NCBI RefSeq assembly: GCF_027257955.1
Contig: NZ_JANZNQ010000004.1
Coordinates: 124,001 to 188,000, forward strand
DNA length: 64,000 nucleotides
Reading direction: 5' to 3'
Origin: Zhongshania aquatica
GTDB taxonomy: Bacteria > Pseudomonadota > Gammaproteobacteria > Pseudomonadales > Spongiibacteraceae
The notes under the pieces were generated by a model. The model saw nothing but the letters and a program-made list of their open reading frames with translations. It searched no databases and was not told the DNA's origin. The translations under genes were made by a program, and so were the position numbers. Positions 1 to 64,000 of the stretch are shown here, piece after piece (within the stretch, counting starts at the first letter, position 1; each line of letters starts with the position of its first letter).

Positions 1-783
1 GCGCTGGCCCTTGAGCACAAGCCAAAAATGATTGTTGCGGGCTTCTCTGCTTACTCAGGTATTGTTGACTGGGCTAGATTTCGCGAAATCGCCGACATGG
101 TTGGTGCCTACCTGATGGTTGATATGGCCCACGTTGCCGGTTTAGTGGCGGCGGGTGTCTATCCCAACCCAATGAAATACGCGGATGTGGTAACCACCAC
201 AACCCATAAAACTCTACGTGGTCCACGTGGCGGTTTGATTCTGGCCAAGGCCAATGAAGAGATTGAGAAAAAACTAAATTCGGCGGTATTCCCCGGTGGT
301 CAAGGCGGTCCTTTAATGCACGTGATAGCGGCGAAGGCTGTGAGCTTTAAAGAAGCGATGACGCCTGAGTATGTGGTTTACCAAAAGCAGGTTGTGACTA
401 ACGCTAAGGCAATGGCCAAGACCTTCATTGAGCGCGGTATAAACATTGTGTCTGGCGGTACTGAAAACCACTTGATGCTAGTTGATCTGATCGGTAAGTC
501 ATACACAGGTAAAGATGCTGATGCGGCGCTGGGCGCGGCAAACATTACCGTTAACAAAAATGCGGTTCCTAACGATCCACGTTCACCGTTCATCACTAGT
601 GGTCTGCGTGTAGGTACGCCTGCGGTGACAACTCGTGGCTTTAAAGAAGCCGAATGTATCGAGTTGGCGAACTGGATGTGCGACGTACTAGAAGCGCTAG
701 AGGCAGGCGATGCTACTGCCAAAATCAATGAAGTGAAAGCCAAGGTGCTGGAAATTTGTAAGCGTTATCCTGTTTACGCTTGA
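1..783 (+). CDS. glyA: Serine hydroxymethyltransferase, 5'-truncated by window edge
   Basis: The reading frame is open from base 1, so this is the C-terminal part (about 260 residues) of a protein that is normally about 417 residues. The enzyme is cytosolic and PLP-dependent; it interconverts serine and glycine while charging tetrahydrofolate. The PLP-lysine motif [14 protein letters not shown] is present near fragment residue 70. It is followed by the SHMT-typical [13 protein letters not shown] segment and the [14 protein letters not shown] segment. Only the N-terminal part is missing, and only because of the window boundary. The next gene is nrdR, after a gap with an inverted repeat. Identification is secure. 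Confidence 0.97.
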
Positions 784-790
784 TGCTGGA

Positions 791-873
791 CGGGAGATGG
801 GAAACGCTAAGATCACGGCGCGATAAGCGCCGCAAACGCTTTGCGTCTAACGTCTCCCATCAAGCGTCTCCCG
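791..873. repeat. Nested inverted repeats in the glyA-nrdR gap
   Basis: Three nested complementary pairs fill this gap. Outer: CGGGAGA (791-797) with TCTCCCG (867-873). Next: GATGGGA (796-802) with TCCCATC (855-861). Centre: a perfect 6-bp hairpin, CGGCGC (816-821) and GCGCCG (827-832), with a GATAA loop. No T-run follows, so it is not a standard intrinsic terminator. It could be a Rho-type 3' end, a REP-like element or a protein-binding site. I did not find a second copy in the window. Confidence 0.5.
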
Positions 874-919
874 CTATATGCTAGACTTCAGCAATATCCC
901 CAGCCCTTGAGGCAGAGTC

Positions 920-1399
920 ATGCGTTGTCCGTTTTGTAATTTTGACGATACCAAAGTAATCGATTCTCGCTTGGTCGCCGACGGTGGTCAGGTTCGTCGT
1001 CGTCGCGAGTGTTTGTCGTGTTCTGAGCGCTATACAACCTACGAAAGCGCCGAGTTATTAATGCCTAAAATCATCAAAACAGATGGTTCACGGGAACCCT
1101 TTGACGAGGCAAAGCTGCGTTCTGGGGTATTGAAGGCGCTAGAAAAACGGCCAGTCAGTGTTGAGCATATCGAAGCTGAAATAAGTGGTATTAAACGTCG
1201 CTTGCAGGCCACCGGCGAGCGTGAAATTGATAGTCGCGACGTGGGTGAGCAAGTGATGGAGGCGCTTAAGGCATTGGATCATGTTGCTTATGTACGTTTT
1301 GCGTCGGTATATCGCAGTTTCCAAGACCTAGAAGAATTCCGTGCTGAAATTGATCGACTCTCCGCTGAACCACGTTCAGGCTGTAGTGAATTGAAATGA
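920..1399 (+). CDS. nrdR: Transcriptional repressor NrdR
   Basis: NrdR is an ATP/dATP-sensing repressor of ribonucleotide reductase genes. At 159 residues it is full family length. The N-terminal zinc ribbon uses C3, C6, C31 and C34, followed by the basic stretch VRRRREC. The rest (about 47-137) is the ATP-cone domain, starting near [18 protein letters not shown]. No NrdR box or nrd gene was recognised in the window, so its targets lie elsewhere. Its last four bases overlap the ribD start (ATGA), which ties it to the riboflavin operon, a usual gammaproteobacterial arrangement. Confidence 0.97.
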
Positions 1400-2559
1400 G
1401 CTTTAGCGACGTGGATCGGCAGATGATGGCTGAGGCGCTTCGCTTAGCGGAGCATGGTCGTTATTCTACTAGTCCTAATCCTCGCGTTGGCTGTGTGATT
1501 TTTCGTGATGGTCATATTGTTGCCCGGGGCTGGCATCAGCGAGCGGGCGAGGGCCATGCCGAGGTCAATGCCTTGGCGCAGTTAAGTGATGCCCGCGCCA
1601 GTACAGTGTATGTCACCTTGGAACCCTGCAGCCACCAAGGCAGAACACCGCCCTGCGCAGATACCTTGCTCAATGCCGGGGTGCGCCGCGTTGTTGTTGC
1701 CATTGAAGACCCAAATCCCTTAGTTGCAGGTCGGGGTATTACGCGTTTGCGCGAAGCGGGTGTTCAGGTCGATGTGGGTTTGATGGCGGAGCAAGCGGCC
1801 CTATTGAATGTGGGTTTTATGCGCCGTATGCGCGGTGGCTTGCCTTGGCTGCGATTGAAGTCGGCTAGCAGTATTGATGGCCGCACGGCGATGGCATCGG
1901 GTGAGAGTCAGTGGATCACCGGCCCTGCGGCGCGTGCCGATGTGCAAAAATTGCGCGCCCAAAGCTGCGCAATTTTGAGCGGCGTAGAAACTATTTTGCA
2001 CGATGATGCGGCCCTGACCGTGCGGCCTGAAAATTTTTCCGCTAATGATGTGTCGGCACAGAAATTAGCAAATGGATGGCGTCAGCCTATACGGGTGATC
2101 GTCGATTCGGCACTTCGTACGCCAACGACGGCAACGCTATTTAAGGCGGGCGGCGAAGTCGTGATCGCAACGAAAGTGGCTAATAGTAAGCGTCATGCAC
2201 CACTGATTGCCGCGGGTGCAACGGTCGTCGTCCTAGAAGATGACGGCAGTGATAAGGTGTCATTGCCAGCGCTAATGCAGTATTTGGCTGAGCGAGGCTG
2301 CAATGAAGTGTTGCTTGAGGCTGGCGCGGTCTTGGCTGGCGCTGCCTTGCGAGCAGGTTTGGTTGATGAATGGTTTGTGTATATGGCACCGTGCATTATG
2401 GGCAGTAGTGGTCGTCCATTACTCGATTGGCCGATGGCGGCGATGGCAGAGCAGCAGGCGATTGAGATAATTGATATTCGGGCGGTTGGTAAAGATTGGC
2501 GAATACAGTGTCGTGTGCCGACGACAAGTCAATCCGATAACGCGGCGGGACAGCTATAA
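1396..2559 (+). CDS. ribD: Bifunctional riboflavin deaminase/reductase RibD
   Basis: RibD carries out the deaminase and side-chain reductase steps between the GTP cyclohydrolase II product and the ribitylamino-uracil precursor of riboflavin. The N-terminal deaminase domain (about 1-150) has the zinc motif HAE (54-56) and [12 protein letters not shown], with C78 and C87. The C-terminal reductase domain (about 155-375) carries the [14 protein letters not shown] motif for NADPH and substrate binding. The length, 387 residues, is typical. The start overlaps nrdR by 4 bp and the stop abuts the ribE ATG, so translational coupling is likely. Confidence 0.97.
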
Positions 2560-3219
2560 ATGTTCACCGGTATTATTGAGGCCTTGGGCAGTATTGCCGC
2601 GACTGAAATGCGCGGTGGCGATATGCGTTTGCGCATCAGTAGCGCAAGCTTACCGATGGCTGAGGTGAAGCTAGGTGATAGCTTTGCCACCAACGGGGTG
2701 TGCTTGACGGTTGTTGCGGTGCTGAGTGACGGTTTTTGGGCGGACGTATCAAATGAGACCCTGTCGCTGAGTACCTTTGCTAATGCAAAGCCAGGACAGG
2801 TGGTGAACCTAGAGCGAGCGATGTTGGCAAGCAGTCGTTTAGATGGCCATATTGTGAGTGGTCATGTTGATGGTGTTGGGCGAGTGCTGTCCTACACAAA
2901 CGATGCGCGGTCGATCAGAGTTGGCATAGAAGCGCCGGCTAACTTGGCGCGTTATATTGCGACCAAGGGATCTATTTGCGTCGACGGTGTTAGTCTCACC
3001 GTAAATCGTATTGATGGTAGCGTATTTGAGTTGAATGTTGTGCCTCATACCGCAGCGGAAACGATTATTCAGCAATATCGTGTGGGCACGCAGATTAATT
3101 TGGAAGTGGATGTGGTTGCGCGTTATCTTGAGCGCTTATTACAAGCCGACAAACCTACAGAGAGTGGGATTTCAATGGCCACTTTGGCCGACAATGGATT
3201 TTTGAGAGCACGTAAATAA
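2560..3219 (+). CDS. ribE: Riboflavin synthase, alpha subunit
   Basis: This enzyme dismutates two 6,7-dimethyl-8-ribityllumazine molecules into riboflavin. It shows the family's internal duplication of two lumazine-binding barrels. The N-terminal MFTGIIEALGSI and NGVCLTV motifs are repeated in the second half as SGHVDGVGRV and DGVSLTVNRI. At 219 residues it matches the family, and it starts immediately after the ribD stop. Some nomenclatures call it ribC. The last 15 or so residues after KPTESGISM are a poorly conserved tail. Confidence 0.96.
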   Translation: MFTGIIEALGSIAATEMRGGDMRLRISSASLPMAEVKLGDSFATNGVCLTVVAVLSDGFWADVSNETLSLSTFANAKPGQVVNLERAMLASSRLDGHIVSGHVDGVGRVLSYTNDARSIRVGIEAPANLARYIATKGSICVDGVSLTVNRIDGSVFELNVVPHTAAETIIQQYRVGTQINLEVDVVARYLERLLQADKPTESGISMATLADNGFLRARK

Positions 3220-3255
3220 ACGCGTTTAGCGTGTTTTAAAAAACAAGGCATCACT

Positions 3256-4386
3256 ATGGCAATGAGCAAAATAGAAGACCTGATTCAAGATATCCGTCTG
3301 GGTAAGATGGTTATATTAATGGACGACGAAGATCGCGAGAACGAGGGCGACTTGGTGATGGCCGCGGAGTGCGTGCGTCCGCAAGATATTAATTTTATGG
3401 CTAAGTTTGGTCGTGGTTTGATTTGTATGCCGATGACCCGCGAGCGCTGCAAACAGCTAGCCCTGCCGCTTATGGTAGATCGCAATGCTTCTGGTTTTGG
3501 TACCAAGTTCACCCTGTCGATAGAAGCGACCAAGGGCGTGACGACGGGTATTTCTGCTGCGGATCGCGCGCATACAGTAAGAACCGCTGCCGCTCGCAAT
3601 GCTGTTGCTGCTGATATTGTGCAACCCGGCCATATCTTTCCGCTGATGTCGGAGCCGGGTGGTGTGCTTAGTCGCGCCGGTCATACGGAAGCTGCCTGTG
3701 ATTTAGCGCGCTTAGCCGGTTTTGAAGCGACGGGTGTTATCTGTGAAATTATGAATGAAGACGGCACGATGTCCCGTCGTGCGGATCTGGAAATTTTCGC
3801 TGCCGAACACGATTTGAAAATGGGCACCATTGCGGATCTGATTCATTACCAAGTTTTGAATGAGCAGACTATTGAAAAAATCAGCACTGGAACGATTTCA
3901 ACTGACTTTGGTGATTTTCTTTTGCACGCCTACAAAGACTCCGTTGCCGGTGATATACATTTCGCGGTTCAGAAAGGTGATATTAGTTCTGACGTGCCGA
4001 CCTTGGCGCGGGTGCATTTAGGGTCGTCAGTGCGGGATTTACTGCAAACTCAACCACCTGGTTCAACAACCGGCTGGAATATGCACCGCAGTTTGCAAAC
4101 TGTGGCAAAGCACGGCGGGGTAGTTGTGCTTGTGGCGAACAGAGAAACACCAGATTCGATTCTGGCAGACCTTGGGATTGCGCAGGGCACAAAGTCACCA
4201 CTTCAGGGCGATAGCGTGCAGTATCAAACCACCTATTTTAATATTGGGCTTGGTTCGCAAATCCTGCGCGATGTTGGTGTGGGTAAGATTCGCTTGATGG
4301 GGGCGCCGGTTAAATACAATGCAATCTCCGGTTTTGATTTGGAAGTGGTGGAATTTGTCAGCCCTGATGATTTTGCCGCCAGCTAA
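3256..4386 (+). CDS. ribBA: RibBA: DHBP synthase with a degenerate GTP cyclohydrolase II-like domain
   Basis: The N-terminal domain (about 1-205) is 3,4-dihydroxy-2-butanone-4-phosphate synthase, which makes the four-carbon unit for lumazine from ribulose 5-phosphate. Its acidic motif DDEDRENEGDLV is at residues 23-34, and the GHIFPL and HTEAACDLARLAG signatures are intact. The C-terminal domain (about 210-376) aligns in position with GTP cyclohydrolase II. It lacks the zinc-binding cysteine cluster and reads LARVHLGSSVRDLL where an active enzyme has the Cys-rich DCxC segment. It therefore probably has no cyclohydrolase activity; a stand-alone ribA with all three cysteines lies at 21111. No FMN riboswitch was seen in the 36-base gap before this gene. 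Confidence 0.94.
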   Translation: MAMSKIEDLIQDIRLGKMVILMDDEDRENEGDLVMAAECVRPQDINFMAKFGRGLICMPMTRERCKQLALPLMVDRNASGFGTKFTLSIEATKGVTTGISAADRAHTVRTAAARNAVAADIVQPGHIFPLMSEPGGVLSRAGHTEAACDLARLAGFEATGVICEIMNEDGTMSRRADLEIFAAEHDLKMGTIADLIHYQVLNEQTIEKISTGTISTDFGDFLLHAYKDSVAGDIHFAVQKGDISSDVPTLARVHLGSSVRDLLQTQPPGSTTGWNMHRSLQTVAKHGGVVVLVANRETPDSILADLGIAQGTKSPLQGDSVQYQTTYFNIGLGSQILRDVGVGKIRLMGAPVKYNAISGFDLEVVEFVSPDDFAAS

Positions 4387-4436
4387 TTGCTGAATGAACA
4401 TGTAGCCGTCGCTATAAATTGGAAAGGATATAAAGT

Positions 4437-4898
4437 ATGAAAACTATCGAAGGTAACTTTGTTGCGGTAGCCGGAAAATTTGCGATTGTTGTAGGTCGTT
4501 GGAATAGCTTTGTCGTTGAAAGTTTGTTGGAAGGCGCATTAGATACACTGCGTCGTCACGGCGTTGCCGAGGATGATATTACTATCGTTCGCGCACCCGG
4601 TGCGTTTGAAATACCGCTGGTTTGTCAGAAAGTGGCAGACAGTAAAAACTACGACGCCATTATCGCCCTTGGCGCAGTGATTCGAGGTGGCACTCCTCAT
4701 TTTGAATACGTTGCTGGTGAGTGCGTTAAAGGTCTAGCCCAAGTTACCATGCAATATAGTGTGCCGGTTGCCTTTGGTGTGTTGACGGTTGATAGCATTG
4801 AGCAGGCTGTTGAGCGCGCGGGTACTAAGGCGGGTAATAAAGGCGAAGAGGCGGCAATGTCTGCTATTGAGATGGTCAGCCTTCTCAAACAGTTGTAA
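4437..4898 (+). CDS. ribH: 6,7-dimethyl-8-ribityllumazine synthase
   Basis: RibH condenses the DHBP and pyrimidine branches to form lumazine, the substrate of RibE, and assembles into icosahedral or decameric shells. The 153 residues contain the substrate-site motifs [29 protein letters not shown] and [14 protein letters not shown], the last with the proton-transfer histidine. The SD sequence GGAAAGG lies 8 bases before the ATG. It sits 50 bases after ribBA in the same orientation. A likely terminator follows, so nusB may be partly uncoupled. Confidence 0.96.
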
Positions 4899-4937
4899 TT
4901 TTTGTAGTAAGAACTGAGCGCAAGCTCGGTATTGTTT

Positions 4938-4969
4938 CGTACAGCCTTAACGCGCTAGTACGGTTTTTT
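4938..4969 (+). terminator. Probable intrinsic terminator after ribH
   Basis: CGTACAGC (4938-4945) pairs with GCT-A-GTACG (4954-4962) with one bulged A, followed by GTTTTTT. A small GNRA-type hairpin (GAGC GCAA GCTC, 4916-4927) precedes it. The structure lies between ribH and nusB and could attenuate read-through. The bulge makes it imperfect. Confidence 0.5.
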
Positions 4970-5005
4970 AAGTGTGGTTGTATCCACTGAGCATGAGAAT
5001 AGTTT

Positions 5006-5509
5006 GTGGCTAATCGTCTAGAGAATCCATCCCGTAATCAGCTTGCAGCAGATCGGCGTAAAGCGCGTCATTATGCTATGCAGGCATTGTATCAATGGCA
5101 TATGGCTGGCCAGGCATTAAACGAAATCGAAGCACAGTTTCAAACTGACTACGATATGACCCATGTTGATAAAGAGTTTTTTCACGACCTAGTGCACAAT
5201 ATTCCCGCACAGCTAACTGCTTTACACGGTTTGTTTGAAAAACATCTGGATCGCAAATTGACAGATCTAGATCCGATCGAACTGTGCCTGTTGCGTATGG
5301 GATCATACGAGTTACTGCGTCGTATTGATGTGCCCTATAAGGTCGCGATCAACGAAACGATTAATCTTGGTAAGCGTTTTGGTGCCACTGATGGCTATCG
5401 TTATTTAAACGGCGTTCTTGATCGCGTTGCGGTTGAATGCCGCGCAGTGGAAGTCGCCGCAGAAAAGGGCAAAGCGGTCAAACCCAAGGCTCCGGATGCC
5501 GCAGAATAA
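5006..5509 (+). CDS. nusB: Transcription antitermination factor NusB
   Basis: NusB pairs with NusE (ribosomal protein S10) on boxA RNA during rRNA antitermination. The 167-residue all-helical protein contains the family features RRKARHYAMQALYQW near the N-terminus and LDRVAVECR near the C-terminus. A short Lys/Ala-rich tail follows the conserved core. The start is GTG, since no in-frame ATG begins at the conserved N-terminus. It lies 107 bases downstream of ribH and 15 bases upstream of thiL, the usual gammaproteobacterial order. Confidence 0.96.
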   Translation: MANRLENPSRNQLAADRRKARHYAMQALYQWHMAGQALNEIEAQFQTDYDMTHVDKEFFHDLVHNIPAQLTALHGLFEKHLDRKLTDLDPIELCLLRMGSYELLRRIDVPYKVAINETINLGKRFGATDGYRYLNGVLDRVAVECRAVEVAAEKGKAVKPKAPDAAE

Positions 5510-5524
5510 TCTGCGGTTCTCGCC

Positions 5525-6493
5525 ATGTCTGCATCAGAATTCGACATAATCCAACGTTATTTTCGCAATGGTGCCGGACGCGTTTCCGGCCCTAGTGCGG
5601 CGTCTATTCGCTGTGGTATTGGTGATGACTGCGCAGTGCTATCTATTCCCGCTGGCGAGGAGTTATTACTGTCGGTGGATACCTTAGTTGAATCAGTTCA
5701 CTTCCCGCTGGGCTATTCCCCCGCCTTGCTCGCTTACCGTGCGCTCGCTGTCTGTGTTAGTGACCTCGCTGCAAGTGGCGCATCGCCTATAGCGTTTACA
5801 CTGGCCTTAACCTTGCCGTCGGTAGATGAGGCGTGGTTGAGCGGTTTTTCTTCGGCGCTGGCAAGAGCTGCGGCCGAGTTTGGTATTGTGTTAGTTGGCG
5901 GTGATACCACCCGCGGTCCGCTGTGTTTGAGCCTGCAGGTGATGGGTAGCGCACCCGCTGGCCAAGCCTTATTGCGCGGTGGTGCACAAGTTGGTGACGT
6001 GATCTATGTGTCTGGTAGTCTGGGTGACGCCAACGCGGCCTTGGCATATTTAGATAGTGATAGTTCAGTATTATCGCCAAACCAAAAATATCTTTTAGAG
6101 CGTTATCATGCCCCTGTGCCGCGTTTAAAGCTGGGGCAGCAACTGCGTAGTCTAGCCACCGCTGCAATAGATATTTCTGACGGCTTAGCAGCGGATTTGG
6201 CGCATATTTTAACGGCCAGCAGTGTTGCTGGCGTGCTGCGGATTCAAGACTTGCCTTTGTCCGATGCGCTTGTTGATCATGGTGGTGCGATTGCGGCCGC
6301 GCTGAGTGGTGGCGATGATTATGAGCTCTGTTTTACTGTGCCAGCGTCTCGACGTGCTGATATCGAGATTCTCGGTGCGGAATTAAATTTAGCGTTAACT
6401 GAAGTTGGCTATATTGAAACTGGCGTAGGATTGCGCTGTGTCGATGCGCAAAATAAGGCGTATTCACCTGCCGGTGGCTACCAACATTTTTAA
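5525..6493 (+). CDS. thiL: Thiamine-monophosphate kinase
   Basis: ThiL phosphorylates thiamine monophosphate to thiamine pyrophosphate, the last step of de novo TPP synthesis. It is a PurM-like ATP-binding protein of 322 residues. Visible motifs are FDIIQRYF at the start, GIGDDCAVL (the Mg/ATP acidic site), LLSVDTLVESVHFP, VSDLAASGASP, VGGDTTRGP, AIDISDGLAADL and LSGGDDYELCFTV. With the thiCOSG operon at 8.3-12.6 kb and thiDE at 18.9 kb, most of the pathway is in this window. Confidence 0.97.
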   Translation: MSASEFDIIQRYFRNGAGRVSGPSAASIRCGIGDDCAVLSIPAGEELLLSVDTLVESVHFPLGYSPALLAYRALAVCVSDLAASGASPIAFTLALTLPSVDEAWLSGFSSALARAAAEFGIVLVGGDTTRGPLCLSLQVMGSAPAGQALLRGGAQVGDVIYVSGSLGDANAALAYLDSDSSVLSPNQKYLLERYHAPVPRLKLGQQLRSLATAAIDISDGLAADLAHILTASSVAGVLRIQDLPLSDALVDHGGAIAAALSGGDDYELCFTVPASRRADIEILGAELNLALTEVGYIETGVGLRCVDAQNKAYSPAGGYQHF

Positions 6494-6512
6494 AAACTGG
6501 GTTCTATAAATT

Positions 6513-6989
6513 ATGGCGACAAAAATTCCAGTTTCATTATTAAAGAATCCAGTGCATTTACTGTCGGTGGGTTTTGGTAGTGGCTTGGCGAGTAAGGCAC
6601 CTGGCACCTTCGGTTCTTTGGCGGCGCTACCGTTTTGGTTTTTTCTGCAATACCTGTCGCCTGCTAATTATATTTTTGCCTTAATACTCGCCTTTGTTGC
6701 GGGAGTTTATTTTTGCGGTGAAACAGCAAAGGCCTTGGGTGTACATGACCACGGCGGTATCGTTTGGGATGAATTTGTCGGTTTGTGGATCGCGCTATTT
6801 TTAGTGCCGGTTAATATTTATTGGGTGGCCTCGGGTTTTGCCTTATTTCGTTTATTCGATATTTGGAAACCCTGGCCGATTCGCGTCTTAGATGCAAAAG
6901 TGCATGGTGGCTTTGGCATAATGATCGACGATGTGTTGGCTGGCGTATACGCATTTTTGGTCCTGCAACTGTGTTTTGTGCTCAGTTAA
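6513..6989 (+). CDS. pgpA: Phosphatidylglycerophosphatase A
   Basis: PgpA is an inner-membrane phosphatase that makes phosphatidylglycerol from phosphatidylglycerophosphate. The 158-residue protein has the family motif GFGSGLASKAPGTFGSLAAL near residue 20, WDEFVGLWIAL in the middle, and RLFDIWKPWPIRVLD followed by GGFGIMIDDVLAG near the end. There are three or four hydrophobic segments. It follows thiL by 19 bases, the conserved thiL-pgpA pairing of gammaproteobacteria. Confidence 0.96.
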   Translation: MATKIPVSLLKNPVHLLSVGFGSGLASKAPGTFGSLAALPFWFFLQYLSPANYIFALILAFVAGVYFCGETAKALGVHDHGGIVWDEFVGLWIALFLVPVNIYWVASGFALFRLFDIWKPWPIRVLDAKVHGGFGIMIDDVLAGVYAFLVLQLCFVLS

Positions 6990-7036
6990 TCGTGTTGAAA
7001 TAATCGTTCAGAAAATGAAAATTTGAGAGGAAAGTC

Positions 7037-8233
7037 ATGGTAACTCTAGGCACCCCATTCAGTGAAAGTGCATGCAAAGTTTTACTTTGTGGTGCGGGAG
7101 AGCTCGGTAAAGAAGTGGCGATCGAGCTGCAGCGTCTGGGTGTTGAAGTGATTGCCTGCGATCGCTATGAAAACGCACCGGCCATGCAAGTGGCTGATCG
7201 CAGCTATACCTTTTCGATGCTGGACGGCGCTGAATTGCGTCGTGTGATTGAACTGGAGAAACCGGATTATATCGTTCCAGAAATCGAAGCGATTGCCACC
7301 GATACGCTTATTGAATTAGAGCGCGAGGGCTTCAACGTAGTGCCCACCGCACGCGCTGCGCAGCTGACCATGAACCGAGAAGGTATTCGTCGTCTTGTAG
7401 CAGAGAAGCTTGAATTGCCCACCTCGGCGTATCGATTTGCAGACAGCAAAGAAGAATTTGATGCGGCGATTGCCGAGATTGGCCTGCCCTGTGTGGTGAA
7501 GCCGATCATGAGTTCTTCGGGCAAAGGTCAGAGTTTAGTTAAACGTTTGGCTGACGTTGATGCCGCATGGAGCTACGCTCAGGAAGGTGGTCGCGCTGGC
7601 GCGGGCCGCGTTATTGTTGAAGGCTTTGTGGATTTCGAATACGAGATTACTTTGCTCACTATCCGTCATCGCGGTTCTCAGGAAGACACGGATACAAGTT
7701 ACTGCGCACCTATCGGTCACTTGCAAAAAGACGGTGACTATCAGGAATCTTGGCAGCCACAGCCGATGTCTGACAAAGCGCTGCAACGTTCAAAAGATAT
7801 TGCTAAACAAGTGACATCGGCCCTAGGCGGCTGGGGTTTATTTGGTGTGGAGCTATTCATAAAAGGCGACGACGTGATTTTCAGTGAGGTCTCGCCACGG
7901 CCGCACGACACAGGTTTGGTGACCCTGATTTCCCAAGATCTCTCTGAGTTTGCATTGCATGCCCGCGCTATTCTTGGCCTACCTATTCCTAATATTCAGC
8001 AGAATGGTCCGTCGGCATCTGCGGTTATCTTGGTGGAAGGGGAGTCCAAACGCGTTTCGTTTGGCAATCTTGGATTTGCCCTTGAGGCGCCGGACACTCA
8101 GCTGCGGTTATTTGGTAAGCCCGAGGTAAGTGGCAAACGTCGTATGGGCGTTGGCTTGGCGCGTGGTGCCGATATTGAAGAGGCGCGAGCCAAAGCGCTT
8201 GCGGTTACTGGCGCAGTGATTGTGACCTTGTAG
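7037..8233 (+). CDS. purT: Formate-dependent GAR transformylase PurT
   Basis: PurT is an ATP-grasp enzyme that formylates glycinamide ribonucleotide with free formate, a folate-independent route for the third purine step. It has 398 residues, close to the E. coli enzyme. The N-terminal [20 protein letters not shown] dinucleotide-like fold is followed by the ATP-grasp segment [14 protein letters not shown] and [17 protein letters not shown] good SD (GAGAGGAAA) precedes the ATG. It lies 47 bases after pgpA and may be expressed on its own. Confidence 0.97.
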
Positions 8234-8313
8234 TCACTGGTGTTTTAAAATTTTAGTCTAATCAATACTTATAATGGCTTGTGATTCGTTTTTCTAAAGT
8301 CTACACTTCTTAA

Positions 8314-8416
8314 CTCTTGTCGGGGTGCCCGCGTAGATTTTTTGCGCAATGTGGCTGAGATCGTTTTCGAATCCCGTATTACCTGATCTGGATAATGCCA
8401 GCGTAGGAAACAAGAT
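8314..8416 (+). promoter_or_regulatory. TPP riboswitch (THI element)
   Basis: The thi-box signatures are all present in order: CGGGGTGCCC near 8321, GGCTGAGAT at 8353-8361, then ACCTGATCTGGATAATGCCA (8381-8400) and GCGTAGGAAACAAG. The closing P1 helix is TCTTGT (8315-8320) with ACAAGA (8410-8415). A second exact copy of TCTTGT at 8439-8444 could pair with the same ACAAGA strand when TPP is absent, suggesting a two-state switch. No oligo-U terminator follows, so control of thiC is more likely translational or Rho-dependent. It sits about 150 bases before thiC, as expected. Confidence 0.95.
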
Positions 8417-8478
8417 CTCTTCAATATAGGGCCTCCTGTCTTGTGTTGATTCTGCGTTAATCTACGCACCGATCTTAA

Positions 8479-10461
<1,983 letters not shown>

Positions 10462-10467
10462 GTTCTT

Positions 10468-11544
10468 ATGACGGGTGCTAGAAATAGTCAGCGAAGAACC
10501 ATAGGAATTGCCGGTGCGGGCTTACTTGGGCGATTACTTGCGTGGAGGTTGTTACGACAAGGCCATCACGTCAGCTTATTTGATCGCGGTAGTCGTGCCG
10601 GTGAACTCAGTGCAGCGAAGGTCGCCGCCGCTATGTTAGCACCCTATAGCGAAGTAGTTAGCGCAGAGGCGTGCGTCTTTGATTGGGGGCGAATGGCATT
10701 GACGTGGTGGCCCCAGGAATTAGCCGCCTTAGCTAACGTGACTGGGCAGCAGGTAGATTTCGCCGCTAATGGCAGTTTGGTGATTGCCCATGAGTTGGAT
10801 AAATCTAGCTTAAATCACTTTGAGCAAACCTTGCGCAACAAGGTGCCGGATTACGCACAGTATATTGAGCGTATTGATAAACGTCGCTTATCTGAATTAG
10901 AACCAGAAATAGCGAGTCGCTACCAAGGTGGTTTGCTTTTAGTAGAAGAAGGCTACCTGGATAATGAGGCGCTGCTAGAAGGTTTAGAAACCGCCATTTC
11001 TTCTCTCGATGGTGTGTGGCACGAGTACGCCGAGGTACAAAGTGCAAACGCCGGAAGGATAAGGGCAAATGCCCAAGATTATGTATTCGACTTGGTTATT
11101 GATAGTCGCGGCGTGGGCGCCAAAGCGCAACTGCCAACACTGCGCGGGGTTCGTGGCGAAGTTTTGTGGGTACATGCGCCAGAGGTGACATTGCAGCGCC
11201 CGGTGCGGCTGATGCACCCGCGCTACAAATTGTATATTTCTCCCCGTGCAGGTAACCGTTATGTGATCGGGGCAACAGAGATTGAAAGCGAGTCGATGAA
11301 GCCGGTGACGGTGCGTTCAAGTCTTGAATTAATGTCGGCTCTCTATAGTGTCCACAGTGGTTTTGCCGAGGCGACACTAGAGCACGCCTATGCCCACTGT
11401 CGTCCGGCGATGCCAGATAATTTACCAGAAATAAAATGCTTCGACGGTTTGCTTATTGTGAATGGGCTTTATCGACATGGCTATTTGCTTAGCCCGCACG
11501 TGCTTGAATCGGCCTTGGCGATGCTTACAGAAAACGGTTATTGA
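10468..11544 (+). CDS. thiO: Glycine oxidase ThiO-type FAD oxidoreductase
   Basis: ThiO oxidises glycine to iminoglycine, the two-carbon-nitrogen unit ThiG needs for the thiazole ring in aerobic bacteria. The 358-residue protein has an N-terminal dinucleotide fold (GIAGAGLLGRLLAWRLLRQG, then FDRGS) and the DAO-family C-terminal region with YKLYISPRAGNRYVIGATE and NGLYRHGYLLSPHV. It sits 6 bases after thiC and 16 bases before thiS, so the operon context fixes its role. No thiH is present, which fits use of the oxygen-dependent route. Confidence 0.93.
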   Translation: MTGARNSQRRTIGIAGAGLLGRLLAWRLLRQGHHVSLFDRGSRAGELSAAKVAAAMLAPYSEVVSAEACVFDWGRMALTWWPQELAALANVTGQQVDFAANGSLVIAHELDKSSLNHFEQTLRNKVPDYAQYIERIDKRRLSELEPEIASRYQGGLLLVEEGYLDNEALLEGLETAISSLDGVWHEYAEVQSANAGRIRANAQDYVFDLVIDSRGVGAKAQLPTLRGVRGEVLWVHAPEVTLQRPVRLMHPRYKLYISPRAGNRYVIGATEIESESMKPVTVRSSLELMSALYSVHSGFAEATLEHAYAHCRPAMPDNLPEIKCFDGLLIVNGLYRHGYLLSPHVLESALAMLTENGY

Positions 11545-11560
11545 GAAGAACGAAGGACAT

Positions 11561-11764
11561 ATGATTACGGTAAGTGTAAATAATGAAAGTAAAGATTGTT
11601 CTTCTTCGCAGTCTTTGTCGGAGCTGCTGAGCCAGTGGGGATTTGAGTCAGGAAAAGTAGCCGTCGCGGTGAATGAAGATTTTGTCCCGCGCTCGAAATA
11701 CGACAGCTGCCGTCTCAAAAATGGCGACAAAGTAGATGTGTTGGCACCAGTGCAAGGTGGTTAA
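11561..11764 (+). CDS. thiS: Sulfur carrier protein ThiS
   Basis: ThiS is a ubiquitin-fold carrier that delivers sulfur as a C-terminal thiocarboxylate to ThiG. The 67-residue protein ends in the required GG (PVQGG), preceded by NGDKVDVLAPV. I chose the ATG at 11561, with SD GAAGGA just upstream. Longer in-frame starts would overlap thiO deeply and are not plausible. The ThiF adenylyltransferase that charges it is not in this window. Confidence 0.95.
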   Translation: MITVSVNNESKDCSSSQSLSELLSQWGFESGKVAVAVNEDFVPRSKYDSCRLKNGDKVDVLAPVQGG

Positions 11765-11794
11765 AGTCTATGCGGATAAATCGGATGTTTAATT

Positions 11795-12595
11795 ATGAGT
11801 AGCCCAATAAAAGATACATGGATACTCTACGGCGAGACATTTCACAGTCGTCTGCTAATAGGTAGTGCGCTCTACCCATCGCCGGCGGTAATGAGTGACG
11901 CCATACATGAATCGGGCGCGGACATTGTTACGGTGTCGTTGCGGCGGCAATCGCCGGAGCAAGGCGGTGGTGATAATTTTTGGCGGCAATTAAAAAAATT
12001 AAATAAAACAATGCTGCCAAATACCGCTGGCTGCCACAGCGTTAAGGAAGCGGTGACGCTCGCGCAAATGTCGCGGGAATTATTTGAAACAGATTGGCTA
12101 AAGTTAGAAGTGGTCGGTGATGATTACAATCTTCAGCCTGACCCGATTGCGACCATCGATGCAGCGGCCCAGTTAGTTAAGCTCGGCTTTAAAGTCTTTC
12201 CCTACTGCACCGATGATTTAGTGGTTTGTCAGCGACTTCGCGATGTTGGTTGCCAAGTTTTAATGCCTTGGGGTTCACCCATTGGCACGGGCCGGGGTTT
12301 GATGAACCCTTATAATTTGCAAACCATTCGCGAGCGTATTCCTGACATTCCTCTAATTGTGGATGCGGGCATAGGTAAGCCGTCTCATGCAGTGCAAGCA
12401 TTGGAGCTAGGCTACGACGGTATTTTATTGAACACCGCAATTGCTCAAGCGGGGAATCCGGTGATGATGGCGAGCGCATTTAGACATGCCGTCGATGCCG
12501 GTCGACGTGCCGCTTTGGCGGGGGCTGTGGCAGAGCGCCAAACTGCATCGCCGTCCACGCCAACACTGGGTATGCCTTTTTGGCATCAATCCTAA
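11795..12595 (+). CDS. thiG: Thiazole synthase ThiG
   Basis: ThiG builds the thiazole phosphate of thiamine from deoxyxylulose phosphate, ThiS thiocarboxylate and iminoglycine. The 266 residues form a TIM barrel with [47 protein letters not shown] and [12 protein letters not shown], and the phosphate-binding [27 protein letters not shown] region (each quoted in part). It is the last gene of the riboswitch-headed operon. Its substrate DXP is made by dxs at 23979, so both inputs are local. Confidence 0.96.
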
Positions 12596-12727
12596 ATACC
12601 CTATTAGCTTCATCGGGCGGAGCGTTGAATCCGATAGACTGCTAATTGCGTAAAAACACGTTCGGTATCGCCTGAATTCTGTATTGTTTGACGTAAGCCG
12701 ATAATAACTAAAAGAGCGGAGGATCTA

Positions 12728-13369
12728 ATGCTAAAAATTCATCATCTCGGTATGTCTCGTTCAGATCGGAGTATCTGGTTGGCTGAAGAGCTTGGTTTGC
12801 AGTACGAATTAATTACCCACACTCGTAACCCCGAAACCTTTCGTTCTCCCCAGTCTTTATGGGATGTTAGTCCGATGGGCAAGGCGCCGCTTATCGAGGA
12901 TGATGGCAAAACTATTCCTGAGTCCGGCGCTATTGTTGAGTATATTTTAGATAAATATGGCGAGGGGCGTTTACGGCCAAATCGCGATACAGCAGCCTAT
13001 ATTGATTATTTACATTGGATGCATGCGGCGGAGTCCACGCTGATGACGCCAATACTGATTGATATGCTCAGCGCGATGACGGCAACCAGCTCGCCGGGAT
13101 TGAAGGGATTTTGCGAGGGTGAGTTTAAGACCGTATTCACGCATATGAATCAGATTCTTAGCGAGCGAGAGTATATCGCCGGCGCATTTTCTGGCGCCGA
13201 TATTATGGTGGCCTTTCCTCTTATGATGCTGGAGTCGCCACTGTTTGCGTCGCCTGAAGTCGAAACAGGTGCGGCGTTTATCCCGTATCCTGCGATTCAG
13301 TCATATTTGAATCGCCTGCGCGCAAGGCCAGCCTGGGTTAAAGCGGAAGCTATTTTTAAATCGGCGTAA
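12728..13369 (+). CDS. Glutathione S-transferase family protein
   Basis: A two-domain cytosolic GST of 213 residues. The thioredoxin-like N-terminal half starts LKIHHLGMSRSDRSIWLAEE, with SRS near residue 10 at the usual catalytic-residue position. It carries SPMGKAPLIEDDGKTIPESGAI, whose PL and ESGAI parts bind glutathione. The C-terminal half (about 90-205) is helical. The SD GCGGAGGA precedes the ATG. The substrate cannot be deduced. A GC-rich dyad (CCGCGCC 13390-13396 with GGCGCGG 13411-13417) follows and may end the transcript. Confidence 0.9.
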   Translation: MLKIHHLGMSRSDRSIWLAEELGLQYELITHTRNPETFRSPQSLWDVSPMGKAPLIEDDGKTIPESGAIVEYILDKYGEGRLRPNRDTAAYIDYLHWMHAAESTLMTPILIDMLSAMTATSSPGLKGFCEGEFKTVFTHMNQILSEREYIAGAFSGADIMVAFPLMMLESPLFASPEVETGAAFIPYPAIQSYLNRLRARPAWVKAEAIFKSA

Positions 13370-13592
13370 ATTACTAGTAAATACGAACACCGCGCCACGT
13401 TTCACAACTCGGCGCGGCCTGTTCCTGCTTAAGTCACTATCCTGTCGAATACAATAATTTTGGCTTGATCTCCCAGATACATCAGCGTGACGGCCACATG
13501 ACGTTAATTTAACCCTCATCAAAGTGGGGGATGTAAGCAGCGATGATGGTGCTCTACACTCTTCAATAGATATAACAATAAGAGGGTGTGAT

Positions 13593-14444
13593 ATGCATCT
13601 CGGCTTTAGCTCAATGAACACAGTTAACGATCAAGATCCGGCGACGCTCGCGCGGATTCTCGAAGAGGCGGGCTTTGAATCCCTTTGGTATGGCGAGCAC
13701 AGCCATATTCCTCGCTGCCGGACAACGGCTTACCCTCCAGGCGGAGAATTGCCAGAGCCGTATAAAGAGATGATGGATCCGTATGTCTCCCTGATGGCGG
13801 CGGCATCAGCGACGACAACCTTAAAATTGGGGACGGGTATTGCGCTGCTCATGGAGCGGGAGTTGTTTTCCCAAGCCAAGACAATCGCAACGCTTGATCG
13901 CCTGTCTGGCGGGCGGGTCATTATTGGCACGGGTGTGGGCTGGAATCAGGAAGAGTTCGAGAACGCCACTAGCTTGCCTTGGCAGCGGCGTTATTTGGCG
14001 ATGAAAGAAACGGTGGCCGCGACACGGGCATTGTTTACTGAAGAGTCACCCGAGTATCACGGCGAATTTATTGATTTTGATCCGGTGTGGTTTGAACCCA
14101 AACCTATACATATACCCGAGATGGTCTTCGGTGCCATGGGACCACTAGGTGTGCGCCATGCAGCGCAGTGGGCTGACGGCTGGATGCCGGTTGATGTTGC
14201 GCTGCCTGATGTGGCGAAATCAATCAAAGATTTTCGCCAGCAGGTGAGTGAGTTTGGTCGCGACCCTGCCAACGTCGACATTACCTTGGTGGTAATGGCA
14301 GAGGTTACGCCAGACGTCCTTAAACACTACCGAGATTGCGGGGTAAGTCGCTGCAATATTGGCGTTGGTATGCAAAATTGGAACAAGCCAGAAATTGTGA
14401 TGCCGATGATTGAGCAATACTCGAAAATTATTGCTGAGTTATAA
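13593..14444 (+). CDS. LLM class (luciferase-like) oxidoreductase, F420/FMN-dependent type
   Basis: A 283-residue member of the bacterial luciferase-like monooxygenase superfamily, TIM-barrel flavin or F420 enzymes. Features are ARILEEAGFESLWYGEH near the start, KLGTGIALL, the QAKTIATLDRLSGGRV segment and GTGVGWNQEEFE, all typical of TIGR03619-like members. I chose the ATG at 13593 because AGAGGGTG precedes it and the homologous region begins there. The longer frame from 13524 adds an unconserved leader. The cofactor is not decided by the sequence: many proteobacterial members annotated as F420-dependent may use FMN. Confidence 0.88.
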   Translation: MHLGFSSMNTVNDQDPATLARILEEAGFESLWYGEHSHIPRCRTTAYPPGGELPEPYKEMMDPYVSLMAAASATTTLKLGTGIALLMERELFSQAKTIATLDRLSGGRVIIGTGVGWNQEEFENATSLPWQRRYLAMKETVAATRALFTEESPEYHGEFIDFDPVWFEPKPIHIPEMVFGAMGPLGVRHAAQWADGWMPVDVALPDVAKSIKDFRQQVSEFGRDPANVDITLVVMAEVTPDVLKHYRDCGVSRCNIGVGMQNWNKPEIVMPMIEQYSKIIAEL

Positions 14445-14451
14445 GCGTGGC

Positions 14452-14488
14452 CGCCGCCCTAATCTGCGTTTGGGGTGGCGTTATTTTT
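14452..14488 (+). terminator. Intrinsic terminator after the LLM gene
   Basis: CGCCGCCCTAA (14452-14462) pairs with TTGGGGTGGCG (14470-14480) over 11 pairs including two G-U, with a 7-base loop, followed by TTATTTTT. It lies 8 bases past the stop codon. Confidence 0.75.
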
Positions 14489-14776
14489 AAATAGTTGATG
14501 CCACATGGTTTTAAGCAATCTCTCCGATTGACCCTCCGAGCATGCCCTAAAAAAGCCCGTTTCCTATACACTTATCCTCAATCATCGCACTTTTAGTCAT
14601 CCGCGCGTCTATCACTTTCCCCCCGCTCGTAGATGCGATTTTAGATGTCTCTTTTCTAGTGAGGTTAGTGGCAGTCTTGTGTAAATTGGTTTACTTAAAT
14701 CGTCCTATTCAGAGTGAAGACAGTTATTATTGTTACCTACTATTTTTAGTGATCTTTTTGCTGACAGGAGTCGCAA
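14489..14776. other. Gap upstream of the CPA2 antiporter, no gene seen
   Basis: No coding frame or RNA signature was recognised. The segment presumably holds the promoter of the antiporter gene at 14777, whose SD is ACAGGAG. No convincing -35/-10 pair was identified. Confidence 0.5.
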
Positions 14777-16576
14777 ATGCCACATGAAAGCAGTCTATTA
14801 CAGGCAACCGTCGTTTTATTACTGGCGGCGGTGTTTGTTGTGCCCTTGGCAAAACGCTTACAGCTTGGCGCCGTGCTGGGCTATTTGATTGCGGGTGTGG
14901 TGATCGGCCCGGCAGCGCTATCTCTTATCCATAACCCTGAAAATGTAGCGCATTTTTCTGAATTCGGTGTGGTTCTGCTGCTGTTTATTATTGGCCTTGA
15001 GCTTTCTCCGAAGCGCCTATGGTTAATGCGCAAAGCGGTGTTTGGGGTGGGCTTGGCTCAGGTCGTGTTAAGTGGCCTGGTCATTGGTGGCGTCGCTTAT
15101 TTTGGCTTTTCCCAGCCTTGGCAGACCAGTGTGGTGTTGGGTTTGGGTTTGGCCTTGTCCTCTACTGCCTTTGGCTTGCAAATTTTGGCGGAGCGCAAAC
15201 AACTGACAAGCTCCCATGGTCGTATGGCTTTCGCAATACTGCTATTCCAGGATATCGCGGCAATACCCTTGATTGCCTTGGTACCATTGCTGAGTAGTGG
15301 CGGTGTTGCGGATGACGCGAGCGCTGTGTCTGTGGTGCGTATATTAGTCAGTATTGCTGCGGTGGTTGTGGGTGGGCGTTATTTATTGCGTCCGGTATTC
15401 CGTATGGTCGCAAAAACCGGATTGCAAGAAGTCTCAACCGCTACCGCGTTATTGGTGGTGGTGGGCACGGCGTGGTTGATGGATGCGGTTGGTGTATCGA
15501 TGGCCTTGGGTGCATTTCTCGCTGGCCTCCTGTTAGCCGACTCTGAATATCGCCATGAATTGGAATCACAAATAGAGCCTTTTAAGGGGCTGCTACTGGG
15601 CTTGTTCTTTATAAGCGTTGGGATGAGTGCCGATGTACATTTGCTGGTAACCATGCCGCTGACCGTGCTGGGATTAACGGTGTTGCTGATGGGGATCAAA
15701 CTTCCGATTCTTGCCTTGGTGGGCAATGCGTTGGGCGGCCTAGATCGTCGTAGTGCGTTGCGCTTGGGTATTGTCTTGGCAGCCGGGGGCGAGTTTGCCT
15801 TTGTGATATTTCAAATTGCAAAAGATCAGCAATTGCTGACGACTCAGCTTCATAGCATCTTAATATTAGCGATTACCCTATCAATGGCCCTCACTCCGCT
15901 GTTAATTATAGTTTTGACAAAGGTGCTTAAACCCAAGCCGATAGCGAAGCCAGTCCCACCAGAATATGAGCAAATAGAGAGTGATGAACCCCGCGTTGTG
16001 ATTGTTGGTATGGGGAGGATGGGACAGATTGTCGCCCGTATTTTGCGTGCGCAGCGAGTACCTTTTGTCGCCTTGGATCTGTCGGTAGATACCATTGATC
16101 TGTCGCGCAGCATCGATAGCACTCCGGTGTTTTATGGTGACCCTTTGCGTCCCGAGATCCTGCGTGCAGTTGATGCCGATAAAGCAGAGTACTTTGTACT
16201 GACAGCGGACGACCCAGAGACAAATATCAAAATCACCGAGTTGGTGAGTCGCTTGTATCCCCATATTAAGTTTATTGCGCGAGCCCGTAGCCGCTTTCAT
16301 GTACATAGACTTTTGGAGTTAGGCGCGCGGCCAATTCGGGAAACCTTTCATTCAAGCTTGGAAATCAGCCGGGAAACGCTTATTGGACTTGGTTTAAGCC
16401 CCGAACGGGCCGAGGCACGTATACAGCGTTTTCAGCGCCACGATGAAGAACTGCTGGCGGAGCAACATAGAATGTTTAACGACCGCGAAGCACTCATCCA
16501 AAGTGCCCGTGATGCCCATGACGAATTGCAGGCACTTTTTGATGCGGATGTGATCGAGGAGAAGGGGGTTGTCTGA
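14777..16576 (+). CDS. CPA2-family monovalent cation:proton antiporter (KefB/KefC-like)
   Basis: An inner-membrane antiporter of 599 residues. The N-terminal Na/H-exchanger domain (about 1-385) has about 12 hydrophobic segments, including LGYLIAGVVIGPAAL, FGVVLLLFIIGLELSP, FQDIAAIPLIAL and SMALGAFLAGLLLADSEYRHE. A TrkA-N/RCK domain (about 405-525) follows, with nucleotide motif VVIVGMGRMGQIVARILRAQ. The charged tail is typical of KefB/KefC. Potassium/proton exchange gated by glutathione adducts is known for KefB and KefC; whether it applies here is inference. A GST gene lies two genes upstream. Confidence 0.9.
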   Translation: MPHESSLLQATVVLLLAAVFVVPLAKRLQLGAVLGYLIAGVVIGPAALSLIHNPENVAHFSEFGVVLLLFIIGLELSPKRLWLMRKAVFGVGLAQVVLSGLVIGGVAYFGFSQPWQTSVVLGLGLALSSTAFGLQILAERKQLTSSHGRMAFAILLFQDIAAIPLIALVPLLSSGGVADDASAVSVVRILVSIAAVVVGGRYLLRPVFRMVAKTGLQEVSTATALLVVVGTAWLMDAVGVSMALGAFLAGLLLADSEYRHELESQIEPFKGLLLGLFFISVGMSADVHLLVTMPLTVLGLTVLLMGIKLPILALVGNALGGLDRRSALRLGIVLAAGGEFAFVIFQIAKDQQLLTTQLHSILILAITLSMALTPLLIIVLTKVLKPKPIAKPVPPEYEQIESDEPRVVIVGMGRMGQIVARILRAQRVPFVALDLSVDTIDLSRSIDSTPVFYGDPLRPEILRAVDADKAEYFVLTADDPETNIKITELVSRLYPHIKFIARARSRFHVHRLLELGARPIRETFHSSLEISRETLIGLGLSPERAEARIQRFQRHDEELLAEQHRMFNDREALIQSARDAHDELQALFDADVIEEKGVV

Positions 16577-16692
16577 ATGATGCTACATCAAGAAATTATT
16601 TCACTTATCAGCGTAGAGCGAAGCGCGCTGGTTTTATAAAAAATGGCGTCTGTTACGCTGAATAATCGTTTTACTTATAAGGTTTTTGATTT

Positions 16693-17457
16693 GTGATAAC
16701 CGATCCATTTTTCTATTTTTGCGCAGTGCCTGCGATATTGATTTTTGGTATGGCAAAAGGCGGATTCGGTGGCGGTATTGCGGTGGTTTCCGTACCGCTA
16801 ATGAGTTTGGCTATTTCACCTATTCAGGCAGCGGCGATTCTGTTGCCAATTTTGTTGGTCATGGATGCGGTTGCGTTATGGAGTTTTCGTGGGCGGTGGG
16901 ATAGGGCGAACTTGAAAATATTGCTACCAGGTGCGGTAGTTGGTATTGCCTTGGGTAGTATTGGATTTCGCTATTTATCAGAGGATATGATTCGTATTTT
17001 AATTGGTGTTATTGCGGTAGTGTTCTGTCTAAATTATTGGCTTAAAACCCAGCCAATTGATGCCCGTGGCCCAAGTAAACTGCGGGGCGGTTTTTGGGGC
17101 GCGGTGGCGGGTTTTACTAGTTTTGGTATTCATGCAGGTGGGCCGCCGGTAAATATGTACTTGCTGCCACAACGTTTAGAAAAATCGTTGCTAATGGGTA
17201 CCATGGCTATCTTTTTTGCGGTGGTTAATGTGATTAAGCTTGTACCCTACAGTCTGCAAGGCAGTTTTGATCACACAAATCTAATCACTGCCGCTGTGTT
17301 GATGCCGGTGGCTCCTGTTGGCGTGCGCTTAGGGTTTTATTTACTGCATAAAGTCAGTGAGAAGACCATTTATCGAATCTGTTATTTCTTCCTATTTATA
17401 GTGGGTATTAAGCTATTGTTTGACGGTGTCAGTGGCGCATACCTATCTCGGTTTTAA
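16693..17457 (+). CDS. TauE/SafE family membrane permease
   Basis: A polytopic membrane protein of 254 residues with about 7-8 hydrophobic segments. The family hallmark GMAKGGFGGGIAVVSVPL lies in the first helix pair. It is repeated weakly in the second half as GFTSFGIHAGGPPVNMYLLP, the known internal duplication. Family members export sulfite, sulfoacetate or other organic anions; the substrate here is unknown. The start is GTG at 16693. A second, distinct family member lies at 58195. Confidence 0.88.
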   Translation: MITDPFFYFCAVPAILIFGMAKGGFGGGIAVVSVPLMSLAISPIQAAAILLPILLVMDAVALWSFRGRWDRANLKILLPGAVVGIALGSIGFRYLSEDMIRILIGVIAVVFCLNYWLKTQPIDARGPSKLRGGFWGAVAGFTSFGIHAGGPPVNMYLLPQRLEKSLLMGTMAIFFAVVNVIKLVPYSLQGSFDHTNLITAAVLMPVAPVGVRLGFYLLHKVSEKTIYRICYFFLFIVGIKLLFDGVSGAYLSRF

Positions 17458-17464
17458 GCTGCTT

Positions 17465-17869
17465 TCAAATGCGCGGAATTGCGTAGGTTCCCACCGCGTG
17501 AGCGACCATACGATCATCGCCTTCGGAGTATAAAGATACCTCGCCAATCACTAATTGGCGGCCAATTTTAATAAGCCTACATTCGCCAATAATGTCTCTG
17601 CCAGCGCTGGGTTTGCGCAAAAAATTAATATTCAAGTTTGTGGTGACGGCTAATGCGACGATACCAATTTCGCCAAGAATAGCGGCGTAAAGACCAACGT
17701 CGGCGGTAGTCATTAATACCGGGCCAGAGACGGTACCCCCGGGGCGTAGTGAGTTTTCGTCAACGCGGTAACGTACAGTCGCTGACTGGGGGCCGATGGC
17801 GTCGATAGCACATGGACTTTGTGGGAATTCCTCGGCGAGAAAATCGCGTATTTCTTGTAGACCATTCAT
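17465..17869 (-). CDS. PaaI-type hotdog-fold thioesterase family protein
   Basis: A 134-residue single hotdog domain. The region RPGGTVSGPVLMTTADVGLYAAI corresponds to the central helix and catalytic loop of PaaI/YbgC-like acyl-CoA thioesterases. It is followed by AVTTNLNINFLRKPSAGRDI, a standard hotdog beta-strand signature. The substrate is unknown. The gene is convergent with the TauE/SafE gene, with only 7 bases between stop codons, and no obvious terminator separates them. Confidence 0.85.
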   Translation of the reverse strand: MNGLQEIRDFLAEEFPQSPCAIDAIGPQSATVRYRVDENSLRPGGTVSGPVLMTTADVGLYAAILGEIGIVALAVTTNLNINFLRKPSAGRDIIGECRLIKIGRQLVIGEVSLYSEGDDRMVAHAVGTYAIPRI

Positions 17870-18095
17870 TTCTTATGCTCTTTATTTCTTGGTAAATGGG
17901 ACGAGAACCACGATCCTATGAGTCAGATTCTCCCATATTATATTGGTTTTCGGTTCTTTTAAGTTGATCTCACTTTTGCGGGTGGGCTAAAATTCCAGCG
18001 CTATTAAATTATAGTGCCGGTCTAATATTGATGGGGCGTCTTTTGGCGCAAGGTCATCAAGTAAGCATATTTTAAACACAGGGAAGGTGGTATCC

Positions 18096-18707
18096 ATGTC
18101 GCGTAGTATTATCCAATCATTTTTTTTCACAAGCGTCAGCTTGTTCTTTGCCTCAGTTGTTCACGCGCAAGAGACGCTTGCCGAAGAAAGCTTTTCAGTT
18201 CATCCGGTGCTAACGGCGGGATACACCAGTGGTGGCGATACGCTTGTGCAAGTTGAATTTGACGACGGTGACAGAGAAAAGCTAAAGGCTGGTGGTGCAT
18301 TTTTATTTGGTTTTGGGGCGGAGTTTGTCTCGTCAGATAAGCAGCTAGCCGTGCGGCTTACCGCGAATTATCACTTCGACAGCATTGACGCTGAAAACGG
18401 TGAGACCTCTTTTGAGCGTTATCCTATTGAATTAATGTTTTTTGATCAGGGCGAAAGAAATCGATTTGGCGCGGGTTTTACGGTTCATCTTTCTCCTACC
18501 GCGCAGTTAAAAGTAGACGGGCAGAGACGGGAGTCCATAAACTTTGATACGGCGTTGGGACTCGTATTCGAATACAACTATCTGATCGGGAATGCCATGT
18601 GGTTGGGTGTTCGTTATACGTTTATCGATTACGAAACGCAGAATAATATTAATTCGGTATCGGTTGATGGTAACCACGTTGGTTTAATGGCCCACTTTAT
18701 ATTCTAA
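18096..18707 (+). CDS. Exported protein, probable small outer-membrane beta-barrel
   Basis: 203 residues from the ATG at 18096, chosen because GGGAAGG (18081-18087) is spaced correctly. A Sec signal peptide is clear (SIIQSFFFTSVSLFFASVV, then HA with cleavage before QETLAEE). The mature part alternates polar and hydrophobic residues in short strands ending on aromatic residues, for example LAVRLTANYHF and WLGVRYTFIDYE. It closes with GLMAHFIF, a terminal-Phe barrel signature. I do not recognise a specific family. It is monocistronic, upstream of thiDE. Confidence 0.75.
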   Translation: MSRSIIQSFFFTSVSLFFASVVHAQETLAEESFSVHPVLTAGYTSGGDTLVQVEFDDGDREKLKAGGAFLFGFGAEFVSSDKQLAVRLTANYHFDSIDAENGETSFERYPIELMFFDQGERNRFGAGFTVHLSPTAQLKVDGQRRESINFDTALGLVFEYNYLIGNAMWLGVRYTFIDYETQNNINSVSVDGNHVGLMAHFIF

Positions 18708-18897
18708 AGAACACTCAGGGGCGTTGCTGTCGGCATAGGTCTTGGTGCGCTGAGACATTTGGCGTTACTGCTGCCTGTTGATTTGCGTCGCCCTGATCCC
18801 AGGGGAACTATTGTTTTATCATTGCTTCACCTGAGACATGCCTAATCTCCAGCCTCCGCTATACTGGGTTTAGTATCAGTTTTTAAATAGAGGATTT

Positions 18898-20379
18898 ATG
18901 GCAAGTCGTAAAAAACCCATCGCGTGGACAATTGCCGGTTCGGATTCTGGCGGTGGCGCGGGTATTCAGGCGGACCTAGCGACCTTTCACGATTTTGGCG
19001 TACATTGCTGCACAGTGATTACGGCAATTACGGCGCAAAATAGTTTTGCGGTCGGTCATGTCTCAGTTACGCCACGCCGAACCTTGGCTGCCCAGATAAA
19101 TGCACTTGATAGTGACTTACAGGCCGACGTCATCAAACTGGGTATGCTGGCCTCCGAAGACGTTGTGACCATGGTGAGTAAATACCTAGAGACATTTCCC
19201 GGTTTTGTGGTGTGCGATCCGGTGATGATGTCCTCGACCGGCGACGAATTGATGGCGCACGGCGTATGCAATATGTTGATAGAGAAAATTGTGCCACGGG
19301 CTGATTTGCTGACCCCAAATTTAAGCGAAGCAGAGGCCATGCTAAATCGCACTATTGAAAGCCTTGATGATGTGGAACGCGCAGCGGCCGATATTGTTGC
19401 CTTGGGCGCTCGCTCAGTGTTACTTACCGGCGGTCATTTAAGCGCACGTAATAATGAGCGTCACGATTATTGGACTGACGGCGAAGAGGGGTTTTGGCTC
19501 AGCGGTCCAAATATAGACACCTTAAATACCCATGGGACAGGGTGCACCTTGTCTTCTGCTATCGCTGCGGCTATTGCGCGTGGTTATGGCATCCCCGACG
19601 CCCTTGTCATTGCAAAGGCCTATGTGAGTCAGGGTTTGCGTATGTCTGTGCAGATCGGCAGTGGCCCAGGCCCTGTTGGTCATATTGGTTGGCCGCAGCA
19701 ATTAATCGATTTTCCGAGTTTAAGTCGTCGTCTACCTGATCATGGAAAACGACCTAAATTTGAATCTTGTGGTGGTGCGCTAGGTTTATATCCGGTGGTA
19801 GACAGTGCCGCATGGGTGGCTCGGCTGCTGACGTGCGGCGTAAAAACGATTCAGTTACGTGTGAAGGATTTAGACGGTGATGCGCTGCAGGACGAGATTC
19901 GGGCAGCCATAGCTCTTGGTAAGGAATTCCAGGCAAGGGTTTTTATTAATGATTACTGGCAGTTAGCCATAAATGAAGGCGCTTATGGCGTTCATCTAGG
20001 TCAGGAAGATCTAGATACAGCGGACATTGCTGCAATCGCCGCCGCCGGTCTGCGCTTAGGGGTGAGTACTCACACCTATTATGAGGTCGCACGAGCTCAC
20101 AGTCTGCGCCCCAGCTATATCGCGATTGGGCCGGTTTATCCCACTACCAGCAAGCAAATGCCTTGGACTCCGCAAGGTTTGCCGCAGCTGCGGCGCTGGG
20201 TGGGTATTTTGTCGCCGTATTACACCCTCACCGCAATTGGCGGTATCGATGTTAAGCGCGCAAAAGAGGTGTTGGAAACGGGGGTTGGCAGTGTGGCGAT
20301 GATCAGTGCGATTACGCAAGCGCGAGACCCTGAAGCGGTGGTGGCTGAGCTGATGGCATTACACGGGCCTGCAGCGTGA
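18898..20379 (+). CDS. thiDE: ThiD-ThiE fusion: HMP(-P) kinase and thiamine-phosphate synthase
   Basis: One 493-residue chain joins two thiamine enzymes. Residues 1-265 are ThiD, which phosphorylates HMP twice: GSDSGGGAGIQADLATF near residue 14, VCDPVMMSSTGDEL, LTPNLSEAEAML, and the anion-hole NTHGTGCTLSSAIAAAIARG. Residues 290-493 are ThiE, which couples HMP-PP to thiazole phosphate: GLYPVVDSAAWVARLL, KTIQLRVKD, INDYWQLAINEGAYGVHLG, and AIGPVYPTTSK. Both sets of motifs look intact. The gene overlaps the downstream protease gene by 4 bases (GTGA). It is away from the thiCOSG operon, and no THI element was seen before it. Confidence 0.94.
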   Translation: MASRKKPIAWTIAGSDSGGGAGIQADLATFHDFGVHCCTVITAITAQNSFAVGHVSVTPRRTLAAQINALDSDLQADVIKLGMLASEDVVTMVSKYLETFPGFVVCDPVMMSSTGDELMAHGVCNMLIEKIVPRADLLTPNLSEAEAMLNRTIESLDDVERAAADIVALGARSVLLTGGHLSARNNERHDYWTDGEEGFWLSGPNIDTLNTHGTGCTLSSAIAAAIARGYGIPDALVIAKAYVSQGLRMSVQIGSGPGPVGHIGWPQQLIDFPSLSRRLPDHGKRPKFESCGGALGLYPVVDSAAWVARLLTCGVKTIQLRVKDLDGDALQDEIRAAIALGKEFQARVFINDYWQLAINEGAYGVHLGQEDLDTADIAAIAAAGLRLGVSTHTYYEVARAHSLRPSYIAIGPVYPTTSKQMPWTPQGLPQLRRWVGILSPYYTLTAIGGIDVKRAKEVLETGVGSVAMISAITQARDPEAVVAELMALHGPAA

Positions 20380-21020
20380 TTTCGCGTTTTGTCGCAACAC
20401 TTGTATTCCTTATTTTGAGTACGGCGTTGCAGGCAACTCCCGCCCAGTTGGTGGTGCGCGGCCTATTTGAAAAGGCAGCGTTATTAGAAATTGATGGTCG
20501 TTCGCAATTTCTCAGAGCTGGTCAGCGTGACTCCTCTGGCGTATTGCTTGTTTCAGCCACGCCGAAAATGGCGGTGGTAGACATTGACGGTCATCGCAAA
20601 ACGCTTACCTTGAATAAGCAAGTTGGCACTATCTACCGGGAGTCGTCGCAAACCTCGGTGTCCTTACATAAAAACAACCGCCAAGAATATCGCACCCGCG
20701 TCGCTATTAACGGCCGCAGTGCAGATGCAGTGGTCGATACCGGCGCAACGTCCGTGGCGATGAGCTCCGCGCAGGCAGAGCAGCTGGGAATTTCCTATGC
20801 CAGTGGTGATGTGACAGCTGTTGCGACAGCTGGCGGCGTAAAAAAGGCATTTGGCATCACCTTGAATCGAGTCGAGGTGGGTGAAATTAAAACTCAGCAG
20901 GTGCGCGCAGTCGTGATTGAGGGTGATCATCCCCATGTAATCCTACTGGGAATGAGCTTTTTAGAGCATATTAATCTTCAAGAGCAGGACAATATTTTAG
21001 TCCTGACGCCACGTTACTAA
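20376..21020 (+). CDS. Retropepsin-like aspartic protease, exported (TIGR02281-like)
   Basis: 214 residues with an N-terminal signal or anchor segment (RFVATLVFLILSTALQA), then a single retropepsin-type domain with the catalytic DTG in ADAVVDTGATSVAMS and a flap/psi-loop region VILLGMSFLEHINL. These are the hallmarks of the bacterial clan AA family of periplasmic retropepsin-like proteins. Active enzymes of this type dimerise. The start is GTG within the thiDE stop (GTGA), so the two are translationally coupled. The partner and substrate are unknown. Confidence 0.85.
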   Translation: MISRFVATLVFLILSTALQATPAQLVVRGLFEKAALLEIDGRSQFLRAGQRDSSGVLLVSATPKMAVVDIDGHRKTLTLNKQVGTIYRESSQTSVSLHKNNRQEYRTRVAINGRSADAVVDTGATSVAMSSAQAEQLGISYASGDVTAVATAGGVKKAFGITLNRVEVGEIKTQQVRAVVIEGDHPHVILLGMSFLEHINLQEQDNILVLTPRY

Positions 21021-21110
21021 GGTGTAAGGTTAAGGATTATTAGCCTAGTAGTCGCCTCGGCGGCGTCGTGCTGGTAAAATGCGCCACCGGATTTGCTCGT
21101 GGAGATACCC

Positions 21111-21695
21111 GTGGCAGTTAGCTTTATAGAATCCTCCAAACTACCCACCCCATGGGGGGTGTTTGATATTCATGGTTTTGAGGACACCGACAATGGTAAA
21201 GAGCACGTTGTTCTTACCCTTGGCGACGTTGGCGATGGAGAACCTGTGCTTGCGCGGGTACATTCAGAGTGCCTGACTGGCGATGCCCTGTTCAGCATGC
21301 GTTGCGACTGCGGCTCACAGCTGCGAGCCGCCCTAGAGAAAATTGCCGAAGAAGGCCGCGGTGCGCTGTTTTATTTGCGTCAAGAAGGTCGCGGTATTGG
21401 CTTGCTGAATAAAATTCGTGCCTATAAATTACAAGATGCTGGTGCCGATACCGTCGAAGCCAATGAGCAATTAGGCTTTGGTGCAGATATGCGCGATTAC
21501 AGTCTGTTGGCGGTTATGTGCGAGCATTTGAAAATCACCAAAGTTCGCTTAATGACCAACAACCCACGTAAAGTAAACGCCCTTACCGATCAGGGTGTTG
21601 AAGTTGTTGAACGTCTTCCGCTGCAAACCGGCCAAAACCCACACAATGCAAAATACTTGGCGACTAAGTCGGGTAAGTTGGGGCATTTGTTTTAG
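21111..21695 (+). CDS. ribA: GTP cyclohydrolase II
   Basis: RibA opens the imidazole ring of GTP, the first committed step of riboflavin synthesis. The zinc ligands fall at C54, C65 and C67 ([18 protein letters not shown]) when the GTG at 21111 is used. This is the numbering of the E. coli enzyme and supports that start over TTG 21093 or GTG 21099; GGAG at 21101-21104 is its [21 protein letters not shown] and [12 protein letters not shown] complete the signature. At 194 residues it is full length. It complements the degenerate domain of RibBA at 3256. Confidence 0.96.
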
Positions 21696-21719
21696 ACATG
21701 TTTTGTTGTAGATAAAGCA

Positions 21720-21755
21720 GGGACGCTCTTTTTGGGGTAGTCCCGTGTTTTATTT
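21720..21755 (+). terminator. Possible terminator after ribA
   Basis: GGGAC (21720-21724) pairs with GTCCC (21740-21744), followed by GTGTTTTATTT. The 5-bp stem with a 15-base loop is short, so this is tentative. Confidence 0.4.
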
Positions 21756-21780
21756 AAGCTTGTTTCCAAAAATCTAAATC

Positions 21781-22206
21781 TTACTCAGATCCTTGTTGAA
21801 TACTATAGTCAAGTAACTGAACTATTCCTTTGGTCTGAGCAGCTGGGCCAGCACCCTCTATACGCTGATAGCGCAAACTCGAAATGGTTTTCTTTGCAAC
21901 GTACTCGAAACTAAATTCGCTTTCTTTCGGGCTTGCATCTATTACTTCTATTTCTGCCGTGCTGCCATCAACTTCAATGGTGTAGCTGATCAAAACCCAG
22001 CCTTCGTATCCGTATCGAAGTTGCCGCCTAGGATAAAACCCTTGGAATGGGGTTTTAAGTTCCCAGCCGTTAACTGCAGCGCCTACACCTTGGTATGACC
22101 CCGTCTTTTCGTCGGGTACAGGCCTTGGGGGTGGTTTTATTTCTACTGGTTGTTGAGTGCATCCCGCGATTGAGATAATTAAACTCGCTAAGATATTTCT
22201 ATTCAT
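21781..22206 (-). CDS. Predicted lipoprotein with TonB C-terminal-like domain
   Basis: 141 residues. The N-terminal signal ends in a lipobox-like ISIAGC (Cys 16), followed by a Pro-rich stretch (VEIKPPPRPVP). From about residue 60 the pattern PRRQLRYGYEGWVLISYTIE and then KKTISSLRYQR resembles the TonB C-terminal fold, where Y/F-P-x-A-x-x-x-x-x-G-x-V-x-V-x-F is usual. It is therefore probably a TonB-like periplasmic protein without a membrane-spanning TonB anchor. Function is unknown. Base composition is AT-richer than in the neighbouring core genes. Confidence 0.65.
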   Translation of the reverse strand: MNRNILASLIISIAGCTQQPVEIKPPPRPVPDEKTGSYQGVGAAVNGWELKTPFQGFYPRRQLRYGYEGWVLISYTIEVDGSTAEIEVIDASPKESEFSFEYVAKKTISSLRYQRIEGAGPAAQTKGIVQLLDYSIQQGSE

Positions 22207-22301
22207 GTTTTATCTTTTACGCCTCGCCGGAATGATACCTTTTAATAAATATTTATATTGTTTGTATTGGTCTAAAGCCTGCGTCCTAGAATGTATTCTT
22301 A

Positions 22302-22862
22302 TTAGTCATGTGCACAATGATTAAACTGATCACCTTGCCAAAAACCTTTGTACTCAACTTTTGGATATATCGCAGATTCAACGGGTGCTGGGTCGCCATT
22401 TACAAGTTCAAGGAGCGAGGTGGAACACTTAGCTTTACCAAATGACTTATGCGGAGTCATTTTTAATATATATTGATGACCTTCTTCGGGGGTGAAGTGA
22501 ACAGAATTCCAGCAAGTCGTTACGTTGCCCCCTGCGTTCTCTTGTGAATTTGATGAAATAAGTAGTTTTTTTCCGCTAGGTATTGGGACTGTTTGAATGT
22601 TTTCTTTAGGTGTTAGGGTAGCTTTGCCTAAGTTTTGAGAACGAACTGCTTTTGGCTCGCCATCGATACACTCTGGGAATTCAGATAAGTAAACGTTAAC
22701 CACTTTCGAGTTAATAAGCGGTATTGCGACATATCCTTTTAATTCACTGGCGTCTATTGTGAGAGCCGCCTTTGTGCTACCCAACTTTTCGTCGGATATT
22801 TTCATGGTCTGGGCACAGCCAGCTATAGTTAATAAAATGACGCATAGCGCTGGTGATTTCAT
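22302..22862 (-). CDS. Predicted lipoprotein of unknown function
   Basis: 186 residues with a type II signal peptide (LCVILLTIAGCAQ, lipobox Cys 16). The mature region has the look of a beta-rich periplasmic domain: ALTIDASELKGYVAIPLINSK near the start, IPSGKKLLISSNSQ in the middle and GHQYILKMTPHKS later. Five further Cys residues could form disulfides. I do not recognise the family. It lies 95 bases upstream (in transcription order) of the other lipoprotein gene, so they may be co-transcribed. Confidence 0.65.
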   Translation of the reverse strand: MKSPALCVILLTIAGCAQTMKISDEKLGSTKAALTIDASELKGYVAIPLINSKVVNVYLSEFPECIDGEPKAVRSQNLGKATLTPKENIQTVPIPSGKKLLISSNSQENAGGNVTTCWNSVHFTPEEGHQYILKMTPHKSFGKAKCSTSLLELVNGDPAPVESAIYPKVEYKGFWQGDQFNHCAHD

Positions 22863-22941
22863 AATCGTTCTCCATTTATTTTATTTATATCCCTTTAAAA
22901 AATATTACGATTTTAATTTGTTGTATAAATTTTTAGCGTCA

Positions 22942-23328
22942 TTAGACGTTGACCCTATAATTGAGATCATTCGCTTCATCCCCCGTTATGCCACGAAACC
23001 CCCATTGATGTGGCGCTTGTTCTTTTATGATGATTTCAATGTTTACCGGTGGGATTGATAGTTGACGTTCTATTTCTAGAAAAAGTGATTTAATTAACTT
23101 TTTTTGGGTGTCCACTTGTCTGCCAGCCATCATGTTGATTTCGATGACTGTATAAGTGTCATTGCGACCATCTGGATAGTAAAAATCCTCTTTTTCCATT
23201 GGAATAAAACGGTGCGCTCGTTTTCCTTCGGGCATGCCAAGAATTGACCGCATACAGTCATGGATAACGTCAGATAACTGAGATTTTATTGGGTTGAGGT
23301 TTTCTTTTATTCCAAAAATCACGATCAT
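22942..23328 (-). CDS. Tautomerase-superfamily-like protein
   Basis: 128 residues. The layout matches the tautomerase family's beta-alpha-beta repeats: MIVIFGIKENLNPIKSQLSD, then VIHDCMRSILGMPEGKRAHRF, then the TYTVIEINMMAGR strand, and KKLIKSLFLEIERQL followed by IEIIIKEQ. This is the arrangement seen in the Tautomerase_2-type proteins. The N-terminal proline that serves as general base in 4-oxalocrotonate tautomerase is absent (the sequence begins MIV). The usual chemistry is therefore doubtful. The gene is AT-rich like its two downstream neighbours. Confidence 0.65.
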   Translation of the reverse strand: MIVIFGIKENLNPIKSQLSDVIHDCMRSILGMPEGKRAHRFIPMEKEDFYYPDGRNDTYTVIEINMMAGRQVDTQKKLIKSLFLEIERQLSIPPVNIEIIIKEQAPHQWGFRGITGDEANDLNYRVNV

Positions 23329-23746
23329 TTTTATTCCTTCTTGCTAGCTGGCGCGCGTTTAATCTTTGATGATGCGCGGCAGGATCGGGTATTGTTTGTG
23401 GGCAGCTAAATGTGTGTTACGTGTTTCTTGTGAAGTTGATTTTATCCCTGCTCCCTAGGTCGTAACGTCAGTCTCATAATTATTATTAATTCGCGCTCTT
23501 AATTTCCCATATAAGTTTCAATGTTTGTCGTTGCCAGTTGAGTCTGCTGAGCTTGCCAACGGCTATCGCAGCTGAAGTCATAAAACTATAAGGTTGAAAA
23601 AGCAGTGCTAGGTGACATTGTTTGTTTCCCAATCCATTGGTTGATGTGGATTACTTTTGGAATATTCATGCTTGTCGAACAATAAATCTGTCTTCGCCTT
23701 GTATCAAGTATTTCCTTATACTTAATCTTTTCTTTTAGGCGCTTTC
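23329..23746. other. Gap between the tautomerase-like gene and the RNA candidate
   Basis: About 400 AT-rich bases without a coding frame I can support. The right part leads into the promoter-like sequence at 23747. GCGTTATGC at 23775-23783 looks like an integron site end, but no partner was found. Nothing else was recognised. Confidence 0.5.
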
Positions 23747-23773
23747 TTGCAGGATTCATATGACTGTTATATT
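23747..23773 (+). promoter_or_regulatory. Candidate promoter for the structured RNA segment
   Basis: TTGCAG (23747-23752) resembles a -35 box. TGTTATATT (23765-23773) is an extended -10 (TGN plus TATATT), with 15 bases between hexamers. Initiation would fall near 23780, about 30 bases before the first strong helix of the RNA candidate. The short spacing lowers certainty. Confidence 0.35.
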
Positions 23774-23810
23774 GGCGTTATGCCTGTTGCCTAATCTGTG
23801 CATTAATATG

Positions 23811-23977
23811 GCGATTCGGACGAAGCAACTTCGCATTTTGATACTGTGTGAAGGAAAGTCCGAACACTTGGGCCTAGTCATAGGGTCTCGCGTGAATGAT
23901 CGGCAACTGTTGCGAGCACTGTGAGCGCGAGATTATCTAGGTGTTGGCAGCGGAAGTGCCGAGTAATCTGCTGCCGA
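23811..23977 (+). ncRNA. Candidate structured noncoding RNA, class not recognised
   Basis: A gene-free segment with several perfect helices. TTCGGAC (23815-23821) pairs with GTCCGAA (23858-23864), enclosing GAAG-CAA-CTTC. CCTAG (23873-23877) pairs with CTAGG (23937-23941), enclosing TCTCGCG (23886-23892) with CGCGAGA (23926-23932) and an inner GCAA/TTGC hairpin. TTGGCAGC (23944-23951) pairs with GCTGCCGA (23970-23977). GAAGGAAAGTCCG near 23850 resembles the conserved 5' P4 strand of RNase P RNA (GAGGAAAGTCCGG), but the rest of RNase P is missing. The strand is inferred from the promoter-like sequence. It ends against the dxs stop, so a dxs 3' UTR structure on the opposite strand is an alternative. 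Confidence 0.4.
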
Positions 23978-23978
23978 T

Positions 23979-25907
23979 TTAGCGCTGCGCGGCCTCAGTA
24001 AGACTAGCTTGAAGGCCTGGGATGGCGGCAGCCCGACGGCGAATACTGTCGATAATGCCTTGGCTGTCCAGCCCAGATTCGCTCAATAGCTGCTGATGTT
24101 TGCCGTGATCAATAAATTGATCCGGTAGGCCCAATTGTAGAATCGGTAGCCAGCGGCCTTGTTGATTGAGGTATTCACAAACAGCGCTGCCCGCGCCCCC
24201 TGCAATCACATTTTCCTCTAGCGTAACTAGCAAATCATGGTCATCAGCCAGCGCGTCTATTAAGTCTGTATCAAGGGGCTTAACAAAGCGCATGTCTGCA
24301 ACCGTGGCGTTTAGCTCATCGGCGGCGCTGAGGGCGGAGCTGAGCAGGGTGCCAAAGCTAAGAATGGCTATCTTTTGGCCTTCTCGAACCAGTCGGCCTT
24401 TGCCAATTTCCAGCGGCTGCATGTCTTTTTGAATCGCGACGCCGGGGCCAGTGCCACGTGGGTAGCGAATGGCGGCGGGGCCAACATACTGGTAGCCGGT
24501 ATGTAGCATTTGCCGCGTCTCGTTTTCGTCGGCGGGTGCCATTACGATCATATTGGGAATGCAGCGCAGGAAGCTTAAATCAAATGCGCCCGCATGGGTT
24601 GGGCCGTCTTCGCCAACTAATCCGGCGCGGTCAATACCGAAGGTCACGTCTAAGTTTTGCAGAGCAATATCGTGAATCAGTTGATCGTAGGCGCGCTGTA
24701 AAAATGTGGAGTAAATTGCGACGACCGGTTTGAGACCATCGCAAGCCATGCCAGCGGCAAGTGTTAGTGCGTGCTGTTCGGCAATGGCAACATCGTAGAA
24801 GCGATCGGCAAAACGCTCGGAGTACTCCAGCATGCCGGAGCCTTCGCACATCGCTGGGGTGATGGCGACTAGCTCGGGGCTTAATTCTGCTTGATCGCAG
24901 AGCCAGCTGCCAAAAATATCCTGATATTTTGGTAGTTTGGCTTTTGCCGCGGGAACCTGTCCATTTTTGGGTTTGGGTTCAATCTTTGAAATGGCATGAA
25001 AACCCACAGGGTCTTCTTCTGCGGGAGTAAAGCCTTTGCCCTTTTGGGTCATGATGTGCAGCATTTGCGGGCCGGGAAGCTCGCGCAGATTGCGTAGGGT
25101 TGGTACCAGAATGTTCAGGTCGTGGCCGTCGATGGGGCCGATGTAGTTAAAGCCCAGCTCCTCAAAAAGAGTTGCCGGTGACACCATGCCCTTCATGTAT
25201 TCTTCGAGTCGCGCGGCAATCTCGGTGGCCGAGCGCGGGAATTTCTTAAGTACCGATTTACCGCCGCTGCGGATTTGATTGTAGGTCTTAGACGCCCACA
25301 TTTTAGAGAAATAGGTATTCAGGCCGCCGGTATTTTTGGAGATCGACATTTGGTTGTCGTTAAGCACTACCAACATGTTTGCACCGGTGTGGCTGGCGTG
25401 GGTGATCGCCTCAAAAGCCATGCCTGCGGTCATTGCGCCGTCGCCGATAACGGCCACGGTATGCCGGTCAATTCCCTGTTGGCGGGCGGCGATGGCCATG
25501 CCTAAGGCCGCACTTATGCTGGTGCTGGAGTGGCCGACGCCAAAGGTATCGTAGGGGCTTTCTTCTCGCTTAGGGAAGCCCGCAAGCCCGCCAGCTTTGC
25601 GCATACCGCCCATAAGTTCGCGGCGGCCGGTCAAGATTTTATGTGGATAGCACTGGTGACCAACATCCCATACCAATCGGTCGTCTGGCGTGTTGTAGAT
25701 GTAGTGGAGTGCAATGGTTAGCTCGACGACGCCGAGCCCCGCGCCAAAGTGGCCGCCGGTTTGGCCCACGGTGTATAGCAGGTATTCCCGGAGTTGCAGG
25801 GCCAGCTCGGTCAGATCGCTTTCATCTAACAGGCGGAGATCGGCTGGGGAGTCGATCGAGTCCAGTATCGGTGTAACTGGCCTTGTAAGTGGGATTTCCT
25901 GAAACAT
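23979..25907 (-). CDS. dxs: 1-deoxy-D-xylulose-5-phosphate synthase
   Basis: Dxs condenses pyruvate and glyceraldehyde 3-phosphate to DXP, the entry to the MEP isoprenoid pathway and a precursor of the thiamine thiazole and PLP. The 642-residue TPP enzyme shows [29 protein letters not shown] (the TPP/Mg GDG...N motif, with NDNQMSIS following) and the transketolase-like pyrimidine domain ([15 protein letters not shown]). [14 protein letters not shown] marks the second domain. The order dxs-ispA-xseB, transcribed xseB first, is the standard gammaproteobacterial cluster. It also consumes TPP made by the thi genes here. Confidence 0.97.
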
Positions 25908-26049
25908 TAAGCGTTGAACCCAGAACCGGTGAAAGGGCGAGATTGTAAACGAATTTGGATTGATTTACCTATTTGTGTGCCTTCTTGCGCTGATTTTTGG
26001 CGACTCACTGTTCTCTATAAATGCCGATGATCATTCTTGTCGCCAGCAA

Positions 26050-26964
26050 CTAATAATGACGATCTATGATGTAGTTCGACAGGGCGCGCAGCGATTCGGC
26101 CCGTTCATCGAAATCGGCGAGCGCCGTTAGTGCGCGTTGGTGCAGCTCGGTGGCGAGTGCTTTTGCGCCCGGCAAGCCCAGTAAGGCGGGGAAGGTCGGT
26201 TTATTCAGGGCTTGATCTGCGCCCTGCGCTTTACCTAGGGTTTCGGTATTACTTTCTATATCGAGAATGTCATCTTGAACTTGGAAAGATAGACCGATTG
26301 CTTGGCCGTATTCGTCTAGCTTAGCGGCCTGCTCTGGGCTGGCTCCACACCAGGTGGCGCTCATATTGATTGCAGCACGAATTAAGGCACCCGTTTTCAG
26401 CTGATGCATGGTTTGGAGTGCGCTTAAGTCAAGTTGCTGATTGACGGCAGCGAGATCAATCGCCTGACCGCCAACCATGCCGCGAGGACCGGCGGCGGCG
26501 CTGAGTTGACGGATTAGGGTGAGTTTGGCAACGGCATCTTTACCGGGCAGGTTGGCGAGTAATTCAAAGGCGCGAGCTTGCAGTGCGTCACCAACCAAAA
26601 TGGCGGTCGCTTCGTCGTAGGCTATATGGCAAGTGGGCTTGCCGCGACGCAGATTATCGTTGTCCATCGCCGGTAAATCATCGTGAACCAGTGAGTAAGC
26701 GTGTACCATTTCAATGGCGCTGGCGATATCGTCGAGACCGTCGATATCCCCGCCGAGAGCTTGTGCGGTGGCGTATACCAGTGTGGCGCGTACCCGCTTG
26801 CCACCATTTAACATGCTGTACTCACTAGCGTCGCTAAGATTTTGTAAGCGTGCGGTAGCGTCGGCGTCGGCAAATTCGCTGCCGGTATTTTGCAGGCGTT
26901 GTGGCAGGGCGTGTTGCACCCTTTCTTGGCAGGCTGCGAGAAAGTTAGAAAACTCCCTGTTCAT
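26050..26964 (-). CDS. ispA: Farnesyl (or geranyl) diphosphate synthase
   Basis: A trans-prenyltransferase that elongates DMAPP with IPP, supplying ubiquinone and undecaprenyl precursors. The 304 residues hold the first Asp-rich motif DDLPAMDND (FARM) and the second DDILD, plus NGGKRVRATLVY and KTGALIRAA. The start is 3 bases after the xseB stop, so they are one transcription unit, with dxs 142 bases downstream. Confidence 0.96.
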   Translation of the reverse strand: MNREFSNFLAACQERVQHALPQRLQNTGSEFADADATARLQNLSDASEYSMLNGGKRVRATLVYATAQALGGDIDGLDDIASAIEMVHAYSLVHDDLPAMDNDNLRRGKPTCHIAYDEATAILVGDALQARAFELLANLPGKDAVAKLTLIRQLSAAAGPRGMVGGQAIDLAAVNQQLDLSALQTMHQLKTGALIRAAINMSATWCGASPEQAAKLDEYGQAIGLSFQVQDDILDIESNTETLGKAQGADQALNKPTFPALLGLPGAKALATELHQRALTALADFDERAESLRALSNYIIDRHY

Positions 26965-26967
26965 GCA

Positions 26968-27201
26968 TTAGTTGTCCGTATCTAAGGTTTTGCTAACGAT
27001 TTCGCCGTCTTTTTCCATTAAGAGCTGCACTTTCTGTTCGGCATCGGCAAGCGATTGCTGGCAATCTCTGCTTAGTTGCATGCCATTTTCGAAGGCCTTT
27101 AGTGAGTCTTCCAGACTCAGATCGCCAGATTCCATGCTCTGGACCAGTTTCTCTAGTTCGGTTAGCGAGGATTCAAAATTGACGATTTTTGCCTTGGGCA
27201 T
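26968..27201 (-). CDS. xseB: Exodeoxyribonuclease VII small subunit
   Basis: XseB binds XseA to form the single-strand exonuclease VII. The 77-residue helical protein begins FESSLTELEKLVQSMESGDL and continues LEDSLKAFENGMQLSRDCQ, the defining signature. A good SD (AGGAGAG on the minus strand) precedes the ATG. It is first in xseB-ispA-dxs; xseA is not in the window. Confidence 0.95.
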   Translation of the reverse strand: MPKAKIVNFESSLTELEKLVQSMESGDLSLEDSLKAFENGMQLSRDCQQSLADAEQKVQLLMEKDGEIVSKTLDTDN

Positions 27202-27348
27202 CAGTCTCTCCTAAGTGGTCGTATTCGGTTGTAGCAGAGTCGTATTCTATCAGTGTCTGGGGGAATCAGGGTAATTCCGCACTTCCTGTTTGCAGATTTA
27301 TGGCCATAATAGACCGGCTAATGAAGAGACAAGGGAAAGTTGTAGGTG

Positions 27349-27888
27349 ATGCACTATCGTTCGATTTTAGAGTTCTGGTTTGCTGAGCTGCCGTCCTCCG
27401 CGTGGTTTAGTCGCAGTGCTGATTTAGATAGCACAATAGCGCGGCGCTTTGGCGATATTCATCGGGCCGCTGTGGCGGGTGAACTCTACTCGTGGCGCCA
27501 TAAACCACAGGGGCGTCTTGCCGAGATTATCGTGCTTGATCAATTCTCCCGCAATATTTTCCGCGACACGGCACTCGCCTTTGCCGCAGATGGTCAGGCT
27601 TTGGTGCTGGCCCAAGAGGCGATGCGCGTTCATGCCGACGCAGAATTGACAGAGGATCAGCGAGTATTTTTGTATATGCCCTATATGCACAGTGAATCAG
27701 TGGCGATACAAAACGCGTCGGTGCGACTATATGAGGCCTTAGGTTTAGAAAATAATTTTCAGTTTGCACTTGCCCACCAACGGATTATAGAGAAATTTGG
27801 GCGATACCCGCACCGAAATGCGATTCTGGCGCGCCCCTCTAGCGATGAAGAGCTGGCCTTTTTGGCAGAAGCGGGCTCGTCTTTTTAA
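27349..27888 (+). CDS. DUF924 family protein
   Basis: 179 residues with the full DUF924 pattern: ILEFWF near the start, KPQGRLAEIIVLDQFSRNIFRD, the Phe-Leu-Tyr-Met-Pro-Tyr-Met-His-Ser-Glu segment (FLYMPYMHSES), and FGRYPHRNAILARPSSDEEL at the end. The family is an all-helical TPR-like fold with no established biochemical role. A GTG at 27346 directly precedes the ATG at 27349; I prefer the ATG. It is divergent from xseB across 147 bases. Confidence 0.88.
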   Translation: MHYRSILEFWFAELPSSAWFSRSADLDSTIARRFGDIHRAAVAGELYSWRHKPQGRLAEIIVLDQFSRNIFRDTALAFAADGQALVLAQEAMRVHADAELTEDQRVFLYMPYMHSESVAIQNASVRLYEALGLENNFQFALAHQRIIEKFGRYPHRNAILARPSSDEELAFLAEAGSSF

Positions 27889-28044
27889 GGTATCATGCCT
27901 TTTTAACCGAACGACGTGGCGCGTAATTTATCTGCGTTAGTTGTTCTATGCATTGAGTTTTGTGGCCACGGCCTCTGCAGGCGGTGGCTGAAAATGAATT
28001 TTCCTTGTAGGCTGCGGCAAGATAAATACAAAGGGAGTAAGGAC

Positions 28045-28566
28045 ATGCGACAGCTTTTGCCGCTGAGTTTGGTGTTTGGCTGCATATTTACTGCGTCGGC
28101 AAATGCTGAATGCGCTTACCCAGACAGTGACCGGCGCGACGCGCCAGAGTGGGTATGCAGTCTGGATGGATATAAGGAGGCTGAGTTTCTCGCCTATGGA
28201 GATAAAAGTCGTCTCCCGTCAATTTCTCTTCAAAATCGTCTTGCCGGTAAGGCTGCAATGGTGGCGGTGGTGAGTAGATTGCTTGAGTATGCAAGCGCAG
28301 AGGTCGCGTCACACTTACCGCCCGAAATTGCACTTGAAACACCGTCCGCTGAAGATTGGTCGCGGGTGGCAAAGTTTAAAGGTGTGAAAATTTTGGAAAA
28401 GGCAATAAGCCCGCAGCGTCATTTATATGTTTTGGCGGGTGTTAAGCCAGATACGCGTGAGGCACTTATTGCGGTTGCGCGTAAGGAAGTTTTGAGCGTG
28501 AATAAAAAAGCCATAATTGCCGAACTCGGACAAGACGGTTGGAAGAAGTTGGTCGTCGCAAAGTAA
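28045..28566 (+). CDS. Exported protein, LPP20-like
   Basis: 173 residues from the ATG at 28045, which has the SD AAGGGAGTAAGGA. The longer frame from 27916 adds an unlikely leader. A Sec signal (LLPLSLVFGCIFTASANA, cleavage before ECAYPD) is followed by RDAPEWVCSLDGYKEAEFLAYG and a helical LQNRLAGKAAMVAVVSRLLE segment, then a compact alpha/beta part. The order of elements recalls LPP20-type proteins, whose role is unknown, but the match is weak and there is no lipobox Cys at the cleavage site. A strong terminator follows. Confidence 0.6.
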   Translation: MRQLLPLSLVFGCIFTASANAECAYPDSDRRDAPEWVCSLDGYKEAEFLAYGDKSRLPSISLQNRLAGKAAMVAVVSRLLEYASAEVASHLPPEIALETPSAEDWSRVAKFKGVKILEKAISPQRHLYVLAGVKPDTREALIAVARKEVLSVNKKAIIAELGQDGWKKLVVAK

Positions 28567-28569
28567 AGA

Positions 28570-28619
28570 TAGTCATCAGTGGCGCTGACTGATGACTAGT
28601 CCAAGATTTTATTTTTTTT
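28570..28619 (+). terminator. Terminator between the LPP20-like gene and mscL
   Basis: An 11-bp perfect stem, TAGTCATCAGT (28570-28580) with ACTGATGACTA (28588-28598), with a 7-base loop, is followed after a short spacer by a T-rich tract (ATTTTATTTTTTT). It lies between two convergent genes. Confidence 0.6.
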
Positions 28620-29073
28620 AAGCGAGTTCTGATGTACAGCTTGGGCAGCGCGTCGCTTTTATAGCAATTTGGCTAATGCAGTGTGGACACTCTTTTGTGG
28701 TCGGTTCTGCGGGTGCTGCTTCCTCTTCTTTGCGCTTCATATTATTCATGCCCTTGATAAGCATGAATACTGAAAACGCAACAATAATAAAACTGATAAC
28801 GGTATTAATGAAGGTGCCATAGTTTATGGTGACAGCACCTGCGGCTTTGGCTGCAGCTAGATTGACGTATGGCCCAGCGACTTCCGTCCCTTCTTTTATA
28901 GTGACAAATAAATCTGCAAAATCAACGCCGCCCATCATAATGCCAATTGGCGGCATGATAATGTCGGCAACCATGCTCTTAACAATCGTGGTAAATGCGC
29001 CGCCGATAATGATACCCACCGCCATATCGACAACATTGCCGCGCATGGCAAATTTTTTGAATTCATTAAGCAT
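28618..29073 (-). CDS. mscL: Large-conductance mechanosensitive channel MscL with C-terminal zinc ribbon
   Basis: MscL is an inner-membrane osmotic safety valve. The N-terminal [20 protein letters not shown] is diagnostic, followed by [19 protein letters not shown] (first helix pair) and a second helix, [20 protein letters not shown]. The protein (151 residues) is a little longer than the usual about 136. It ends with two CxxC pairs (CPHC, then CPSC, about 125-147), a zinc-ribbon-like module absent from the E. coli channel. SD GGAGCTT precedes the ATG. Confidence 0.94.
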
Positions 29074-29204
29074 AGAAGCTCCTTTTTGATGGTCAGAAAT
29101 TTTTCTTGATGAATGTTGTATTATTCAATTTTAAAAAATAATTTAAGTAGATATCTGCGAGTTTAGTGTAGCGGTAAAAAAGTGCACGTTTTTCAGAAAA
29201 TAAA

Positions 29205-29594
29205 TTAACGCCCCAAACGAATACTTAATGCGGCAGCAAGCCCCCATACGCCGTTGACCAATAATACTAATGCGGGGGTGTACATTCCAAGCTCGATGCC
29301 GCCCATGCCTTTTCCGGCTTGCGGAAATATCAGAAAAAGCTGTACGGCAGTTGGCGCTAAACTGATGAGTAGTCCTTTAAATAATAAGCGAGATTGCAGC
29401 ATGGGTAGAATAAAGAGTAATCCCCAAAGGCCACCCCATACTATCCTTGGGTAAAGCCAAGCTGGGTCAAGATGGGGCGCAATAGCGATATCAAAGCGCG
29501 CAGTATATCCGTAGTAGCCCAGCCACCAGAGCACCACGCTATTTGCCAGCGCACCGATGCTGCCAGCGGTAAAGTAGATCATTAATTTTTTCAT
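29205..29594 (-). CDS. Small integral membrane protein, unknown function
   Basis: 129 residues with four hydrophobic helices (about 5-25, 45-65, 70-92 and 103-125): MIYFTAGSIGALANSVVLWW, IVWGGLWGLLFILPM, LISLAPTAVQLFLIF and YTPALVLLVNGVWGLAAAL. The compact helix-loop pattern suggests a conserved membrane family, but I do not recognise it. It is expressed alone or with the nitronate monooxygenase gene upstream on the same strand. Confidence 0.65.
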   Translation of the reverse strand: MKKLMIYFTAGSIGALANSVVLWWLGYYGYTARFDIAIAPHLDPAWLYPRIVWGGLWGLLFILPMLQSRLLFKGLLISLAPTAVQLFLIFPQAGKGMGGIELGMYTPALVLLVNGVWGLAAALSIRLGR

Positions 29595-29647
29595 TTCCTA
29601 GTATCCGTTTGGCAAATTGCTTCTGGTGATTGGGCATTAAGCGATAT

Positions 29648-30709
29648 CTAGCAATATTTGGGTAGCCCTTTTGCTAATTCCGTCAGTAGCGCTGACGCCG
29701 GAATATTTTGGCAAAGACGGTAATTTACTCCTGCCCAAAGTGGGGAGAAATCGCCGATTAGCTTTTGCTCTGCATGGCTGCGCAACGGGCCGAGGGCCGT
29801 CGCCGCGAGTGGGAAGGCTGGTGCACTGGTGCTGATCGGGCCGAGCTCTCGTATGACCCGATTGATGATGCTGCGCGCAGGCCGTCCGGAAAACACATTG
29901 GTTAAGGTGGTTTCCATTTGTTGCTGACTACTAAGCGCTTGACGATGAACCGCGCTGGTATCTGCTTCGGGGCAGAGTAAAAAGGCTGTGCCTAGTTGGA
30001 CCCCACTTGCACCGTTCGCCATAGCTTTGGCAATGTCTGTCGCGCTTGCTATACCGCCTGCGGCAATAATAGGAATAGTGACCTTCGACCGTATTGCTTG
30101 GAGTAGCTCTTGCAGTGGCAGTTGTTCTTCAATGTTTGTTGACAGGAACATGCCTCGGTGACCGCCGGCTTCAACTCCCTGAGCGATAATGACGTCTGCG
30201 CCGCGGGATTCCAGCCAGCAGGCTTCTTCAGGAGTGGTGGCTGAGGCTAGTATTTTTCCGCCCCACGCTTTGATGCGGTGGATAAGGCTGGCCTCGGGTA
30301 AACCGAAGTGGAAGCTGATAATCGGTGGCGAAAATTTTTCAATAAGATCAGCGGTGGCGCAGGTAAACGGTTTGCGTCCTTGCCCAGCCTTGATGTCGGC
30401 GATGTCTAAGCCAAGTTCGGTGTAGTAGGGGCTAAGCAGTTTTTGCCATGCAGCTTCAACTACGGGGTCGACAGAGGGAGGCGTGTGGCAGAAAAAATTT
30501 AAGTTATAAGGCTTATTAGTCTGTTGAGTGAGCGCATTGAGTTCGGCCTCAATTGCGTCATCACTCAACATGGCGCAGGGTAGCGAGCCTAGGCCACCTG
30601 CATTTGATACGGCAACGGCGAGACGGCTTTTTTGAACTCCAGCCATCGGCGCTTGCACTATCGGGAGCGTAATACCGAGTAAGTCGCTTAGAGTTTGGGT
30701 CTTGGCCAT
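29648..30709 (-). CDS. Nitronate monooxygenase (2-nitropropane dioxygenase family)
   Basis: A 353-residue FMN TIM barrel that oxidises toxic propionate-3-nitronate and alkyl nitronates. It shows ITLPIVQAPMAGVQ at the N-terminus, AVSNAGGLGSLPC, and the catalytic-His motif QGVEAGGHRGMF. The FMN phosphate site is PIIAAGGIASATDIAKAMANGA (quoted in part), with GVQLGTAFLLCPE following. Motifs are those of the class I bacterial enzymes. The physiological substrate is not shown by context. Confidence 0.92.
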   Translation of the reverse strand: MAKTQTLSDLLGITLPIVQAPMAGVQKSRLAVAVSNAGGLGSLPCAMLSDDAIEAELNALTQQTNKPYNLNFFCHTPPSVDPVVEAAWQKLLSPYYTELGLDIADIKAGQGRKPFTCATADLIEKFSPPIISFHFGLPEASLIHRIKAWGGKILASATTPEEACWLESRGADVIIAQGVEAGGHRGMFLSTNIEEQLPLQELLQAIRSKVTIPIIAAGGIASATDIAKAMANGASGVQLGTAFLLCPEADTSAVHRQALSSQQQMETTLTNVFSGRPARSIINRVIRELGPISTSAPAFPLAATALGPLRSHAEQKLIGDFSPLWAGVNYRLCQNIPASALLTELAKGLPKYC

Positions 30710-30986
30710 AGCGTTGTTATTTCCAATTAGGCTTTGCGTGGTCGATAAAATTTATTGATCAGCTTAGCCTAGAGCCCCAGACGATCACAAATATTTCATT
30801 TGCAGTTATTGTTGATCCGCTCTTTTGAAGAGTCGTTTTATCAACAGTGCCACCTAAGGTATTATTCCTTTCGGCGCTCAATGTTTATTTACGCTAGGGC
30901 TGATCAAAACGGTTTTTTAGTTAGATGGGTCGCCTTCGAAGCGGGTTTAGCAAGCGCTATTTGATGATGACGATAAGGGAAATACC

Positions 30987-31763
30987 ATGAGCGCGCAGTC
31001 GCGAACAGAAATTACATTAATCACCGGCGCTTCAGCGGGTATCGGTAAAGCCTTCGCTCTGAAGTTGGCACCGCGTTGCAAAGGCATGATTTTAATCGGG
31101 CGTGACGCAGATAAATTAGCCGAGGTGGTTACTGAGTTGGAACAGCCTGGGCTCAGTATTGTGAGTTTTGCCTTAGATTTAACCACCACTGAAGGGCTTG
31201 CTCGGGTTATGGAAGCGATTCGTCAGAAGGGGCCAGTGACCATGCTGATTAATAACGCCGGTTTTGCGACCTACGGCAAATTTGCAGAATCGGATTTAGA
31301 CGCCGAGATGGCCATGGTGAATTTGCACTGTAATGCGAGCTTGGCGCTGTGTCGCGCTGCCTTACCTTACATGAAAGAAGAGGGGCGTGGCGTCGTTATC
31401 AACGTGTCATCGATGGGCAGTTTCTTCCCTGTGAAATATTCTGCGGTCTACGCAGCAACAAAAACCTTTTTGAATATGTTTTCCCAAGCCCTGCAGCAAG
31501 AGGTGAAGGGCGACGGTATTCGCGTGCAGTGTTTGTGTCCGAGCTACACGCGCACTGATTTTAGTAAGCGGGAAGCCTTGGCTGATCTCGACTCCAGTAA
31601 AGTGCCGGATAAACTCTGGTGGACCGCAGAGGATATTGTTGAAGTCAGTCTCGCTCATTTGGCGTCTGACACTACATCTGTTTTGTGTTTGCCTGATGAG
31701 CAGAATCGTCAGTTAGTGCATCAGGTTTTAAGCGCGCAGTGTGCTGAATTTGAGACTGAATAA
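30987..31763 (+). CDS. Short-chain dehydrogenase/reductase
   Basis: A 258-residue classical SDR. The cofactor motif is TGASAGIGKAFALKL, the NNAG motif is intact (LINNAGFATYG), and the catalytic Ser-Tyr-Lys set is in NVSSMGSFF and YAATK. The basic residue after the glycine motif (GRDADKL) suggests NADP(H). The segment LPYMKEEGRGVVINVSS is like the DltE/YqjQ-type SDRs. Substrate unknown. It is followed 64 bases later by an alpha/beta hydrolase gene on the same strand. Confidence 0.9.
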   Translation: MSAQSRTEITLITGASAGIGKAFALKLAPRCKGMILIGRDADKLAEVVTELEQPGLSIVSFALDLTTTEGLARVMEAIRQKGPVTMLINNAGFATYGKFAESDLDAEMAMVNLHCNASLALCRAALPYMKEEGRGVVINVSSMGSFFPVKYSAVYAATKTFLNMFSQALQQEVKGDGIRVQCLCPSYTRTDFSKREALADLDSSKVPDKLWWTAEDIVEVSLAHLASDTTSVLCLPDEQNRQLVHQVLSAQCAEFETE

Positions 31764-31827
31764 TACGTAGGCACACACTGATGTTTAGGATAACTGCCAG
31801 CACGATATAATTTAGGAGCAATATCCA

Positions 31828-32775
31828 TTGATTGATTGGTCACCAGATTTTGATCCGCTTGCGCTGCCAGATATACCAAATATCTCGGTGACGAGTTTCA
31901 TTGCTGATGTGCCTTGGGCGCTGGACTACAGCCGTTACTACGATATAAATTTTGAAGACAGTTATTCCGGTCTCACTCATTTATTTGGTGCATTTAATAG
32001 CGCGGGCGAGCGTATCGCGATGCAGATTTTTAGCCTGCCGGAGGCTCACAGTACCGCGTTTGTGTACCACGGCTATTATGATCATGTTGGTCTTTTTAAT
32101 AATGTAATAAATTATTTTTTAAAACACGGTTATTCGGTTGTTGCTTACGATCTGCCCGGTCATGGTTTGTCTACCGGTGAGCGTGCCGCGATTGATGACT
32201 TTATGCGCTACCGACAAGTGCTATGTGATGCTTTTCAGGTTGTGGCGAATTTTGGCTTGCCAGCTAGGAAAGTAGGCTTGGCACAAAGTACTGGGTGTGC
32301 GGTCTTAATGTCTCATTTGCTGAGTGGTGGCGAGCGTGATTTTGATCGTGTGGTATTACTCGCCCCGCTGTTAAAACCCTGTGATTGGTGGTGGGGTAAG
32401 CCCGCACATGCTGTGCTAAAGCACTTTATACATAGCCTGCCACGTAAATTTGCCGACAATTCAGATGACCAAGTGTTTTTGGAGTTTTTACGAGAGCGAG
32501 ATCCATTACAGGCGAGATCACTACCCATTAGCTGGGTGGGTGCACTAAAAAAATGGCAGCCTTGGTTTCATCGGCAAACGCCGGTAGCAAGCTCAATGTT
32601 GATCTTGCAAGGTGATAATGACCATACCGTTGAGTGGCGTTATAACCTGCCAAGAATTCAAGCTAAGTTTCCGAATGCCAAGGTGATTTATGTGCCGGGC
32701 GCGAGACATCATCTTGCTAAAGAGGGAGAGCGCTTTCGCGAACAGTTGTGGCAGGCCTGTGATGATTATCTTTAA
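31828..32775 (+). CDS. Alpha/beta hydrolase, monoglyceride-lipase-like
   Basis: A 315-residue serine hydrolase. The nucleophile is probably S154 in LAQSTGCAVL (Ala replaces the first Gly of GxSxG), the acid D265 in LQGDNDHTVEW, and the base H294 or H295 in GARHHLAKEG. YDLPGHGLSTGERAAIDDF is the Hydrolase_4 (lysophospholipase/monoglyceride lipase) oxyanion and lid signature. The start is TTG at 31828 with SD TAGGAG. There is no export signal, so a cytosolic lipid or ester substrate is likely. Confidence 0.85.
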   Translation: MIDWSPDFDPLALPDIPNISVTSFIADVPWALDYSRYYDINFEDSYSGLTHLFGAFNSAGERIAMQIFSLPEAHSTAFVYHGYYDHVGLFNNVINYFLKHGYSVVAYDLPGHGLSTGERAAIDDFMRYRQVLCDAFQVVANFGLPARKVGLAQSTGCAVLMSHLLSGGERDFDRVVLLAPLLKPCDWWWGKPAHAVLKHFIHSLPRKFADNSDDQVFLEFLRERDPLQARSLPISWVGALKKWQPWFHRQTPVASSMLILQGDNDHTVEWRYNLPRIQAKFPNAKVIYVPGARHHLAKEGERFREQLWQACDDYL

Positions 32776-32849
32776 TTGGCTCGGGAGTCGCTACAGAGGA
32801 TATTTGTGTGGCTTGGGTTGCTAAGTAAGAAAGTACAAAGGAATGCGCG

Positions 32850-33485
32850 TTGAAAATGGAATTTAAAAACTTAGGATTCTTATCTGGTATCTTAACCCCA
32901 ATCTGGTTGATAGTTGGCGTAACTGTTGCGGGCGCATTGTATCCAGGATATAGCCATTTCAACCAAGCTTTAAGTGAGCTTGGCGCGATTGGCGCGCCGA
33001 CTCATCTCATTTCGCCAATGATTAATAATTACCCTCTCGGTGTTCTGTTTGCATTGTTTGGTACTTCTATAATTAAGGAGTTTCCGTACTCAAAACTCGC
33101 TAGATTTACAGGAGTCTTAATTGTTATACACGGAGTGGGCAGTATTACGGCCGGTTATTTCTCATGTGACGTTGGTTGCAACCCTCAAAGCCCTTCTGAG
33201 TCTCAGATAATTCATAATCTATCTGGCTTGGTGATGTTTCTTTCGCTTGTTATAGCCAGTGGTGTATGGGTGCATTTAGGGCCGAAGTTGGTAGAGTCTA
33301 AAGCCCTAGGTATTTTTTCTCTGCTATGCACCCTATTAGCTATTGTCGTATTGCTGCCTATGATTTTAGCTATTGAATCCGGTTTAGGTTTTGGCCTTTA
33401 CCAGCGTCTTAATTATGGTGCCTCTGTTGTCTGGGTTTCGGGGCTAGCGTATGTTTTATTTAAGCGGAATAGTAGCCGTAGTTGA
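32850..33485 (+). CDS. DUF998 family membrane protein
   Basis: 211 residues with six hydrophobic helices. The DUF998 pattern is clear: GALYPGYSHFNQALSELGA in the first loop, then helix pairs with GVGSITAGYFSCDVGC between them, and later LVMFLSLVIASGVWV. The start is TTG 32850 or ATG 32856; AAAGGA upstream is spaced better for the TTG. Function is unknown. The base composition is AT-richer than that of the preceding hydrolase gene. Confidence 0.82.
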   Translation: MKMEFKNLGFLSGILTPIWLIVGVTVAGALYPGYSHFNQALSELGAIGAPTHLISPMINNYPLGVLFALFGTSIIKEFPYSKLARFTGVLIVIHGVGSITAGYFSCDVGCNPQSPSESQIIHNLSGLVMFLSLVIASGVWVHLGPKLVESKALGIFSLLCTLLAIVVLLPMILAIESGLGFGLYQRLNYGASVVWVSGLAYVLFKRNSSRS

Positions 33486-33752
33486 TAAGTTGCGGTGGGG
33501 CTTATAGTCGCAATAGAGCCTTATTTAAACTAAGCCACTGCCATCCTCCGCTTGTACCGGGCTGTGCAAAAACCACTGTCACCCCCGATTCCCGTGAATC
33601 CATGCGAGCGTAAGCGAATGCTTTTGGTTTTAATGAGGTAGGCGTTTTGTACTGAATGTTTAATTTGACATGTGCAGGCATTGCGAAGGGAGTACGCTGA
33701 TGCCGTTAAGGAATTCTTGCTTTGGTCGACGTTCTTTTTAGAGGTTCGAGGA

Positions 33753-34124
33753 TTAACCCACAGACGGCGGTGTAGTATTCGCCACCCATTCCCACCACTG
33801 GTGTTCACCTTCAGGTTTGTTCGTGTCTTGGCAGCGATGCACAGTCCACGTAACCAGGTAGTCAGGGTTGCTAACGGATTCGCCATCACTGGTTTTGTAG
33901 TTGCCAGCGGGGGCGAGAAACCACGGTGCCATGGACGAGGGGAGTGTAAATTCTTCCTCATTTGTTTGGCGCAGGGTGATACCGTCGTTGGCGGTGACTC
34001 TGACTACTGTGCCCGCCAGCCTTCTTTGTTGTAGGGCATCGCCGTTGATGTCGAAATAATTGATACCGACCAGTGCGTGCTTATCGATTAGCGCGGCGAG
34101 TTCGGGTGAAAGTATATCGGCCAT
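33753..34124 (-). CDS. Conserved hypothetical protein
   Basis: 123 residues, soluble and acidic, beginning MADILSPELAALIDKHALVG and ending in a Trp-rich stretch (WTVHRCQD, then HQWWEWVANTT). It looks like a single beta-rich domain of the kind found once per genome beside core genes. I do not recognise a family. It lies 33 bases downstream of serA on the same strand and may share its transcript. Confidence 0.65.
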   Translation of the reverse strand: MADILSPELAALIDKHALVGINYFDINGDALQQRRLAGTVVRVTANDGITLRQTNEEEFTLPSSMAPWFLAPAGNYKTSDGESVSNPDYLVTWTVHRCQDTNKPEGEHQWWEWVANTTPPSVG

Positions 34125-34157
34125 ATTCGGCGGTATGCCCTTTGTTGCGGTGCTAGC

Positions 34158-35384
34158 TTAAAAAAGTACGCGACAGCGAATAGTGCCTTTTACATCCAGC
34201 AACTTCTCTACGGCAAACTCACTTGAGGCTTCATCAATATCAATGACCACATAACCAACCTTCTCGCTAGTTTGTAAGTACTGACTAGAGATGTTGATGT
34301 TGTTCTCAGAGAAAATCAGGTTGATCGCGCTGAGTATGCCCGGCACATTGTGGTGAATGTGCAGAATACGGTGTTTGCCAGGGTGGGCAGGCAGAGCAAC
34401 TTCTGGGAAGTTGACCGACGATGTGCTGGTACCGTTGTCAGAATACTTCACTAACTTATCGGCGACTTCCATACCGATATTGAGCTGAGCTTCCACGGTC
34501 GAGCCGCCAACGTGTGGTGTTAAAAACACATTGTCGAATTCGCGCAGTGGCGAAATAAATTCATCGCTATTGCTGCGCGGCTCTTCTGGAAATACATCGA
34601 TTGCAGCGCCAGCGAGTTTGTTGTCCTTTAATACATTGACCAGTGCATCGATATCAACCACGGTGCCGCGTGCGGCATTGATCAAAATTGCGCCGGTTTT
34701 CATTTGTGCCAGCTCATTTGCGCCGATCATCATTTGTGTTGATGCGGTTTCTGGCACATGTAGGCTGATAACGTCGGCCGTGGCGAGTAGTTCACCTAAG
34801 CTCACTTGGCTGGCATTGCCCAGTGGTAGTTTATTAACCACGTCGGTAAAGCAGACTTCCATGCCCAGGCTTTCGGCAATAACAGAAAGCTGCATGCCGA
34901 TAGAACCGTAGCCGATAATACCAAGGCGTTTGCCGCGAATTTCGTAGGAGCCAACGGCGGTTTTCATCCACTCGCCACGGTGAGCGGCGGCGTTTTTCTC
35001 TGCTAGGCCGCGCATTAATAGAATGGCTTCGGCGATAACCAATTCGGCAACGGAGCGGGTGTTTGAGAATGGCGCGTTAAATACCGCGATTCCGCGCTCA
35101 GTAGCTGCCTGTAGATTGACTTGGTTGGTACCGATACAGAAGCAGCCGACGGCAATCAGTTTTTTCGCTTCATCTAATACTTCAGCGGTTAGCTGGGTGC
35201 GCGAGCGAATCCCGACAAAGTGGGCGTCGGCGATCTTTTTCTTAAGTTCGTCGTCAGGCAGGGCTTTTTGGTAGTAGTCGATATTGGTGTAACCCGCTGC
35301 ATGCAGGGCATCGACAGCAGACTGGTGAAGTCCTTCCAATAACAGGAATTTGATTTTGGCTTTGTCGAGGGATGTTTTTGCCAT
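34158..35384 (-). CDS. serA: D-3-phosphoglycerate dehydrogenase
   Basis: SerA oxidises 3-phosphoglycerate, the first step of serine synthesis, and reduces 2-oxoglutarate to D-2-hydroxyglutarate as a side reaction. The protein has 408 residues from the ATG at 35384, matching E. coli length. The longer frame to 35450 adds an unconserved leader. Signatures: GLHQSAVDAL, GCFCIGTNQV, the NAD fold GKRLGIIGYGSIGMQLSVIA, INAARGTVVD, and the catalytic LTPHVGGSTVEAQ. A C-terminal ACT domain (about 335-408, starting HPGKHRILHIHHNVPG) gives serine feedback. It faces a D-2-hydroxyglutarate dehydrogenase gene across 92 bases. Confidence 0.96.
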   Translation of the reverse strand: MAKTSLDKAKIKFLLLEGLHQSAVDALHAAGYTNIDYYQKALPDDELKKKIADAHFVGIRSRTQLTAEVLDEAKKLIAVGCFCIGTNQVNLQAATERGIAVFNAPFSNTRSVAELVIAEAILLMRGLAEKNAAAHRGEWMKTAVGSYEIRGKRLGIIGYGSIGMQLSVIAESLGMEVCFTDVVNKLPLGNASQVSLGELLATADVISLHVPETASTQMMIGANELAQMKTGAILINAARGTVVDIDALVNVLKDNKLAGAAIDVFPEEPRSNSDEFISPLREFDNVFLTPHVGGSTVEAQLNIGMEVADKLVKYSDNGTSTSSVNFPEVALPAHPGKHRILHIHHNVPGILSAINLIFSENNINISSQYLQTSEKVGYVVIDIDEASSEFAVEKLLDVKGTIRCRVLF

Positions 35385-35476
35385 GAGTTTGCTCGCCCCA
35401 CTCTGAGGTACAGTGAAAGCGCAGTATGGTATCATATCCGCCTTTCCCAAGTGCTATTCAGAGAGGCATTTTTACC

Positions 35477-36889
35477 ATGTCGGCAAGCCCTGTTCCGTCA
35501 TCCGAAACCATTATTAGCGAGCTGCAGGCAATCGTCGGCAACGACAAGGTGCGTAGCGACGCCGAAATCCTGTTTAGTCATGGTCGAGATTGGACCAAAG
35601 CACATACGCCGGCGCCCTTGGCGGTGGTGTTTCCGCGCACGGCGGCGGAAGTGCAGGCGGTGGTGAAACTGGCGAATGCTCTGGAGTTCGCCATTGTGCC
35701 TTCAGGCGGTCGCACCGGATTGAGTGGTGGCGCCGTGGCAGCCAATGGTGAAGTGGTCGTGTCTTTCGACTATATGAGTCATATCAGCGACTTCGACCCG
35801 ATTGATCGCACGGTCGTTTGTCAGGCTGGTGTTATTACCGAGCAGTTGCAGGATTTTGCCGAAGAGCGTGGTTTGTTTTACCCCGTCGATTTTGCCTCGG
35901 CGGGCTCGTCGCAAATTGGGGGCAATATCGCCACCAATGCGGGTGGTATAAAAGTAATTCGCTACGGCATGACCCGCGACTGGGTGGCCGGTTTAAAAGT
36001 GGTCACTGGCAATGGCGATATGCTGGAGTTGAATCGCGGTCTACTCAAAAACAATGCGGGCTACGATTTGCGTCAGTTATTTATCGGTGCGGAAGGCACC
36101 TTGGGGCTGATCGTCGAGGCGACAATGCAGCTGACGCGGCCCCCTAAAAATCTCACCGCCTTTGTCCTCGGGGTGGAGGATTTCAACGGCATTATGAGTT
36201 TGTTTAATCGCTTTCAGGCCGAAATGGATTTAACTGCCTTTGAGTTTTTCTCTGAGCAGGCGCTGCAAAAAGTGGTGGCCCATAGTGGTGTGCCGCGTCC
36301 CTTTGAATCGACCTGCCCCTATTACGCCCTGTTGGAATTCGAGTGCTTGAATGACGAGGTTGAGGCGCAGGCCATGGCCTTATTTGAGACCTGTGTTGAA
36401 GAGGGTTGGGTGACAGATGGCGTAATGAGTCAGAGCTTGGAGCAGCTTAAGAATTTGTGGCGTCTGCGGGAAGATATATCTGAAACCATTTCTAAATGGA
36501 CGCCTTATAAAAACGATATTTCTACTATTATTTCTCGGGTACCGGATTTCTTAGAAGCTGTTGAAACGTTGGTGGATGCTCAATACCCTGATTTTGAAAT
36601 CATTTGGTTTGGGCATATCGGCGACGGGAACTTGCATCTTAATATTCTCAAGCCCGACGATATGGACAAGGATGAGTTCTTCGAAAAATGCGGCACGGTT
36701 AGCACCGGCGTGTTTGAAATTGTCGCCAAATATGGCGGCAGCGTGTCGGCGGAGCATGGCGTGGGACTGCTGAAAAAAGCCTATTTGCCCTATTCTCGCT
36801 CTGAGACAGAAATTGCGCTAATGCGTCAGGTGAAGCAGGTTTTTGATCCCAAGGGGATTATGAATCCGGGCAAAATTTTCGATCTATGA
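35477..36889 (+). CDS. FAD-linked oxidase, probable D-2-hydroxyglutarate dehydrogenase
   Basis: A 470-residue protein of the GlcD/D2HGDH group. The PCMH-type FAD domain carries VPSGGRTGLSGGAV and IGGNIATNAGGIKVIRYG; the C-terminal oxidase domain has WFGHIGDGNLHLNI and EHGVGLLKK. I chose the ATG at 35477, with SD GAGAGG, over the frame-open start at 35426. Divergent pairing with serA is the arrangement in pseudomonads, where this enzyme re-oxidises the D-2-hydroxyglutarate formed by SerA and pulls that reaction forward. The substrate assignment rests on this context; D-lactate and glycolate are alternatives. Confidence 0.85.
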   Translation: MSASPVPSSETIISELQAIVGNDKVRSDAEILFSHGRDWTKAHTPAPLAVVFPRTAAEVQAVVKLANALEFAIVPSGGRTGLSGGAVAANGEVVVSFDYMSHISDFDPIDRTVVCQAGVITEQLQDFAEERGLFYPVDFASAGSSQIGGNIATNAGGIKVIRYGMTRDWVAGLKVVTGNGDMLELNRGLLKNNAGYDLRQLFIGAEGTLGLIVEATMQLTRPPKNLTAFVLGVEDFNGIMSLFNRFQAEMDLTAFEFFSEQALQKVVAHSGVPRPFESTCPYYALLEFECLNDEVEAQAMALFETCVEEGWVTDGVMSQSLEQLKNLWRLREDISETISKWTPYKNDISTIISRVPDFLEAVETLVDAQYPDFEIIWFGHIGDGNLHLNILKPDDMDKDEFFEKCGTVSTGVFEIVAKYGGSVSAEHGVGLLKKAYLPYSRSETEIALMRQVKQVFDPKGIMNPGKIFDL

Positions 36890-36925
36890 ACTTCGGAACA
36901 GCTTATAAATCTGCGGAGTATGTCA

Positions 36926-37585
36926 ATGTATCGCCATCGCTTGTTGGGTAATGTCGACTTTCCCCATCCGCCGGGTAAGGTGGTGTGTGTGGGCCGTAAT
37001 TATGCCGAACACGCGAAGGAGTTGGGCAATGCGGTTCCAACGTCGCCCTTGCTGTTTATTAAACCGGCGACCGCGATGGTGGCTATGGCTGAACCACTTT
37101 CTTTGCCCGAGGGTCTAGGTAGCTGTCATCATGAATTGGAAATGGCCCTGCTTATTGGCGAGCCGTTAACAAAGGCGGCGCCAGAAGCGTGCCGCGCCGC
37201 CATTGCCGGAATCGGGCTTGCCCTGGATTTAACCCTGCGAGAGCTGCAAGACGAACTCAAGAAAAAAGGCCATCCATGGGAGCGGGCCAAGGCCTTTGAT
37301 GGTGCCTGCCCGCTTGCCGAGTTTGTGGCTTTTGATCCAAATTTAGACTTCACCGCGCTGACTCTGCGCTTAACGCGCAACGGCGGCGTGCAGCAGCAGG
37401 GCAGCTGTGGCGATATGTTATTCAGTGTTGAAAATTTATTGAGTGAAATTAGCCATAGTTTCACCTTAATGCCGGGGGATGTGGTGTTGACTGGCACCCC
37501 TGCTGGCGTTGGGCCGCTAAATTCAGGTGATAAATTACTGGCTGAGCTGGGTGATTTTTTACGGGTGGAAACGGTAGTGCTTTAA
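36926..37585 (+). CDS. Fumarylacetoacetate hydrolase family protein (YcgM-like)
   Basis: 219 residues with the single FAH domain: VVCVGRNYAEHAKELGN, PLLFIKPATAMV, HHELEMALLIGEPL (the metal-binding E-x-E part) and LTGTPAGVGPLNSGD. Family members hydrolyse or decarboxylate acylpyruvates and related 2-oxo acids; the close relatives act on acylpyruvates or oxaloacetate. I chose the second ATG (36926) because GGAG (36915-36918) is spaced for it. It follows the oxidase gene by 36 bases and is probably co-transcribed. Confidence 0.88.
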   Translation: MYRHRLLGNVDFPHPPGKVVCVGRNYAEHAKELGNAVPTSPLLFIKPATAMVAMAEPLSLPEGLGSCHHELEMALLIGEPLTKAAPEACRAAIAGIGLALDLTLRELQDELKKKGHPWERAKAFDGACPLAEFVAFDPNLDFTALTLRLTRNGGVQQQGSCGDMLFSVENLLSEISHSFTLMPGDVVLTGTPAGVGPLNSGDKLLAELGDFLRVETVVL

Positions 37586-37667
37586 AGACGAGGCGGAGGT
37601 CTGGCGTCGGAGTTCTGACGAAAATTCAAAAGCAGCCTTGGCAGCACCTTCGGATATGCAGAAATTT

Positions 37668-37694
37668 TCCGACGTCCGACGTCCGACGTCCGAC
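37668..37694. repeat. 7-bp tandem repeat, three and a partial copies
   Basis: TCCGACG is repeated head to tail three times, then a partial TCCGAC, between the FAH gene and rpiA. A partial inverted match (GTCGGAG at 37606) lies about 60 bases upstream. It may be a slipped-strand array or a remnant of a longer intergenic element. Confidence 0.7.
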
Positions 37695-37702
37695 TTAGCC
37701 TT

Positions 37703-38374
37703 TCACGCCTTCAATGTTTTTACACCATCAGCCGTAGCAAGTAGCAAAACATCCGCTGGCCGACAGGCAAATAAGCCATTCGTAACCACGCCGGTAATGT
37801 TGTTTATCTCTTCTTCGGTTTTACGCGGTGTGCTGATCATAAAGTCGTATACATCGAGAATAATATTGCCGTTGTCGGTAACAACCCCTTCGCGATACAC
37901 CGGATTGCCACCAAGCTTGATTAGTTCACGCGCCACGTAGCTGCGAGCCATAGGAATGACTTCTACGGGTAGCGGGAAGGCGCCTAGCTGGCCAACCAAT
38001 TTGCTGCCGTCAGCAATACAGACGAATTCCTTGCTGGCTGCGGCCACAATTTTTTCACGAGTCAGTGCTGCGCCGCCGCCTTTTATTAATTCTAAGCGAT
38101 CATTCGCTTCATCCGCGCCATCAACATATACCGCGATGTTGCCAGTGTAATTAAGTTCTAGCACTTCAATGCCGTGTTTGCGCAGGCGCTCTGCGGAGGC
38201 TTCTGAGCTGGCAACGGTGCCTTTTATGTCACCTTTAAACTCTGCCAAGAGATCGATAAAGAAATTGGCGGTTGAGCCGGTGCCAACGCCAATAATTTCG
38301 CCGTCGAGGATGGCGGGCTTGATGTGGTCTATTGCGGCCTGTGCTACCGCAAGTTTTAGCTCATCTTGTGTCAT
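37703..38374 (-). CDS. rpiA: Ribose-5-phosphate isomerase A
   Basis: RpiA interconverts ribose 5-phosphate and ribulose 5-phosphate; the latter is also the substrate of RibBA's DHBP synthase domain. The protein has 223 residues from the ATG at 38374. It has [39 protein letters not shown] (the catalytic Asp and Glu region) and [22 protein letters not shown] (quoted in part). The frame extends upstream to 38419, but the extra residues are unlike the family. Confidence 0.97.
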
Positions 38375-38501
38375 TGTCGGCCTTTGCTGTTGTACGCTGT
38401 TGGCGGGATTTGCGGGCAAGTATAAAATTCACGAGCAGTAATTGCGAGCGACTGTCTTGCTCCGTGCTTGTTTAACTGCCCTTTAGGCATGGGAATAGGG
38501 T

Positions 38502-38705
38502 ATGAATTCAAATTATAAAAGCTACGAGGCATGGTTTGACGAATTCAAGCGGCTCGCGATTGCTGAGGATCTAGCGTGGTTAGTGTCTAGCGAGGGGGAG
38601 TCTCATAAGAAAGCGTTTGAGCTGGGTGATTCCCCAGCGGAAGAATTGATGGCACTGGCTGACATGGCCGAGTGGCGCGGTTGTGGTTGCGGCGGCGGTA
38701 GCTAG
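38502..38705 (+). CDS. Small conserved protein with Cys/Gly-rich C-terminus
   Basis: 67 residues beginning MNSNYKSYEAWFDEFKRLAI and ending in EWRGCGCGGGS. The N-terminal part is helical and acidic with no membrane segment. The tail, with two Cys in a Gly run, could bind a metal or be a modification site. I do not recognise the family. It lies between rpiA (divergent) and ilvA, and its stop codon abuts the long inverted repeat. Confidence 0.6.
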   Translation: MNSNYKSYEAWFDEFKRLAIAEDLAWLVSSEGESHKKAFELGDSPAEELMALADMAEWRGCGCGGGS

Positions 38706-38762
38706 TGAAGTGTCCTTATATAAGCTCGGGCTAAAGCACCAGCTTATATAAGGACGCTTCAC
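38705..38762. repeat. Long inverted repeat with 22-bp arms between small ORF and ilvA
   Basis: The left arm (38705-38726) and right arm (38741-38762) are complementary over 22 bases with a single T/G position that becomes G-U in RNA. The loop is 14 bases. The arms contain CCTTATATAAG, itself a near-perfect palindrome, so the site could bind a dimeric protein or form a cruciform. As RNA it would be a very stable hairpin. No T-run follows, so it is not a plain intrinsic terminator. It starts at the stop codon of the small ORF and ends 98 bases before ilvA. Confidence 0.85.
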
Positions 38763-38860
38763 ATGTTCGTCGTCTTGCTGCGCTTTGGCCGCATACGCGG
38801 TAGACTGGCCAGCTGAATTTTAGCGCTGTTTTAGCGTAGCAATGGAGGCCGTACAGAGTC

Positions 38861-40378
38861 ATGCCACAGAGTTACATCAAAAAAATCCTCAAAGCTCGCG
38901 TTTATGACGTTGCTATAGAGTCGCCTGTTGACCGTATGTCGCTGATGAGCAAGCGCCTGGACAATGAGGTTTTGTTAAAGCGAGAAGATTTGCAGCCGGT
39001 ATTTTCATTCAAGCTGCGCGGTGCTTATAACAAGATGATTAGTCTCACCGAAGACGAGCGCAGCAAAGGTGTTGTTGCGGCCTCGGCGGGTAATCACGCT
39101 CAAGGTTTAGCCCTGGCTGCACTTAAACTCGGTGTTCGGGCCACCATTGTGATGCCAAGAACAACTCCGGCAATTAAAGTCGATGCGGTGCGCTCTCGCG
39201 GTGGCAAAGTGGTATTGCACGGCGATACATACGACGAGGCGTCGACTTACGCTAAAAAATTAGTCGAAGAAAAAGGCATGGTTTACGTCCACCCCTACGA
39301 CGATCCAGAGGTTATTGCTGGCCAAGGCACCGTGGGCATGGAAATTCTTCGTCAGGTTACCGGGCCTTTAGACGCGGTATTTGTACCCGTGGGTGGTGGT
39401 GGTTTGGCCGCGGGTGTTGCTGCTTATATCAAATATGTGCGCCCCGAAGTCAAAGTGATTGCGGTAGAGCCGGAAGACGCTGCCTGTCTTAAATTGGCAC
39501 TGGAAAAAGGGCGTAGGGCCATTTTGCCGGAAGTGGGTTTATTTGCCGACGGCGTTGCGGTTGCCCAAATAGGTAAGGAAACCTTCCGCGTCTTACGCAA
39601 AACAATTGATGGCGTGATTACAGCAAATACCGATGAAATCTGCGCAGCGATAAAGGATATCTTCGACGATACCCGCTCCATTGCAGAACCAGCCGGCGCA
39701 TTAGCGCTAGCTGGACTGAAAAAATACGTTCAAGAAAATGATTGCACTGGCCAAACCTTGTTGGCGATAGACAGTGGCGCTAACACAAATTTCGACCGGC
39801 TGCGCTACATTGCCGAGCGCACCGAAATTGGCGAAAAGCGCGAGGCGATCTTAAGTGTGACTATTCCAGAACGTCCCGGCAGCTTTAAAAAGTTTTGCGG
39901 CGCTTTAGGCCGTCGTAATATCACCGAGTTTAATTATCGCTTTGGTGACGACCGTGACGCGCAAATCTTCGTCGGTATTTCGGTGGCGGCAGGGGGTGGT
40001 GATAGGCAGGAGCTTGTCGATACACTGCAAAAAATGGATTACCCAGTGGCGGATTTTACCGACAACGAAATGGCTAAGCTGCATATTCGTCACATGGTTG
40101 GCGGGCATCGTCCAGCGGCAGTGAAAAATGAATTGCTTTACCGCTTTGAATTCCCCGAACGCCCGGGCGCCTTAATGAACTTTTTAACTAAGCTGGGCAA
40201 TCGCTGGAATATCTCTTTATTCCACTATCGCAATCACGGTGCGGCTTATGGTCGCGTTTTGGTTGGTCTGCAGGCAGACAAAAAAGAGCGGGTGGAGATA
40301 GAGGCATTCCTAGATAAATTGGCTTACCCCTACCACGAAGAAACCGACAATCCAGCGTATCAGCTTTTCTTGAGTTAG
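38861..40378 (+). CDS. ilvA: Threonine ammonia-lyase, biosynthetic
   Basis: IlvA deaminates threonine to 2-oxobutyrate, the first step of isoleucine synthesis. The 505-residue protein has a PLP catalytic domain (about 1-320) with the lysine motif FSFKLRGAYNKM, the Gly loop PVGGGGLAAGVAAYIK, and SAGNHAQGLALAA. Two C-terminal ACT-like regulatory domains follow (about 330-410 and 420-505), each starting with an ERPG motif (IPERPGSFKKF and FPERPGALMNF). This is the long, isoleucine-inhibited and valine-activated form. A clear terminator follows. Confidence 0.97.
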   Translation: MPQSYIKKILKARVYDVAIESPVDRMSLMSKRLDNEVLLKREDLQPVFSFKLRGAYNKMISLTEDERSKGVVAASAGNHAQGLALAALKLGVRATIVMPRTTPAIKVDAVRSRGGKVVLHGDTYDEASTYAKKLVEEKGMVYVHPYDDPEVIAGQGTVGMEILRQVTGPLDAVFVPVGGGGLAAGVAAYIKYVRPEVKVIAVEPEDAACLKLALEKGRRAILPEVGLFADGVAVAQIGKETFRVLRKTIDGVITANTDEICAAIKDIFDDTRSIAEPAGALALAGLKKYVQENDCTGQTLLAIDSGANTNFDRLRYIAERTEIGEKREAILSVTIPERPGSFKKFCGALGRRNITEFNYRFGDDRDAQIFVGISVAAGGGDRQELVDTLQKMDYPVADFTDNEMAKLHIRHMVGGHRPAAVKNELLYRFEFPERPGALMNFLTKLGNRWNISLFHYRNHGAAYGRVLVGLQADKKERVEIEAFLDKLAYPYHEETDNPAYQLFLS

Positions 40379-40446
40379 CGCGGGCGTGGTATAGGGTTTG
40401 CCGCAGATAAGGGTTTATCCAAGGTCTTAAGGTGTTGATGAGAATA

Positions 40447-40472
40447 GCTCTCCATGTGAGAGCCATTTTTTT
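40447..40472 (+). terminator. Intrinsic terminator after ilvA
   Basis: GCTCTC (40447-40452) pairs with GAGAGC (40458-40463) around a CATGT loop, followed by CATTTTTTT. It isolates ilvA from the cassette region. Confidence 0.85.
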
Positions 40473-40761
40473 GTATGCCGTATTTTTGAAGGCGGCTTCG
40501 TCTCAATAGCGGTTAAACTCGTATTCAGCTGCATGGCGCTCACTAATATTGGCGGAATTCACTTAAGTAATTGATTTTTGTTGATAAGCGATTATGCTCA
40601 TGGCTAAGGGATTCCACATCGAATGCAGGATGCACACAAATGGAAAAATCATTTCAGACTTATTATCCTCCTGATTTAAATAGAATTATCCTGCTTAATC
40701 ACCTCAAACCTTCGTTTCGCCGTGTACACGAGTTATAAAGCGGAACGCATTTGAATTTGCT
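40473..40761. other. Gap between ilvA terminator and cassette array
   Basis: About 290 bases without a supportable gene. GGCGCTCACTAATATTGG near 40526 resembles the GGCGCTCAAACATTAGC segment of the first attC, and GCGATTATGC near 40588 resembles an attC end (GCGTTATGC) with one extra base. These may be remnants of an eroded attC or cassette. No integrase gene or convincing attI is present. Confidence 0.4.
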
Positions 40762-40784
40762 GTTATGCGCATTAAGAGAGAATC

Positions 40785-41288
40785 ATGGAATTAACATCCC
40801 TAATTGAAATATGGAAATGGTTTAGGTGGATTCCGCCTTTAATTTTGAAACACATATTTACAAAAAGCCGTTTATCAGAGCTGGTATATATTGATGTAAG
40901 GCCGAGAGGTGACTCGGTAAGAGTTTGCTTGGGTGAAACCTCTTCTTTTGATATTTATCTTCAAATAATAAATATGACTCCATTTGAAATCGAGCTAGAT
41001 CGAGCAGAGTTTGATTTAAACTTCAGTGGAGTGACTATAAAAAATAAACACCTCAAAAAATCCGTCATAAAAGCTGGACAAATTTATGATCTCTATATTT
41101 CTGATGGAATAGATGGATCTAAAGCCATAGTGATAGATAGAATGTCAAAATCAGGAAACGCATCGGCAATAGATGTTTATTGTGTTTTCAATTGCAAGCT
41201 AGGGCAGTTTGTAAAGGAATGCTTTCACTTGGGAAATGTAAATGTTAAATACAACGGAAATTTATCAAAAAGTGATCAGGGCGCATAA
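40785..41288 (+). CDS. Cassette gene 1: unknown protein
   Basis: 167 residues. It has an N-terminal amphipathic or membrane-associated segment (LIEIWKWFRWIPPLILKHIF) followed by a soluble, beta-rich domain. The stretch SFDIYLQIINMTPFEIELDR resembles an Ig-like or C2-like strand pattern, and VFNCKLGQFVKECFHLGN closes it. I do not recognise the family. The stop codon (41286-41288) lies inside the attC end GCATAAC, the tight packing usual in integron cassettes. AT-rich relative to ilvA. Confidence 0.7.
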   Translation: MELTSLIEIWKWFRWIPPLILKHIFTKSRLSELVYIDVRPRGDSVRVCLGETSSFDIYLQIINMTPFEIELDRAEFDLNFSGVTIKNKHLKKSVIKAGQIYDLYISDGIDGSKAIVIDRMSKSGNASAIDVYCVFNCKLGQFVKECFHLGNVNVKYNGNLSKSDQGA

Positions 41289-41397
41289 CAAAAACCGGCA
41301 GTCGCCAAAACTTCACACCTTTTGTGCTACTCGCTGGCGCTCAAACATTAGCACAAAAGGTGCTCCGTTCTGTCTGCCGCTGCGGTAGGCGTTATAT
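41283..41397 (+). other. attC site 1
   Basis: GCATAAC (41283-41289) opens the site and GTTATAT (41391-41397) closes it. CGGCAG (41296-41301) pairs with CTGCCG (41374-41379), the inner L boxes. A perfect 13-bp helix, CACCTTTTGTGCT (41316-41328) with AGCACAAAAGGTG (41350-41362), forms the variable stem. The length, 115 bases, is in the range of long chromosomal-integron sites. Its core GCCAAAACTTC is shared with attC site 4. Confidence 0.85.
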
Positions 41398-41430
41398 TCA
41401 CAGGCCAACATGGTCACATTAAGGATAGAT

Positions 41431-42558
41431 ATGAGCAAAGATAAAGAAGGTGCTTTTATATATGCCGATGAGTCAGGACATTCAGGCAAAGATATTTTTA
41501 ATGAAAAGTCACCTATTTATTATCAAGGCGCTGTAATATCCGTTGGTGAAATCGAAACCAAAGTCGCACCAATAATTCAAAAATATTGCACTGATAATGG
41601 ACTGGAAAGATTGCATGGTTACGAGCTTGGAGAAGAGAAAGTAAATAGCCTTTGCTTAGAGTTGTTGGAAGCTTTAGATGGTACTCAATGGAGATTTCAT
41701 TACACAACACTTCAAAAAAGGTATATAGCACCTACAAAATTCGTTGATACTGTCTTTGATTGTTGGGATAACCCCGCAGTCCATCCTTTCTGGTACACAA
41801 CTGAACTATTCAGACACACACTATGTATATTAATAGACGACATGATGGAAGACGGTTTAGACGTTGAGTTTTGGAGCTGTTATTTAAAAGACGATCTGGA
41901 TGGCTTAATTAATATATGTAAAGCCTTGCTGGAAAAAGCTCCATATATTTTCGATAAAAGAGCATGTGAAGTTGTCACGGCAGGGCTAAGCTACGCGATA
42001 AATAATCCCGATATCTTCACGCTAATATCAGCTAAAGGTAAAAGCGCATATAAAAAACAGACACCAAATATAATTGCTTTTTCTAGTTTATTAACTGCCA
42101 CGCATAAGTTTTGCAATGAGTATGGCGTATCAGTTTCTGAGTTTATTCATGATCAGAGCGATGAGTTCAAAGGAACGATGCGAGAGTATCACCGCATATT
42201 TTTTGGTGTTGATTTTGAAGAAGATAAATTCGGTGGCATCCCACAATTTAAAGAAGTCGAATACGACCTGGGAGAATTCAAATTAGAATCTTCAAAGATA
42301 TCCTATGGATTACAAGTAACCGATCTTTTCTTATGGGTAATTCAAAGAGATGTTAAAAATAATAGCCTTGAAGAAGCCAAGGCTAAGATATTAGACAACT
42401 CTGATGATTTCGTTATTTCAAGATCAATGTCTTTAGCAATTATCCAAGCTAGGCACTTTCAATTAATTCGGGAAGAGCTAACGCCTGAGATGATAAAAGC
42501 AGGTAAAGAATTAAACAAAAAAATTGAAGCCAACCAAAAAGCAGCAATGGATAAGTGA
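41431..42558 (+). CDS. Cassette gene 2: DUF3800 domain protein
   Basis: 375 residues from the ATG at 41431, chosen because AAGGA (41421-41425) precedes it; the frame opens at 41410 inside the spacer. The N-terminal FIYADESGHSG (D13, E14) and the C-terminal SYGLQVTDLFLWVIQRD (D298) are the two hallmark acidic motifs of DUF3800. EFIHDQSDEF in between supplies further acidic residues. The spacing suggests a metal-dependent nuclease-like fold, but no activity is established for the family that I know of. It is AT-rich, with a cassette-type position between attC sites 1 and 2. Confidence 0.8.
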   Translation: MSKDKEGAFIYADESGHSGKDIFNEKSPIYYQGAVISVGEIETKVAPIIQKYCTDNGLERLHGYELGEEKVNSLCLELLEALDGTQWRFHYTTLQKRYIAPTKFVDTVFDCWDNPAVHPFWYTTELFRHTLCILIDDMMEDGLDVEFWSCYLKDDLDGLINICKALLEKAPYIFDKRACEVVTAGLSYAINNPDIFTLISAKGKSAYKKQTPNIIAFSSLLTATHKFCNEYGVSVSEFIHDQSDEFKGTMREYHRIFFGVDFEEDKFGGIPQFKEVEYDLGEFKLESSKISYGLQVTDLFLWVIQRDVKNNSLEEAKAKILDNSDDFVISRSMSLAIIQARHFQLIREELTPEMIKAGKELNKKIEANQKAAMDK

Positions 42559-42570
42559 ATATAAAAAAAC

Positions 42571-42676
42571 GCATGTTGTCGGAATGGTTTTCTGAACTTG
42601 TACCGCTTTAGTGGACTGAATATTTTCAGGCACCATAGAGGTACAAGTTCACTCGCTGTTTAGCAGAGCGTTATGC
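42571..42676 (+). other. attC site 2 (5' end degenerate)
   Basis: The 3' end GAGCGTTATGC is canonical (GTTATGC 42670-42676). A perfect 12-bp helix, TGAACTTGTACC (42593-42604) with GGTACAAGTTCA (42640-42651), forms the stem. The 5' end, GCATGTTGTCGG at 42571, departs from GCATAAC, so this side is degenerate or mispredicted. Confidence 0.7.
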
Positions 42677-42687
42677 ATAAGGAAATC

Positions 42688-43509
42688 ATGGACATCAACT
42701 TAAACGATATTTTGAATTTTGACGATCCTAAGAATTATAAGATTCATCTGGCAACGTGGAATGGAAAAGTTCAGCCCTTGGAAGTATTTGTGAGAGACCG
42801 AGAGGAATGGAAAGGCTGGAACTCTTGGCGCAGTGAAAAGGATGACTTTAATAGGCAATTTATTTTTAGCCTTATGGACTACTACCATGAGTCTAATGAG
42901 TGGTTGTTTGGTGGAGTATATGAAGTCGTCGAGCGGCTAAACCTGACAAGAGGGCGTGGTTACAAAATTTCTTTAACCGATCAGTTTGCTCCATATATCG
43001 GTAGACTTAAATTAAGTTGGAAAAGGTCAGGTAGAGCTAAATCGAGAAAACTTGAAAACTATCTTGAAGAATTTCGAGTGTCAGAAATACTGCGCGAAGA
43101 ATACACAGGCGCATTATTTTGTGGTTACGAGCATATCAACCATGATTTCCATGTTCTCGAAAATATTTTTCTCACTTCCAAGCCAGATTGGAGAGCTGCA
43201 CTCTATAGTGTAAAAGGAGTGTATCTCATAATGGACAAAAGCAATGGAAAAAAGTACGTTGGTTCGGCTTATGGTGTTGATGGAATCTGGTCACGTTGGT
43301 CTTGCTACATTGGTAACGGTCATGGTCATAATGACGAGCTTACAAAACTAATAAAATCTAAAGGTAAGGAATATGCTCGTCAGAACTTCAGATTTTCTCT
43401 TTTAGAGTATCGCCCGATGAAAACTGATGATTCTGAGATAATTTCCCGAGAGAGTTATTGGAAAGAGGTCTTACTCTCCAGAGGTGAATTCGGCTATAAC
43501 AGAAACTAA
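42688..43509 (+). CDS. Cassette gene 3: GIY-YIG nuclease with unknown N-terminal domain
   Basis: 273 residues from the ATG at 42688 (SD AAGGA at 42678). An earlier in-frame ATG at 42673 lies inside the attC end and is unlikely to be used. The C-terminal third is a GIY-YIG nuclease. G177-V178-Y179 and Y190-V191-G192 form the two halves of the signature, R203 sits in the expected catalytic-Arg position, and E255 in SRESYWKE is the metal-binding Glu. Residues 1-165 carry no domain I can name; they contain two basic patches (KLSWKRSGRAKSRKLENYLE) that could bind DNA. It could be a stand-alone restriction-type or repair nuclease. Confidence 0.82.
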   Translation: MDINLNDILNFDDPKNYKIHLATWNGKVQPLEVFVRDREEWKGWNSWRSEKDDFNRQFIFSLMDYYHESNEWLFGGVYEVVERLNLTRGRGYKISLTDQFAPYIGRLKLSWKRSGRAKSRKLENYLEEFRVSEILREEYTGALFCGYEHINHDFHVLENIFLTSKPDWRAALYSVKGVYLIMDKSNGKKYVGSAYGVDGIWSRWSCYIGNGHGHNDELTKLIKSKGKEYARQNFRFSLLEYRPMKTDDSEIISRESYWKEVLLSRGEFGYNRN

Positions 43510-43511
43510 AT

Positions 43512-43592
43512 GCATAACAAGGCCAAGCACAGCGCCCGCAAAATACGCGGGCTGGACCTCGCTTCGCTCGGCCCGTGTTGGCGGCGTTATGC
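43512..43592 (+). other. attC site 3
   Basis: GCATAAC (43512-43518) and GTTATGC (43586-43592) are perfectly complementary ends. GCCAA near 43522 pairs with TTGGC near 43579 as inner boxes, and CGGGC pairs with GCCCG in the centre. At 81 bases it is shorter than site 1. This is the best-formed of the four sites. Confidence 0.88.
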
Positions 43593-43614
43593 ATTTTGGG
43601 GTCGGAGCGAAAAT

Positions 43615-44007
43615 ATGAGACTACTCGTAATTTTGGCGTTTTTATTTTCAGCCTATTCCTTTGGAGGAGAGCAGTCGTCTGACATAGTTGGCTGCTGGGA
43701 TGCCGAGATTGAGGACTACCACAACGTTGTTACAGTCTGCGTTAACCATGATTTCGGCAGTATCTCTACACTATTTTCAAATGACGATGTGGGTGTGCCA
43801 CTTACTCGGTGTACTCAGCCTGCAACAGTTGCGCTGGATTCTTCGGAGGAGATCACTTTAAAAGGACTCGGTGGCTTGTGCAGAAATGGAAACAGGCAGG
43901 GAGAAGTGACTATGAAGTGTAATCCTGCTGGGAGAGCTGAGATGCAGTGCAAAATTTTCACTTCTTATCACGAAGTAAAAGCCACTAAGCGAGAGATTTA
44001 CAGATAA
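43615..44007 (+). CDS. Cassette gene 4: small exported cysteine-rich protein
   Basis: 130 residues from the ATG at 43615, which has SD CGGAG. The frame also opens at 43510 inside attC 3, which is not a real start. A signal peptide (MRLLVILAFLFSAYSFG) is followed by a mature domain of about 110 residues with six Cys (in GCWDAE, VTVC, LTRC, GLC, TMKC and MQC), which could make three disulfides. The start IVGCWDAEIEDYHN resembles small periplasmic domains with a lipocalin-like strand opening. I do not recognise the family. Confidence 0.72.
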   Translation: MRLLVILAFLFSAYSFGGEQSSDIVGCWDAEIEDYHNVVTVCVNHDFGSISTLFSNDDVGVPLTRCTQPATVALDSSEEITLKGLGGLCRNGNRQGEVTMKCNPAGRAEMQCKIFTSYHEVKATKREIYR

Positions 44008-44008
44008 T

Positions 44009-44101
44009 GCATAACAAGTACGCGCAGTTGCCGCTGAAAGACGCGGCTGGATAGCCAAAACTCCGCACCTTTTTGGCTGCCCCTGGCGTAGCGCGGTATG
44101 A
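44009..44101 (+). other. attC site 4 (3' end degenerate)
   Basis: It opens with GCATAAC (44009-44015), two bases after the stop codon of cassette gene 4. AGCCAAAA pairs with TTTTGGCT (8 bp) in the middle. The expected GTTATGC end is replaced by GGTATGA (44095-44101). It shares GCCAAAACTCCGCACCTTTT with attC site 1 (two substitutions). As the terminal site of the array it may have decayed or recombined. Confidence 0.65.
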
Positions 44102-44173
44102 CGCGATACTAAAGTATTCTCGCCCCTGAGAAGGACAGTATTGATGATGATTTTTGAATTACTAGAGCCCCAC

Positions 44174-44776
44174 CTATCGTCTTTTTGCTTTTATTACTTG
44201 CCGATCTGTCACAATAAAATCGAGGGGAATATCCCAGTCATCACTCGGTAAGGAGTTCACTTCTTGGCAGTGGTGGGCTAGGCCAATCATGATGGGTTTG
44301 CGCGTTTTATTATTTCGTTTGAACGCGAAAGCGCGGTCGTAGTATCCGCCGCCCATGCCGAGGCGTCGTCCGTTCTTATCAAATCCGGTTAATGGTAAAA
44401 GCACAATGTCTAGCTTGCGCGCCGGGTGTGGTTGCCGCCGTAAGCCTGTGGGTTCGCCAATGCCGTATTGGTTTGGACTAAGAGGTTGGCGGTGGTGGTA
44501 GGGGTAGAACGCCATCTTATTACTTGCGGCTGATTGCGATATTTTCGGCAGATAGCAGCGCTTTGCGCCTAGATTGGCGTAACGTAAAAGTGGTGCAGGC
44601 GATATCTCGCCGTCGCTTGCGATATATGCGGCAATATGGCGAGCCTTGCGAAAAGCAGCGAGTCGGATCAGGCGATGCATAATTAGCTTTGCGGCGACAG
44701 TTTGCTGTTTCGAGCTAAGGTTTTGGCGTCGCGCACGAAGCTCGCGTCGTAATTTAGATTTCAAGGTGGAATTCAT
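44174..44776 (-). CDS. fthC: 5-formyltetrahydrofolate cyclo-ligase
   Basis: FthC (YgfA) converts 5-formyl-THF to 5,10-methenyl-THF, clearing the SHMT inhibitor. The protein has 200 residues from the ATG at 44776; the frame extends through the 6S RNA, which is not coding. Key segments: KSKLRRELRARRQNLS at the N-terminus, GEISPAPLL, LTGFDKNGRRLGMGGGYYDRA (the nucleotide and folate signature, quoted in part) and IGLAHHCQEV. It ends a minus-strand zapB-like/zapA/6S RNA/fthC unit typical of gammaproteobacteria. Confidence 0.95.
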   Translation of the reverse strand: MNSTLKSKLRRELRARRQNLSSKQQTVAAKLIMHRLIRLAAFRKARHIAAYIASDGEISPAPLLRYANLGAKRCYLPKISQSAASNKMAFYPYHHRQPLSPNQYGIGEPTGLRRQPHPARKLDIVLLPLTGFDKNGRRLGMGGGYYDRAFAFKRNNKTRKPIMIGLAHHCQEVNSLPSDDWDIPLDFIVTDRQVIKAKRR

Positions 44777-44849
44777 ACGGGCAGTATAGCGCCGACACAA
44801 AGAAAGTGTGATGGTTTGAAATATAGATGAATTACAAAAGAGGGTGAAA

Positions 44850-45028
44850 AAGGCCCCAAGATACCGCCGGCTACGTGGCCCTTGAACCCAGCGGTTCAAG
44901 GTGGAGTTCCCCGCAAGATTTTTAGGCTTTCCGACAAGCGGACATGCACACCAATCTCGGCTAGAGTCCTCCGGGGTAAAAAGCATCGGCTCAGGGGTCT
45001 AAGCAGCCTAGCTAATATCCCAGGGTGT
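44850..45028 (-). ncRNA. ssrS: 6S RNA
   Basis: 6S RNA mimics an open promoter and sequesters sigma70 RNA polymerase in stationary phase. On the minus strand the segment reads CCCCTGAGCCGATGCTTTT, then GGTGTGCATGTCCG, then GGAAAGCCTAAAAATCTTGC. CACCTTGAACCGCTGGGTTC and AAGGG follow, in the same order as the E. coli RNA. The closing helix is CCCTGGGATAT (5' side, 45015-45025) with GTATCTTGGGG (3' side, 44854-44864), including G-U pairs. The zapA-ssrS-fthC order confirms the assignment. Ends are approximate. GCCTTTTT follows at the 3' end. Confidence 0.92.
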
Positions 45029-45095
45029 AACAAAGTATACCGTTTGGCCCGGCCTAATAATAGGGTGGGCTTATAAGGGGATGTGCTTGTTTACA

Positions 45096-45404
45096 CTAAC
45101 TAATATCTAACTGACGACAGCGCTGTAAAGTTTGTTCAACTTTGTCGCTGATGCGGTTGACGGTTTGGGTTTCTGCTTCTGTTGGCGTGGCGTTTTGTTT
45201 GGCTTGCAGCATTTCATAGCTGATATTTAGTGCCGCCATGACGGCGATGCGCTCTAGGCCAATAACCTTGCCGGAGGTGCGAATGCCGCGCATTTTTTGA
45301 TCTAAAAATTGCCCAGCCTGCATTAAGGCAGTTTGCTCTTCGGGCGGACAGGCGACCTGATATTCTTTGTCTAATATTTTTAAAGTGACGGTGTTAGTGC
45401 TCAC
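45096..45404 (-). CDS. zapA: Cell division protein ZapA
   Basis: ZapA binds and bundles FtsZ at the division ring. The 102-residue protein has the N-terminal globular part TVTLKILDKEYQVACPPEEQ and ALMQAGQFLDQKMRGIRTSG. A coiled coil (about 50-100) begins GLERIAVMAALNISYEML. The start overlaps the upstream coiled-coil gene by 4 bases. It lies 68 bases from the 5' end of 6S RNA. Confidence 0.94.
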   Translation of the reverse strand: MSTNTVTLKILDKEYQVACPPEEQTALMQAGQFLDQKMRGIRTSGKVIGLERIAVMAALNISYEMLQAKQNATPTEAETQTVNRISDKVEQTLQRCRQLDIS

Positions 45405-45610
45405 GACTCTTTCTCCAGCGCGCGCAGGCGCTGAATCATGGACTCAACTTTTGCACGGGCAATATCTGTTTTTTCGATCAGTTGTTCGCGTTCAGAACGC
45501 CAGTGAAGTGCGTCCGCTTTTAAAGCGCGATTTTCTTTGTCTAATTGCTCGCACAACTGGACAATTTCGTCCACTTTTCGTTCCAAAAGTTGCAACTGTC
45601 GCTGATCCAT
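45401..45610 (-). CDS. Small coiled-coil protein of the TIGR02449/ZapB-like type
   Basis: 69 residues that are heptad-patterned throughout: LLERKVDEIVQLCEQLDKEN and LIEKTDIARAKVESMIQRL. Such proteins directly precede zapA in pseudomonads and related bacteria and are presumed division accessories. The 4-base overlap with zapA suggests coupled translation. A specific ZapB function is inference. Confidence 0.82.
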   Translation of the reverse strand: MDQRQLQLLERKVDEIVQLCEQLDKENRALKADALHWRSEREQLIEKTDIARAKVESMIQRLRALEKES

Positions 45611-45947
45611 TTTTAGATTGCGTCCGTTTGTAGAAAGATATCGGATAATAGTAGAGCGGGCGCTGCGGGTGGGTCAATGTAATTAAATAACACCGTAACA
45701 GGATTGCGCTTTTGTCCGTTGTTAGCGTTGTCTGCGCGCGGCTTATAGTGCGAAAAGTTCGTTTAATGGGCGATTCATGGGTATAAAGCGCCGTTATTAA
45801 AGTACTTTTGCCGTATTTCCGGCGGAGGCGTGGGGTTTTTATAGTGGTCATGCATAGGTATTCATAAATCTATTGCTTTGACATTCGATTTTATCCGGCT
45901 GCGGCGCTACCATTGCCGGCCAATGATGTCGTTATGGAATTGTATAA
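45611..45947. other. Divergent promoter gap between coiled-coil gene and ygfB
   Basis: No gene seen. It must hold promoters for the minus-strand zapA unit and the plus-strand ygfB-pepP-ubiH unit. TTGACA at 45878-45883 is a perfect -35 hexamer on the plus strand, but no -10 box sits at the right distance, so I do not call a promoter. Confidence 0.5.
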
Positions 45948-46532
45948 ATGACCGCCAGTTTAGAGCACGATGATCTCGCCAATTTGTTTTTGAGCCTAGG
46001 TGCTTTGCAGCCCCCCGCTGAGTTGCATGGCTACGCCGCTGGATTCGTCTCGGTAGGCGGACGCCTCGAGGCTGATGGCTGGCTCAAACACTGCATCGAT
46101 TTGCTGGATTGTGAGACTCCCGATCCAGAGCAAAGTCAGGCGTTATATGCGGTTTACACCTCTGCGCTAGATGGTATGGAATCTGGTGAAATGAGTTTAG
46201 ATTTACTGCTACCTGATGATGAGTTCGATTTAGATCAACGTATATCGAGCTTGGGGCAGTGGTGCCAAGGTTATTTAACCGGCTTTGCGATGGCTGGCAA
46301 GCAGCAGAGTGTGGACAAGCAAAAGGCCTATTCTGCCGATTTGTCCGAGGCGATTAGTGATATTGCCGCTATCGCGCAGGTATCTGCCGATGAGCAAACT
46401 GATGAAGATGGCGAGCAGGATTATTTTGCGGTCTGCGAGTATGTTCGCGTGGCGGCCATGACTATTTTTATTGAATGTAATGGCGGCGCCGAAGACGCCG
46501 ACGACTCTGGTAATGCGCCACGTTTACATTGA
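45948..46532 (+). CDS. ygfB: UPF0149 family protein YgfB
   Basis: 194 residues with the family pattern LANLFLSLGALQPPAELHGY near the start, QRISSLGQWCQGYLTGFAMA in the middle, and the acidic ending DEDGEQDYFAVCEYVRVAAM. The fold is helical and its molecular role is not settled. It is a constant upstream neighbour of pepP and ubiH in gammaproteobacteria, as here. Confidence 0.92.
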   Translation: MTASLEHDDLANLFLSLGALQPPAELHGYAAGFVSVGGRLEADGWLKHCIDLLDCETPDPEQSQALYAVYTSALDGMESGEMSLDLLLPDDEFDLDQRISSLGQWCQGYLTGFAMAGKQQSVDKQKAYSADLSEAISDIAAIAQVSADEQTDEDGEQDYFAVCEYVRVAAMTIFIECNGGAEDADDSGNAPRLH

Positions 46533-46635
46533 TTTACATTCGTAGCCGTCACTAAGTCTGGCTGCGCTTGTGATAAGCTTTTGCGACTAACCACCTTGGC
46601 GTTTGCGCCAGCTTCATATAGGTATTGAGAAAAGC

Positions 46636-47967
46636 ATGACGATTAGTAAGCAGGAATTTGCCCGTCGCCGTAAAAATTTGATGGCTCTCATGGAGCCAGA
46701 CAGCATTGCGGTTATACCTTCTGCCAAAATGGTCACTCGCAATCGCGATTCGGAATATGCCTTCCGACAGGATAGCGACTTTTATTACCTAACTGGTTTT
46801 GACGAGCCCGATGCCGTATTGGCTTTATTGCCGGGCCGCGCGGCGGGTGAGTGTGTGATGTTCTGTCGCGACCGCGACCCCACGATGGAGCTATGGACTG
46901 GATACCGCGCTGGCCCGGAAGGCGCATGCACAAATTTCGGCGCCGACGATGCCTTTCCGATTAGCGATATCGACGACATTTTGCCGGGGCTGCTAGAGGG
47001 GCGCCAACGTGTGTATTACGCGATGGGCCGTCACAGTGAGTTTGATCAGCAGGTTATGCAGTGGGTTAATGTGATCCGCTCTAAAGTTCGCACTGGCGCC
47101 CAGCCTCCCGGTGAGTTTTTAGATTTAGATCACCATTTACATGATCTACGTTTGTACAAATCTGCCGCTGAATTAAAGCTGATGCGTCGCGCCGGAGAAA
47201 TTTCTGCCGAGGCGCATGCCCGCGCAATGCGCACATGCCGCCCCGGCGTGTATGAGTATCAGCTTGAAGCGGAAATTCTTCATGAATTTGGCCGCAATGG
47301 TGCGCGCTTTCCGGCCTACAGTACGATTGTGGGGGCTGGTAAAAATGGCTGCATCTTGCACTATGTTGAAAATAGCTGCGAAACCCGCGACGGCGATTTG
47401 GTGTTGATCGATGCCGGTTGCGAATTGAATTACTACGCCGCAGATATAACTAGAACCTTCCCTGCTAACGGTCGTTTCTCCGCCGAACAGCGGGCTTTAT
47501 ATGAGGTCGTTCTCGATGCTCAAAAAGCCGCTATTGCGGTAGTGAAGCCCGGCAATCATTGGAATCAGCCCCACGATGAAACCGTGCGTGTAATCACTGA
47601 GGGGCTAGTGAAACTGGGGCTTCTAAGTGGCGAGGTAGATGCGTTGATTACTGCCGAGGCTTATCGTCCCTTTTATATGCACCGTGCCGGTCATTGGTTG
47701 GGCATGGATGTGCACGATGTTGGTGACTATAAAGTGGGTGGTGAGTGGCGAGTACTTGAAGAGGGCATGGTGCTCACGGTGGAGCCTGGTATTTATGTGG
47801 CGCCGGACAATATGGATGTGGATGCAAAATGGCGTGGCATTGGCATTCGTATCGAAGATGATGTGGCGGTGACTAAAAGCGGCTGCGAGGTATTGACGGC
47901 TGGTGTGCCCAAAGAAGCCGACGAGATTGAAGCATTAATGGCGGAGGCGTGTCTTGCCGCACACTGA
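46636..47967 (+). CDS. pepP: Xaa-Pro aminopeptidase P
   Basis: PepP removes N-terminal residues before proline. The protein has 443 residues from the ATG at 46636, close to the E. coli enzyme; the frame also opens at 46603 with an unconserved leader. The N-terminal creatinase-like domain has DSEYAFRQDSDFYYLTGFDEP. The catalytic pita-bread domain has the di-manganese ligands in LVLIDAGCELNYYAADITRTF, HRAGHWLGMDVHD and VLTVEPGIYV (first quoted in part). The 3' end overlaps ubiH by 14 bases. Confidence 0.96.
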   Translation: MTISKQEFARRRKNLMALMEPDSIAVIPSAKMVTRNRDSEYAFRQDSDFYYLTGFDEPDAVLALLPGRAAGECVMFCRDRDPTMELWTGYRAGPEGACTNFGADDAFPISDIDDILPGLLEGRQRVYYAMGRHSEFDQQVMQWVNVIRSKVRTGAQPPGEFLDLDHHLHDLRLYKSAAELKLMRRAGEISAEAHARAMRTCRPGVYEYQLEAEILHEFGRNGARFPAYSTIVGAGKNGCILHYVENSCETRDGDLVLIDAGCELNYYAADITRTFPANGRFSAEQRALYEVVLDAQKAAIAVVKPGNHWNQPHDETVRVITEGLVKLGLLSGEVDALITAEAYRPFYMHRAGHWLGMDVHDVGDYKVGGEWRVLEEGMVLTVEPGIYVAPDNMDVDAKWRGIGIRIEDDVAVTKSGCEVLTAGVPKEADEIEALMAEACLAAH

Positions 47968-49201
47968 TTACGACGTCGTTATTGCTGGCGGCGGTATGGT
48001 TGGGGCCAGTTTGGCCCTGTGCTTAGATCGCTTTAGTTGTGCCGGTTTACGGGTGTTGGTTGTTGAAAATTTCCCCCTGCCGCCGCTCAGCGACGAAAAG
48101 CCTGCGTATCGGCCGAGCTTTGATGCACGTTCCACTGCGCTGTCATTCGGCAGCGCACAAATCTATGAAGAGCTGGCGATGTGGCCGCTGCTTACAGAGC
48201 ATATTTGTGCGATTTCTCAGGTTCATGTTTCTGATCGCGGTCATTTTGGCAGTGTATTAATGAATGCCGCTAGCCAGGGCTGGCCTGCCTTGGGCTATGT
48301 TGTTGAAAATGCCTGGCTTGGGAATGTGTTACTTAGTCAGCTCCGCAAAAATACTAAAGTCGAGTTCTTGTCACCGGCCTCCGTTGAGTCAGTGTCCGTT
48401 TTTCAAGGCTATGCAAGCTTGAGTGTGCGGGAAGGCGATGCCGTGAAGGAGGTGACGACCCAGTTGGTGGCGATTGCTGATGGAGCCGACTCGGGCCTGC
48501 GCAGTCAGTTAGGTATTGGCGCCAGTATTGATGATTATCATCAGGTCGCGGTGATTGCCAATGTTGCCACAGAGAAACATCATGATGGTTGCGCTTTTGA
48601 GCGTTTCACCGAAAGAGGGCCTCTGGCTCTGTTGCCATTATTAGCCGATGAATCCGGCATGTCGCGTTCTGCCCTTGTGTGGACTTTTCCAGAGGCAATG
48701 GCTGACGAAGTGGCTGCGTGGTCTGATGAGGAATTTTTAGCTGAGCTGCAGCGTAATTTTGGTTATCGTTTGGGGCGCTTGCGCAAAGTTGGTCAGCGCG
48801 GCGCCTTTCCATTGCGCTTGATGCAGGCTGAAGAGCAGGTGCGTGGCCAAGTCGCCGTGCTGGGTAATGCTGCGCATTCCTTGCATCCCGTGGCTGGTCA
48901 GGGTTTTAATTTGGCGCTGCGCGACGTGGAGTGTTTGAGCCGTTTAGTGGCGGGTGCTCACCGCCGTGGTGATAATCTTGGTGACTTAGCTTTACTGCAG
49001 AAATACACCAGTAGCCAGCGCGGCGACCAGTTCGTCACGACGACCTTTTCAGACCAGCTGACGGGGATTTTTAGTAACCGGAAGCCGGTGTTGAGTCTTC
49101 TCAGAAACCTCGGTCTGTCTATGCTGGATATAACCCCGCCGGCAAAATCACAGTTTGTGGCAAGAGCAGCGGGTATTTTGCCCGGTGCGGCAGCGGAGTA
49201 A
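47954..49201 (+). CDS. ubiH: Ubiquinone biosynthesis hydroxylase UbiH
   Basis: A flavoprotein hydroxylase of ubiquinone ring synthesis (415 residues). FAD motifs are GGGMVGASLALCLDRF at the N-terminus, DGADSGLRSQLG (DG motif) and LGNAAHSLHPVAGQGFNLAL (GD-type motif, here GN). The start is TTG at 47954, supported by GGAGG (47943-47947); no ATG is available at the conserved N-terminus. It overlaps pepP and is followed 5 bases later by a second family member. The UbiH (C4) assignment rests on the pepP-ubiH order. Confidence 0.92.
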   Translation: MPHTDYDVVIAGGGMVGASLALCLDRFSCAGLRVLVVENFPLPPLSDEKPAYRPSFDARSTALSFGSAQIYEELAMWPLLTEHICAISQVHVSDRGHFGSVLMNAASQGWPALGYVVENAWLGNVLLSQLRKNTKVEFLSPASVESVSVFQGYASLSVREGDAVKEVTTQLVAIADGADSGLRSQLGIGASIDDYHQVAVIANVATEKHHDGCAFERFTERGPLALLPLLADESGMSRSALVWTFPEAMADEVAAWSDEEFLAELQRNFGYRLGRLRKVGQRGAFPLRLMQAEEQVRGQVAVLGNAAHSLHPVAGQGFNLALRDVECLSRLVAGAHRRGDNLGDLALLQKYTSSQRGDQFVTTTFSDQLTGIFSNRKPVLSLLRNLGLSMLDITPPAKSQFVARAAGILPGAAAE

Positions 49202-49206
49202 TTGTA

Positions 49207-50442
49207 ATGTCGGCAGAGAATGTTGCTGATTTTGATTTGGTGATAGTTGGCGCTGGTTTGGCCGGCGCGGCGCTCGCTTTAGCTGTGGCAGATTTGCCTC
49301 TTAAGGTCGCCTTAGTGGAGGCGCAGGCAGTGCGCGAAGGTTGGCCGCCAATTGATGAAAGCGTGTTCGATTACGACGCGCGAGTAAGTGCCTTGACCGA
49401 AGCCTCGCGGTCATTCTTGGAAGGCGTTGGCGCGTGGTCTGATATCGCAAGTCGTCGCGCCTGTGCTTATACCGATATGGACGTGTGGGACGGTGAGGGC
49501 ACCGGGCGTATTCATTTTGCGGCTAGCGAGGTGAAGCGCGCCGCTCTTGGTCATATTGTTGAAAATCGCTTAATTAATGCGTCGTTGATCAATAATCTGC
49601 GGGAAAATGGCCGCGTTAAGTGTTACTTCGGTACGCCAGTAGACACCATGAGTCGGCACCAAGGTTTGATTAGCCTGCAGCTTGCCGGTGGCAAAATTGT
49701 GCGCAGCCCTGTTGTGGTTGCGGCCGATGGCGCAAATTCAAAGGTGCGTGATTGGGCGGGTTTTGTGACCCGTGAATGGGATTATCATCATCACGCCATT
49801 GTCGCCACGGTAGAGACCGAGCGTCCGCACGGCAAAACCGCGTGGCAGCGATTTTTACCCGAGGGGCCGTTGGCCTTTTTACCTTTGCCGGATAACGCCG
49901 ATGAGCAGCGTTATTGTTCCATTGTGTGGTCGGTAAAACCGGAAATCGCAGAGCAATTGATGTTGTTGGACGATGACGATTTTTGTCGCGAGCTGGGAGC
50001 CAAGTTTGAACATCGCTTAGGTGCGGTTGTGGCCTGCAGTCGGCGCTTTAGTTTTCCGCTGCGCCAGCGTCATGCGGCGGATTATGTGTGTGATGGCGTG
50101 GTGTTATTGGGCGACGCCGCGCACACCATTCACCCTCTTGCGGGGCAGGGCATTAATCTTGGTTTTCAAGATGCGATGGTGTTGGCTGAAGAATGTCGCC
50201 GCGCTTGCGATCGCGGGTTGGCGCTCTCTGATACTGCGGTGCTTAGCCGCTATCAGCGTCGGCGAAAAGGCGGAAACTTAGCGATGATGGCGATGATGGA
50301 AGGCTTCCAGCATTTGTTTGAAACCCCTGCCATGCCCCTGCGATTGCTGCGTAACACCGGGATGCGCTGGCTGGATTCTGCGCTGCCCTTGAAGCGGCAG
50401 ATCATTGCAAAGGCAATGGGCTTGTCGGATAAGCCGCAGTAA
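49207..50442 (+). CDS. ubiI: Ubiquinone-type FAD hydroxylase (UbiI/VisC/Coq6-like)
   Basis: 411 residues, a paralogue of the preceding gene: VGAGLAGAALALAVADL, DGANSKVRDWAG and LGDAAHTIHPLAGQGINLGF. The pattern VWDGEGTGRIHFAASEV is typical of the UbiI/VisC branch that hydroxylates C5. UbiF (C6) cannot be excluded by eye. The order pepP-ubiH-ubiI is the classical gammaproteobacterial arrangement. Confidence 0.88.
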   Translation: MSAENVADFDLVIVGAGLAGAALALAVADLPLKVALVEAQAVREGWPPIDESVFDYDARVSALTEASRSFLEGVGAWSDIASRRACAYTDMDVWDGEGTGRIHFAASEVKRAALGHIVENRLINASLINNLRENGRVKCYFGTPVDTMSRHQGLISLQLAGGKIVRSPVVVAADGANSKVRDWAGFVTREWDYHHHAIVATVETERPHGKTAWQRFLPEGPLAFLPLPDNADEQRYCSIVWSVKPEIAEQLMLLDDDDFCRELGAKFEHRLGAVVACSRRFSFPLRQRHAADYVCDGVVLLGDAAHTIHPLAGQGINLGFQDAMVLAEECRRACDRGLALSDTAVLSRYQRRRKGGNLAMMAMMEGFQHLFETPAMPLRLLRNTGMRWLDSALPLKRQIIAKAMGLSDKPQ

Positions 50443-50534
50443 ATTTTTCGTTTAACCCCTTATTTTGCGCGGCGAGCTTCGTGCCGATCGGGACATTAAT
50501 TTCGATTATAGTGCGGAATGCATTGAGAAGTTTA

Positions 50535-50551
50535 ATGATAATAATTATCAT
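50535..50551. promoter_or_regulatory. Fur box upstream of the iron transporter
   Basis: ATGATAATAATTATCAT is a perfect 17-base palindrome about a single central base and matches the core of the Fur consensus (GATAATGATAATCATTATC). It ends 31 bases before the binding-protein start at 50582, so iron-bound Fur should repress the transporter. Confidence 0.85.
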
Positions 50552-50581
50552 CTACGCCCGAATTTCTCCTGAGAGGCTTGG

Positions 50582-51613
50582 ATGATGCGAAAAATCGCGC
50601 TGATCATTGCAGCAACTATCGTTCTAGGCGCCTGTGGCAAAAGTGAGCCATCCCAGCCAGATGGGCCAGAATTGGTGATTTATAGCTCACGGATCGAGCA
50701 GCTGATTAAACCCATATTCGATGACTTTACCAAGGAAACCGGTATTACCATTCGCTATGTCACCGACGAGGCGGGGCCGTTGCTGGCTCGTTTGAAAGCC
50801 GAAGGTGAAAACTCCCCAGCTGATATGTTGATTACTGTTGATGCCGGCAATTTATGGCATGCCGCTGATATGGGTATTTTGGCGCCGGTGAAATCTGAGG
50901 TTTTGAATACCAATATTCCACCTGCGCTGCGCGATGAGCAGGGGCGTTGGTATGGGGTATCTATTCGTGCGCGCACGATCGTGTACGCGACTGACCGTGT
51001 TAAGCCAGAAGAGTTGGCGGGATATGAAGATCTTGCTGGCCCGCAATGGAATGGTCGCCTGTGTCTGCGAACCTCTAAAAAAGTGTATAACCAGTCTCTT
51101 GTTGCCAGTTTGATTGTGGCCTTGGGTGCAGAAAAAGCTGAGGAAGTGGTAAGCGGCTGGGTTAATAATTTAGCGGTCTCGCCGTTCGCCAATGACGTCA
51201 AAGTGGTTGAGGCCATTGATGCTGGTCAGTGCGATGTCGGCTTGGTGAATACCTACTATCTGGCGCGTATGTTGGAGGAGAACCCAGATTTGCCGGTGGG
51301 TCTTTTCTGGGCGAATCAGACCGGTGAGGGCGCAGCTGGGCGTGGTGTGCATGTCAATATTTCCGGTGCCGGTATTACTAAAGCCAGCAAGCACAAAGAG
51401 AATGCGATGCGTTTGTTGGAATGGCTGTCTGGGCCGACAGCGCAATACGACTTCGCGCATTTGAATCAGGAATACCCTGTTAATGACAAAACTGCACCGT
51501 CTGAATTGATAGAGCAGTGGGGGCGTTTTCGCGCAGACACCATGCCCTTGAGCGAGGCGGGCAGACTGCAGGGTGATGCGATCAGATTGATGGATAGAGT
51601 GGGATACCGCTAG
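50582..51613 (+). CDS. Iron(III) ABC transporter substrate-binding lipoprotein
   Basis: A 343-residue periplasmic iron-binding protein of the FbpA/FutA type. A lipobox LGAC (Cys 18) shows it is membrane-anchored. The mature part reads ELVIYSSRIEQLIKPIFDDF, then GITIRYVTDEAGPLLARLKAEG (quoted in part), and DVGLVNTYYLARML with the twin Tyr (YY) that ligates iron in FbpA. RMLEENPDLPVGLFWANQ and GAAGRGVHVNISGAGITKAS follow. A second ATG at 50585 is also possible. It starts downstream of a Fur box and abuts the permease. Confidence 0.93.
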   Translation: MMRKIALIIAATIVLGACGKSEPSQPDGPELVIYSSRIEQLIKPIFDDFTKETGITIRYVTDEAGPLLARLKAEGENSPADMLITVDAGNLWHAADMGILAPVKSEVLNTNIPPALRDEQGRWYGVSIRARTIVYATDRVKPEELAGYEDLAGPQWNGRLCLRTSKKVYNQSLVASLIVALGAEKAEEVVSGWVNNLAVSPFANDVKVVEAIDAGQCDVGLVNTYYLARMLEENPDLPVGLFWANQTGEGAAGRGVHVNISGAGITKASKHKENAMRLLEWLSGPTAQYDFAHLNQEYPVNDKTAPSELIEQWGRFRADTMPLSEAGRLQGDAIRLMDRVGYR

Positions 51614-53257
51614 GTGCCAGTCGCAGCGCCAATCGTTTCGCATATCGGGCCGGGCCAGTCGAGGGCGGGCTTGTGGGTTCTGCGGCTGGTTGGTATTGCC
51701 GCCGTGCTCGGTGTATTGGCGCCTATTTTAGTGGTGGTGATGAGTTGGTCTTCTGCGCAGACCGATGTCTGGCAACATTTGATCGCGACCCAGCTAGGAA
51801 GCCTATTATTTAATACCTTGGTGTTATTAGTCGGGGTTGGCTTGTTGGTTAGTGTGTTGGGTATCGGCTTGGCGTGGTTCACCGTGATGTGTGACTTCCC
51901 CGGCAGAGGCTGGTTTGAGTGGCTACTCATGTTGCCCATGGCGGTACCTGCCTATGTTATGGCGTTTGTGATTCTTGGCATATTTGATTTCGGCGGCCCA
52001 TTTCAGAGTTTTTTGAGGCTGCAGTTTGGGCAAGAATACGGCAGCATGGATGTCCGTAATGCCTTTACGGTTATTGTCGTTTTTTCCCTAGTTTTATATC
52101 CCTACGTTTATATGTTGGCACGCAGTGCCTTCCTCTCCCAAAGTAGCGATACTACCGAAGTGGCGCGGGCGCTAGGGTGCAGTCCTTGGCAGGCATTTTA
52201 CCGCGTTGCACTGCCTATGGCGCGCCCAGCGATCATTGCTGGGGTGAGCTTGGCGATGATGGAAACCTTGGCGGATTTTGGCACCGTTGCGGTATTTAAT
52301 TATGACACCTTTACGACGGCTATCTATAAAGCGTGGTTTGGCTTTTTTAATATTCAGGCGGCGGCGCAGCTGGCATCGATACTGTTATTGTTTGTGGCGA
52401 TAACCGTGTTTGCCGAGCGTCATTCTCGTGGTGGTCGCCGGTTTGTGCAGGGTGGTCGTTTACAGCATCGCTATCGATTCCCATTGAAGCCAATGAAGGC
52501 GTGGGCAATGACTGGGATTTGTTCGCTGGTCTTGGTGTTGGCCTTTGTGTTGCCCGTGTTGCAATTAATTCAATGGGCGGTAGCTGAAGGTGCCGCGCAG
52601 TTAACTCAGCGATTTTTTGAGTTGCTACAGCACACTTTGTTATTGGCTGGTTTTGCGGCGCTGATCACGGTGTTCTTGGCGATGGTGCTGGCGTTCAATC
52701 GCCGCCAAGTAAAGCGCGGTGGTTTTTTTAGCATGGCCCAGCTTGGTTATGCTTTGCCGGGTTCGGTATTGGCGGTGGGTATTATGCTGTCCTTTACCTT
52801 TATTGATAATCAGCTTTTTATCCCCATTCAGAAGTGGTTTGGCATGTCGCCAGCGCCGGTGTTGCTCGGTTCAATTTTAACCTTATTGGCGGCCTACTGG
52901 ATTCGATTCTTGGCGGTCGCTAGTGGGCCATTGGAGTCGTCTCTTGAACGTATCCGCCCGAGCTTGCCCGAGGCGGCTCGCACCTTGGGCGCCCATGGTA
53001 CTGAATTAGTCTGGCGCATTTATTTACCAATGTTGCGGCCCGGTCTGCTTACTGCGATGGTGTTGGTGTTTGTCGATGTAATGAAAGAAATGCCCGCCAC
53101 ACTGCTGCTTCGTCCCTATGGTTGGGATACCTTGGCGGTGCGGATTTATGAGATGACCGCGGAGGGGCATTGGCAGCTGGCGGCACTACCCGCATTAGCG
53201 CTAGTTGCCGCAGGATTGATTCCTGTGATAATAAGTATCCGTCGAACTAGTCATTGA
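51614..53257 (+). CDS. Iron ABC transporter permease (FbpB-type, fused two-module)
   Basis: A 547-residue inner-membrane permease containing two BPD-type modules, each with about six transmembrane helices. The two EAA loops are visible as EVARALGCSPWQAFYRVALP (about residue 190) and EAARTLGAHGTELVWRIYLP (about residue 455). The fused form is usual for FbpB and ThiP relatives. The start is GTG directly after the binding-protein stop (TAG-GTG). The expected ATP-binding subunit does not follow; gcvH comes next, so the ATPase must be encoded elsewhere. Confidence 0.93.
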   Translation: MPVAAPIVSHIGPGQSRAGLWVLRLVGIAAVLGVLAPILVVVMSWSSAQTDVWQHLIATQLGSLLFNTLVLLVGVGLLVSVLGIGLAWFTVMCDFPGRGWFEWLLMLPMAVPAYVMAFVILGIFDFGGPFQSFLRLQFGQEYGSMDVRNAFTVIVVFSLVLYPYVYMLARSAFLSQSSDTTEVARALGCSPWQAFYRVALPMARPAIIAGVSLAMMETLADFGTVAVFNYDTFTTAIYKAWFGFFNIQAAAQLASILLLFVAITVFAERHSRGGRRFVQGGRLQHRYRFPLKPMKAWAMTGICSLVLVLAFVLPVLQLIQWAVAEGAAQLTQRFFELLQHTLLLAGFAALITVFLAMVLAFNRRQVKRGGFFSMAQLGYALPGSVLAVGIMLSFTFIDNQLFIPIQKWFGMSPAPVLLGSILTLLAAYWIRFLAVASGPLESSLERIRPSLPEAARTLGAHGTELVWRIYLPMLRPGLLTAMVLVFVDVMKEMPATLLLRPYGWDTLAVRIYEMTAEGHWQLAALPALALVAAGLIPVIISIRRTSH

Positions 53258-53329
53258 GCACTTTGTATTTGTTGTTCGCGGCGTTAAAATGCGCACATCT
53301 AACGTATCGTCAGCAGAGGACGGCCTTCA

Positions 53330-53716
53330 ATGAGCAATACCCCAAGCGAATTAAAATATGCCACAAGCCACGAGTGGGCGCGCCTCGAGTCAGACGGCAC
53401 AGTGACAGTTGGCATTAGTTACCACGCGCAAAATGCACTAGGTGACGTGGTTTTTATCGAATTGCCAGAGGTCGGTTCTGAGTATTCACAGGGCGATGAA
53501 GCGGCTGTTGTAGAGTCTGTTAAAGCCGCATCCGATATTTATGCGCCGGTGTCAGGTGAAATAATTGAAGTAAACGACGCTTTGGATGAAAGTCCTGAGA
53601 CAGTAAATGAATATCCCTACAGTGATGGTTGGTTTTTCCGTATTCAGCCCACTGACCTGAGTGAGTTGGATAACCTGCTTGACGCAGAAGCCTATGACGA
53701 GCAGTGCGACGAATAA
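53330..53716 (+). CDS. gcvH: Glycine cleavage system H protein
   Basis: GcvH shuttles the aminomethyl group on its lipoyl-lysine between GcvP and GcvT. The 128-residue protein has the lipoyl-lysine K65 in [20 protein letters not shown] and the family opening [13 protein letters not shown]. No gcvP, gcvT or gcvR is in the window; the lone position is common. A bidirectional terminator follows. SD AGAGGACGG precedes the ATG. Confidence 0.97.
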
Positions 53717-53734
53717 TATCCGCAGCTAGTTCAT

Positions 53735-53764
53735 AAAAAAGCCCGGCATTGACCGGGCTTTTTT
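53735..53764. terminator. Bidirectional intrinsic terminator between gcvH and the HAD gene
   Basis: AAAAAAGCCCGG (53735-53746), loop CATTGA, CCGGGCTTTTTT (53753-53764): a perfect 12-bp symmetric structure with A and T tracts on both sides, serving two convergent genes. Confidence 0.95.
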
Positions 53765-53783
53765 ATGTGCGGCATTTATTAAT

Positions 53784-54440
53784 TTAATCGCGAAGGCTAA
53801 TGACTGGCCAGCCGGCCTCAATAGCGTTGGCTTTTAATGTATCATCTGGGTCGACTGCGATGGGGTTGTCAACGACCTTTAACAGTGGCAGGTCGTTGTG
53901 AGAATCGCTGTAAAAGTAACTGCCTTCGAGAGAGTGATCGGTTTCGGTTAACCAGTTTTGCAGTCGAGTCACTTTGCCGCTTTGAAAACAAGGTATACCG
54001 CTGGGATTGCCAGTGTAGCGGCCGTCAATAATTTCCCCTTCGCTAGCTAGCAGTGTTTTTACGCCCAATGCGTGGGCTATCGGTCTGGTGACGAAGCTGT
54101 TTGTGGCGGTGATTATCATAACGAAGTCGCCGGCGTCGCGGTGCTGCTGGAGAAGAGCGTCGGCCTTCGGGAGTCGCAGTGGTGCAATGTACTCGGCCAT
54201 AAATGCTGCGTGCATGCCTGCTAGTTCGTCGCTGTTGTATTTGCTCAAGGGGCTTAAGGCAAAGCGCAGGTAGGCATCTATGTCGAGGCCGCCCTGCTGG
54301 TATTGTTGGTAGAATTCGTCGTTTTTAGCTTTAAACTCATCGCTATTCACGATGCCTTTGGCGACTAGAAACTCGCCCCACGCGTGGTCGCTATCACCGG
54401 CCAGCAAGGTGTTGTCTAAATCAAAGATTGCGAGGGCCAT
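53784..54440 (-). CDS. HAD-IB family phosphatase
   Basis: A 218-residue member of the SerB-like HAD-IB phosphatases. The catalytic motif I is FDLDNTLL (nucleophile D7, acid D9), motif II is MIITATNSFVTRPIA, and motif IV is SDSHNDLPLLKVVDNPIAVDPD. The cap is a helical C1 insertion (about 15-95). The same phosphatase lies beside rppH-ptsP in pseudomonads. The substrate is unknown; phosphoserine is possible but not shown. Confidence 0.9.
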   Translation of the reverse strand: MALAIFDLDNTLLAGDSDHAWGEFLVAKGIVNSDEFKAKNDEFYQQYQQGGLDIDAYLRFALSPLSKYNSDELAGMHAAFMAEYIAPLRLPKADALLQQHRDAGDFVMIITATNSFVTRPIAHALGVKTLLASEGEIIDGRYTGNPSGIPCFQSGKVTRLQNWLTETDHSLEGSYFYSDSHNDLPLLKVVDNPIAVDPDDTLKANAIEAGWPVISLRD

Positions 54441-54599
54441 GCGTGTCTCCAGAAATGCGGTTTGCTAAGGCGGCATAGCATAGCCTTTGATGAGGGCTTT
54501 TTCATCTTTATGCGGACTTGGTGGTAGAGTGAATTCCCAGTGTCGGGAATTTGTGGAACAATAGAAAACAGACATAAAATCAAAACAATAGGTGATGTA

Positions 54600-55106
54600 G
54601 TGATTGACTCGGATGGTTTTCGTCCCAACGTTGGCATTGTGCTTGCAAATGAGCATGGTCAAGTGTTGTGGGCGCGCCGTGTCGGTCAAAGTGCGTGGCA
54701 GTTTCCCCAGGGCGGAATTCACGAAGGTGAGTCTCCTGAGGCTGCGCTATACCGAGAACTCTACGAAGAGGTTGGGCTGCGTGAAGACGACGTGAGTCTT
54801 CTTGCGTGTACCCGCGGTTGGTTGCGATATCGCCTGCCACAGCGATTGATTCGGCGTGACAATAAGCCACTTTGCATAGGTCAGAAGCAGAAGTGGTTTT
54901 TACTCCAAATGAAAACCGATGACAGTAAGATTAGCTTTGACTGTGGTGATAAGGCGGAATTTGATCATTGGCAGTGGGTAAGTTATTGGTATCCATTGGG
55001 TGAGGTTGTGGCTTTTAAACGTGAAGTTTATCGACGTGCCATGAAAGAATTGGCGCCTCGGCATGCTCGCTTGGTGAAAGATGCGGTGAGTGGTGAATTG
55101 CTATGA
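54600..55106 (+). CDS. rppH: RNA pyrophosphohydrolase RppH
   Basis: RppH removes pyrophosphate from mRNA 5' ends to trigger RNase E decay. It has 168 residues from the GTG at 54600, where the conserved [14 protein letters not shown] begins; upstream in-frame codons back to 54540 are not conserved. The Nudix box is [20 protein letters not shown] followed by VGL, and [11 protein letters not shown] is the family's substrate loop. It overlaps ptsP by 4 bases. Confidence 0.96.
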
Positions 55107-57370
55107 TGCTCGAAGCGCTGCGAAGTATTGTTCAGGCAGTTAATGCTGCGGGCAACCTACAGGCAGCCTTAGACATTATTGTCAGCCGTATTGCCGAGGT
55201 TATGGGTACTGAGGTTTGCACCGTTTATTTGCGCGATCCCGAGACGGGTCGGCTCATCTTTATGGCGAACCAGGGTTTAAATCCCGAGCTCATTGGTAAA
55301 ATAAGCATTAGTCCAGACGAAGGTTTGGTTGGTCAGGTCGCGCGTCGCGAAGAACCGGTTAACCTTGATCACGCGGAAAAACATCCCAATTTCTTATATT
55401 TGCCGGGGATCGGCGAAGAACAATATCATTCCTTTTTGGGTGCACCAATTATCCATCAGCGCACAGTAATGGGTGTGCTTGTTGTGCAGCAGAAAGACAG
55501 CCGTCGTTTCGATGAAAACGAAGAGGCCTTCTTGGTCACCATGTCGGCGCAGCTGGCCGGCGTTATTGCCCATGCACGTGCCACTGGTTCAATTACAACC
55601 TCGCAGAATGCAGTTGGCGCGACGGCGTCGTTTAAAGGTATTGCTGGCGCGACTGGGGTGGCGATTGGGCGCGCGGTGATTGTTGCTCCTGCCGCTGATT
55701 TACACTCTATTCCTCGTCGCCAAAGTGACGATCCGCAACTAGAGCTGCAGGCATTCGACGCGGCATTAAACGCCGTGCGAACAGATATTCGTGCCCTGAG
55801 CGAAAAATTACTCACCCAGTTGCCCGCCGATGAACATGCTTTATTCGATGTGTATCTGCGCATTATTGATGATGGCTCGTGGGCGGCGGAAGTCATTAAG
55901 AAAATCAATGATGGTGAGTGGGCTCAAGGTGCATTGAGTCAGGTTATGTCTAGTCATATCCGTACCTTTGAAATGATGGAAGATGCTTATTTCAAAGAGC
56001 GGGCGACGGATATCAAAGATTTAGGTAGGCGTGTGCTCGCGTATTTGCAATCGAGCGACGCTGAGCCAGCCGAGTATCCTGAAAAAACGATTTTGGTTGG
56101 CGAGGAACTGACGGCTTCTATGCTCGGTGAGGTGCCCAGAGAAAAGTTGGTGGGCATGGTGTCGGTGCGCGGCTCAAGTAACTCGCATGTTGCTATTTTG
56201 GCGCGGGCGATGGGTATTCCCACGGTGATGGGGGCCAGTGATTTACCCTATACCCAAATTGAGAATGCCAACCTTATTGTGGATGGCTACTCAGGGTATG
56301 TGCATTACAACCCGTCTGTGGAAGTGTACGAACATTTTCGTTCGGTGTCGGAAGAAGATCAGGTCCTAACCCAGGGGCTTGAGGCCTTGCGCGATTTGCC
56401 TAGCGAAACCCTTGATGGTCATCGTATGCCGCTTTGGGTGAATACGGGCTTGATGGCTGATGTGGCGCGTTCATTGGATCGCGGTGCGGAAGGTGTAGGG
56501 CTGTATCGTACCGAAATTCCGTTTTTGCTTCGCGAACGCTTTCCTAGCGAAGAAGAACAGCGCGCGATTTATCGTGAGCAATTAATCGCGTTCGCACCTC
56601 TGCCGGTGACGATGCGTACCCTAGACATTGGTGGTGATAAAGCGCTGCCGTATTTCCCTATCGAAGAAGAAAATCCTTTCTTAGGCTGGCGTGGAATTCG
56701 CGTTACGCTCGATCACCCAGAGATTTTTCTGGTGCAGGTGCGGGCGATGCTAAAGGCAAGTGAGGGCCTCAATAATCTGCGCATTATGTTGCCGATGATT
56801 AGTAATGTGCAGGAAGTGGACGAAGCACTTGAGCTTGTGCGACGGGCCTACGACGAGCTGATAGAAGACGGCTGGGATATCACCTTGCCGCCCATCGGCG
56901 TGATGGTTGAGGTGCCTGCGGCCGTATATCAGGCCCGACAATTAGCGCGGCGGGTAGATTTTTTGTCGGTGGGGTCGAACGATTTAACCCAATATCTGTT
57001 GGCGGTGGATCGCAACAATACCCGTGTTGCAGACTTGTATCATGCTTATCATCCTGCAGTGTTGAATAGTTTGCAGCAGGTTGTGGATGCCGCTCACGCC
57101 GAGGGCAAACCGGTGGGGATTTGTGGCGAGCTCGCCGGTGACCCGGCAGCGGTACTTTTATTGATGGCGATGGGCTATGACATGCTGTCGATGAATGACA
57201 ATAGCCTACTCAGGGTGAAAGCGGTTGTTCGCAGCTGCCGCTTTGAGGATCTCCAGGCTTTGTTAGAGAGCACGATGCTGGTTGATACCTCCGACGAAGT
57301 GAAAGCCTTGTTGCGGAAAATGATGATTGATATTGGAATGGAACGTCTGCTTCAACCAATCGGTGCCTGA
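55103..57370 (+). CDS. ptsP: Phosphoenolpyruvate-protein phosphotransferase PtsP (EI-Ntr)
   Basis: PtsP is enzyme I of the nitrogen PTS; it passes phosphate from PEP to NPr and then EIIA-Ntr, for regulation rather than sugar transport. The 755 residues begin with a GAF sensor domain (about 1-165: [19 protein letters not shown]). The EI body carries the phosphohistidine H362 in [17 protein letters not shown]. The PEP-binding domain has [31 protein letters not shown] and CGELAGDP with C674. The true start may be the second ATG at 55106. It overlaps rppH; NPr and EIIA are not in the window. Confidence 0.96.
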
Positions 57371-57388
57371 GCACAGGCTTGGGTATGG

Positions 57389-58126
57389 CTAGTCGGTCAT
57401 AAAGCTGAAATGTTTAATCGTGCCTTCTTGGGCGGTGCCATCTGTATATTGTTGTTCCCAGAAGTCCCACTTTCCGCGCTCGCTCAGCGTAACAATACTA
57501 CTTGAGCGGGTGCCGTAGCTGTCATAACTGACAAAACGGCAGGATAGTGCGCGATAAAGCTCTTCGTCGAGGTTGTCGGTCGGTGTTTTGTCTTGAAGCA
57601 TAGTAAGTAGGGTTTTGTATTCTGCGCCCGCTGCCAATGTGGTGCGCATGTCATTGCGGCCTTTTTTTGTTTTTTCATTTTCGGCGCTTAAGAGAATATT
57701 ACCAATGGCGTGAATACCCGCTGGTAACACTCGCCAGCCAGATTCGACATTATTTATGTAGCTAAGTGTTTCGCCGTCGCAGGCAATAAAATTGAATGGC
57801 CGATATTGCTGTTTCTCTGCGTCTAACTGGGCGACGAATTCGGTACTTGTTTGCGAGCTAAGTAGGAAATTTTTGACTAAATCGCCTCGACTTCGCTCCC
57901 CCGTCGCGGCTTCCTCTCTTAGATTGGTCACTGCCGCGAAGTGTCCGTTGCGGCTAATACCAAGCCAACTGCCGCCAAACTCTAAGTCCTTGCCAGCCAG
58001 TATTTGAGGGTGCTCGGGCCAGAATTCTGTTGCTAGGGTGGGGCGCTGAAAAAACTCATCGCGGTTTGCTGCGACAGTTAAAGGCTGCTTGGGGTCATTT
58101 TGCCAGCTTATTAATATTAAGCACAT
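57389..58126 (-). CDS. NRDE family protein (TANGO2-like)
   Basis: 245 residues from the ATG at 58126. This start places Cys at position 2 (MCLILISWQ), as in the TANGO2/NRDE family, where it is thought to be an Ntn-type nucleophile; a TTG codon lies just upstream. The name motif NRDE is at about residues 21-24 (VAANRDEFFQRPT). It continues DLEFGGSWLGISRNGHFAAV, with TNLRE and FNFIACDGE following. Family function is unsettled, with proposed heme or CoA-linked roles. It is convergent with ptsP. Confidence 0.9.
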   Translation of the reverse strand: MCLILISWQNDPKQPLTVAANRDEFFQRPTLATEFWPEHPQILAGKDLEFGGSWLGISRNGHFAAVTNLREEAATGERSRGDLVKNFLLSSQTSTEFVAQLDAEKQQYRPFNFIACDGETLSYINNVESGWRVLPAGIHAIGNILLSAENEKTKKGRNDMRTTLAAGAEYKTLLTMLQDKTPTDNLDEELYRALSCRFVSYDSYGTRSSSIVTLSERGKWDFWEQQYTDGTAQEGTIKHFSFMTD

Positions 58127-58194
58127 CAATCCATTCGCTGTTGTTTACGGTTATTGGTCGTCATAATAGCAGCTTTGCCGAGGGCGTCAGTGGC

Positions 58195-58986
58195 ATGATT
58201 TTATTGGTTTACTTGGCCGTTGGCGCTGTCGCCGGGGTCGCTGCGGGTTTGTTTGGGGTGGGCGGTGGTTTGGTTATCGTGCCTGCGCTGGTTGTTTGTT
58301 TTAGTTTTTTGTCGGTTGCGCCAGAGGTTACCATGCAGTTGGCGGTAGGTACCTCCTTGGCAACTATTGTGGTGACTTCGCTGAGTTCAGTGCGTACACA
58401 CCATCAGCTAGGTAACATCGATTGGTCGTGTTGGCGCTCCTTGGCGCCGGGTATTGCTTTGGGTGTCGTGTTTGGCGTCGCAACCGCGGCCTCTTTGCCG
58501 GGCCAAGTTTTGAAATTAGCCTTCGGTATTTTTAGTATTGTTATTGCAGCGTACATGGGTTTTGGTAGGCTGCCATCGGCGTCACGGCAGCTGCCTAAAG
58601 CAATAGGCCTGGCCGCGGCAGGGACTGGCATTGGATATTTTTCGGCCATGTTTGGTATTGGTGGTGGTTCCTTAACCGTACCGTATTTAAGTTGGTGTAA
58701 TGTGCGTATGCAGGCGGCGGTGGCAACGTCAGCGGCTTGTGGATTGCCAATTGCAGTTGTTGGCTCGGCTAGTAATATGGTCGCTGGTTTTGGTCAAGCC
58801 GATTTACCTGAATACAGTTTTGGGTTTATCTACTTGCCGGCATTTATTGGTATAGCTTTGTTGAGCGCGCCGTGTGCAAAATTCGGCGCGCTCTTGGCTC
58901 AGCGTCTTTCGGCTAAGCGTTTAAAACAAAGTTTTGCGATGTTTCTGCTCCTGGTGGGCGGTCAGTTTATATGGGGAGCGCTTTAA
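58195..58986 (+). CDS. TauE/SafE family membrane permease
   Basis: 263 residues from the ATG at 58195; the longer frame overlaps the NRDE gene start. Two inverted-repeat-like halves each carry the glycine-rich hallmark: AAGLFGVGGGLVIVPALVV and YFSAMFGIGGGSLTVPYLSW. Eight hydrophobic helices. Members export sulfite, sulfolactate or similar anions; none is indicated here. It ends 3 bases before lgt and is the regular upstream neighbour of lgt in many gammaproteobacteria. Confidence 0.9.
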   Translation: MILLVYLAVGAVAGVAAGLFGVGGGLVIVPALVVCFSFLSVAPEVTMQLAVGTSLATIVVTSLSSVRTHHQLGNIDWSCWRSLAPGIALGVVFGVATAASLPGQVLKLAFGIFSIVIAAYMGFGRLPSASRQLPKAIGLAAAGTGIGYFSAMFGIGGGSLTVPYLSWCNVRMQAAVATSAACGLPIAVVGSASNMVAGFGQADLPEYSFGFIYLPAFIGIALLSAPCAKFGALLAQRLSAKRLKQSFAMFLLLVGGQFIWGAL

Positions 58987-58989
58987 GGC

Positions 58990-59790
58990 ATGTTGAGACA
59001 TCCTGATTTTGATCCGGTGGCGATTAGCATCGGGCCACTGGCGGTACATTGGTACGGGCTAATGTATTTGGTTGGCTTTGCAGCTGCGTGGTTTATTGCT
59101 AAAAGCCGAACTAAACAGCCTTGGAGTCCACTGAACGAGGCTCAGGTAGAGGATTTAATCTTTTACGGTGCCGTTGGGGTAATTGTCGGTGGTCGATTTG
59201 GCTACGTCATTTTTTATAATTTTCCGCAGTTTTTACAGGACCCTCTGTGGTTGTTCCGTGTGTGGGAAGGCGGAATGGCATTTCATGGTGGGCTGCTTGG
59301 GGTGATCGTCGCCGTTGCTTTATACGCTCGTAAGATAAAAGTGCCGGTCGTATCGCTATGGGATTTTATCGCGCCGTTGGCGCCGATAGGTCTCGGACTG
59401 GGACGTATTGGTAATTTTATTGGTCAAGAGTTGTGGGGCCGTCCTACTGATCAGCCTTGGGGTATGTTGTTCCCGCGAGATCCCTTGCAATTGCCTCGCC
59501 ACCCGTCGCAGCTATACCAGTTCGCACTTGAAGGGGTGGTGTTATTTATTATCATTTTTTGGTTTACCCGCAGGCAACGGCCGCCCTATGCAGCGGGGTC
59601 TTTGTTTCTATTGTGCTACGGATGTTTCCGATTCCTTGTGGAGTTTGTGCGCGAGCCAGATCAGCATATCGGTTTTGATGTGCTCGGGTGGATGACGCGC
59701 GGGCAAGAGCTATCATTGCCCATGATTTTGATTGGCGGTGGTTTGTTTATTTGGGCTTACACACGGCCTAGCATAAAACAGAGGAAGTAA
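58990..59790 (+). CDS. lgt: Prolipoprotein diacylglyceryl transferase
   Basis: Lgt transfers diacylglycerol from phosphatidylglycerol to the lipobox Cys of prolipoproteins, such as the lipoproteins in this window. The 266-residue protein has about seven transmembrane helices. Signatures are [29 protein letters not shown] with the essential His, the Lgt signature [20 protein letters not shown] and the C-terminal [11 protein letters not shown]. It sits 3 bases after the TauE-type gene and 1 base before thyA. Confidence 0.97.
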
Positions 59791-59791
59791 G

Positions 59792-60631
59792 ATGCAGCAG
59801 TATTTGGATTTGTTGCGCGACGTACGTGACACGGGCACTGACAAGGGTGACCGCACGGGAGTAGGTACGCGTTCGGTGTTTGGTCGGCAATTGCGCTTTG
59901 ATTTAAGGCAGGGTTTTCCCCTGTTAACCACGAAGAAAGTACATTTGCGCAGTATTATTAATGAGCTAATTTGGTTTTTACAGGGCAGTTGCGATAATAA
60001 TTGGCTGCGCGAACGCGGTGTCTCCATTTGGGATGAGTGGGCGCTTGAGAATGGTGATCTTGGTCCAATTTATGGCAAGCAGTGGCGAAGCTGGGCTTGT
60101 CCAGATGGTTCGACCATCGATCAGATCAGTGAAGTGGTGGATATGATCCGTCGCAAACCAGATTCTCGTCGTCTATTGGTTAATGCGTGGAATCCCGCCG
60201 ATTTGCCCGATGAGTCTTTGAGTCCTCAGGAAAATGCCCGACGGGGTAAGGCTGCACTGCCACCTTGTCATACCCTGTTTCAGTTTTACGTTGCCAATGG
60301 GCGCTTGTCTTGTCAGCTATATCAGCGAAGTGCAGATCTGTTTCTAGGCGTGCCGTTTAACATTGCAAGCTATGCTTTGCTAACGCATATGATCGCTCAG
60401 CAGTGCGATTTAGAGGTGGGTGATTTTGTTCATACCTTTGGTGATTGCCATCTCTACCAGAACCATCTTACCGATGAGATTGTTGAGGAGCAGTTGCGAC
60501 GTCAGCCAAGGCCACTGCCTCAATTAATTATCAAGCGGCGCGCCGCATCTATTTTTGAATACACCGCGGAGGACTTTGATTTCGAGGGGTATGATCCCTA
60601 TCCCGCTATAAAAGCGCCGATTGCGATATAA
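59792..60631 (+). CDS. thyA: Thymidylate synthase
   Basis: ThyA methylates dUMP with methylene-THF. The 279-residue protein has the catalytic-Cys motif [11 protein letters not shown], the N-terminal [19 protein letters not shown] and the folate-site [13 protein letters not shown]. Compared with the 264-residue E. coli enzyme, it carries a short insertion (about 145-160, [19 protein letters not shown]) just before the catalytic segment. This insertion occurs in other bacterial ThyA proteins. It is coupled with lgt and folA. Confidence 0.97.
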
Positions 60632-60645
60632 CACGAGGAGTAGAG

Positions 60646-61152
60646 GTGGTTACCGTTTCACTTATTGTTGCCATGGCAAAAAACCGAGTTATCGGTGTAA
60701 ATAATCAATTACCGTGGCATTTGCCCGCCGACTTAAAGCATTTTAAAGCGACCACCATGTCCAAGCCGATCATTATGGGCCGGAAGACTTGGGAGTCGAT
60801 TGGTCGGCCTTTGCCGGGGCGCAGTAATATTGTTGTTAGTCGCCAGGAGGATTACGTCGCCGCTGGCGCGGAAGTTGTTGCTACTGTTGATGATGCGCTC
60901 GCTTTGGCTCGTCGCGAGGCCCTGTCAAGGGGGCTTGACGAGGTGTTTATCATAGGTGGTGAGACGATCTATCGGCAAGCGCTGCCAGAGGTCGATCAGA
61001 TGTACGTCACAGAGGTTGATGTTGAGTTAGATGGTGACGCTTGGTTCCCAGAAATTGAACTAAATGAGTGGGAAGAGGTCTCGCGCGAGTGTTACCCAGT
61101 AACGCCCGAGGTGTCGCCCGGATTTTGCTTTGTCACTTGGCGGCGTGTGTAA
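60646..61152 (+). CDS. folA: Dihydrofolate reductase
   Basis: FolA regenerates THF from the dihydrofolate produced by ThyA next door. The 168 residues show the Met20-loop region AKNRVIGVNNQLPWHLPADL with the catalytic D28-equivalent, IIMGRKTWESIGRPLPGRSN, and IIGGETIYRQALPEVDQMYV. The start is GTG with SD ACGAGGAG. It lies 14 bases after thyA, completing a thyA-folA folate unit. Confidence 0.96.
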   Translation: MVTVSLIVAMAKNRVIGVNNQLPWHLPADLKHFKATTMSKPIIMGRKTWESIGRPLPGRSNIVVSRQEDYVAAGAEVVATVDDALALARREALSRGLDEVFIIGGETIYRQALPEVDQMYVTEVDVELDGDAWFPEIELNEWEEVSRECYPVTPEVSPGFCFVTWRRV

Positions 61153-61465
61153 GCGAAATAAGTTGTTTTATAAATGGTCGCGAATATTCCTGCTTTCGGT
61201 CTCGCTGTTTTTGTTGTCTTATTGAGCGTTACTTAAGTGGCGCGCTGTGTTACCACTCTTCACGAAACTGTAACTCTTTAACACATATAATTAGCAAGAA
61301 ATTTTATATTACGAAACATTTAGTTTTGTCGTTGATTCTTATGTTTGCACATGATTAAAATAAGCCCCGCTGTATGAAAGCACGGTCTTACGACTGGCCG
61401 TACGGCTGACAGAAGATAATAAGCTCTGCTTTCACTAAACGTCCCAAATAGGAAAAGCAATTCCC
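61153..61465. other. Regulatory gap upstream of the DUF3450-ExbB operon
   Basis: 313 bases without a gene. TATAAT at 61286-61291 is a perfect -10 hexamer, but no -35 box lies at the right distance. AT-rich 61270-61330 and GC-rich inverted pieces (CGTACGGCTG near 61399) were seen without a clear structure. No Fur box was recognised. The operon's promoter probably lies here. Confidence 0.45.
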
Positions 61466-62305
61466 ATGAAAACGCAACGATTGAAAACAATCGCGCTGGC
61501 GGTCAGTGTGGCTGTTGGTATGCTGGCCGGATCGCCGGCCTACTCAGCTGATAAGACTGCTGGGCAAGATCCTGCCGCAGCGCAACCGCCAGCTAAACCA
61601 CTTATCCCAGTCAGCTCAGTACTTGATGTTGGTATCAAGAGAACGAAGGCAGCAAAGCAATCTCAAGTAAAAGTTGATCGCTTGGCCGCTGAGACTGGTG
61701 ATCTACTACAAGATTATAAAACTGTGATGAAGCAAGTAGACGGTCTCCGTGTCTACAACGCTCGTCTCGAAAAACAGATTGCTGGCCAATTGCGCCGTAT
61801 AGCAAGTCTGGGTAAGTCAGTTGATGACGCAACTGTCATTCAGCGCCAGATCACTCCACTGTTGATTCGTATGATTGACGGTCTTGAGCAGTTTGTTTCT
61901 CTTGACGTGCCATTCCATAAAGAAGAGCGCGAAGAGCGTGTTGAATTCCTGCGCGCCAATATGGACCGTTCGGATATCACCATTGCAGAGAAATTCCGTC
62001 AAGTTCTCGAAGCCTACAAAATTGAAAATGAGTACGGCCGTAAAATTGACAGCTACAAAGGCGTTGCTTCGGTTGGCGGTTCTGACCGTGAAGTTAACTT
62101 CCTGCGTATTGGTCGTATCGGTTTGATGTATCAAACAACTGATGGTGAGCAATCAGGTGCTTGGGATCAAGATCAGCGCAAGTGGGTTGAGCTAGATTCT
62201 GGTGACTACCGCGGTGCTATCCAAAAGGGTCTGCGGATTTCGAACAAGCAGGCTTCTATCGATATCATGAAACTCCCGATTCCGGCTCCGGAGGCTGCTA
62301 AATAA
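61466..62305 (+). CDS. DUF3450 family periplasmic coiled-coil protein
   Basis: 279 residues with a Sec signal (TIALAVSVAVGMLAGSPAYSA). A long coiled-coil region (about 50-120, including AAKQSQVKVDRLAAETGDLL and QVDGLRVYNARLEKQIAGQL) is followed by a compact C-terminal domain with LRIGRIGLMYQTTDGEQSGA. DUF3450 proteins head the TonB-linked ExbB-ExbB-ExbD-TonB clusters of marine gammaproteobacteria. It is probably a periplasmic partner of the ExbB-type channel. Its stop overlaps the next start by one base. Confidence 0.9.
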   Translation: MKTQRLKTIALAVSVAVGMLAGSPAYSADKTAGQDPAAAQPPAKPLIPVSSVLDVGIKRTKAAKQSQVKVDRLAAETGDLLQDYKTVMKQVDGLRVYNARLEKQIAGQLRRIASLGKSVDDATVIQRQITPLLIRMIDGLEQFVSLDVPFHKEEREERVEFLRANMDRSDITIAEKFRQVLEAYKIENEYGRKIDSYKGVASVGGSDREVNFLRIGRIGLMYQTTDGEQSGAWDQDQRKWVELDSGDYRGAIQKGLRISNKQASIDIMKLPIPAPEAAK

Positions 62306-63693
62306 TGAAACGTAATCTATTAAAGGCCGCTGTGTTGGCATTCAGCGGTGCGATTGCCGTTGCATCCATGCCGGCGATGGCCGAAGACGCTAAGTCGCTT
62401 GACGAACTATTGAAAATGGTTAAGCAGGGCTACGCAACTGATGCTCGCGAAAACAAAGAACGCGAGCAACGCTTTGCAGCCGCTCGTTATGATCAGCAAA
62501 AAACCCTTGATGAAGCTAAGCGCACATTGGCTGCTGAAGAAAAGCGTTCGTCTGATCTAGAAAAAACATTTGAAGAAAACGAAACAGTTATCACTGAAAA
62601 GCAACGTCAGTTGAAAGAGCGTCTAGGTACCCTGACAGAATTGTTTGGTCACCTAACATCTACAGCGGGCGACCTTCGTTCTAACTTTTTGTCTTCTATC
62701 ATCAGTGTTCAGTTTCCTAAACGTGACCAATTCATCGATGACCTAATCGCTAAAATGTCTGGCGCAGAAGAGCTGCCAAGCATCGAAGAGATCGAGCGGG
62801 TTTGGTTTGAACTTCAGCGTGAAATGACCGAATCTGGTCGCATCGTTAAGTTCAAAACTCCGGTGACAACTGCTGGCGGTGAGACAAACGAGCAAGAAGT
62901 TGTTCGTGTTGGTACTTTCAACATGGTTAACACTGAAGGCGAATACTTGCAGTACATCCCTGAAACTGGTGCGCTTGCTATTTTGTCTCGTCAGCCAAGT
63001 GGTCCATACATGAGCTGGGCTGAAGACCTTGCGCAAAGCACGTCAGGCATGAGCCCGTTTGGTGTTGACCCTACAGGCCCTACTGGTGGTTCATATCTAG
63101 CTGCATTGATTGATAGCCCGACTCTTACCGAGCGCTGGCATCAAGGTGGTGTGGTTGGTTATGTGATTACCGCAGTTGGTGCCTTGGCGATGTTAATTGC
63201 TTTCTGGCGCTTAATTGTTCTTTCTATCGAAGATATGAAAGTGAACAGTCAGCTGAAAAGCAAAAAAGCAAACACCAACAACAGCCTTGGTCGTGTGTTG
63301 AAAGTGCATGAAGATAATCCAACCATGGATTCAGAGACTCTTGAGCTGAAACTTTCAGAAGCAATTTTGAAAGAAACACCACGCTTAGAGAATTCTCTAA
63401 ACCTTCTGAAAATTATTGCTGCAGTAGCGCCTCTACTAGGTCTACTCGGTACAGTAACCGGTATGATTATTACCTTCCAGGCGATTACTATCTTCGGTGC
63501 AGGCGATCCGAAAGCAATGGCTGGCGGTATCTCTGGTGCACTTGTAACGACTGTACTTGGTCTGGTGGTTGCGATCCCAACAGTTCTGCTGCACACCTTC
63601 GTTAGTGGTCGTGCCAAGAAGATTATCCATGTTCTTGATCAGCAAACTACGGGCATCATTGCCGAACACACGGAAGGTCACGCGGGGAATTAA
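62305..63693 (+). CDS. MotA/TolQ/ExbB-type proton channel with long N-terminal extension
   Basis: A 462-residue inner-membrane protein. A signal peptide (AAVLAFSGAIAVASMPAMA) is followed by about 240 periplasmic residues with a coiled coil (EQRFAAARYDQQKTLDEAKR onward). The C-terminal ExbB core (about 265-455) has three hydrophobic helices, VVGYVITAVGALAMLIAFW, IIAAVAPLLGLLGTVTGMI (the conserved proton-channel helix) and TTVLGLVVAIPTVLLHTFV. This long ExbB1 form occurs with DUF3450 and a short ExbB2. It is part of a TonB energy module. Confidence 0.93.
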   Translation: MKRNLLKAAVLAFSGAIAVASMPAMAEDAKSLDELLKMVKQGYATDARENKEREQRFAAARYDQQKTLDEAKRTLAAEEKRSSDLEKTFEENETVITEKQRQLKERLGTLTELFGHLTSTAGDLRSNFLSSIISVQFPKRDQFIDDLIAKMSGAEELPSIEEIERVWFELQREMTESGRIVKFKTPVTTAGGETNEQEVVRVGTFNMVNTEGEYLQYIPETGALAILSRQPSGPYMSWAEDLAQSTSGMSPFGVDPTGPTGGSYLAALIDSPTLTERWHQGGVVGYVITAVGALAMLIAFWRLIVLSIEDMKVNSQLKSKKANTNNSLGRVLKVHEDNPTMDSETLELKLSEAILKETPRLENSLNLLKIIAAVAPLLGLLGTVTGMIITFQAITIFGAGDPKAMAGGISGALVTTVLGLVVAIPTVLLHTFVSGRAKKIIHVLDQQTTGIIAEHTEGHAGN

Positions 63694-63696
63694 GCG

Positions 63697-64000
63697 ATGT
63701 ACCTACTGAATGAATGGATCGAGATTATCCGAAGATTCATGGATTCGGGCGGCGACGTACTTTGGGCGATCGCCGGCCTAACTTTCCTGATGTGGACGCT
63801 CGCTCTAGAAAGACTTTGGTATTACAAATTTAGCCTGTCGAAAGACGTCAATGGTGCTATTGGTTCTTGGGAAAAGCGTGCGGAGCGCAAATCCTGGAAT
63901 GCCAAGCAGGTTCGCGAGAAGTTGATATCTGAGGTATCGCTTAAAATTAATGCGAGTTTGCCGATGATCCAGACTATGGTGGCGTTATGCCCACTGCTGG
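63697..64000 (+). CDS. ExbB-type biopolymer transporter subunit, 3'-truncated by window edge
   Basis: The frame starts with ATG at 63697 (3 bases after the previous stop, preceded by GGGGAAT) and stays open to the end of the window, giving 101 codons. The translation MYLLNEWIEIIRRFMDSGGD, then VLWAIAGLTFLMWTLALERL, shows a periplasmic-facing amphipathic lead and the first transmembrane helix of a short ExbB2. The end VALCPLL is the start of the second helix. Read by eye from the DNA. It continues the DUF3450-ExbB1 operon. Confidence 0.85.
   Translation, partial: MYLLNEWIEIIRRFMDSGGDVLWAIAGLTFLMWTLALERLWYYKFSLSKDVNGAIGSWEKRAERKSWNAKQVREKLISEVSLKINASLPMIQTMVALCPLL

Follow-up and report, generated by a model that had tools for sequence, protein, structure and literature searches.

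An integron cassette array without an integrase, opening at an attI leader, between ilvA and fthC of Zhongshania aquatica

Our analysis indicates that the gene cluster between ilvA and fthC of Zhongshania aquatica is probably an integron unit without an integrase, which belongs to a family of leaders mostly lacking intI and whose cassettes were loaded in trans. The unit would consist of an attI leader of about 250 bp and four cassettes, the last with a degraded site. We studied a stretch of 64,000 nucleotides (the window) from a draft genome whose contigs are broken by repeats, and surveyed the leaders in 21 genomes of the family, this one included.

Cassettes and attC sites between ilvA and fthC

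A sequence-only reading of the window had placed between ilvA and fthC four co-oriented, AT-rich genes, each followed by an attC-like site. The position is correct and all four open reading frames are present in one orientation. The AT-richness holds for the first three, whose DNA has 34-40% GC; the value is about 46-48% for the fourth and about 50% in the surroundings. An Rfam scan listed 6S and TPP only. The features of the locus are:

38861..40378, forward strand: ilvA, left host flank (PALP 262.6 bits, Thr_dehydrat_C 176.7 bits)
40494..40513, forward strand: degenerate copy of the END repeat (by-eye reading of the alignment of 25 leader copies)
40515..40762, forward strand: type-A attI leader, running up to the crossover between G40762 and T40763 (homology to intI-adjacent DNA)
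40571..40598, forward strand: candidate cassette promoter, TTGATT, 16 nt, TATGCT (conserved in the leader alignment)
40763..41391, forward strand: cassette 1 (ORF 40785-41288, 167 aa)
41283..41397, forward strand: attC site 1 (R1 39.0 bits, E 1.1e-7)
41392..42670, forward strand: cassette 2 (ORF 41410-42558, DUF3800 protein; PF12686 32.6 bits, cut-off 21)
42559..42676, forward strand: attC site 2, decayed (read from sequence only: R'' 42559-42565 is ATATAAA, R' 42670-42676 is an intact GTTATGC)
42671..43586, forward strand: cassette 3 (ORF 42673-43509, inner ATG 42688, GIY-YIG protein)
43512..43592, forward strand: attC site 3 (R1 54.1 bits, E 1.2e-11)
43587..44095, right edge approximate, forward strand: cassette 4 (ORF 43615-44007, 130 aa, hydrophobic N-terminus)
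44009..44101, forward strand: attC site 4 (R1 27.4 bits, E 1.1e-4)
44174..44776, reverse strand: fthC, right host flank (5-FTHF_cyc-lig 156.5 bits)
44849..45029, reverse strand: 6S RNA (RF00013 102.8 bits)

A first scan of the window by regular expression and folding returned sites 1 and 3 only, and an attC covariance model, R1, was used instead. None of its 28 training sites comes from the window: contig C33 of this genome supplied 11, and six relatives supplied 17. The structure of the model was drawn by us on the training alignment. The pairs of the model covary: 84.4% of the cells are paired compared to 64.0% in shuffles, none of the 500 shuffles being as high. The model was run over both strands of the 64 kb with the filters off, and the claim of an attC at every gene held for sites 1, 3 and 4 (E 1.2e-11 to 1.1e-4) and failed for site 2. 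The fourth and last match (E 1.3) lies elsewhere than the four sites. Sites 1, 3 and 4 fit the pairing of R'' with R' and of L'' with L', site 2 does not; the latter also had no BLAST match at E <= 1e-4 among the loci compared, and its 5' half resembles, by eye, the attC at L069:15022-15093. Site 1 is 86% identical over 111 bp to an attC of C33. The R' of site 4 is degenerate (GGTATGA) and merges into a REP-like repeat that is also present in the ilvA-fthC gap of relatives. The GCATAAC opening reported for three of the four sites is there, and the core common to sites 1 and 4 is confirmed as GCCAAAACT.

One would argue that these are chance stem-loops around ordinary island genes, as the failure of site 2 in the R1 search might suggest. 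This explanation deserves almost no credence: it is refuted for sites 1, 3 and 4 by three R1 matches whose E values run from 1e-4 down to 1e-11, the next one having 1.3, and near-copies of the sites stand in the true array on C33. Judged by the sequence of its sites, the cluster is one of real integron cassettes.

Another sequence, the conserved GTTGAGGCTGTANAAAAAC, lies to the right of the last attC. The idea that it marks the right-hand boundary of a mobile unit was dropped; in L263 and L283 an inverted copy is found about 160 bp away, and the pair resembles the ends of a small transposon. It is matched 59 times in 15 of the 21 genomes, against 11 times for the reversed control, and 18 of 48 matches among the loci examined have a common longer continuation.

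The genes had been described as of unknown or nuclease-like function. This stands for genes 1 and 4: no family was found for the protein of cassette 1, whose best PADLOC match had only E 0.03, nor for that of cassette 4 in family and PADLOC searches. The description can be sharpened for gene 2, a DUF3800 gene, and for gene 3. The GIY-YIG match of the latter is at 23 bits against a cut-off of 22.6, and its protein aligns with the PADLOC UzuA model at 185.9 bits (E 2.6e-55; residues 7-278 to positions 2-278 of 278), a full-length similarity that makes it a candidate UzuA-like GIY-YIG defence protein. Homologues are present in Methylophilus (87%) and in a BD1-7 genome (78%), in the latter between attC matches.

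The attI leader and its dispersed copies

Directly before cassette 1 lies the leader of about 250 bp, and its homology to other copies breaks off between G40762 and the following TTA; the start that the sequence-only reading gave to the cluster, 40762, coincides with this crossover. When the type-A copies are aligned, 24 of 25 end in GTTA and one in GTTC, and the pairwise identity of the 24 GTTA copies is 0.903 over the 40 nt before the crossover and 0.292 after it. A type-A leader adjoins intI in the genomes G009 and G012, and a broken intI in G004 and on contig C39. At the level of sequence, the leader is thus the attI-side DNA of integrons that bear intI, with the cassettes standing behind it in one orientation. 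Judged by this homology and by its G/TTA end, the array begins at attI. A promoter-like sequence at 40571..40598, absent from the output of a consensus scan, is conserved in the leader alignment and may be a cassette promoter inside the leader.

These data bear on the label CALIN, which had been proposed for the cluster. The label is appropriate in that at least two attC stand without a nearby intI; the picture of attC alone does not hold, since the array opens with the leader at 40515-40762. Of the marks of a complete integron the locus has attC and attI and lacks an intI next to attI. A plain CALIN would mean that the cassettes entered the ilvA-fthC gap through a secondary (attG) site, with no attI involved. 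Remote CALINs and attG insertion are described in PMC12444791, but here the crossover is preceded by 250 bp of a repeated leader that elsewhere stands beside intI, and we regard this explanation as very improbable.

Of the 21 family genomes, 7 contain the type-A leader, with 27 matches in total, and 15 contain the type-B leader, taken from the C33 integron, with 86 matches, many of them partial. The genome of Z. aquatica has 16 (6 of type A and 10 of type B, some partial), and 11 of its leader loci contain attC matches. Among 61 leader copies examined, 50 have no intI within 1.5 kb; the other 11 have a whole or partial intI beside them, two of these matches being weak or partial. A regular-expression and folding scan of the same 61 copies detected 73 attC-like sites downstream on the leader strand (at 38 copies; none at 23), compared to 5 downstream on the opposite strand and 11 and 5 upstream. 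The genome-wide attC search that had been suggested gave 41 R1 matches at E <= 1 in the own genome, 32 of which fall within leader loci, on the same strand as the leader and downstream of it; without C33, the source of training sites, this is 20 of 29. The type-A leader had no match in plasmids; across 145 genomes and 91 genera sampled from the order, it matched in 2 genomes of a single genus. By these homologies the leader of the window belongs to a family of dispersed leaders that is specific to the genus, and most of its members have no intI nearby.

Many leaders are preceded by the repeat END, whose pattern has 33 matches in 10 of the 21 genomes and 0 in the reversed control; in the copy of the window 16 bp are gone between two GCGGT repeats. 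An ISL3-like origin of END gained no support.

Integrase and cassette content at leaders without intI

The absence of an integrase was borne out for the window and its whole contig: TIGR02249, the integron integrase family, had no match on C52 at E <= 0.001. The genome-wide search proposed earlier turned up a single full-length intI, which lies on C33 and is interrupted by one in-frame TGA; C19 and C39 contain broken pieces.

The comparison of the ilvA-fthC interval, also proposed earlier, gave a tight gap in 12 of 20 relatives, the ends being 2-187 bp apart. The six closest relatives have no ilvA within 1.5 kb of fthC, and in the five of them whose contig spans the gap it measures 1.7-4.3 kb and contains different genes; nor was ilvA seen that near to fthC in the last two relatives, which belong to another genus. 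R1 matches attC in the gap of two of these five, G009 and G012, the latter also holding a type-B leader there, and finds none at E <= 1 in the other three.

At the intI-less locus C96, one flank is 97% identical between G000 and G008 over 2.2 kb and the other 91% identical over 6.8 kb, and G000, G008 and G016 each have different cassettes, with boundaries at G/TT in G000 and G008 and a weak final attC in G008 (E 0.029). In four other relatives the flanking gene pair has no leader and no attC between; the edge of the insertion relative to these empty loci is not placeable, the gaps being too diverged. A second intI-less locus, on C19 and on C1 of G008, likewise has a left flank of 96.2% identity over 638 bp, a right flank of 93.3% over 643 bp and differing arrays. 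Single cassettes are also common to separate loci: a first cassette of 371 bp, 99.5% identical, follows a leader of type A in G016 and one of type B in G006, and one of 449 bp is 96.2% identical in C33 and in the intI-less C28. The cassettes behind one and the same intI-less leader thus differ between related species, and the breaks fall at the crossover. Because cassettes differ at orthologous intI-less leaders and single cassettes are common to separate loci, we infer that these leaders received their cassettes through IntI acting in trans. IntI from one locus would have recombined cassettes into many attI leaders, and each locus would be either a formerly complete integron or the descendant of a spreading copy with intI deleted.

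The most serious alternative is an ordinary decayed integron, once complete, with its intI deleted, the other copies having decayed separately and no trans loading having taken place. Separate losses of intI would also yield intI-less leaders, and intI is visibly decaying at the C39 and G004 copies. In the tree of type-A leaders the four intI-adjacent ones lie inside a clade of seven with support 99/99 and 18 intI-less leaders, that of the window included, lie outside it; however, the clustering of the intI label is within chance (56 of 500 shuffles reach a value as low), and 13 of the 22 inner branches lack support. Against decay stand the two orthologous intI-less sites with conserved flanks and different cassettes, and about ten of the 25 type-A copies that have, by eye, an identical join of END and leader. 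Decay can still be true for the window locus taken alone; as a general account we consider it unlikely.

Several facts count against trans loading as well: the TGA in intI, the 23 of 61 copies without attC, the weak attC of G008, the intI label on the tree, and the genomes G006, G007 and G008, where no intI was found at E <= 1e-60. Present integrase activity is unlikely in these three, because they have many leaders yet no such intI. The unit of the window is itself probably frozen in this strain, given the damage to site 2 and to the right end and the failure to find an intact intI.

Known integron systems and the meaning of the leaders

CALINs are cassettes with attC but without a nearby intI; a functional IntI can reportedly mobilise them in trans (PMC12444791). 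The window shares the intI-less attC cassettes with them; however, the definition of CALIN counts attC only, whereas the loci described here open with a conserved attI leader. The Xanthomonas CALINs away from ilvD are similar in that several chromosomal cassette loci occupy conserved positions apart from intI, but no attI is reported in the part of PMC12444791 that deals with them. Another case is an intI-less array of Shewanella sp. that opens at attI like that of a complete integron (PMC9892861); as presented there it is one case in one prophage, whereas here 61 copies were examined across the genus and orthologous sites carry different cassettes. The Delta-attI gene cassettes of mobile integrons also have attI-derived sequence away from the intI side, yet in the account of PMC12901181 pieces of attI terminate single resistance cassettes, while here a whole leader begins each array. 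The sedentary chromosomal integron on C33 resembles the window in its attC types, attI leader and kind of array, and differs in having intI (with its TGA), 12 R1 matches and a leader of the other type.

The many dispersed leaders, mostly without intI, suggest that a single enzyme can load docking sites at many separate loci. We propose only tentatively, at somewhat less than even chances, a distributed integron: an attI platform multiplied in this genus, of which one genome can hold a dozen or more dispersed leaders, mostly without intI and filled in trans by one integrase. Cassettes would then occupy many chromosomal loci simultaneously, and the leader would spread as an independent intI-less element. 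Some cassettes of the leader loci resemble anti-phage genes, as UzuA in the window and four of ten hand-picked ORFs, with PADLOC matches of at least 44 bits, illustrate.

IntegronFinder 2 is stated to leave attI undetected outside class 1 (PMC9024848), and tools that seek intI and attC alone would label such loci CALIN, or miss them if they have one attC. CALINs may come from degraded integrons or from off-target insertions. The loci described here suggest a third origin that can be put to the test, namely attI platforms that persist after their integrase is lost, or exceed it in number, and may be loaded in trans.

The cassette cluster between ilvA and fthC

The interval between ilvA and fthC holds four open reading frames in one orientation in AT-rich DNA:

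38861-40378, ilvA, left border of the gap
40515-40762, attI leader of type A, crossover G40762|T40763
44174-44776, minus strand, fthC, right border of the gap

The sequence-only reading had placed four attC sites here. Our attC covariance model, R1, was trained on 28 sites, none of them in the window: contig C33 of this genome supplied 11, and six relatives the remaining 17. We drew its structure on the training alignment, in which covariation amounts to 84.4% paired cells versus 64.0% in shuffles. Run over the whole window with filters off, R1 matched site 3 (E 1.2e-11), site 1 (E 1.1e-7) and site 4 (E 1.1e-4), followed by a single further match at E 1.3. Three of the proposed sites are thus upheld, whereas site 2 gave no R1 match in this search and is a decayed attC site by inspection only, with a mutated R'' box and an intact R'. 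The right end of the array has no proper R' and merges into a REP-like repeat, and therefore the cassette unit looks trimmed on this side. Elsewhere in the window, a TPP riboswitch lies at 8311-8426 (69.7 bits).

The product of cassette 3 matches UzuA of PADLOC across its length, and Uzume, the system of UzuA, is a defence system. Its closest relatives come from Methylophilus (87% identity), where R1 found no attC at the locus, and from a BD1-7 genome (78%), with R1 matches on its flanks; the order sample holds relatives in 1 other genome only. A contig of the BD1-7 clade (L016:1-4390), with 7 attC matches and an UzuA relative among its cassettes, looks like a cassette array. No family was found for genes 1 and 4, and tblastn of genes 1, 2 and 4 against the collected loci gave no match.

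Of 20 relatives, 12 have a gap of 2-187 bp here, and the five closest ones covering it have a gap of 1.7-4.3 kb, with genes other than those of the window; for a sixth close relative the contig stops in this region, and no ilvA was seen near fthC in two relatives from a different genus. The gap of G012 carries a type-B leader (the type of the C33 integron) in the same orientation, one R1 attC match, a second site found by regex scan and a candidate Mrr-type type-IV restriction gene, and that of G009 carries two R1 attC matches; in G005, G008 and G016 R1 found no attC at E <= 1.

attI leaders and the integrase

The DNA left of cassette 1 is similar to a stretch of contig C39 between a remnant of the integron integrase gene (intI) and the first cassette. 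This type-A leader has 27 matches, including two fragments, in 7 of 21 family genomes, six of them in the window's own genome; in the order sample (145 genomes) it occurs in this genome and one congener only (1 of 91 genera). The type-B leader, with a query from C33, has 86 matches, many partial, in 15 of 21 genomes, ten of them in the own genome. Conservation of the 25 aligned type-A copies ends at the crossover, which reads GTTA in 24 and GTTC in one; pairwise identity of the 24 GTTA copies falls from 0.903 over the last 40 nt ahead of it to 0.292 over the first 40 nt beyond it, and that of 23 type-B copies from 0.688 to 0.298.

The absence of an integrase near the cluster was confirmed, as the integron integrase family search gave no match on the contig that holds the window. 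In other parts of the genome the same search found broken fragments on C19 and C39 and one full-length match (418.8 bits):

L009:7277-8590, contig C33, full-length intI interrupted by one in-frame TGA

Upstream of this gene stands CTGTATAAAAATACAG, a LexA-box-like motif. C33 is a long array with 12 R1 matches, and close copies of window sites 1, 3 and 4 are among its attC sites. Because of the TGA, it is doubtful, judging from sequence, that the integrase still acts in this genome. An uninterrupted intI copy is present in 16 of 20 other family genomes; G006, G007, G008 and G011 gave no integrase family match at E <= 1e-60.

In the collected loci, which cover part of the matches to both leader types, 61 distinct copies (25 type A, 36 type B) have a match reaching to 20 nt or less from the attI end, nine of them just over the attI core. 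A search with a single IntI protein found intI within 1.5 kb left of the leader in 11 copies, two of them weak or partial, and none there in 50, for three of which the available flank was shorter than 1.5 kb. A regex-and-fold scan found 73 attC-like sites downstream on the leader's strand, at 38 of the 61 copies, and 5 on the opposite strand (137 kb); upstream there were 11 and 5, respectively (114 kb). The own genome has at least 41 R1 matches at E <= 1 (150 of 1222 candidates scored), and 32 of these lie in leader loci, downstream on the leader's strand; with C33, the source of training sites, excluded, the count is 20 of 29. Seven of the nine matches outside leader loci are less than 2 kb from a contig end.

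In many loci the last attC is followed by a start similar to that of small elements, about 180 bp long, whose inverted ends read TTGAGGCTGTAGAAAAAC (L263:1501-1680, L283:1501-1680 and 2306-2485). In L220, L227, L206, L068 and L003 attC is followed, several times at a contig end, by about 127 bp that are almost the same in each; this stretch probably represents a mobile element that inserted at attC.

In the tree of 25 type-A leaders, the four intI-adjacent copies fall within a clade of seven (99/99), and 18 intI-less leaders, including the window's, lie outside it. The tree alone is no proof of separate spread, since support is lacking for 13 of 22 inner branches and the intI label was as strongly clustered in 56 of 500 label shuffles. 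Many leaders of both types are preceded by a palindromic repeat, END, which also stands ahead of unrelated genes. Since END lies beyond the 3' end of intI in G009, G012 and G004, and the END-leader join is by eye identical in about ten type-A copies, it is possible that one intI deletion was followed by spread of the leader; no END was seen beside the C33 intI. In G009 (L139:13270-17428) several single genes, spaced at about 1 kb, each have END ahead of them in one orientation, which resembles another type of tandem array, one lacking attC.

Orthologous leaders with different cassettes

The own genome and G008 have the C96 leader in common, together with its two flanks (97% over 2.2 kb, 91% over 6.8 kb). 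The cassette of the former encodes an HNH nuclease (attC 51.7 bits), those of the latter an FRG-domain and a PhyH-like protein, with a weak last attC (E 0.029); in both genomes the breakpoints are the crossover, next to the leader, and G|TT at the opposite side. The cassettes of G016 differ from both, with more genes to the right, additional DNA left of the leader and an unplaced right break, and in G005, G006, G009 and G012 the two flanking genes enclose no leader and no attC. In a second case, C19 and contig C1 of G008, different arrays lie between flanks of 96.2% and 93.3% identity, and three more leader pairs have only the left flank in common. A 371-bp first cassette (99.5% identity) is found in G016 behind a leader of type A and in G006 behind one of type B, and C33 and the intI-less C28 of the own genome have a 449-bp cassette (96.2%) in common. 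Behind an intI-less leader, an FRG-domain protein (L154:11382-12329) matches the PADLOC candidate PDC-S15 (377 bits).

In the literature searched we found no account of numerous intI-less attI arrays dispersed within one genus. Published work describes one integrase-less cassette cluster (CALIN) bearing attI, in a Shewanella prophage (PMC9892861), whereas such arrays are many and dispersed in this genus. Dispersed CALINs, like the loci of this genus, are described in Xanthomonas, where their mobilisation in trans is already in print as an idea (PMC12444791). Orthologous leaders with different cassettes are consistent with such a route here: the cassettes at intI-less leaders were probably loaded in trans.
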